From Bolinopsis microptera (lineage: Eukaryota > Ctenophora > Tentaculata > Lobata > Bolinopsidae), in NCBI RefSeq assembly GCF_026151205.1, contig NC_087082.1, positions 5,649,908 to 5,713,907 of the forward strand: a stretch of DNA of 64,000 bases, written 5' to 3'. Below are positions 1 to 64,000 of this stretch, in pieces. The notes below the pieces were generated by a model that searched no databases, had not been told where the DNA came from, and saw nothing but the letters and a program-made list of their open reading frames with translations. Position 1 is the stretch's first letter. Each line of letters starts with the position of its first letter. Both the position numbers and the translations under genes were made by a program.

Positions 1-650
1 AAACAAACTTTTCGTATCACTTATTATATATAATATGTTTTAAACAAATCCCCCTCCAGGTTAAATTATACTATCAACACTGCTAACAAACACCCTTACT
101 AATAATCATATACCACCCCCCTCCCCCCAACACTCCCCTCATATTCCTACGTAATACCCTTACTAATAATCATATATTATTAAGTTTGGATCTACTAGTA
201 GCTGTTTTTTTGTAGTACATGCCCTGCTTCCTTCCTTTCCTAAATTCCTTACAAGCTCCTCCTCTCTTACACCCTTTTCACTCACTTCATTTCACTCATT
301 CACTTCATATTTTATTACCACAGTATCTGCCAAAACCAACATGGCCCAAGTAGAAGGGGGCCTTGACGTTGTTTCCCGCTTGGCCCTGCATCCCATGCTG
401 ACGGTCGGCCTCCACTCTAAAAAACTTACCTTCAGTGAAGGCCGATGGTCAACAAATAGCGATGTAAGAGCTTGGTGGGAACAAATCCTGACTTCCTTTT
501 ACACCTTTGGGACGACTTTCGCAAATGCGAGAGGAATGACCCCGAGGAGGGCTTCATTGGGTTTTAGTAGGTTGCATATTTAAAAAAATAAAATAAAGAA
601 GAAAAAAAAGTTTGGATCTGAGGTTACTCTAGTAGCCCCTCAGCTCTTAG
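1..650. other. AT-rich flank without a recognisable gene
   Basis: The sequence is AT-rich with pyrimidine-rich runs. An 80-codon open frame at 341-583 (+) has no family I recognise and no flanking splice signals, so I do not call it. The phrase gtttggatct occurs near 185 and again near 610, a weak sign of a short duplicated segment. Confidence 0.4.
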
Positions 651-658
651 AGTAGTTT

Positions 659-757
659 GTGTTTGAAGTGAAGTTAGCTTTGTTACCAGAGTTACCAGAG
701 TTTACACTTACTCTGTTACCAGAGTTACCAGAGTTACCAGAGTACTGCCAGAAACCA
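659..757 (+). repeat. gttaccaga tandem repeat before an acceptor-like site
   Basis: Six or so imperfect copies of gttaccaga lie between 677 and 742 and give an artificial LPELPE reading. The array ends just before an acceptor-like ccag at 755-758. It is best read as intronic and fits the window-wide habit of tandem repeats next to exon edges. Confidence 0.5.
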
Positions 758-758
758 G

Positions 759-1000
759 GAAACAAACATAGTCAGGACAACACCTCATTTTTAGTGTTCA
801 ACACAGTGCTCTTAGTGACCATGACATTAGGGGTAGTAGTGGTACTAGTGATAGCTATATCAGTGTGATTGTGGAGTAAGAGGAAGAGGAAGGGGGAGAT
901 GTTCATAACAGAGTTGGCAGAGGCCCAACTTTCTCAACAAGTAACAAGGGGGCAGAGAGAGGCCGCGTTTGAGGAAAATATATACGCTAATTATATGTGA
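759..1000 (+). pseudogene. C-terminal exon of a one-pass membrane protein, with an in-frame TGA
   Basis: After an acceptor-like ccag at 755-758, one frame reads a short polar stretch, about 22 hydrophobic residues (NTVLLVTMTLGVVVVLVIAI), then TGA at 866-868. The same frame then continues with a basic stop-transfer stretch (SKRKRKG), a 30-residue polar tail and the end NIYANYM before TGA at 998-1000. Helix, basic anchor and short tail with a YxxM-type tyrosine motif are the classic end of a type I receptor or adhesion protein. The family is not recognised and upstream exons are outside the window. The internal TGA may be a sequence error, a true nonsense change or, less likely, recoding. I see coding character on both sides of the stop; function is inference. 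Confidence 0.45.
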
Positions 1001-1298
1001 GATGCTATCAGAGTTAGGATTTTTAAAGCTGTTTGGAATTATTTTCGAGAACATTAAATTTCCCATTACATTTCGGTTGGTTTGTTTGTTTTTTATTCAT
1101 TTCTCTATTTTAAACTGTTAAAAGAAATTTAAAGAGGATTGTTACTTAGTCATATTCCAAAATTCAACAAACTGATGATAATTCTATACAGACAATTCTG
1201 AAAATAAAACTTTCTGGAATATTCAACCTCTCTGACCTATCCTCTAACCTGTTTTCTCACTTACTTAGTAGTTACCTGTTACTCTGTTACCTAGTTAC

Positions 1299-22622
<21,324 letters not shown>

Positions 22623-22882
22623 TTAAGCCTAATCACAATAACATTTATCAGCTGACAAAACTCTAAAAAACCTTGATCAATCGGTGGCTCAAGATCTAGT
22701 GATTTGTCATTATGATCATTAAATTTCTGTACACTTGGCACCAATAAAATGTTTCTTACAACAATTGTGCCAATGTCGATGAACCAGACGATAAACAACA
22801 ATGTTAGATCCTTAGGTTAATAAGTTAACACACAAAGCAAGCACAGAGACAATTAAACAATCAGTAACCCCCTAAAATAACA

Positions 22883-24022
22883 TCAACTACCCATATTCTC
22901 TGAAGACGTCTTCTCACTTTCATCCCTCTTAACAATAACGACCTCCTCCGCCTCCTCCACCCCCTCAGGAACATCCCCATCCTTCCTCAGATCTACCTCT
23001 CCATCGTTCTGTACTATCAGGTATATAGTATTCTGTATACGTTCCCTTGCGTCATCGTCCTCTTCCCATTGATCGTAGTTTTTTAGTAACTCATAGTAGT
23101 TCTCATCTCTATATTTCTCTCTCACTGAGTATGTGCCCCCCATTTGGAACAGTGTATCAGAGAGGTAGGTCCTGGTTTGAAGGTCCGGCTCCCTACACTT
23201 ATCTTCAGGGAGATACTGTAAATCTATTGGTAACTTGTCCATGTCCTCCTCATCTATCTCTTCACCACCCACTAAAGGGTACACTATCTGTGGTAAATAC
23301 TCCACTAGTGCTGTGTGTGTTTTAGTATCGAATGAGAGGTTCCTGAGAAGGCGCGCAGTGTTACGTCTCACTATGATGTTACCGGGCATTGTTAGGAATG
23401 ATATGATCTCAGGGAACACAGACTCATGGGAGAGGTGCTCTCTACCCACTGGTGTTACTGCTATGTTCCCCAACACAGCGGCTAGATAGCCCTGCTCTTG
23501 GTGACGTGACACCAGCTTCACAAACATTTGGCAATCTGCCAGAGTGAGCACCGTAGTAAATATATCAGCTTCTTCAGGAGACCTTGAGATGTTATTGAGA
23601 ATCATAGCCATGCTGTTATAAAGATGCACAGTGTTAGCATGCTGAAGAATCTGAAGTACCCGGGGCACTGTGTCCTGTGCTGTTAGTGCCTGGACACTGT
23701 GTGAGGTTATATTCACAAGAATCTGAGATGAGGTTACTGACAGTTTCCTGTCCTTGTCCCCCAGAGCATCCCACAGTGAGTTTATAAGTTCTTTGTTTCC
23801 GGTGATGAGGAGAAGAGATGATGCATCGTTCGTTAGTCCTGAGGTTATTAATTTACATTGTTCTAATCAAATTGATCCTAAATGTAACATGCTGTGACAA
23901 ATTAAACGTTCCATACAATGAATTGTCACTAAAAAGTGTCACTAACCTAAAATAAGTTCAGCAGCTCCCTTTCTTACTGCAAGGGGTTGATGTGATTGTA
24001 ACAAGCTTGGTAACTCGTCCAT
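22883..24022 (-). CDS. HGH1: HGH1 homolog (ARM-repeat chaperone adaptor, FAM203 family)
   Basis: Two exons: 24022-23947 (ATG at 24020-24022, in-frame TGA upstream) and 23838-22883, GT-AG, phase 1, giving 343 residues. Human HGH1 is about 390. The body is armadillo-like helical repeats (ILNNISRSPEEADIF, LGNIAVTPVGREHL, RLLRNLSFDTKTHTALVEY). The family hallmarks IDLQYLPEDKCREPD and the following TRTYLSDTLFQM are present, and the end is an acidic tail. In yeast and animals HGH1 works with the chaperonin TRiC in folding of elongation factor 2. CAD starts only 260 bases downstream on the same strand. Confidence 0.9.
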
Positions 24023-24187
24023 TTCACAATATCATCCTTAAGTTGAAAGTAAGTTATATTTTGTTCAACATTGAAAGTTTAAATATCTTACCAACAGAAG
24101 ACCTAAATAGTCTAGTAATAACTGGATTGGCGCACTGTATTCCCAAATTGAACACTGAATAGACCATATCTGGCACTATCTTTAGGA

Positions 24188-24970
24188 CTGTACACATTTA
24201 ATAAATGTAATTAATACATTGATGCGATTCACTAAATACAGCACAATATTTCTATCAACAGGTGCTTCTCAATTGGCTGAGGTTTAGGGTTCTAGCAAGT
24301 CATTTATAAACATATATAAATATAAATAAGTCATTTAGTATGTAGTGGTTGGTAGAATTAAGTATTTATAGTTATACAATATATGTTTTTTTGTAGCCAA
24401 AGACTAATGACCTACCTTTTTACCTCTTTTTTTTCCATCATGTATATAATATCAGTGTTACCTTTTTTGTTTGAGTGAATGATTACAAGGTACCAAAGCT
24501 ATTGTGAGTGGCTGAATACAAGTGGAGGAAGCAGGTGCTATCTTGTGGTCAGACGAAGTGCAATTTAGTCTACCACTATATTTAATGACAGTAGATATAA
24601 TATAAGTTAAGTTCTATATTTTGAATCCTAGTGTTACTACTTGCAGAGAAATTCTATTAATTTTTATTGGTATTAAGTGCACTCTACACTGAAGGACTAA
24701 ATTGATCATTCCTTTAATTGTGTAGTGTTCAGCATATGCCTTATAGGTCTATATCAAACACCTGTTTCTGCAAAAAAACAGCCCACTGCTTCGTTTAAAA
24801 TCGTGGCCATAGCAACATGATTGTGCAGTGTTGAACAGCTGCCTTGTAGTTCTGTGATTAGACACCTGTGTCTGCAAAAACCGGCCCACTGCTTCATCTA
24901 AAATCGTGGCCATAGCATCAAGATTACTTCTCTCGTTTTTGATAGTGTATATTGTAGACATATTATATTT
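24188..24970. repeat. Intergenic region with a diverged 110 bp duplication
   Basis: 24188-24735 is AT-rich and I see no gene in it. 24759-24818 and 24869-24923 are two diverged copies of a segment containing gcccactgctt and aaaatcgtggccatagca, just before the GPCR start. Confidence 0.6.
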
Positions 24971-25921
24971 TTGCTACATTTGCATTGGTCTAACAGCATG
25001 GTGAACAATAAAACCACCCTCACAGCCGTAGAGTTTGTGTACTCTCATGACCCAACAGATGCAATGAGATACTTCCTGGTCTTCTGGAATGTCCTAAATT
25101 TACTCCTCTCCCTTTCTGGAAATACCCTAGTCCTTGTTTCCTCCATCAAATACCAAGCTATAAACCTTGACAGAGTATCAGTGATTCTGATTCGCCATCT
25201 TGCTGTAGCTGACATGATTTACCTGGTCCCCAGATCCATCATGTCCATTCCAGGGCTGGTCTTAAAGTACTGGGTCCTGGGTAGATTCATGTGCGCTCAA
25301 ACAATGGTTACCACCTACACCACATCTATTGTTTCCTTATTACTGATCTGTGCCCTGAACCTAAACAAGACTATGGCTTTAAAGTTCCCCCTAAAGTCTA
25401 GACTGAAATCGAAAAAAGATGGACATGTTATAGCAGTTTGTGTCTGGGTATTTGCTGTCATTTCAACAGTTTTTTGTGGAGTGCTGACGAAGTGGACGGC
25501 AACCTTTAGAAGGAACATAATGCACTGTTTGGAGATTGCAGAGTATCATTCCATCAAAGAGCTGGTAACTGCTGTATATTTGATATTACCAGTTATATCC
25601 ATTGTCCTCACTACTCTTTGGTTATTAAGGTTTGTCCAAAAAGCAAGAGGATTGAATGCTCAGGGCTCGATGACTTTGGTATTCATTTCTATCGTCTTCA
25701 TCGTGTCCTGGGCACCTAACAGTGTTCACAATTGCATCATGTCATTTTCAAGTGACCATTTTAAGCGAATTAATGCTGAATTCTTGGCAGGTTTTAACAC
25801 AGTCGCTGTGTACATTAATTACATAAACTTCTCCTCTAATCCACTGATTTATTATCTCAGTATTTCTAGTTTTAATAAGTTTGTAACAAGAATTCTATCT
25901 AAGGGTCAAATAGCACATTAA
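24971..25921 (+). CDS. Family-A G protein-coupled receptor
   Basis: Single exon, 316 residues, seven membrane helices. The short N-terminus has an NKT glycosylation site (13-15). Helix 1 has SGNTLVLV (N51), helix 2 HLAVAD (76-81), and helix 3 ends LNLNKTMALKFP (129-140), with NKT instead of DRY, much like the receptor at 3003-4025. Cys108 can pair with Cys186. Helix 6 has WAPN (247-250), and helix 7 ends SSNPLIYYL (288-296). ATG at 24971 gives the longest frame; Met10 is an alternative start. Ligand unknown. Polyadenylation-type hexamers (aataaa) lie at about 26118 and 26166. Confidence 0.85.
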   Translation: MLHLHWSNSMVNNKTTLTAVEFVYSHDPTDAMRYFLVFWNVLNLLLSLSGNTLVLVSSIKYQAINLDRVSVILIRHLAVADMIYLVPRSIMSIPGLVLKYWVLGRFMCAQTMVTTYTTSIVSLLLICALNLNKTMALKFPLKSRLKSKKDGHVIAVCVWVFAVISTVFCGVLTKWTATFRRNIMHCLEIAEYHSIKELVTAVYLILPVISIVLTTLWLLRFVQKARGLNAQGSMTLVFISIVFIVSWAPNSVHNCIMSFSSDHFKRINAEFLAGFNTVAVYINYINFSSNPLIYYLSISSFNKFVTRILSKGQIAH

Positions 25922-26271
25922 AATAGTAATACATGATTTTTATAATCTAATCTCTGTTAATGCAAGACCCACGAATCAAGAGCTTTTGCTAGGTTGCCCG
26001 CATTTGGTGTGAGCAATGGCGCACAGCATGCACTTCCCTTTGCCCTGTCAATTTATATATTAAGACGCACTGGAACTAAACTTTGAACTTTTTCAAATTG
26101 TTGCTATAATTGATTTAAATAAAAAAATTGTTGTTTTCTTGAAATTTGTTGTTTTCTTGTATACAATAAATAAAGAGTGCAGTGACAGCTATATTATGTA
26201 TTATGCTTCCTTAAAATATTAAATTGATTTGTAATTATTTAACAAAATTGCGTTTACTTTAAATAGTCACT
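25922..26271. other. 3' flank of the GPCR
   Basis: AT-rich, with aataaa-type signals near 26118 and 26166 and nothing else recognised. The tail of the minus-strand Penelope-like element begins at 26272. Confidence 0.5.
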
Positions 26272-27118
26272 TTAACTGTTGATATGTTGTAAAATAAATC
26301 CCTTAAGCTTCTCACATTCTTCCTTATTATTGATACTGGGTTTAAATGAATTAATATAGTACACTTCAGTCACTTTTCTTTTAATGGTGCTATTATATAA
26401 GTTAATTTCTAAAATATAGAAAGAAATGTCTGAATCTAAGTTTGTATGAAATTCTAAATAATGAACAGCCAATGCATTATCAGGATAGGTTAAAGGCCTG
26501 TTGACTGCTCTTCGATGTTCTGAAAATCTATCGTGTGCTATTCTACTCGTTTCCCCTATGTATAGCTCTTGACATAATTTACACATGACTTTGTATATTA
26601 CACATTTAGGTTTGCAGTTGTGATTTGTTGTGATGAGTGGACATATGACACAGTTTGGTATGGTGCAGTGCGGTTGGTCGTGTGGTCTTAATGAGCATAA
26701 AATATCTGAGAGTTTCTTACCTGGTGTGAATATGAATTTGACAGGTAAGTTGTGTGAGAGGGCTAATTGAGTGACTTCTTTGGAAAATGGCTTGTTGATT
26801 AAATGGTAAGGTGCATGTCACGTGGTTGGTATCTTGTATGTGCGATGATAATGGGTTGTGTCGTGTTGTAGGTGAAAAAGGTTGAAGTCGTCCTGTTTGG
26901 TTTATACGTCGTGGGTCTTGGTAACCGTTATTGACCAACAAGTTGTCTACTATCTTCATGGACTCTTCTTTATACTCTGGTGTTGATGAGCAATGAGCAG
27001 CCGTTTTGTAGAAGTTCTTGATGGTGGCTATTTTTGTTCTCTCAATATGGTGGCTGTTAGCGTGAAGTGTGATCTTCTTTTTCTGCTTCTTTTTCTGCTT
27101 CTTTCTGTAGAACTTTAA
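26272..27118 (-). mobile_element. 5'-truncated Penelope-like element: RT thumb end and GIY-YIG endonuclease
   Basis: The downstream frame ends the protein with CVICPL, then VIYKVMCKLCQELYIGETSR, the GIY-YIG nuclease core with its Cys pairs, then HRRAVNRP, KVTEVYYINSFKPSINN and a stop at 26272. The upstream frame (27130-26717) has ANSHHIERTKIATIKNF and VNNGYQDPRR, typical of the region after the reverse transcriptase fingers and palm of Penelope elements. The two frames are linked by a frameshift near 26740. The catalytic palm of the RT is missing, so the element is truncated and dead. Confidence 0.7.
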
Positions 27119-27185
27119 ACCCAGTATCAATAATAAGGAAGAATGTGAGAAGGGATTTCTTTTACAACATATTCAGAGACAAACT
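27108..27185 (+). mobile_element. Inverted fragment of the same Penelope-like element
   Basis: On the plus strand this stretch encodes FKPSINNKEECEKG and LLQHIQ, the extreme C-terminus of the GIY-YIG protein that is encoded on the minus strand at about 26280-26345. The truncated 5' end of the minus-strand copy therefore abuts an inverted copy of its own 3' end. Confidence 0.65.
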
Positions 27186-28200
27186 TAATTTCACCCTCAT
27201 GTTCGGTAAATAGTATGTAATTGGACAGAATTTAAAACGTGTGGACATCACCATTTTATGTAATAACAGTATTCAGTGTGTGTGATTTTGATTCGACATT
27301 ATAACTAGTAGTTTTAATGTAGAACCATTTATAATTTAATACTAATATTTTTTACCAATTTTAGCCAACATATGGCGTTGTCCTTGTCTCTTTGCTCTTG
27401 AAACCGGATGTTATCCAACTATCTAATCAGTATATCAATCATGAGACTAATAAACAGCGAACTACTCCATCATTTGAACTTTAATTAACGGGTGATACTC
27501 GTAAAATATCTGTTCCATATATTGGACCATCGACGAGTCCAACTCGGCGCGCGTCCTGGTAGGTTGTAAACCTACACAACTTTAACTGTTAACCAAGAAA
27601 CTTTCGGAAGAGAGTATAGATCCTTAAGTTATAATTATCTGCTACACAGATTTGAATAGGAGGTACACGGTAAAATTGTTTCACTGTCCATAATATTAAT
27701 TAACCGTGTTGATGGTTTTAGATTTTGCATGTTGTAAGTATTTTAATTTGTGAAGCGTTTACTTAGGATTTAGGTAAAACTATAATTTATTTAAAAACAC
27801 GGATAATTTAAAATTTATTTCTATTTGTCGTACAACTATAACTATAAACAAGTTATATATAGTATATTAATCCTGTTTTCATGAATGCGCGGCTTTGGCG
27901 GCCAGTTATTGACTTATACATGAAATTGAATTTTAAATAGAAATGTAAATATATTAAAATTTAAAACTTTCAAAACGAAGGCTTATAAATATTATTATAT
28001 TATGATTGTAAAGTAAAGGATTCTAAATTTGTTTCAATGTTCAAAAAAATTGAACTTGCTCGGATTTTCAAACATTTTGTACCATCGATTTCTTGAGAAT
28101 CAAGACTTTGAGCTTTTATACAATACCAAATTTGAGGTATCAAATCTTTATTCGGGCTGAGTGAATTACAACTTTCGTCACACTGAAAAAAATTCGGATG
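27186..28200. other. AT-rich intergenic DNA
   Basis: No coding signal seen. Short GC-rich islands (cggcgcgcgtcc near 27545, gcgcggctttggcggcc near 27887) resemble parts of the GC-rich foldback elements that follow. Confidence 0.4.
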
Positions 28201-28201
28201 T

Positions 28202-28554
28202 TGTAGCGCGATGCACTACTGGGTCGCCCCGCGCATTAAATAATCCTTCTCGCAACCACGGTAGATCGGCAAGATGCACCACTGTTCCTCACTGAGCTGC
28301 GAAGGATTGACATCGTGAATCAAATTCGGATGCTCATTGGAAGTTACTGCGCGCGTGACCAGCATTCGCATAATCGTTTATAATCAAATGCGGACTCGAA
28401 ACAAATCACGTAAACGCTAACTCATAACTACCAATTAAATTTGAAAGAAGTGCTACAATTGATTCACGATGTCAATCCTTCGCATCTCGCCGATCTGTGG
28501 TTGCGAGAAGAATTATTTGATGCGCGGCGCGACCCAGTAGTGCATCGCGCTACA
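28202..28554. mobile_element. GC-rich foldback element 1
   Basis: Arms 28202-28322 and about 28459-28554 are inverted copies (tgtagcgcgatgcactact at one end, agtagtgcatcgcgctaca at the other), with about 135 bases between. No coding capacity. The outer end tgtagcgcgatg recurs at 29663 in another foldback element, so these belong to one repeat family. Confidence 0.75.
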
Positions 28555-28570
28555 AATGCTACAAGTCACT

Positions 28571-28811
28571 GGGGGGGCTGAAACCAGGATTTCGATCAAA
28601 TGCTGCCATTTGTAGTTAAACGTCGCCAACAGGTGCTCTCGTCCAATGAAATCGCTGCATTTTGCAAGTCAGTATGCATAATTGAATTACATATATTCAT
28701 ATGCGGAGCTTGCCTTGCAAAATGCAGCGATTTCATTGGACAAGAGCAACTTTTGGCGACGTTTGACTACACATGGCAGCGGTTGATCGAAAACCTGGTT
28801 TCAGCTCCCCC
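28571..28811. mobile_element. Palindromic MITE of about 240 bp
   Basis: Ends ggggggctgaaaccagga and tcctggtttcagctcccc-like inverted copies enclose further mirrored sequence: acgtcgccaacaggtgctc opposite gagcaacttttggcgacgt, and atcgctgcattttgcaa opposite ttgcaaaatgcagcgat. The open frames read here are shadows of the palindrome. Confidence 0.7.
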
Positions 28812-29476
28812 TGTGAAGTGAGTACAAAAGCCGCGCGCTGTGTTAGGTTGTAAAATCTGATTATTGGATTATAAAATCGCAAAAATGCGCCCGCTTGCGC
28901 GTTTGAATAATAGGCCAAAAGTAAATTGCATGCTTAACCAGTCAACCTGTTTTATAAAATTGATAAAGTAAGAAAACATTTCATTCTGCATTCGATGACA
29001 AAAAGCGTCGTATGCCCATTAAACTATTAGTATTATAAAATAACAATATTTACAGAACACAAAAAAGCTTATAGTTCCTCTGATAATAGTTATTAACTTT
29101 TACCATACGCAGGACTGGTATCGTACTCCTCCTAATCCTCGTCTTCCTAGCGACCAAATAGTACTAGTAGTAGTAGTAGTTGACCATTGTTAATGATCTG
29201 GCCCGGCGCGCGCTACTTCGTAGCTCGTGCTAGAAAGAAAGCGGCGCGCGCTACTCCGAAGAAATTTAGACGAGTAACATCCGTCAATAGTAATAGTAGT
29301 TCTTATATAGCTACCAAGCTACTGGAACTACCACGGCCTCTTCCCCTTATCTTCTAACGACAGGGACTTTATCAGCTTCATCCTGAGGCCAACTTTGAAC
29401 AACTCAAGGACATCTACTTGCCTGGGATCAACAGCGACAGTAAGCGCAAACGGCAGACCGCAGATGCTCAAACGTT

Positions 29477-30057
29477 GTCATACGTTGTATGACACGCCGC
29501 GCACGAGTGCGCGGCTCCCCCTGTATCGTCGAAACTCTACTATAGTGAAGCGACAGTGGGGGTCACCACGTGATATACAACTCAAAAGTACACTGAAGAG
29601 TGCCTCTACTTTAAATAAAATATTGTATCACGTTGCGACCGGCCCCACGGTCGTTTCATTTTGTAGCGCGATGCGTTACTGTGCCGCGCCGCGCACTCAA
29701 TAAGGCTTCTCACAACGACTAGATCGGCGAGATCGGCTACTGTGCCGCGCCGAGCTGCCATGAATTGACATCGTCAATTAAGTTTCACTGTGACGATACA
29801 GGGGGCCGCGCACTCGTGCGCGGCGGGTCATACAACGTATGATTCGGAATCAGCGTCCGAAAATACATTGATTGAAATTGGTTTCAACTGCCGGGGGCAC
29901 TTTTAGAACAATCTCGAAGATCGACTGTAGAGTGATTTAGTTGTATCACGTGGTGACCCCCACGGTCGTTTCACTATAGTGTCGTTTTCACTATAGCGTC
30001 TTCGACGCTACAGAAGGAGCCGCGCACTTCGTGCGCGGCGGGTCATACAACGTATGA
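29477..30057. mobile_element. GC-rich foldback element 2
   Basis: Three copies of a catacaacgtatg-type palindrome (29477-29493, 29828-29842, 30042-30057) border inverted segments carrying gccgcgcacgagtgcgcggc and gggggtcaccacgtgata. 29663-29760 resembles the end of foldback element 1. The 102-codon open frame across its left part is not a credible gene. Confidence 0.65.
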
Positions 30058-30267
30058 CAATGATTTAGTACGCTGGTAAAATATAGGTGGAAATGGAAGG
30101 ACGATTTTAAAGGATAAGTTTTCATGTTGTTTTGACAACCACGTGTTTCAGCACACAGACAGAAAAGACGAGCAAAGGGAGTGTACAGTGAGCATAATAC
30201 TTATAGGGCGTAACCAATGTCCTCATTTACAGCTCCTCTTGATACCGGGCTCTCAGCCAACTACAAC

Positions 30268-30302
30268 GGGGGGGGGGGGGGGGGGGGGGGGAGGGGGGGG
30301 GG
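30268..30302. repeat. Poly(G) tract
   Basis: About 33 G in a row, broken by one or two other bases. Glycine-rich frames over it are artefacts. Confidence 0.85.
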
Positions 30303-30359
30303 TGGTCTGCTACACTTTTTTACATTACACTTTTGCCTTTTTTGGTGTATGGTGCAGTA

Positions 30360-30508
30360 CAGGGACAAAAGGATTTCGCGGCATGTACGAAATCACGAAA
30401 TTTCCCATTCTCCGCGACAAATTTTATGTATAGTTTAATGTATAGCCTGTTAAATTTCGCGGTACCGCGATTTTTGGCCAAAATAATCGCGAAATCCTTT
30501 TGTCCCTG
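30360..30508. mobile_element. 149 bp palindromic hAT-like MITE, copy 1
   Basis: Ends cagggacaaaaggatttcgc and gcgaaatccttttgtccctg are inverted repeats, and the inside is also partly mirrored. A second copy is at 62892-63038. The CAGGG start fits hAT-type termini. No clear 8-base target duplication at this copy. Confidence 0.75.
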
Positions 30509-31112
30509 GTATGGTGTAGTAAGAAGTGTAGTAAAACCGTACACTTTTTTACACTTATAATTACGTTAAACAAAACTATCTTCTAAAAATCTTCTTTTTT
30601 CTTATTTATCCAATAAGTCTTCACAGAGTACATTTCCAAATGTAAGACATACCTTTGATGGGAAAAGAAATGTCACTTTTTTACACTTTTTGAGACAATT
30701 TGACACTACACTTTAGCCTTTTTGGACGTGAGGAAAGTGAGGACTCCTTAAACTACATTAAATTAATTCCTTCCACATATGCCTACTATAACAATGAACA
30801 AGGTGGTAGGCGAACACACGCGCGATGAAAATATGTGAAAGACGCACGGTCTTGCTTCTCAGATTTCAGTTATAAGGAAAATAACGTTGTTTAAATACAA
30901 TTAACTAAATTTGAAGCAAAGACTTAAATTACTTGTCACCAAATAAAACACTATATATTTCATTAATCTCTTCATTATCTCAAATATTTCCGTAAAAACA
31001 GGAAAATCACATAAATTAAAGTCAGCGGAAAAACATCCCCTTTTAAATATTAAACGATGTGTCGGATGATGAATATGAACAGATCTAACTCCTAAATTAA
31101 AACTGAAAACTC
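30509..31112. other. Intergenic, downstream of valyl-tRNA synthetase
   Basis: AT-rich with several ttacactttttta-like stretches. No gene recognised. Confidence 0.4.
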
Positions 31113-31393
31113 CTAATTATCAGTGAGTTTCCTGAAGTTAGCGATAGCTGTGTCTATGGTAACCAGCTCGTCTTGCAAAGAACCGAGTTTATTGCAGTTA
31201 GCTTGTCGCACGTGTTCCGGAACCTTGTCCGTGTGTTTGTCTATTGTTTCCTTCGTCTGCTGCACGAACTTCTCTACACCTTCACGTTTAGTTTGCAGTC
31301 TGGAAAAGGGAGGATAAGGATCTATAGCAATAATCCCAACAAATCTGTGGGTGTGGGTGTGGGACGTGGGTGTGGGTGTGGGTGTGGGTGGGG

Positions 31394-31434
<41 letters not shown>

Positions 31435-34400
31435 TAATTTCCGAACGGCTTAATCAAGAAAACGGTAAGAGTTATGGGACTGGTTTTTTCGGTTTAATTG
31501 ATGATTTTGTACCCCAAATGTGGTACTTAAAAGTGTTGTTGTTTAGTTGTTATCGCTTTTGTTACTCATTTTGAGCTCTCTTATCGCTGATCTTTATAAA
31601 AATGGATACACGAAATTGCGAAAAGCTTCAAATTTTCGAATGAATTGCTTAAGGTCGCCAACAGTACTATCGTAAAGCTTCAAAGTGCCGCGATCAGAGA
31701 TAAAGATACTGCATAAAACTGCAAGAGAAAGAGAAAGAGAAAGTCATCACGAACAAAACTGACCAGCTTGAGACAGTAACTTCAACGGTTCAGTCGGAGA
31801 TGAAACGTAATTGCGACATAGCTAAGAAAAGCTGCATTGAATCAGTTGTCACCCAAGAGAAGCTCACAAAAGAGGTTAAGAGTTAAGACAGTAGTGAAGG
31901 AGGAGGACAAAGGTAAAAACATTATGGTATTCGGACTTCATGATGAGAAAGAAGAAGATCTTTCAGCAAAGATCAACGAGTTGATGGTCTCTATTGGCCA
32001 AAAACCGTGTACACAGGACTGTGTTAGATTAGGAACTTTTTCAGAAGGTTCGAGCAACAGGCCGGTCAAAGTTGTCGTCAGAAGTTCTGATTCTGTTCAA
32101 ATGGTTTTGAGCCAAGCTAGAAAACTGAAAGAGTCAGGCAACTTCAAAAACGTGTACATTAGTCCCGATAGAACATGCGAAGAACGAACTGCACATGAAC
32201 AACTTGTGAAAGAGATGAAGATTAGAATTCAGAATGATCCAAACAACTATCACTACATCAGGAATGGGACAATCATGAGCAAAGTGAAATTATTTTCTAA
32301 ATCTCAATCGTACTTAAAAATTAGTAATAAGCTATCAGTGATTCGTAAGTGATTAGTAAGTGATTAATAGGCGATTAGTAAGTGATTAGTCAGTGATTAT
32401 TAAGTGATTAATAGGTGATTAGTAAGTGATTAGTAAGTGATTAGTAAGTGATTAGTAAGTTATCAACAAGTGATTGGTAAGTGATTAATACGTGATTAGT
32501 AAGTGATCAACAAGTGATTGGTAAGTGATTAATAAGTGATTAGTAAGTGATTAGTAAGTGATTAGTAAGTGATTAGTAGACACTATAATAATTATCAGTA
32601 AGAAGTGAACCTGTTAATCTCCTGAACAGGGTCCACAAGTCCCTTCACCAGAACATGAACTTCACATCTGTTACCCACAGTGCCTACAGCAGTACCTGAG
32701 AGAGTACAGTTTAGAGGAGAGAAGGGTTTAGTCAGGGTAGTAGAGTATCGTCGTAGTGGGAAGTAGTAATGGGGAGAACACATGATAGCATTGTATAAAA
32801 GTGTAGAGACCCCCCCCCCCCCGTGCATTGTATAAGGGTATCTGGATATAGAGGTTCACTAACCGAGGGGTATTGACTCGTTAAGATGTAACTTAGTACT
32901 TCCTATCAAGTCCTCCATAACAGCTATGAGATCAGACAATGATTCCGAGGTCGATAAGAACACTTCTGGTTTTGCTTTTGACTCCAAATACGTATCTTTC
33001 ACAGATCTGCAAATTTTAACCATCAGAACATCTGGGTCTCGCAGTCTTAATATCATATTTATTATTTATACATACCACATATATAGTGGTAAGCTGACTC
33101 TTGCTGTAAAATAAAAGTAAAAGTGAGAAAAACATTAAACAACTACTGCTAACCTGGCGATATGTTTTTTTTGTTGTACCTGGCGGTATGTACAATGTCC
33201 TTGACGAGGTTTACTCTAGACTAACCTGGCGGTATGTACAATGTCCTTGACGAGGTTTACTTTAGACTAACCTGGCGGTATGTACAATGTCCTTGACGAG
33301 GTTTACTCTAGACTAACCTGGCTGTATGTACAATGTCCTTGACGAGGTTTACTTTAGACTAACCTGGCGGTATGTACAATGTCCTTGACGAGGTTTACTC
33401 TAGACTAACCTGGCGGTATGTACAATGTCCTTGACGAGGTTTACTCTAGACTAACCTGGCGGTATGTACAATGTCCTTGACGAGGTTTACTCTAGACTAA
33501 CCTGGCGGTATGTACAATGTCCTTGACGAGGTTTACTCTAGACTAACCTGGCGGTATGTACAATGTCCTTGACGAGGTTTACTCTAGACTAACCTGGCGG
33601 TATGTACAATGTCCTTGACGAGGTTTACTCTAGACTAACCTGGCGGTATGTACAATGTCCTTGACGAGGTTTACTCTAGACTAACCTGGCGGTATGTACA
33701 ATGTCCTTGACGAGGTTTACTCTAGACTAACCTGGCGGTATGTACAATGTCCTTGACGAGGTTTACTCTAGACTAACCTGGCGGTATGTACAATGTCTTT
33801 GACGAGGTTTACTCTAGACTCCAACTGAGTGTCCAACCAGAGCGCTCCAGTTCGGGGGTAGGAAGCTACCACCAGTGAGGGTGCTGTCTCTGTTCCTAGC
33901 CGAGGTAATCTCTGCCACAGCTCCTCTATAATAGGCAGGGTATTTTATTAGATATTAGATAAGGAGCGAGATAAGGAGCAAGATAAGGAGCGAGACATGC
34001 TCCCTCAGCTGTGTGCATCTCTCCCACATAGAACCAAGCCAGCAAGCCGGGTAAGTTTCATCGCTTTTTCCAGACCGACGTTTGAAACCGTAATGTTAAC
34101 TATTGCTAAAAGTTCAGAACGACTAATTACCTGAAATGAAGGGCATGAAGGGGTGGATGAGCCTGAGTCCCACATCCAGACAAGTGCAGAGAGTGTGTCT
34201 AGCTGCTTCCTTCTCATCCTCACTACCCTGAGAGAGATGTAGGGTAATAGACAGCGTGTTGTTATCATGGCTTTTAGAATGTGTAAACAGCACGTGACGT
34301 TAACAATAACAGTTACCATGGTTACCTTGTAAAAGACGCGTTTTGTGGCCTCTAAGTAAACATCGCACAGGTCGTATAACCAGAAGTTGTAGATAGCAGT

Positions 34401-34877
34401 GGTGCACTGCTGGAACTGGTACTCTTTAAGGGAGGTGTTAGTGTCTGATATAGCTACTGCTGCTCTGTGCAATATCCACTTATCTGAAGGGAATAAGGTT
34501 AGTATTAGCTAGTGTAACTGCAATTAGTATTACCTATTTAATGTTACGTCAGCTCAGATGGGTGACCAGTAAACTTTGAAAAAAAGCAAAACGCTTGTGT
34601 ACAATGTCCTGACGCTTGTGAGTAGTGCGTCAACCAATAAGTAATAACCTAAATACTGCGAGAAGGCAAAAGTTACGTGGTAACACGTGGTACGCGCGTA
34701 AAACTCACCAATAGTAGAGAAGTTAGCAGTCTCCAGTTTGCAGGTCATCAGGTCCCTGTCAGGAGCAGTGTAGCTGTCTCCCAGCTGCATTAGAGCGAAC
34801 TTAGCAGCGTTCCACATCTTGTTGCAGAACTTCCTGTACCCTTCTATTCTCAACACGTCTAGGTTCAAGTCACGTGC
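31113..34877 (-). CDS. VARS1: Valyl-tRNA synthetase 3' exons: anticodon-binding domain and C-terminal coiled coil
   Basis: 34877-34709 reads [20 protein letters not shown] and [11 protein letters not shown]. 34483-34326 reads [21 protein letters not shown]. 34227-34131 reads [16 protein letters not shown]. 33925-33778 reads [18 protein letters not shown] and DIVHTAR. 32695-32611 reads [16 protein letters not shown]. 31299-31113 encodes the lysine-rich helical tail that ends in LTDN. The order and residues match the helical anticodon-binding domain and the C-terminal coiled coil of eukaryotic ValRS. The intron after 32611 holds a LINE ORF1 fragment. Confidence 0.93.
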
Positions 34878-37800
34878 CTGGAGACAGGGTAATGTCTTGA
34901 AAATAATAATTATAATGCAGAAACATATTGGTTACTGACCTGATTTAGATACGAGCACTAACATTACCTTATATGGTAGTGTTACTATGGTTACTAACCT
35001 TAGTTAGATACGAGCACTAACATTACCTTATATGGTAGTGTTACTATGGTTACTGACCTGAGTTAGATACGAGCACTAACATTACCTTATATGGTAGTGT
35101 TACTATGGTTACTAACCTGAGTTAGATACGAGCACTAACATTACCATATATGGTAGTGTTACTATGGTTACTAACCTGAGTTAGATACGAGCACTAACCT
35201 TATGGTAGTGTTACTATGGTTACTAACCTTAGTTAGATACGAGCACTAACATTACCTTATATGGTAGTGTTACTATGGTTACTAACCTGAGTTAGATACA
35301 AGCACTAACATTACCATATATGGTAGTGTTACTTTGGTTACTGACCTGAGTTAGATACGAGCACTAACATTACCTTATATGGTAGTGTTACTATGGTTAC
35401 TAACCTGAGTTAGATACGAGCATTAACATTACCATATATGGTAGTGTTACTATGGTTACTAACCTGAGTTAGATACGAGCACTAACCTTATGGTAGTGTT
35501 ACTATGGTTACTAACCTGAGTTTGATACGAGCACTAACATTACCATATATGGTAGTGTTACTATGGTTACTAACCTGAGTTAGATACGAGCACTAACCTT
35601 ATGGTAGTGTTACTATGGTTACTAACCTTAGTTAGATACGAGCACTAACATTACCTTATATGGTAGTGTTACTATGGTTTTCATCAAAATAGTTTTATGT
35701 ATTACGCATGCTTTTAAATCGCTAGTATAGTTTGATAAGCCGCCGATAGATTGTAAGCTGGTGCTGATAAGACTGCCTTACACTCAAATTTACAACAAAT
35801 GTACATCCAACCAACTCCTAATATGGACATCATCTCTTCGGACTCCGGGCTGCCAGGTAGTGGTGCCCATACCACTACCTCTACAGAACACTGCCTGGCA
35901 ACCCCTACCACACACGGTATGTGCGTTAGTACTCAAACAGACATAACTTTTGGACAGTGGCTTCCTACCCTGTCACCTAAACTATGTCTCGATCTGTTCG
36001 AGCACGTTAAGGACGAGCACATGGCGCACGAAATCTCGTACAACAATTCACTGGGAATTGATTTAGGGATTAAATCCAACACTAAGACTTCAAAACGTAA
36101 AGTTCTATTGAAACAAAAACTGGAGAACGATTGTAAAAATGCTAACTTTATCAATTCGTTTACGGTAGATGTCGCTAAAATAGATTCGTTAATGAACCAT
36201 TTTTCCGGTTTGCTGGAGAAGGCAGAAACAACACTAGAGGACTACAAGACAGAAGTTCGGAGAACAACCGCAGACTGCGTCGGAAACAGCGCACTCCCTT
36301 CTGCTCCAGCCCCACCACAGTTAGTGATCAGCTCACCCTCCGCAGCTCTACCTACTCCGGTATGTAATCTAAGTGTGAACTTTAATGACATTAATTGGAT
36401 GGACATCTGCAAGGGCATGAACTTCCGCAGAATCGCATCCCGATCCGTACAGTACTTCGGAGCAACAGATTACCGCTATGGGTCAACCGTGCATCATGCC
36501 AGAAACTATCCTCAGAACTCCGTTATTGACCACATTTTTACAAACATTTCGAATGCATTAGATGACCCTACGTTTAATAAGGAGCAGGTAACTTGTCTAA
36601 TCACCAAATATGAAAACGGCAAGTGCCATATACCCTTCCACAGTGATGATGAAAATGAGGTCACTGGTGACATCATTACACTCAGTCTTGGGGCTTCTAG
36701 AGACCTGGTATTTCGTAGCAAAGTCGGTCCGGTCAAACAACAGATCCACAAACTTGATCATGGATGTGTGTATGTGAAGACACGTGAATCACAGAATTTC
36801 TGGGAGCATGGTATATTGCCACAACCAGAAACTCAGGACTGCAGAATATCGCTTATGTTCAGACGCCTCTCTCAGAATAACCCCCCTCGCAAAAAAATCC
36901 CGAGGATCCACGAACCGATTCATAAGCCTACAGTTACTGAGCAGTCTCAACCTAAGGAGCGTCTATTATTCTTGACGGACTCGCTTCTCAGAGATGTTCC
37001 TTTCGACCTTCCTAACGTACACTGCATCAAACGCGAAATGTACCAGTTATCCAAAATTTTAGATCACGAACAGTATATTTCTGGCTCTAAAATTGTCATA
37101 ATTTCTTCTGGTATAAACGATTTATCTCGCTATGACCACCACCACCACTCCCTTTCATGTGATTTTAAAAGAAATATTGATTATCTAATTGAGAAATATC
37201 CTAACACGACTTTTATATTTAATTCTTTAGTTCTCACACGTTTCTCGTGGCTTAATGAGGAGGTTAAGCTTTTTAACAGTTTTATTTTTGCTCAAAATGT
37301 CAAATTTTTTTCTGAAATTTTTTATTTTTTATCCAAAAAAACTTGTGTTAAAGGAAAGGGAACCCCAAAAAAATTCCAAAAAAAAATTTAGTCCCTTTTT
37401 TTCCCCCGGGTTAAAAAATTTGGGGGGCCAGTTTTTTTGAAAACAGGGCCCAAAGGGGGGGTTTTTTTTTCCATTGGGAACGGGGAAAATCCCAAAAAAA
37501 CCTTTATCATAAAAAATTTACTAAAAAATTCAAAAAATGTCGTTTTCAACCCAGTTTATCGCACCCTTAAATCAAAAAATTTTTCCCTTTAAAAATTTGC
37601 CCCAAAAATCAGCCCCTAAACCATTACAAAAAAAATACAAAAATTTTAAATAATTAATTCAAAATCTTCATAACTTTTAAAAAACTTTTTCTCCACAAAA
37701 AAACCAAAACGAATTATTTTTTCTATTAACTGAATGGGGACCCGACAATTTTAAACAAAATTTCCACTTTTTCACTTTTTCCCGGGCCCCTTTTCTTTCC

Positions 37801-40800
37801 CGATAAACTTATAATTTTTCCTTTTTTTAATTAAAAAAAAGTAAAAACCCCCTTTTTCACTTTCCCGCCCATTTCCCCAAAAAAAAAGGGGTATTTTCCC
37901 AATTTTGCTGTATTTAAACCCTAGAACAAATAACCCCCTTTGACGATATAATACCCCCAAAAATGTGTACCAAATGGAAAAAAACTAAAAACCGAAAGGC
38001 TTCTCCCCCATTTAAAATTCTTCCTGGGTTCACCCCCATTCCCCTACCCTACAACCCCAACTCCAAAAAGGAAAATCCATTCAAAAAATTTAAATGGGGC
38101 CAAATCCCCAATTTACGGAAAACCATCCCCCCAAAATTTTTCCGGGGCCAAAAAAAGGGGAAGAATTGAAAATTTTTTCCCCGAAATTTTTCCCAAGCGC
38201 TTTCAATGAAAATTTTAAAAAATTTTTTTTAAAAACCCCTTTATACCCAAAAATCAAATCAAAATAGGTATTTTTTGGGATAAAAAATGTGTTTTTGAAT
38301 CCATGGAAAAATTAGAAAATAAACTCAAATCCCCTTACCCGAAAGCAATAAAAAAAACAAAGGGTATAAATTTAAAAACTTTCTCCTAAACGTTGGGTCA
38401 CTTAATGGGAACATTAAAGAATTTGGGGAGAAAATAGATAAATACAAAAAAATACACGTTCCTGCTTAAAATAAAAAATTGAAACAGGGAATTTTCCTTT
38501 CGGGGGGGGGAGCTCGAACTAAACGTTCTATCCACCGAGTTCAACTCCCCCAAGCTAAAAACGGGTGGGGGATTATAATTTAAAAAAAATATTAAATTTT
38601 AAACTAAAAACTTTAAGGGCCCCTTTTTCCCCCCGAATCCTGTGGAGAATTTTTTTCCCAAACTTATTGAAAAAACAAAAAGGGTTTAATTTAAAAAAAT
38701 TTTCCCAAGGGGGTTTAAAAAATTTTCCCTTGCTTAAAAATTTTCCTTTCCGAAATTAAAGACTCGAAAAAAAATTAATGGGGGATTTTTTGTCTAACTA
38801 GACCAACTAGTTTACGGAAAAGTGACTCTGCATATTGTATATTCCTCAGGATTTCGTCCTTGAAACTGCCAACTGGTCACATAAAAGGGCGAAATCATTG
38901 TTTTTTTCCAAAAAATAAACCTTTTTAAAAAAGGGGAGAAAAATTCGAGCATTTCTCTAACTTTGGGGGAAAACTTTTTAAAAAAAATAGGTTTTGATAA
39001 AAATATAGTAAAACTAAAAAAACCGAAATTTTTTTGAAAAAAAAACGGCAACCAAAAGCGAAAAATTTTGGGTTTGGGGGGAATTGGGTTAAAATAATTT
39101 GAGATAAAAAGACCGAAAAAAATATAGTAAAAGGAAAATTTAATTTAAGGGGGCAAAAAAAAAAAAAAACCCCAAAGGCGTTTTAAAAAAAAACACAAAG
39201 GGGATCCCAAAAGGTTTTATCCCATTTTTTCCTAAAATAGAAACAAAAGAAACAAAATATATAAAAGGAAAAACAATAAAATTTTGGAAAAAAAACCTTT
39301 ATCCCCAAAACAATTTTTAAGGAAATTAAAAATTTCTAGCGACACAAAAAAACAAAAAAAAGGGAAATAATTGTTTTCCCGAAAAAAAAAAAAGAAATTA
39401 GAAAAAAAATTTAAATAATGGGACGAAAACTTCCCTCCAAAGGTACCCTTAATGACTTTTTTTGCAATTCTGGCTTTTTAAAGAAAAGGTTTTGCTAAAA
39501 GGGGGGAATGGGAAAGAAACCCCAAAACAAATCACTGGATTTAAACTAGATTCTTCCCGCAAAATCAAAAAATTAAATGGGAAAAGGTTAAAGAAATAAA
39601 ATTCTAAATCTTCCCGGGGAAAAAATTTTCAAAACTTTAACCACCCAGGCCCGTCCCCCTTTCTACTCAGGGGGTTTTCCCAAAATTTAAATTTCCAAAA
39701 AATTTTCCACTTAAAAGGGGGGCCGGCGGGTTTTTATCAACTACCTTACATACTTAGACCAAAAATCTTTAAAAAAAATTAAATCAAGCCGCTATTTCAC
39801 AAAAAAGGGGGAAATTCCTTTTTCCCTCCAAAAATTTTGGGGCCAAACACCCTGCAACGTTTACAGAAGAAAACCAATTTACGGACTAGAAAAAAAAGGG
39901 GTACAACCTTCGGATAAAGAAGGGTTTGGGCCCGGGCACATTTTCTTTTGAAAAATTTTTGGGCATCGGGGTTTGGGTTTTTGTTTACTTTTTTCCCTTT
40001 TCTAAGAAGGGGGCAATTGACCCAAAATGCAACCTCCATCAAACTTAACAACCAAACCCCCGGGGCCCACCACCAATTCTTTCAAAAAACACAACCAACT
40101 TCCTCAAAAAACAAACAAAAACATAAGCACACGCCCAATTTCCCATACAATCGCCAAAACTTAACAAGGGAAATTGTTATTCCCGACTTTGAAAAATTGT
40201 TTGGGGCACAAAAAAGGGGTTTTCCCAATTAAACCCCAAAACAAAGATTTCAAAAAAAAAACGGGGGATATAAAAATTTAAGGGGAGGGGACGAAAACAC
40301 TTTTCCCAAACAAAATTTTCCCCTTTTTTGAACTAGCAAATTTGGGGCCCCACCACATTAACTTTTTACCCTAAAGTACAAAACCGGGAAAACCACAAAA
40401 ACTAAAAGCTATAAAAAAGACCAAAATTAAACGTTGTTCACTATTTGAATTTCCCCCCATTGGGGGAAAAGTCCTTTAAACCCCTTTAAAAGAGTCCTGG
40501 GAGAAAAAGCCAATCCCCGGCAAAAACCAAAAAAGTTTTTTTTTATAAAACTAATAGCAATTTTAAAAAGGAAATTTTAAAAACAAAGTTTAGCTTTAAC
40601 GACTTATATTTTAAAGTTTTTCCTTTAATACAAATTTTTTTTTTGGGGAAAAAATATAAAAATGTTCCTGAAAAATTTTAAAAGCAATAAAAGGGGAAAA
40701 TGAGTTTTGAAACCCCCATTTAACCTTATTTTAATTCAAACAAACTTTTTACTTTGGGGTTTTTATAAAAAAAGAAAACTTTAACAACTAAAATTTACCC

Positions 40801-43800
40801 CATTCCCTAAAGAAAACCCAAATTCAATTACAAAAAATGGTTAATTTACAAAAAAAACGGTGAAAAGAAAAAAACCCCAAATTTGACTTTTTAAAAATTT
40901 AAAATTTGAAAACAAGTTATAAAATAAGACAAAAAAAAATTTAACCTCTTTAACAAAATATGTATTTTCACTTTTTTTAAACATGAAACCCGAATTTCCT
41001 GTCAAAAAACCTTTTTAAAAAAAAAATCCCCCCATTTTAACCCTTTCCTTTTCAAAATTTTTGCAAGGAAAAAGGGGGAAAAATTTTAAAATACTTTTTA
41101 ATTGGCATAGCAAATTTTTTTTTATTAAAACCCCATTGTGCCCTTTAAAATTTTTTTAGAATTTTAAATTTTTTAAACGGTGGGGGGGAATGGTTTTGGG
41201 GTTCCCCAAAAAAATTTTACAAAACAGAATTTACAACATAACTTTACCATTTTTGAGTTTACATGAAAATTTTAAATCGGGGCCAACTTTTAAGGTTTTT
41301 AAAATTTTTTTAAAAATGAGTTGATAAAAACTAAAACTTTTGGTATTTGTTTATTGGGTTTACTAATTGTTTTTGTGGATAATAAGGGGTTTTTAAATTT
41401 GGTTTTTTCCCGGTTAGAATTAATACGAAAAAAAAAATTTTATTTTATATACCTATTAATATTTTAAAAAAACCTTAAATAGAAAGACAATTAAGGTTTT
41501 TAATGGGTTTTTTTGGGGGTTTTTTTTGGTTGTTGAGTTTTAATAGTGTTTTTTTTTAAAATTTCTTGAAAAGAATATAATATTTTGTATATTTAGGTAA
41601 AAAAAAACCATACAAGCAAAACAAAAGATTAAAAAAACTTTGGGTTTAAAGAATTGGAAAAAAAATTTTTTCAAAACCAAATTTTAAAAAATTAAAAAAA
41701 AAATAAAATGGTTAAAAAAACCTTATAGTTATTATTTTTATTTTTAATTTATATGGACAAGGGTTATAAATAAATTTAAAGTTAGTGTTTTTGAATTATG
41801 AAAAGGGGGAAAAATTAAAAATTTAATTTTTTAAAAAGGGGGTTTTTTGGGTGGGGGGGGAAAGTAATTTGTAAAAGTTTAATTTTGGAAAAAAATTTTT
41901 TTTTTTAAAAAAGGGTTTATTTGATAAGGTTTTTTGTAAAAATTTGGTAAAATAAAGGGGAAATATTTTTAAATGGGGGGATGAGGGGAAAATTTTTTTT
42001 AAAAAGGGTTTGTTTTTTATTAAAATTTAAAAGTTGGTTTTGAAAAAGAGGGTTTACCCCCCAAATAAGGGTTTTTTTTTTAAAAGTAAAAAAAAGGAAA
42101 AAGGGGGGGGGGGGGGTTTATGGTTTATAAAGAGTATTTAAGGGCTAAATAAAGTTTTTAAAATTTTGTATTTTATTTTTTTTTATAAATTTTGAAAGGG
42201 GAATCCCATGGGAGGTAGAAAGTTGGGGATAAAATTTTAGCATGTTCAAATATTTTTTTAAAAAGCAAAAAAATAACCCAAAAAGCCCTTCCGTTAGGGA
42301 GGTAAAGGGGAAAAATTTCCTTTGGGGAGGGAAAAATTTGGTTTGCTTAAAGGAACAGGGAAAAGGGGGTAGGTCAAATTTAAAAAACCAAATATTTTGG
42401 GGAAATTTTTGTAAACGGGGGGTAGAATAACAACGGGGTTACCAAGTTTGCCCACGTATCCTCCCATGGACTTTTGCCCCCTTTAACCCCCCCAAAAAAC
42501 CCCCTCTGGAAAAAAAGCTTAAAGGACTTTAAAAGTTTGGGGGAACGGTCAATCTTTGGTGGGAATAGAAAATTTTTTGGGTGGGGGATGGTGGGGGGTA
42601 GTTGAAAAGCCGAACACGGGGAATAAAGAAAAAGGGCGCAAAAAATTTTCATGTGGGAAAAATGGAAAGGGAAGTGGGGTACCTGAAATGGGAAATTTTT
42701 ACCGGAAACGGGGAATTTTTACGGAATTCTTTGTTGCTCCCAAACAACAAAAATGGGGGAAAAAACGGGGAAGGGGGAAAAACCCCCACACAAAGGGGGA
42801 ATGGGTGGGGGAGCAGGGGGGGGGAAACAGGGTTCACCGGGGAAAATGGGGCCCGGGGAAAATTTTTTTAAAAAAAGTCCCGGAGGTTTTGGAGAAATGG
42901 GAAACCCTGGGAATTCGAGCGATTTTAAGGGGCACCAGAACGGAGGGGAAACCCCCAAAGTTTAAAAAACAGGACGAAAATTCTTTGAAAAACCCCAAAC
43001 CCCCCCTTTTACTTTTGGGGCCCTTTTAACAAAAATTTTTTAAAAGGGAATTTTTTACTTTCTGAAGGGATTTAAACAACAAAAAACGTTTTTTGCTATT
43101 TTTTCAGGCAGTACTTTTTTTCTTCCTGGGGTTTTTTTTTTTTTGGAAAATTTTACCCAAAATAAAAAAATTTTTAAATTAAAGGTTTTATCTTTTTATT
43201 TAAAATTTTAACCCTTTTTCTTTTTTTTTTTTTTAAAAAAAAAACAAAAAAAACAGTATAATTTAATTTTTCCCACCAAAAAAAAAAATTTAAAAATCCC
43301 CCCTTTTTTAAAAAAAACCCCACTTTCTTAACAAAACAAAAAAAGCTAAAACAATTAAAAACAAAAACCACAAAAAAAATTTTTTACAAAACCCCCTCAT
43401 ACCAGTCCCCAAACTTTTCCCCCCAAAAAAAAAAAATGTGTATTTTCCCCAACATTTTTTGGAAAAATAGAATTTCAACCTACCTTTTTCCCCATTAAAA
43501 GGGAAAAGGGGAAAAGCCCCAAAACCTACACTTAAAACCCTCGTCCCGGTCGGTTTTTTAAAAGGGAAAAGGGTGACAGGAATTTCACGTTGGGAATTTA
43601 AAAGGGGTTTTTTAAATTACTAAATTATTAATTAAAAAAAATTTTAAAACTATTTAACTTTTTTTAAATTTTTTTAAATTTTTTTAAAATTTGTTTTTTC
43701 CCCAACCCCCCAAATTTAAAATATCCCTTTTCCCAAATAAAATTTCCTTTTCTTTAAAACCCTTTTTTACATACAAAAATACTGTTATTTGTCTCGAAAC

Positions 43801-46800
43801 GTCAAACCGGGTGGCGGGGACAATTTTTAAATAAAGTTATAACTATTAAATAATATGGCATATTACACTTATAACTAATAAAGTACTAAGAGGCAAAACC
43901 TTTAAACTTTCCCCAGCTTTTCCATGCTTCCTTTTCGATGGCACTTTCCGAAGGGGGTGGAATAAATTTACCCTTCGTATACCTCAGAAAACATGCCCCA
44001 GAAACACCCCAAAAATTTTGATGGGAAACTTGGGAATTAATTCCTCTACCTCTTTATCTTAAAAAGAATTAACTAAAATTAAGAAAAACCCAAGATCCTT
44101 AAACCCAGTGCTCTAATTTTGCTCCTTCAAAAATTAAAAAAATTTTAATTTAAATTTTGGGCAGATCTTGAACACCAGGGGTACAAACTACTTTTAAATT
44201 ACCCCAAATTTGTTTTCCCAATTCTCCAACTCCCTTCCCGGAGAGGGTTTATTTTTAAGGGAAAACGGTGTCCCCACCGGGTGTCTGGAAATGCCCCCTC
44301 TCTGCTATCAACCATTTGGGTCCTGATAGAGGGGTATCAACTGAAAAAAAAACAACAGACGACAACAGCAGAACCGACAGACAGACAACAACCCGACAGA
44401 CAGCAAAAAACAGACAACAAAAGACCAACAGACAACAGAAACAAAAGGGGGGGGGGGGAAAAACAGACGAAACAGACAACAACAGACAACAGCGCAGACG
44501 ACAGCAGAAACAACCAAGACGCAACAGACAGACGACAACACACAACAAAAAACCAGACAACAAACCGACTAACCAGACGACACCAAAACCTTTTATAATA
44601 ATTACTTAAAAGAAGAAAGTAGTAAAAACCCCAATGGATGAAGATAACACACGTAAAAAAATAGTAATGTAACTCCACATCCCCAACAACAATTTTCCTT
44701 TTTTCGTTTGTGCACTTTTATTGAAAACGTGATGGCCCCAAAAGTTTCAGAAACCTTATGGGGGCCTCCCCGCCGGGGAAGCGACTCCCTTCCCTTAGAA
44801 ACCACGCCCCTTTTACCGTCCCCCTGGGCACAAGAGAGAAATTCGGACCCCTTAGCCTTTGTTTAGAGGGAAACTCCCTTTGGGGCCCCTGTAGGAAAAT
44901 TTATGAAAACTCTTCTTAAGACAAGAAAAACGGAAAGGGCGCTACAAGTTCTGGGGTTTAAAGCATCTTTTGTGGGTTTGTAACGATTGGGGTTTGAGCG
45001 ATGAGGTTGTCCCTAAAAATACCCATCTACACAATTTTCAGGGGGGGGGTGTTAAGAAGGGACATAAAAATTTTTAAATTGAAAGGGGAAGGCGGGGTTC
45101 TTTTTACGTTCAGGGAGCTACCAAAAAACAAACCCGGTCAATCAAACCCTGCCTTTATACCCTTTTTGGGGATGTTTTTCCCAAAATGTTCCTTTTATGG
45201 GGGAATCGTCTTTCTAAAGAGGGCCTGATGCCCATAAAGGGGGATAAACTTCTTTTTCCCCATCAGTCAGGACTAAACTTCATTTGTTAACTGATAACAA
45301 GCTTGAAATAAACCCGGCTCCCTCCCCGGTACGAGATAACCACAGAATGTTGGGGGAAAGGCCAATATTCCCCCTGGGGCAACTGCTTTCTGTCAAGTGA
45401 AACCCCACATGCAAAGTGACAAAATGCCATTCGTATTTATAGCAACATAATCACTTATATTTTTTAACGTATAATTCCGTAAAAGAAACTAGTAACCAAG
45501 GAACCTAACAATCCCCAATAAAACGTAACCCTGGGAACAATAACCAAACCCCCAGGAGGGGAAAATATAACCATGAACCATAACTAATCCCCCCGGATAA
45601 ACATAACCATGGGAACCCAAAATAAAACCCCCAAGAGAAAAAATAAACCAGGGAACCCTACCAATCCCCCCAAAAGAACATAACCATGGGAACCCTAATA
45701 AACCCCCCCGGGTAGAACAAAACCTGGAACAAGTAAAATTACCCCCCGAATGAAAATAGTAACCAGGTAACCTAACCCTCCCCCAGATAGACGGGTTTTA
45801 ACAGGATACATGATAAATCTGTACTTACGTCCACACCCCCAGAAACAGGTTTTAAAAAGGGGGTTTCGTTTCTAAATACCTCAGGGTGGGTCGGGCGATC
45901 AAGTTAAAAGAGCCCCAAGACCAAAGTTACCCTCTCTATTAGGGACGTATTTTTGGGGAACCGTGAACCCGTTTTTGGAACTAATGATTAAACGGGAAAA
46001 ATTTTTTTTGATTTGAATTGAACAAAGAAGAGACAGTTTTTAAAAAAGATAAGGGGAACTGTTTAGTTAATATCCTGTTTTAATTGCCTGTTTAATTATC
46101 CCGTTTTAATTGCACTTTAATTACCCCAGGCAAATAGACACCTGCAGGGGGAAAAAGATAACTTAAAACAACTGTCCCCTTAAGATCAGGTTAAAAGTAC
46201 AAAACTAGTGGGAAAAGGGAGGGCAATGTCTGCGCTGGGGAAAAATGGGGGGTTAAATTCTAATACACCTCAAATTTGATATAATTAGAGTATAACATAA
46301 AAGTAGTGAATTGCTTGTGGGGCAAAATCCGGTTTTGCCGCCTCAACCTGTGAAGAACGCGAATATTGATCTTTTGGGGGCCCCGCTTAAAGAAAAAAAC
46401 AAACTGGGGCCGCCCAGCTTGTTAATCCCTCTTTAATCTCAAGATATACTAGTTTGTAACTGATGTTAACATATCATTCCAGGTGGTATCTAAAGAGATC
46501 TCTGGACTACGGAACTCCTTAAAACAGAGCTCAGTGTCTAACCAGATAGCACGTCTCACACTAGACAAACAACAACAGTGACACAGAAGAGTTTGTCAGT
46601 CCGGAGGTAGAGTATTTGGAAAAGTTTTCTAAATACCTGGACTTTATAGGAACGATATTATCAGACTCTCCCACCGGGGAACAGACCGGGTCCTAGCATG
46701 AACATTGAGGCGGACAAGGCTAGTAATAATCTGTCTAAAAGAGAGGCATTGGTTTGAAGTAAGAGAGCACCACTAGAGATCAGGACAACAAACAGGGAGA

Positions 46801-49800
46801 TATAATCCCTGTCCCTCCCTGTTCATGTTAAGATGATATAAAGAGGGCGTGGTAAATGGCCAACAAACATTGACGAGAACATCTACATCTACATCATTCC
46901 AGACACCAAACATCATAATATTGGTCCTAATATCTATCATGATTCAATAGTAGTAGAAATAATTTCCAAGAACTTACCAAGTTTTGTCGAATTGGCTCGG
47001 GATGAGCTTCAGTTCACCATCTTGTACTTTCTTGATGGACCTCGCTGCCATGTCTTTACAGTTTATCCACCTGAATAGTGAATAATTATCTCATCATATA
47101 AACAAAATCCATCGCCTCTTGATAAGTTTAACTTTGCGCAGTGGAAATGAAAAATGAGTTGAAATATTTTGAAATGTTTCCCATTGTTATTTTGAAATAT
47201 TTCCCATTGCAATTTTGAAATATTTCCAATTGCAATTTTAAAATATTTCCCATTGTAATTTTGCGGTTTTGATAAATGGAAACCTGATGAAGATGTCGAT
47301 AACATTATAACACTAGTTAATCTTATAACACTTGTTAAGTTAACAACACTAGTTGTTTCTCTTGTTAAGTAAGCTGCTAGCATTCTGAGACTATATTTAT
47401 CAGTGTATTTTGACACAATGCTCTATATCCTGTATTAGCTGTACCAATTCTTATACGTAGCTAGTGTATTTAAACACTAAGAAGTCACATTTTCCTTTAT
47501 TATAAAACGAACTATTCTTTTATTAAGCCAATTCGTGACACAGTCTTTGTACCTCTCTCATATCTTCACTGGTTAATGGATTTCACAACATATGTATTTG
47601 TAGAGCGGCAGTTCGACTAATTTAAAATACACCCAGAATTCGAATAAACCATTGTTCAAATTTATTGTGCGGGGTTGAGCAATATTTGTATTGTCTATAA
47701 TACTCACCTTCGTTATTGAATAAACAATTAAACATTGCATCATCAGATAGAACACAACTTACTAGTTGTCTTGTCCATTTGTTTCAATTGTAATGATCGT
47801 GTTCGTCAGACCAGCAATCCTACTGGTAACTCTGGGAGTTCTTACAGTCCAGAGTAACGGAGTAAATCATAGTGTTGTTGATGAGGTTCCCACAGCCGAG
47901 GGTAACATGAAGGATCCAACTTATCCTATTGAGCAAAAAGATGAAGCAAAGAATACTCCAATAGACAAGCCGGAGAGAATCCCGTATCCTCAACAAACAA
48001 CTGTAAAGAGAGAGCAGGCGTACGCTCCAGTTCCCACAACAACTATTCAGGCAGAAGAGGACTGGACTGGAATCATTGTCCTGAACACAGTGAACTTCTT
48101 ATTATCAGTGTGTTGTATTGTCCTCAACATCATACTAACTTACACAATGCACGGTAAGAGAGCGTCTAGGGGGTTCGTTCAGGATCTGTACCTCCAGAAC
48201 AGTATAGCAGACTACTTCCTAGGACTGGGGGTACTCGCACAGAGCCCTGTGTTGTATCTCATGATTTCCAGAGGGAGTGAAGTGTCCGGGTTAACTGTGC
48301 CAGTGTATATCATCTACTTTGTGACGGCCCTTGCAATCAGGATGAGCGTGTTCATGAACTGTGTGTTGGGAGTGGTCCGGTGTCTGAACATCATTCAGCC
48401 CTTTTATCTGATAAACAAGAGGGTAATCTCTGTGTGCACGTTACTGTATATGGAGGTCTGTGTTATAATAGTAGGTGTGGATTTGTGGCAGTTTAGTGAG
48501 AAGGTAGGGATAGAGAACCAGGTGTTCCTGGTGAAGTCACTGGTTATAAAGGGGCTGTCCGGGTTCGGACTGAGTCTTGTAACCATGGAGAAGGAACAGT
48601 ACGGTCCCACCTACTTCGGGTACCATCTTGGTAATCTCTTCCAGTTTATCTTACCTACTGCTGTACCGACGTTGTTCTGCTTTGTGCTAATGATAGTGCA
48701 GCTTTGCCACTTGTCAAGGAAACATACTCGCCATGTACTGACTCAGGAGAATGGAGTAAAGCAGCTGAAAAGGGAGATCTCCATGTTACCGAAAGCTAGC
48801 TTAACTATCTTCCTACTGACTTGTATCTACGTGAGCACCTCAGCTGTTTCCATAGTAACCTGGCTGGTAGTGGATGGAAGAGGAGGGTATCTAGGTTCCA
48901 AGAGTAATTACGAGAGTTTGCTAGAAAAAAAGAGGACTACAACTCCGTGGGGTGATCTGACAGCTATATACTTCTCCTTATCCACATGTGCTCTGATCTG
49001 CTCCACGCTCACCCCTCTCACACTGTTAGTTAGAGGTACTGGACCTGCCTTTAACTCCGTCAGACAGATGTTCTTCAGACTGAGCAGCTCTAGAGAAACT
49101 AATTAAGAAACCAAATAATAGCACACTCAACCAAGACTGGCTAATAAGTTAACACTGAACAATTGTTTCTGTTCAAATTTAAAATATTAAATAAGTTGAT
49201 TGTTTTAGCAGAAAGTTTATGTTTCTAATGTAACGCTCTGTTACTCCAGTAGTAGTATGTTGTGAATCAACGGTAAGACGAGTTTTATATTGCGATACTT
49301 CCTTTGTTGTTTTAAAATTACTTCGTGAACAGAGAATGGCTAGCTTGACATAAGATAATTTGATAAAGAGATTATTGCAACTAATACAAAAGGTTGTGTT
49401 CTTACGCGTTAATACAATTGTTGTGTGGTGACCGTTTATTTATAAAGATCACCAAAGCACAAAGCAAATCTTTGGAAAATGGAAATTAGAACAATTTTAA
49501 CCAAATCTTCGGGCTTCAATTCCAGACTGGGTAAGGCCAGAGGAGAGGGGGGTAAACACATGTTTTCTATTTTCACATATTATGTGACAGAGCAGCAGAG
49601 CTGCTGGAGAAGAACAAGTAGAGAAAAACTGCATCGAAATCCGACCTTGCGTTTCTGAGATATTGGGCGCAAAAGTTTGAAGTTCACCTGTTATAACAAG
49701 TAAAACATAGGGTAAACCTCAACGTTAGGAAAATACTGGTCACACCCATTACCTGAGTATGTCCTTACTTACCACTGAGGTTTAAGAAGGGGCTCCACTA

Positions 49801-50182
49801 TGTCCTTACTTACCACTGAGGTTTAAGAAGGGGCTCCACTATGTCCTTACTTACCACTGAGGTTTAAGAAGGGGCTCCACTATGTCCTTACTTACCATTG
49901 AGGTTTAAGAAGGGGCTCCACTATGTCCTTACTTACCACTGAGGTTTAAGAAGGGGCTCCACTATGTCCTTACTTACCACTGAGGTTTAAGAAGGGGCTC
50001 CACTATGCCCTTACTTACCACTGAGGTTTAAGAAGGGGCTCCACTATGTCCTTACTTCTGCTGCACGTGGGCACCACCATATCGTGATCCAGACACTGCA
50101 CGTAGAGATCGAGCTCTTCTAGCGCACGGCGCACTGCGACACGTGCGTCAAACCTGCGCATCCCCTCGAACATCGGACACAC
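31113..50182 (-). CDS. VARS1: Cytosolic valyl-tRNA synthetase (partial)
   Basis: The enzyme charges tRNA-Val in the cytosol. Visible exons, N- to C-terminal: 50182-50019, 47070-46978, then a gap, then 34877-34709, 34483-34326, 34227-34131, 33925-33778, 33006-32864, 32695-32611 and 31299-31113 (stop TAG at 31113-31115). All junctions are GT-AG with matching phases, and the last seven exons give 328 residues to the stop. The exons with the HIGH region lie off-window or unrecognised upstream of 50182. Those with KMSKS should lie between 35.7 and 46.9 kb but are hidden in degraded sequence or displaced. A GPCR sits on the opposite strand in one intron. Three exons have tandemly repeated 3' ends with their splice donors. 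Confidence 0.92.
31340..31434. repeat. (GTGTGG)n / (GT)n microsatellite
   Basis: gggtgt-rich units followed by about 20 GT repeats, in the last intron of valyl-tRNA synthetase. Confidence 0.9.
31592..32352 (+). mobile_element. LINE ORF1 fragment (coiled coil plus RRM-like domain)
   Basis: In several frames from 31592 the translation first gives a helical, charged coiled-coil stretch ([19 protein letters not shown]), then after a frameshift near 31880 a domain with [34 protein letters not shown], and [19 protein letters not shown]. This is the RRM-like nucleic-acid chaperone of L1/Tx1-type ORF1 proteins. No endonuclease or reverse transcriptase follows; an 11 bp repeat starts at 32340. It is a dead insertion in a valyl-tRNA synthetase intron. 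Confidence 0.7.
32340..32580. repeat. 11 bp tandem repeat (agtgattagta)
   Basis: About 20 variants of agtgattagta, immediately 3' of the LINE ORF1 fragment and ending 30 bases from the splice donor of exon 32695-32611. It may have grown from the 3' end of the LINE insertion. Confidence 0.85.
33158..33817. repeat. 46 bp array of exon end plus 5' splice site, about 14 copies
   Basis: Each unit, on the gene strand, is the last 41 bases of valyl-tRNA synthetase exon 33925-33778 (encoding [11 protein letters not shown]) followed by gttag, the first bases of the intron. Every copy therefore ends in a complete donor (gccag/gttag). The unit length is not a multiple of three, so use of a distal donor would usually shift the frame. 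Confidence 0.9.
34928..35685. repeat. About 59 bp array containing an exon end and donor, 13 copies
   Basis: On the gene strand each unit contains tgctcgtatctaactcag/gttagt. The first part encodes CSYLTQ, exactly what valyl-tRNA synthetase needs before ARDLN of exon 34877-34709, and it is followed by a donor. Some copies are shortened by about 9 bases. The body of the parent exon is missing: after 35690 sequence changes to the AlkB/SGNH ORF element. Confidence 0.8.
35799..37290 (+). CDS. Transposon-type ORF with AlkB-like dioxygenase and SGNH-like hydrolase domains
   Basis: Open for about 500 residues before the sequence degrades. Residues 60-155 are charged and partly helical. Residues 200-356 match the AlkB type of Fe(II)/2-oxoglutarate dioxygenases: HSD (281-283) and H337 as the metal triad, and RISLMFR (349-355) as the R-x5-R oxoglutarate motif. 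Residues 388-490 look SGNH-hydrolase-like: [10 protein letters not shown], then [12 protein letters not shown] with the G-x-N-D block. AlkB members reverse alkylation of nucleic acid, and SGNH domains occur in LINE ORF1 proteins. A retroelement origin is inferred from the domain pair and the endonuclease-like fragment downstream. It replaces the expected exon of valyl-tRNA synthetase at this point. Confidence 0.65.
38380..38460 (+). mobile_element. Possible start of a LINE endonuclease domain
   Basis: One short readable frame gives [20 protein letters not shown], which looks like the first strand and helix of LINE apurinic-type endonucleases (NvrSLngki). It is on the same strand as, and 1.1 kb after, the AlkB/SGNH ORF, so it may be the next ORF of the same element. 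Short and in bad sequence. Confidence 0.35.
44345..44585. repeat. Degenerate cagacaaca-type repeat
   Basis: Short units of cagacaaca and cagacgacaaca repeat for about 240 bases inside the degraded block. The Thr/Gln/Asn-rich frames over it are not credible proteins. Confidence 0.7.
45480..45790. repeat. Degraded minisatellite (ataaccatgggaaccta unit)
   Basis: About eight copies of a 34-36 bp unit containing aaccatgggaacc and a C run are visible despite heavy base errors. Confidence 0.65.
46483..46696 (+). CDS. Candidate terminal exon of an unrecognised gene
   Basis: After an acceptor-like cattccag (46475-46482) the plus strand reads [15 protein letters not shown] and QIARLTLDK, then with one base skipped near 46569 reads [17 protein letters not shown] and ends GEQTGS at TAG 46694-46696. 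Amino-acid composition looks genuine and helical, and the frame break lies at a repetitive aacaacaac where an indel error is likely. No family recognised, no upstream exon found, and it would lie inside the valyl-tRNA synthetase gene on the other strand. Confidence 0.3.
46978..50182 (-). CDS. VARS1: Valyl-tRNA synthetase exons at the end of the editing domain
   Basis: 50182-50019 encodes [20 protein letters not shown], then [19 protein letters not shown], the segment that leads out of the CP1 editing insert. 47070-46978 continues [19 protein letters not shown] and ends PSQFDKTW, just before the expected Rossmann segment with ISRQLWWGHR, which I could not find. The phase across the 3 kb intron is consistent. 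That intron contains a 446-residue GPCR on the other strand and an array of the exon end (49765-50050). Confidence 0.9.
47150..47275. repeat. Tandem repeat of gaaatatttcccattgcaatttt
   Basis: Four to five units of about 27 bases in a valyl-tRNA synthetase intron, near the acceptor of exon 47070-46978. 47281-47350 has further short acactagtta repeats. Confidence 0.75.
47766..49106 (+). CDS. Seven-transmembrane receptor, GPCR-like, with signal peptide
   Basis: Single exon, 446 residues. Met10 (47793) starts a typical signal peptide ([19 protein letters not shown]), so it may be the true start. A long polar extracellular part rich in Pro, Glu and Lys (to about 100) leads into seven hydrophobic segments. 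Helix 2 has [10 protein letters not shown], helix 3 ends [11 protein letters not shown] (203-213), a DRY-region relative, and a basic third loop (KHTRHV, KQLKRE) precedes helix 6. The NPxxY of helix 7 is replaced by LTPLTLLV. It looks like a divergent, lineage-expanded rhodopsin-like receptor. It is nested on the opposite strand in an intron of valyl-tRNA synthetase. Confidence 0.8.
   Translation: MSCPFVSIVMIVFVRPAILLVTLGVLTVQSNGVNHSVVDEVPTAEGNMKDPTYPIEQKDEAKNTPIDKPERIPYPQQTTVKREQAYAPVPTTTIQAEEDWTGIIVLNTVNFLLSVCCIVLNIILTYTMHGKRASRGFVQDLYLQNSIADYFLGLGVLAQSPVLYLMISRGSEVSGLTVPVYIIYFVTALAIRMSVFMNCVLGVVRCLNIIQPFYLINKRVISVCTLLYMEVCVIIVGVDLWQFSEKVGIENQVFLVKSLVIKGLSGFGLSLVTMEKEQYGPTYFGYHLGNLFQFILPTAVPTLFCFVLMIVQLCHLSRKHTRHVLTQENGVKQLKREISMLPKASLTIFLLTCIYVSTSAVSIVTWLVVDGRGGYLGSKSNYESLLEKKRTTTPWGDLTAIYFSLSTCALICSTLTPLTLLVRGTGPAFNSVRQMFFRLSSSRETN
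49107..49764. other. 3' flank of the receptor
   Basis: AT-rich and without coding signal. It leads into the exon-end array of valyl-tRNA synthetase. Confidence 0.4.
49765..50050. repeat. 41 bp array of exon end plus 5' splice site, 7 copies
   Basis: On the gene strand the unit is aaggacatagtggagcccc, cttcttaaacctcagtg and then gtaagt, that is, the last 36 bases of valyl-tRNA synthetase exon 50182-50019 ([11 protein letters not shown]) followed by a consensus donor. The parent exon itself contains agaagtaaggacatag, which already resembles a donor, and the duplication joins exon end to this internal site. Confidence 0.92.
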
Positions 50183-52415
50183 CTGCAGGGGATTAGAAGG
50201 TAGTTACTTTAGCGTGCAGTGAAATGCTAATCAATTCCTTCCGTTTTCTGACATACGTGCCATTTTCGAGATTTTGGATTCCATTATCCAATTTCCTTTA
50301 TGGGAAATCCCTGATAACCATCAAAAACCATCAGAATGTGAACTAGAACCGACCAGATATCCGGTACGGCTTTAATATCCGTTCCAGTCTAGTTTCCAAT
50401 AACTTGACCGGACATTCAACCGGACATTCCTCCTAAAAAATTTTCATCAAAAATCCTGAAATGTATATATTTTGTCGTCTAAATCTTTGCAAAGGGACAT
50501 CCAGTCTCTAGTCAGTGCCCTCGGTGAATTCATGGTAGCTTGTAATCTGTCAGCGAATGTTAAAGACCCGTTTATTTGAGACAAAGAAAGGAGTCAAAGC
50601 AGCTACCCAGATCAATGATAATCATAAAACAATCTTCATTCATGACCATTGCAAGCAGAGGGTTCCTACTTTATTGTGGCAAGCAAGTCCGTCGCTAACT
50701 CCCCTTATACCAAGTATTAAAATTAGATACATTATCCTTGGTGACAGGTTCCTAGTGTAATCTCATTAGTTATAGCGACGCCACGAACGTTTCAGAGCTG
50801 CTTTTTGGTTTTATTTCTAGAACAATCTCTACATTCTTCAAATATACGTTCTGATTTTATTCCAACTCATTTCTAGCTCTGCTCATACAGCATAGAACAA
50901 CCAAGAACCTGGCCACCTGGGTAGGGTTTATTACCCGATTAGTAAGTAGATGTGTATTATGAAATATATTAAGAAGTGTTTGAGCTCTCGGCATGTGTTC
51001 AGATAACGGACGTGAGCCGGGTCCGAAAGGGGCTGGTTCTAGTAATCTCGTATCCAAATACTTTGGCCATGAGATTGATATCTCCAGTGGTTCCTAGTTG
51101 TCGGGGATATGTAATGATTGGTTCCCAGTTGACGGAGCTGATTGGATTTCCCAAGCTTGCATGTTAATTAGTTAACTAGGTAAAATTGAAAGGTTCCCAG
51201 TTTTCCGTCAGCCCATCAGTGACCTCTGCACTGCTCGCACAACATATCAATCAGTGACTGCTGCTCGCAAAGCAGAAAATTTGTTGAAATTTGAGGGCAT
51301 GAAGTATGAACACATTTAGTTGGACATTCTTTATTTTGCTCCTCAAATTGTGCTTCTCAAATTTTCCCTTCTGAACACCCGGTTCCAGTCCGGCAAAACC
51401 CGGCAAACTGGAAAATAGATTGAAATCTGGCCGTTAGCCAATACCCAAGACCGGCCGGTTCCTAGTGTAAACTCCTTAGCCCTGATGCGAGCGAGGCCGT
51501 TTAATAAAGACATACTGGCTTATGCGAACAGAGACTCTACTCCATAATTCAACAGATTAGGGCAGTGGGGGAATTACCACCGGGAAAACTGTTAAGCTGC
51601 ACCAGCTGAGACCAGCTCGCTGCTCGCTGCTAGCACGGGGGGAGGGGGGGACTCGCACACTTTAATACGCCAGAGGAGAGAAGGCGTACAATTACCACGC
51701 TCCTAAGGTGAGATATACCTGTTCAATAGTCAACATCAAAACCTCGTGCAATGCAAAGGAATGACACGGCATGAGGTGCTGCCCCCCCCCCCCCCCCCCA
51801 GCTCCACATCTACATATTTTATAGTAGTAGTGTACCTTGTGTCAGCTATAAAACTGGGATCACGTTCGGACTATAAGTTTAATAGCTGAGTTTATGGCTT
51901 ATTGTAATACTCCTATCTTAATTCGGCGAACACGTATTAAATTATCAGCAGCTGGTTTATAGCCATTAGCCATTACTGGGCGTGTTCAAGCAGGAGCTAA
52001 TATGAGAAAATCGAACACACGCATTGGATCAACTTCAAGATTATTCTGGAAAAATCGAACATGTGGTCGAACACGCGCATTAAAATTGTCCGCCATTCCT
52101 GTTTGAAACGTTACACGTCTCGTTTGACTTTGAGTTTTGACACGCTGGTCGTGTACAATCCACTATTTTATTACTTATCTGCTGTTGTGTTTATCAATTT
52201 GCAGTGTACTGCAAAGATTACAATATTATAGAATAATACATTTCATTGAAAGATTTTTTGACCACATAACTTAAAGAATTGAAATAGGCCCTTTTAATCT
52301 GTAAGTGGCGGTATAGGATAACAGTACGGCAATTAAATTATTGAGGCCTTCCCAGACAAAAGATCGACTGTTTTAATTGCTTGTAGCCTTGTTACTTTGT
52401 AGGATTATTTCTTAA
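50183..52415. other. Non-coding DNA with scattered repeat fragments
   Basis: No gene recognised. ggttcctagtgtaa occurs at 50745 and 51462, a poly(C) tract of 18 is at 51782-51799, and short mirrored segments occur around 51210-51290. Upstream exons of valyl-tRNA synthetase are expected on the minus strand but I cannot see them here. Confidence 0.4.
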
Positions 52416-53797
52416 GGGGGGGGGGGGGGGGGTTCACCCTGATTTTTTTGTGAAACTTGGTTTCGAGATAGCAGTTGACCAACAAACTAGGACCAGTGAC
52501 CAAACTTTTGAGGGGGTTCCGGACCCCAACCGCCAAACGGTCCCCGCGGGGGAGCCACGCCCATATTTGGTCCAAATCAGGCCCAATTTAGCCAAATACC
52601 TTGAAAATGCCCAAAACCCAGATTTTAGGTGCTCTTCTTGTAGCTAGTGGTCCCTTGAACTCGTATATGAATTTTCATCAAGATTAGACAAAAAATGACT
52701 GAGTTATAAGCTAAAAACTATATGCCCTTATTTGGGCATACGCACTAAATTTGATCGATTTTGGCCCATAAATTGGTCAAATATCAATATTTTTGAATGA
52801 AACTAACTTTATATGAAAGGTAAGTCTAAACTACACATTCTCTATGATTATCAGCTCAATATCTACCTAACTGTGGATTCTGTGTTCAAATAATCGCAAA
52901 AAATAAACAAAATCGCCCATATCTCAGTTCGCGATATTTGCAAAACTGACTTCGCTCAAAACAATAGAACTCAATAGGGTTTCAATATTTTTTCATGAAA
53001 TTTTCAGAATCAACGTAGAATTGTCTCATGACCTTAAGTTTTGGGACAGAATTTTGAGTTAGGCCTTTAAAAAAATTTGGCGGCCAAATTCCAAAATTTG
53101 CACTGCTAAATTTAGAATTTGGCCGCCAAATTTTTTTAAAGGCTTAACTCAAAATTCTGTCCCAAAACTTAAGGTCATGAGACAATTCTACGTTGATTCT
53201 GAAAATTTCATGAAAAAATATTGAAACCCTATTGAGTTCTATTGTTTTGAGCGAAGTCAGTTTTGCAAATATCGCGAACTGAGATATGGGCGATTTTGTT
53301 TATTTTTTGCGATTATTTGAACACAGAATCCACAGTTAGGTATATATTGAGCTGATAATCATAGAGAATGTGTAGTTTAGACTTACCTTTCATATTAAGT
53401 TAGTTTCATTCAAAAATATTGATATTTGACCAATTTATGGGCCAAAATCGATCAAATTTAGTGCGTATGCCCAAATATGGGTATATAGTTTTTAGCTCAT
53501 AACTCAGTCATTTTTTGTCCAATCTTGATGAAAATTCATATACGAATTTAGGGGACCACCAGCTACAAGTAGAGCACCTAAAATCTGGGTTTTGGGCATT
53601 TTCAGGGTATTTGGCTAAATTGGGCCTGATTTGGACCAAATATGGGCGTGGCTCCCCCGCGGGCACCGTTTGGCGGTTGGGGTCCGGAACCCCCTCAAAA
53701 GTTTGTTCACTGGTCCTAGTTTGTTGGTCAACTGCTATCTCGAAACCAAGTTTCACAAAAAAATCAGGGTGAACCCCCCCCCCCCCCCCCCCCCCCC
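52416..53797. mobile_element. 1.38 kb near-perfect palindrome with poly(G) ends and TTAA flanks
   Basis: The left arm (52416 to about 53092) and right arm (about 53116 to 53797) are inverted copies with few differences, separated by about 20 bases. The outer ends are a run of 17 G on the left and 22 C on the right, then ttcaccctgattttttt. TTAA lies directly outside each end (52412-52415 and 53798-53801). A 65-82 codon frame (FEIAVDQQTRTS) is present in both arms; I do not recognise it. A fragment of the arm recurs at 63445-63470. It resembles a foldback TTAA-targeting transposon. Confidence 0.75.
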
Positions 53798-53978
53798 TTA
53801 ATTAGGCCCCTTCCAGCCATTGCCACCTGCCACCTAATTTGGCAGGTTTTACATCAAGACTGATAATCAATTTGAAGTCTTAAAATGATTCCTGCAAAAT
53901 TAACCGAAAACCTGCCTATTTATCGTATTCGTGCAGAGATTTATCTCACGTAATTATTTAATCGAGTTGTTGATTTAT

Positions 53979-54860
53979 TAGTAAGGGGAAAAGTGGCATT
54001 CCGTTGGATTCGAATGTTCACAAGGATTTCTCAACGGAATATGGTAGTTAGGACCCCTACGAACATAATTAGACTTGTTGCCAATTTTGTATCTCAACGG
54101 AAACACCACTTTTACCACTTTTTACCACCTTTGTACCACCTTTCTGGTTTGCCAAATATCTTTAGTTGTGAACATCATAGAAGGCTGCAAATTAACCTAG
54201 AATGTTTATCTTATCAAGGAGTAAAACTTTTGTATCAAAAATTTTTACATCGGACAATCAGCTAATTGGATAATTACCAATTAGTTAATCACCAAAAAAA
54301 GTGAAAATTTTTTATTGGCTTAAAATGATTTAAATCGTTTTGAAACACGGAGAAATGTAGTTTTTAGAAAAACTTCAAAAATTTTTCACTTAAAATTTTT
54401 TTTCGAGACTTTAAAAAAAAGTTTGAAAATTTGAAAATATTTTTTTCCGCCAAAAGTGATCGAATTGCATGAAACGTGGATAAAAATGCTTTGCAGAAAA
54501 ACTTCGAAGATTTTTAGATTGGGGAATACTAAAATCATCAATATTTGAAGTTGGAGTTCAGTAAATCTCGACATATATAAGTAATTTAGGAATATGCTTA
54601 GCGGAAGGGCTGGACCTGAAAAGGTAAGACGAACCGATTTTACAGCTGGTACTATCATTTTTATTGATTTCAATGATCAAACCTCTGTCAATCTTGCAAT
54701 CTATCCGGGTACTGAATGTACCGGACCTCTTATTTACCTCTATAATTATACCCATTGTTGGCAAGAAATGCGATTTCTCACAGGGGTTTCTTTAAACTGA
54801 GCACTTTTTGCACTCTCGCAACTCGCAAGAGGCCTGTTATTATAGGGGGGGGGGGGGGGT

Positions 54861-54922
<62 letters not shown>

Positions 54923-55224
54923 ATAGGAAGCGAGTGTAAATATACCACCAACCATTCCATTGTGGCTTTTTTTGTAATTGTGACATGCGCATGCCGCTCT
55001 CGTTTGCTATGCCATATACCTCGATAACCCCCATATGTCATTGCCAGGGGTTCGGATAGAGCTGGAGATAGCATTGAAAAGTTGCTAGAAATAGCAGATT
55101 TAGAGGTAAACTGGTGGTAGCTGGTGTGGGTGCTAGCATGGATGTAGCAGAACGTAGCTACACGGGGTTTCATTGGAGTTGGTTATTTTAATGGCCAAAG
55201 AGTGCCGGAACTAAAGTTACTTAA
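53979..55224. repeat. Left arm of a 6 kb inverted duplication
   Basis: The inverse of 58834-60093. Arms share long stretches with scattered indels and substitutions, for example both contain ttccgttgagaaatcc-type sequence near the ends and gaggtaaataagaggtc in the middle. The main difference is a G tract of about 76 bases at 54846-54921 present only here. After the nested element the arm continues at 58022-58132. Confidence 0.85.
54846..54921. repeat. Poly(G) tract of about 76 bases
   Basis: Almost uninterrupted G with one T. The mirrored position in the right arm (near 59127) reads only ctataatacc, so the tract arose after the inverted duplication, or is a base-calling artefact on one arm. 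Confidence 0.9.
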
Positions 55225-56746
55225 CCCATTAGGGACGATAGGGTCGTTTACGACCCACCTTTTCTAGAGGCTATAGAGGACAAACCATAATACTAAACGC
55301 AACGAATCTTTCGCACATATGCTCAAAATTATTGGGCTACATTATGACTTTTCAGTCGAGACCCAATTAATTACTAACAACTAAATAATTAGGCTAATAG
55401 TCGTCATAATTGGAAAATATTTCACTTTACTTCTTGCCTTGATTGGGGACAGTTAAAACTTTATGTAGGCTTATATTGTTGAGGACAAAATAGTTGACGG
55501 GCAAAATTTCCTTTTTGAGACTTTTTGGAAAACCCCCGTGATAAACCAGATGTTAAAACAAACAGAGTAGACCTTTTTATAACTGGGGGTCGCATACGAC
55601 CCCCCTTCTTAAAATCCCGGGTCGCAAACACCCATCACGGTTTTTGGGCTAAAACTTTTTCCCAAAAAAAGACGGGGGGTTTAAAATAAAAACTGTGCAT
55701 AAGTTAAAAAACAAATGGCAATCCCTGTGTAAACCCCAAAACCTTTTAAAAATACGGAATTTGGGTCATTAACAACCCCATCGGCTGGGCTTCCCTTATT
55801 ACTACAATGTCCATTTTAACTTTTTAAAATTCACCCCTAAAGCCATGACATCAAAATTTTAAAAAAAATGGGCCTTCAGAAAATTTTTTTAACTTTCAAA
55901 AAATTTGCGAAAAAAAAAAAATTGTTTAAAATGGGGGTCCCATTAGCGACCCCCTGGGACCACAAAATTGAAATTAAATTTTAATTTGTAAAAAAATTTT
56001 ACAAATATTAGTATAAAAACATGTTATATCTTGGTCATTACTCCTGTACGTTGATTTAAAATTTTAAAATCGAATCAACTGGGTCAATAACGACCCACTC
56101 GGAAGTTGAAACCACCTCATCAATTATTATCAGTATCATGCTGTTCCACCATCAAGAAAGACACTCGTAGGTCTTAATACCACGCAAACCAACGGGTGGC
56201 TGACTACTAGCCCTTCTGAGATCCAGGGCCAACTGAAGGGCCGTCATCACTCATCAAAGAGCCTGCGAGAATAACACTACTGCATATTGCTGGAGTTGCG
56301 TCTGACTATAATACTATGGTGCGTGGAAATCTGTACCGAAAAGGGACCGTGGCCGTGGCCGCAAAAGAAAAGGAATCGGCCCTCGTTCCTAACTTGCTAG
56401 GTAATAGCCATGCTGTTGTTGTTGCTTATTAGATTCTGTTAATTTCGTCAATTTCGAATCTTGGGGTAAAACACCTGCTACAACCCAGCTTGAGACCCAG
56501 GGCCCCCACGGTGATCAATCTTCCCACCAAAAAAAAATCCCCTAAACCAAAGGGTAAAACGGATTCAGGGGAAACCCTTGGGTTAAATACGGGGAAAAAC
56601 CCCGGGGGTTTAAATTGCATTTTTCCTTTTAATCCAACATCCAATTTTTTTTTTTCATTCCTAGAAAGTCGAGAAAAACCCCTAAAAAACTGCCCCCTTT
56701 CCCAAAAGGTACATTTAAGCTCGTGAAGAAGGACAAAAAAAGAAAA

Positions 56747-56807
<61 letters not shown>

Positions 56808-58017
56808 TTTTGGCTGGCGGTGTTTGCAACCTCCCAATCCCCTCAGACAACTACCCGTTTTGGGTAACAAACCCCCCCAAACAACGAGGCGTTTTAAAAA
56901 ACCAAAAACAAGCTTTAAACGAAAGGGCCCCGGGGGGGGGGGGATTTTCCCAAAATTTAAAAAACTTGTGTAATTTTGACATAATAGCTATGTGGTGGGG
57001 GGGGGGGGCGTAAAAATTGTCCAATAAGTGATTACGTAATATATGAACGGCCCCTAAGAAGTAAAGAAAGGGAGCTGCGAAGAGAGTAGATGCAGCCATC
57101 TGAAATCTGAATCCAGCAGTTGTATAGTTCTTCTTGGACGTTCTAGGAATCGGGAAAAGATAGGCATGTTGTTTGCTGTCTCACGACATTACGGTCGTGT
57201 ACTAACAGCTGATAAACTCACCTACCTATCAATCCAATTCTGCCCATTATTCGTCAGTCATTGGGTGACGTGATCTGCAGATTACCGTGAGACTCCAGAT
57301 CTCAGAAGGGCTAGTAGTCAGCCACCCGTGGTTTGTGTGGAATTAAGACCTACGAGTGTCTTTCTTGATGGTAGAACAACATGATACTGATAATTAATGT
57401 CGTGGTTCAACTTCCGAGTGGGTCGTTATTGACCCAGTTGATCGATTTTAAAATTTAAATCAACGTACAGGAGTAATGACCAAGATATAACATGTTTTTA
57501 TACTAATATTTGTAAAAGTTTGACAACATTATATTTAATTAATCAATTTTGTGGTCTTAGTGGGTCGCTAATGACCCATTTAACCGATTTTTCGCAGTTT
57601 ATGATGATTATCACTTGCTGAGAGGCGATTTTGAACTTATGATGTCATGCTTTAGGCTGAATTCAAGAAGTTACATGGACATATGTAGTAATAAGCAAGT
57701 GAGCCGAGTGGGTCGTTAATGACCCAAATTCTTTATTTTTAAAAGGTTAGAGTCACACAGTATTGACCATATGTTTTTAACTTATGCTTTTTATTTTATT
57801 TTATCCTAACGTCTTTGTTTCAGAAGTTAAAGCCGAAAAACCGTGATGGGTCGTTTGCGACCCGGACGAGTGGGTCGTATGCGACCATAGCTGTATCTTT
57901 TAAAGTAAACGAGATACAGATTAGCTTTTTTGGATATCTCATTTTTGCTGTAAAGTGACCTAGTGTGTTAAACGGCATCAAAATCGGCAAACTTTAAAAC
58001 TCGTCGTCCCTAATGGG
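55225..58017. mobile_element. TTAA-flanked element, non-autonomous piggyBac-like, nested in the inverted duplication
   Basis: Terminal inverted repeats cccattagggacga and tcgtccctaatggg are bordered by TTAA at 55221-55224 and 58018-58021. The uninterrupted mirror arm has a single TTAA (58830-58833) at the matching place, which is the empty site. TTAA duplication and a CCC start are piggyBac traits. Long inner inverted arms (to about 56230 and from 57290) carry many copies of gggtcgttaatgaccca-like short palindromes. 55490-56000 and 56440-57010 are base-degraded. No transposase found. A motif ggccgttcatatattacgta-like near 57045, seen in other transposon ends, hints at a third nested piece. 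Confidence 0.8.
56750..56807. repeat. Poly(C) tract of about 58 bases
   Basis: Uninterrupted C run inside the TTAA element, within base-degraded sequence. Confidence 0.85.
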
Positions 58018-58717
58018 TTAAGATTGCAGTTTAGGGGCAGTGTAAACCACGGTGTAGTCAGGGACACAGAGCTACAGTGCAGGAGTACTGCAAAAGAACA
58101 GTGCAAGTGATACAGTCTGCAACAGTAAAACTCCGAAGAAGGAGATAAGATTGTGGCTGCAGAGGAGGAGAGTAGCTGGAACCTGATTGTGTTTGTGTTG
58201 AAAGAAGAGGAGGAAGAAGAGTTTCCTGCTCTGGTAACTGTATTTTTGGAAGAGGTGGGGTGAGAACTTATTTTCAAGCGACAAGGGTGGGCTGGAAGCA
58301 ACCAGATACAGCTATCCGACCTATTAAGATCACCGTCCTGAGCTTAACAGCATTTCATCAGAATCTTATGAAAACAGAGAGACTGACCCACCCTTTTTAG
58401 ATCCAACGAAACCCTTTATATAAATCGACTTTTCTGCATGAATTACTTCATGGTATCTTCTTATCAAGGCTACAGACCTTGCCGTACCGGATTTATTGAT
58501 CAAAGTGAGTCTCTTTAGCCATCTTCTTCTTTAGAGCTTTAGGTTAGTGATCAAACTCTTCGCTACTCGCTCTTCGCTGGATCTATCAGGACAGATTCAC
58601 ATCTTTTCAGGTCTCAACCAGCCTTAGTTTTCCTGTTTTCATCATGTAGTACGTTCTGCTACCTCCATTTTAGCACCACCCAGCTTCCATCAGTTCACTC
58701 TAAGTCTAGCTTCGTCG

Positions 58718-60093
58718 GCGTTTTACTGTTGCAGACTGTATCACTTGCACTGTTCTATTGCAGTACTCCTGCACTGTAGCTCTGTGTCCCTGACTACACC
58801 GTGGTTTACACTGCCCCTAAACTGCAATCTTAAGTAACTTTAGTTCCGGCACTCTTTGGCCATTAAAATAACCAACTCCAATGAAACCCCGTGTAGCTAC
58901 GTTCTGCTACATCCATGCTAGCACCACCCAGCTACCACCAGTTTACTCTAAATCTAGCTATTTCTAGCAACTTTTCAATGCTATCTCCAGCTCTATCCCG
59001 ACCCTGGCAATGACATATGGGGGTTATTCGAGGTATATGGCATAGCAAACGAAGCGGCATGCGCATTCACAATACAAAAAAGCCACAATGGATGATGGAA
59101 GGTATATTTACACTCGCTTCCTATAATACCAGGCCTCTTGCGAGTTGCGAGAGTGATAAAAAGTGCACAGTTTAAAGAAACCCCTGTGAGAAATCGCATT
59201 TCTTGCACAACTGGGTCTAATTATAGAGGTAAATAAGAGGTCCGGTACATTCAGATACCCGGTATAGATTGGCAAGATTGACAGAGGTTTTGATCATTGA
59301 AATCAATAAAATGATAGTACAGCAGGTAAAATCGGTTCGATCTTAAATGGTCCTTTTGTGCTGTTTCTTTATGTGGAATTTGATAAAGCTGTATTGTAAT
59401 TAGTTACGAAACTCTAATATTGTGTGGTTAACCTTTTTCAGGTCCAGCCCTTTCCGCTAAGCTATTCCTAATTACTAAAATATGTCGAGATTTACTGAAC
59501 TCCAACTTCAAATATTGATGATTTTAGTATTCCTCAATCTAAAAATCTTCGAAATTTTTCTGCAAGGCATTTTTATCCACGTTTCATGCAATTCGATCAC
59601 TTTTGGCGGAAAAAAATATTTTCAAATTTTCAAACTTTTTTTTTGAAGTCTCGAAAAAAAATTTTAAGTGAACAATTTTTGAAGTTTTTCTAAAAACTAC
59701 ATTTCTCCGTGTTTCAAACGATTTCAATCATTTTGAGCCAATAAAAAATTTTCACTTTTTTTGGTGATTAACTAATTGGTAATTATCCAATTATATTAGC
59801 TGATTGTCCAATGTAAAAATTTTTGGTACAAAAGTTTTACTCCTTGATAAGATAAACATTCTAGGTTAATTTTCAGCCTTCTACGACGTTCACAACTAAA
59901 GATATTTGGCAAACCAGAAAAGTGGTACAAAGGTGGTAAAAAGTGGTAAAAGTGGTGTTTCTGTTGAGATACAAAATTGGCAACAAGTCTAATTATGTTC
60001 GTAGGGGTCCTAACTACCATATTCCGTTGAGAAATCCTTGTGAACATTCAAATCCAACGGAACCCTTAAATCGACCACTTTTCCCCTTACTAT
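58718..60093. repeat. Right arm of the 6 kb inverted duplication
   Basis: Mirrors 53979-55224 plus 58022-58132. The centre (58133-58717) is unique. This arm has no nested element and no long poly(G), so it is the better reference for the ancestral repeat. Short frames in it are mirror images of those in the left arm. Confidence 0.85.
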
Positions 60094-60452
60094 ATAGAAA
60101 AGCCTTCAAAATTAACACAAAACATGCCTCACCTTTCACCTACTCTCGGCAGGTTTGCTCTATTTTGGCAGGTTTTCCGTTAAATATAAAGTCGAATGCT
60201 GCAGATTTAACGCAAATCCTGCGTAAGTTGAGATAATTTGAATCAACTTGTGTCGTGATTAAACCTATATTGGCAGGGGTTTTGGATAATTTGAGTGTAC
60301 AATGTGGAATACTGTAATGATCGTATAACCTTATTAGTATTACTAGGTAGGGTGTAGGACTGAGACTTGGTTTGTGCAAAGCTACAGAAGTACAGAATGC
60401 TACATGCCTACATGGCTCTATAGTTTATACTTTTATACATGCAGTCACTAGT

Positions 60453-60548
60453 CAGTGGCGAAACGACCGCCCGACACTCCGGCAACCCCTGCTATGCGGA
60501 AGGGGATGGGGGGTGCAGCTGCGGCCTCTTAGGTACGTTTCGCCACTG
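60453..60548. mobile_element. Short MITE-like inverted repeat
   Basis: cagtggcgaaacg at one end and cgtttcgccactg at the other enclose about 70 GC-rich bases. CAGTG ends suit hAT-type elements. I see no matching 8-base target duplication. Confidence 0.4.
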
Positions 60549-60785
60549 CATATTATCCACTGTTTCCAACACGGGGTCTATGATAAGTTTGAGTATAAAA
60601 GTACATTATTGGAAAATAACTGTTTGCTTAACTTCAGTTCTTAGGTTGCCATTTTTAGATTAGATTGCTATGTTCTTAAGTAGTGAGGACAGCACTTTTT
60701 CAGTTGCAGTGCCTCTACCTGTTCATTGTTCACATTGTAAGATTTAGTGAATGAAGTGATTCTGAAAGAATCTTCAATTACAATT

Positions 60786-61464
60786 AATATAATAGTTCTA
60801 AATATGCAGTTATTTTCAGATTATGAGATATTTGATCGGAAATTTGTCACACGTTAAAGTGACACTTAATAAGTTGGACCTTAATCGAAATTCGTATTCA
60901 CGAATTGGAAATAGCTCGTACTATAATTTATAGGTTGACCTCCCACATATGCTCTAAGTGGGAGGTCAACCTATAACTCAAATTATTGCTATTTACCAAT
61001 ATTAATTGATCACTGATGTGGCACTTTCAGCGGAAAATTAGTAATAGAAAGCGGACAAACCAGTTTTGGTGAAGGATGTATATCTTATACTCTTATAGTA
61101 GTTGTACACTGTACAGCAATGCTAAGGTAATGAGGTAATGCTGTAATGGGACTACTGCGGACCCTCTACCGGCCAAACATATTATCTCATTATTGAAGGG
61201 TGTAGACTGTAATATAGATGTAAGAATCTTATATTTGATCCTTCGAACAGCTGTTGAGCAATGAAACGCAAACATAATCTTAGCAAAATGAATATATTTC
61301 TTTTATCTTCAGCATTTAATCAGTCACATAATCTCAAATTATTTGTTATATAGTAGTGTTGAAAGTATTAAAAGAACTTGCTAAATTGGGAGGTGACTGT
61401 TTTAAAATGATCAGATGCTTGCTTACTAACTTATTAAGAATGAGAGGTGATAGTGATTTACTTT
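60786..61464. repeat. Direct repeat, copy 1 (long form), with an 18 bp-arm hairpin
   Basis: Nearly identical to 63473-64000. It carries 150 extra bases (61225-61374) that are absent from copy 2, with taag/aaag at the breakpoints. A perfect hairpin lies at 60929-60946 and 60958-60975 (tataggttgacctcccac and its complement, 11-base loop). Confidence 0.9.
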
Positions 61465-62891
61465 ATCTTGACAGGACAGTTAAGTATTTAAGCTTAAGAA
61501 ACCACGTGGAGCTAAACGGTGCAAGTGATATAATACTTGAAAATTGACCCCCCCCCCCCCCCCCCCGACAATTGACCAAACAAATATATTTAATATACTA
61601 ACCCTAACAGTAACCCGATTGGGCGACATCTGTCCGACAGCGACATCTGTCCGACAGCCGAATTGGGGATTTCGGACAGATTTCGCTGTCGGACAGGAGT
61701 CGTTTTTGGCGACATCTGTCCGAATTTCGGATCATATTGTAATTTCGGTTCACATTCGTATTTCACAAACTCACGGGTAATTTCGTGACGTTGCTCCCAT
61801 TGTTCGAATGCTGATTTGATCCATTGAGATCTGATCCAACGATACGTGATTGACTATTTAAGGACAGGAAGCTGTCGATCACATCACAGGACACAGCCTA
61901 CATGAGTACATATAGGATAGCAGCCGTATGGAGATCAGTTATCGCAATCCACAATGGCAACCAATCTTCAGTAAACAGACCCAGATCTGCAGCAAACAGA
62001 CCCGAGAGATCTAGATTACTAGGCAGGAGTGGTAATTTCGCAGTCTTCGCTATTAACTGGGCAGGTTTTAGGTTAAATTCGCAGTGGCAATGGCTGGAAG
62101 GGGCCTTATATAGAGAATTTACCGTCTTCGCAAAAACCGTATTCTGTGAATCTGTGTAAAACATCTCAGTTCACTATTTCCTAACAGCACTTTACATGGG
62201 GACCCGAGGCTATTATGTTAGAATAGAGATTCTGAGCACCGCCAAGTAAAACAGCACTGTGTGTCCCTTTGTCCAGGCGGGCCTAATCGGTCTTCATTAC
62301 TGCACTCGGCAAATGTCAGCCTCTTCCACGAGAAATCGTAATAGCTCACGGGTATAGGATAGACGCTGACTGGAGGATATCTGGAAGAGGCGATAAAGAT
62401 TCTCGACAGCTCACTCCTGATCACATAATGGGCCGAATGTAGTGAATAGAATGACGCAGGTATATAGGAAACGATTAAAAATAAAACTCACATAGAATCT
62501 CTTGTGCGCTCCTTTACTTGCGCTATTTTCTAACAGTGCACTCACTATTTGCTAGACTCATCATCTTTTCGTAGACGAGACAGTGAAGGTGCAGCATTCA
62601 CGATCCCTCACCTTTATTCTTTTATTGCATGGCGTTTGCCATGTACTGCAAAGCTCTCCGGCCTGGTTTGCTGGAAACAATTAATATTCATATATTCATA
62701 TATATCTGCTGTACAATAATTAGGAAATGAGACCTGATTCTCTCACAGACCACTTGGCTGGCCCAGATTTTCTAGTAACAATGAATATTCAAACCTACAG
62801 TGCTACAGGTGAGACCTGATTCTCTCACAAACCAATGGGCTGCCCCAACTCATGAGCTTAATCGTGCATTAGTTTTCAGCTTATCTGAGAA
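61465..62891. other. Non-coding DNA with short repeats
   Basis: Poly(C) of about 20 at 61547-61566. 61625-61735 has several copies of gacatctgtccga in both directions. gagacctgattctctcaca occurs at 62728 and 62812 as part of an 84-base tandem duplication. No gene recognised. Confidence 0.4.
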
Positions 62892-63038
62892 CAGGGACAA
62901 AAGGAAATCGCAGCATGTACGGAATCGCGATTTTTCCCATTATTTGCGACAAATTTTATGTATAGTTTAATATACCGCGAAATGTAATTCGCGGTATCAC
63001 GATTTTTGGCCAAAATCTCGTGAAATCCTTTTTCCCTG
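62892..63038. mobile_element. 147 bp hAT-like MITE, copy 2, with 8 bp target duplication
   Basis: Begins cagggacaaaagg and ends cctttttccctg, mirrored inside, with the same core as 30360-30508 (gcgacaaattttatgtatag). Flanked by tctgagaa at 62884-62891 and again at 63039-63046, a perfect 8 bp target-site duplication as made by hAT-type transposases. Confidence 0.85.
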
Positions 63039-63472
63039 TCTGAGAAGCTCGTAAGAGGCATCGGGTGGGTGCAAGGCGATGGGTACACGTGACATACAAA
63101 GTTCACCTCGGTCCTTTTTTCGTAGATCAGTACACTATTAGTATTTAAGGGTTATTATATATAGGGTCAAGGTTTTCTTTTGAACGCTCTCATATCTTGA
63201 TCGCTGATGACTGAACAGCGTAAAAATGATTCAATTGATGCCGGATGCTGCACATAAACTTAAAGGGTTAACACAAAACACCGGCACGCTTAATGTTATA
63301 CCCTAAAATGGTGTCAAGACTCAAGAGACTAAAATAATCATTACCTATTTGATTCGCGTTTTTGACACCACTTGGGAGTCCAAAATTTTGGCACTAAATT
63401 TCTTATTCCTTATATTAGCCTATTTTCTTGATTTCGGATCATAGCAGTTGACCAACAAACTAGAACTTATAA

Positions 63473-64000
63473 ATATAATAGTTCTAAATATGCAGTTATT
63501 TTCAGATTATGAGATATTTGATCGGAAATTTGTCACACGTTAAAGTGACACTTAATAAGTTGGACCTTAATCGAAATTCGTATTCACGAATTGGAAATAG
63601 CTCGTACTATAATTTATAGGTTGACCTCCCACATATGCTCTAAGTGGGAGGTCAACCTATAACTCAAATTATTGCTATTTACCAATATTAATTGATCACT
63701 GATGTGGCACTTTCAGCGGAAAATTAGTAATAGAAAGCGGACAAACCAGTTTTGGTGAAGGATGTATATCTTATACTCTTATAGTAGTTGTACACTGTAC
63801 AGCAATGCTAAGGTAATGAGGTAATGCTGTAATGGGACTACTGCGGACCCTCTACCGGCCAAACATATTATCTCATTATTGAAGGGTGTAGACTGTAATA
63901 TAGATGTAAGAACTTGCTAAATTGGGAGGTGACTGTTTTAAAATGATCAGATGCTTGCTTACTAACTTATTAAGAATGAGAGGTGATAGTGATTTACTTT
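63473..64000. repeat. Direct repeat, copy 2 (short form), running off the window
   Basis: Same sequence as 60786-61464 without the 150-base internal segment. The hairpin is at 63615-63632 and 63644-63661. It is preceded at 63445-63470 by a fragment (atagcagttgaccaacaaac) of the 1.38 kb palindrome arm. Confidence 0.9.

Follow-up and report, generated by a model that had tools for sequence, protein, structure and literature searches.

The valyl-tRNA synthetase (VARS) gene of the ctenophore Bolinopsis microptera carries at the 3′ end of one exon a minisatellite whose 46-bp unit consists of the end of that exon and its 5′ splice site. Four further arrays span other splice junctions of the same gene, making five in all (3 donor, 2 acceptor), and they belong to the already described type of repeat known as mirages. 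We think it quite probable, judging from the sequence, that such an array begins as a duplication seeded by microhomology, expands, and would be tolerated since the junction nearest the exon stays intact and in use. The window referred to below is the whole 64,000-nucleotide stretch of contig NC_087082.1 that was analysed (positions 5,649,908 to 5,713,907); coordinates are window positions unless given with a prefix such as C11, and a slash marks an exon/intron boundary.

The first of these arrays, which we call the index array, involves the following features:
33778..33925, minus strand: VARS exon of the anticodon-binding domain, with the index array at its 3′ end (translation, homology and junction reading)
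33178..33820, minus strand: 46-bp minisatellite of 14.0 copies, unit made of exon end plus 5′ splice site (TRF)
33154..33179, minus strand: degenerate 26-nt last copy, then CAG/GTTAGC (read from the sequence; ancestry putative)
32862..33006, minus strand: region with the next VARS exon, which starts at 33006; the 3′ limit is approximate (homology and junction reading)

TRF gives a period of 46 and 98% matches for the array. When the minus strand is cut at CAG/GT, the order begins with the exon copy, continues with 13 units that each measure exactly 46 nt, and closes with the degenerate 26-nt copy, after which the intron goes on. Units 1-9, 11 and 13 show no differences, unit 10 is off by 2 bases and unit 12 by 1, and the exon copy differs solely at a silent site, with AAA for the AAG found in 13/13 intron units. 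Fourteen near-identical adjacent 46-mers are not attributable to chance, which we state as a judgement and not as a computed chance value. The exon ends ...GTA CAT ACC GCC AG/GTTAGT, and because 2 bp (AG) are common to the ends of the unit, it can be cut either as 41 exon nt plus GTTAG or as 43 exon nt plus GTT. Fifteen CAG/GT donors can be counted, following window bases 33778, 33732 and so on to 33180 and 33154. Thirteen of the 15 read CAG/GTTAGT, and the last two are CAG/GTACAA at 33180 and CAG/GTTAGC at 33154; the latter may be the original, pre-expansion start of the intron. An earlier note on this DNA had described an exon end and donor in about 14 tandem copies, with exon limits at 33925 and 33778, multiple donors and a unit of 41 coding bases plus GTTAG, and all of this agrees with our reading, the alternative cut being equally possible. 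Its statement that every copy has a complete donor holds for the 13 identical sites and not for the two that deviate.

The same note had assigned the exon to valyl-tRNA synthetase, and matches in PDB, Pfam and NCBIfam support the assignment. With the exons on either side of the junction joined, the 198-aa conceptual protein matches the ValRS structures 4xkz (E 1.5e-15) and 1gax (E 2.7e-10), as well as Pfam Anticodon_1 (E 6.2e-28, residues 44-168), the latter match crossing the junction at about residue 157. The NCBIfam valS match (E 2.2e-34) is below the cut-off that this model sets for full-length proteins, as expected for a query that covers a fragment. With E. coli ValS as query, exons were located across C11:5576-5726 kb, and the gene presumably works. 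A C-terminal VARS protein gave 11 matches in the whole assembly; ten fall on exons of two gene copies, both on C11, and the remaining one is a weak match on C2. That search scores the best candidates only, and among these neither an array-free copy of the index exon nor a VARS retrocopy, which was wanted for reading donor use, was found. Short exon peptides used as Pfam and PDB queries gave no useful match, and a VARS exon that should lie between ...KPQW and ...YNWLDD was looked for and not found.

The earlier note had also held that the choice of donor should matter because 46 is not a multiple of 3. We reject this frame-based logic: whichever of the 14 alternative donors is taken, the reading frame runs into one and the same in-frame TAG (...HTAR-L-V-stop), three codons beyond the true junction, and this holds also for the alternatives at +138 and +276 nt that are in frame. 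The choice is therefore binary, between the first donor and a truncated protein, and the relation of 46 to 3 is irrelevant.

Two of the four further junction arrays lie entirely beyond the window. The features that bear on them are:
49758..50057, minus strand: array 2, donor, 41-bp unit in 7.3 copies, exon end ...LLKPQW plus GTAAGT (TRF; identical second copy at C11:5587328-5587627)
50018..50203, minus strand: VARS exon before array 2, given as open frame limits (tblastn, E. coli ValS residues 332-386, E 1.4e-06)
34929..35679, minus strand: array 3, donor, 59-bp unit with CTCAG/GTTAGT, 13.1 copies (TRF)
33926..34010, minus strand: site of array 4, the 3′ splice site region of the index exon, single copy in the window (read from the sequence)
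C11:5720121-5720259, outside the window: array 5, acceptor of the exon ...LVNWSCSLKSAISDIE, 46-bp unit in 3.0 copies

In the second VARS copy array 3 starts at the exon end ...FALCSYLTQ/; this exon was not found in the window, where a transposon-like open frame and low-quality filler come next to the 59-bp array. The open frame (544 aa, 35757-37391, plus strand) adjoins the array, looks transposon-like by eye and may contain an AlkB-like stretch. Array 4, an acceptor array with a 91-bp unit made of the acceptor and about 8 exon nt, is present in about 3.8 copies in the second VARS copy only.

Other repeats were seen on the same contig and in the window. A 49-bp array of 24.4 copies at C11:5642838-5644031 has a donor-like AAGGTTAG on its minus strand, and a 36-bp array of 8.5 copies lies between VARS exons at C11:5723372-5723677, its minus strand being readable by eye as a 12-aa repeat. 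TCAGGG hexamer arrays occur at 6849-7072 and 15791-16055, each followed within at most 200 bp by a 37-bp satellite (7254-10108 and 16233-17747). A satellite at C11:5599894-5619163 has monomers about 1.8 kb apart, with related pieces at 53979-54868 and 59120-60093, and single-base runs of G or C occupy 30268-30302 (35 bases), 54845-54921 (77) and 56749-56807 (59).

The 3′ part of VARS is assembled twice. Window positions 30638 to 69413, the upper end lying past the window, align with C11:5572317-5599196 in collinear blocks separated by long unmatched stretches. Two exons compared between the copies are identical (146/146 and 186/186), and the remaining non-array blocks reach 93.7-99.6% identity when gap columns, as many as 2451 in a block, are left out. 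The index array occurs at two places that lie 108 kb apart and agree in their flanks and in the order of variants, and it measures 643-827 bp; the second copy has 17 intron units against 13, or 18 against 14 in total. The 18-unit array equals the 14-unit array with units 10-13 repeated once as units 14-17, a 184-bp block, plus one base change in unit 4, which supports recent turnover, in line with the recent expansion or homogenisation suggested in the earlier note. The 59-bp array likewise differs (13.1 and 20.5 copies), as does the 91-bp unit (1 and about 4), whereas the 41-bp array shows no difference between the two VARS copies. Only in the second copy did the E. coli query match four catalytic-core blocks (residues 409-620); their absence from the window copy is probably explained by a region at about 37.3-43.8 kb (limits by eye) whose stretched homopolymers resemble poor, unpolished gap filler. 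As far as the assembly report describes it, this genome was built with wtdbg, HiRise scaffolding, TGS-GapCloser gap filling, haplotig purging and pilon polishing (PMC10232365). Given this procedure, two haplotypes placed in tandem are a fair reading of the two VARS copies, the alternative being a real partial duplication. Since the copies may be haplotypes or an assembly artefact, the difference between 14 and 18 units may be allelic and not between loci.

Five of about 35 VARS junctions carry an array, a denominator that we estimated from the 18 exons placed by homology. Arrays of period 15-150 with at least 2.5 copies, 46 of them after merging, occupy 10.7% of the 173.9-kb VARS locus, so that plain coverage alone would place 3 to 4 of 35 junctions under arrays, not far from the 5 observed. 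Asked where array edges fall, the locus departs further from expectation, with 0.56 expected and 5 observed within the last 60 exon bases (Poisson 0.0003). As a control we drew on 108 matches to the CCT and myosin-head families (35 + 73), of which 46 were used after dropping intronless full-length CCT, most matches with internal stops and any that lay beyond the DNA retrieved; of the 92 ends, 91 were tested, match ends being approximate exon ends only. A copied exon end was seen at 0/91 of them. All five arrays within 40 bp of a control end were read and none repeats an exon end, one of them (C2:20663295, 80% matches) touching its donor by about 1 base. Two arrays were inspected and left out of the count, one that is perhaps an acceptor array (L058) and one that abuts a donor (L061). 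The VARS and control counts differ (Fisher p 0.0013; 0.005 without the index array), and arrays are denser at the VARS locus than in the controls, where they cover 3.5% of 86.9 kb. We treat the excess at VARS junctions as no more than suggestive: the finding itself led to the choice of VARS, the figure of 35 is self-estimated and the locus is rich in arrays. Among the myosin-head matches, two adjacent ones, C3:9154012-9154203 and C3:9154255-9154485, cover the same myosin-head positions and are perhaps duplicated (mutually exclusive) exons.

Genome-wide, triple CAGGTRAGT sites spaced 34-64 bp apart number 294 + 486 compared with 0 + 4 for the reversed motif, a comparison with one control motif in which many matches share one array and which counts donor triples irrespective of whether the array touches an exon; at least 9 loci are represented among the matches listed, compared with 1 control locus. 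Single CAGGTRAGT sites number 4370 against 2576 reversed, and in 267 kb of fetched DNA 3 against 4. These counts are a hint that donor-bearing arrays occur elsewhere in the genome beyond what the frequency of single sites would lead one to expect. One region, C3:5823835-5828486, is filled over about 4.6 kb, with gaps, by a 46-bp unit that can be read by eye as ...FNMFSAVFDMKCQ/GTGAGT, the other part of the unit being perhaps coding, and is a candidate giant mirage.

According to the reading that we prefer, a short tandem duplication with 2-bp common ends (AG) would have taken in the final 41-43 exon nt together with the first 3-5 nt of the intron, and replication slippage or unequal exchange would then have enlarged the array to 14-18 units. 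Because all copies past the first are intronic, the array could be tolerated as long as the spliceosome takes the exon-proximal junction. The first donor may be chosen through exon definition and co-transcriptional commitment, with nonsense-mediated decay clearing whatever products other donors yield. VARS is an essential gene, so the correct junction must form despite the array. The unit structure, the AG ends, the gain of a 184-bp block, the lack of an array-free exon copy among the best candidates scored, the shared stops and the anatomy known from amphioxus are all consistent with this proposal. Some points count against it. In classic experiments with duplicated donors the donor nearest the acceptor was often favoured, which predicts use of the last copy; the comparison of 14 with 18 units may be allelic; and with 5 of about 35 junctions in VARS against 0 of 91 in the controls, the crowding in this gene is not fully accounted for by arrays capturing junctions at random where repeats abound.

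That crowding, together with the 780 donor-consensus tandem triples against 4 for the reversed motif, is the basis for a different reading, in which tandem duplication is drawn to junctions in this genome and units bounded by AG/GT are spliced out in successive rounds, each of which re-forms the same junction. We regard this as improbable; if true, dozens of identical splice sites would be harmless by construction and would feed the growth of introns. A related proposal, that the intron is removed stepwise by recursive splicing, draws on the form of the unit (GTTAGT...GCCAG/GT), in which a splice to any downstream boundary restores both exon end and donor, and on the AG/GT found at each boundary of index units 1-13 and of the 59-bp array. 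A 46-nt unit is, however, very short for an animal intron, its 3′ end ACATACCGCCAG has no pyrimidine tract, and the 41-bp array, whose units end CAGTG/GTAAGT, would not be neutral, all of which makes stepwise removal quite unlikely. The array might instead act as a switch for unproductive splicing, with a tunable share of transcripts using downstream donors, meeting the TAG and decaying, so that array length sets VARS output. The position of the same stop three codons in from every alternative donor, the identity of 13/15 donors and the difference of 14 and 18 units between the assembled copies would suit such a switch. An early stop is, however, fairly likely at the start of any intron, the identity of the units resembles recent turnover and not selection, and the other VARS arrays include acceptor arrays and have different sequences, and we therefore find a regulatory role unlikely.

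Two further explanations seem to us less credible still. A repeat collapsed or inflated during assembly might be suspected from the low-quality filler close by and from the partial duplication of the gene in the assembly, yet the array is merely 643-827 bp long and occurs twice, 108 kb apart, with flanks and variant order alike, and an artefact is accordingly very unlikely. Likewise, we give very little weight to the idea that the host intron itself was born by tandem duplication of an AGGT-containing segment. The AG/GT...AG/GT geometry fits the model as it is set out in the published accounts (PMC3087553, PMC2891723), but past the array the intron extends for about 150 nt more and ends in a normal acceptor at 33006, and GTTAGC, a possible intron start from before the array, is still visible.

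Searches of the literature on splice-site duplication returned no close match other than the amphioxus reports. The term mirage stands there for repeats, similar to minisatellites, that copy exon/intron boundaries; one report describes them in globin genes (PMC3087553), and another adds Adh3, troponin C and PGBD5 (PMC3902484). In the descriptions given in these reports, the amphioxus cases (BflGb6/BflGb9, Adh3, TnC, PGBD5) share with the VARS arrays tandem copies of a 5′ or 3′ boundary, AG/GT signals in many units, inner units that are alike with divergent cluster edges, and length instability, in amphioxus between haplotypes. What characterises a mirage is a unit lying across an exon/intron boundary, the capacity to affect both 5′ and 3′ boundaries, and instability of length between alleles or copies. 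In VARS the unit crosses such a boundary in a gene that we take to be functional, arrays are found at both donors and acceptors, and lengths differ between the assembled copies (14 vs 18; 13.1 vs 20.5; 1 vs ~4). The differences concern the host phylum, cephalochordate or ctenophore, which reflects the history of reports and defines nothing; the number of units, 14-18 and 13-20.5 in VARS against 6 and 3 in the two haplotypes reported for BflGb6 (PMC3087553); and the presence of five arrays within one gene, unlike the amphioxus mirages. Regular splicing was undisturbed by the amphioxus arrays according to the authors' RT-PCR (PMC3087553, PMC3902484), whereas the VARS arrays are described here from DNA sequence. 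Intron gain according to the Rogers model, by AGGT tandem duplication, also yields units bounded by a potential acceptor and donor, but in the cases described (Drosophila, PMC2891723; potato) a new intron arises from exon sequence, whereas in VARS the repeat encroaches, from the edge inwards, on an intron that already exists. Ordinary intronic minisatellites or VNTRs, such as the 38-bp repeat described in TERT intron 6, resemble the VARS arrays in their head-to-tail units and changes in copy number; unlike them, the first VARS unit is coding exon with a functional splice site. Searches of the ctenophore literature found no report of such arrays.

Mirages were described from amphioxus, and the presence of five in an essential ctenophore gene suggests that they are spread more widely among animals, with the VARS index array as an extreme case of the repeat type described from lancelets. 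Arrays of this kind can upset gene prediction and short-read mapping. Junction arrays have been proposed as a route toward new introns, and fifteen near-identical donors in a row amount to a natural experiment on how the spliceosome chooses among sites.
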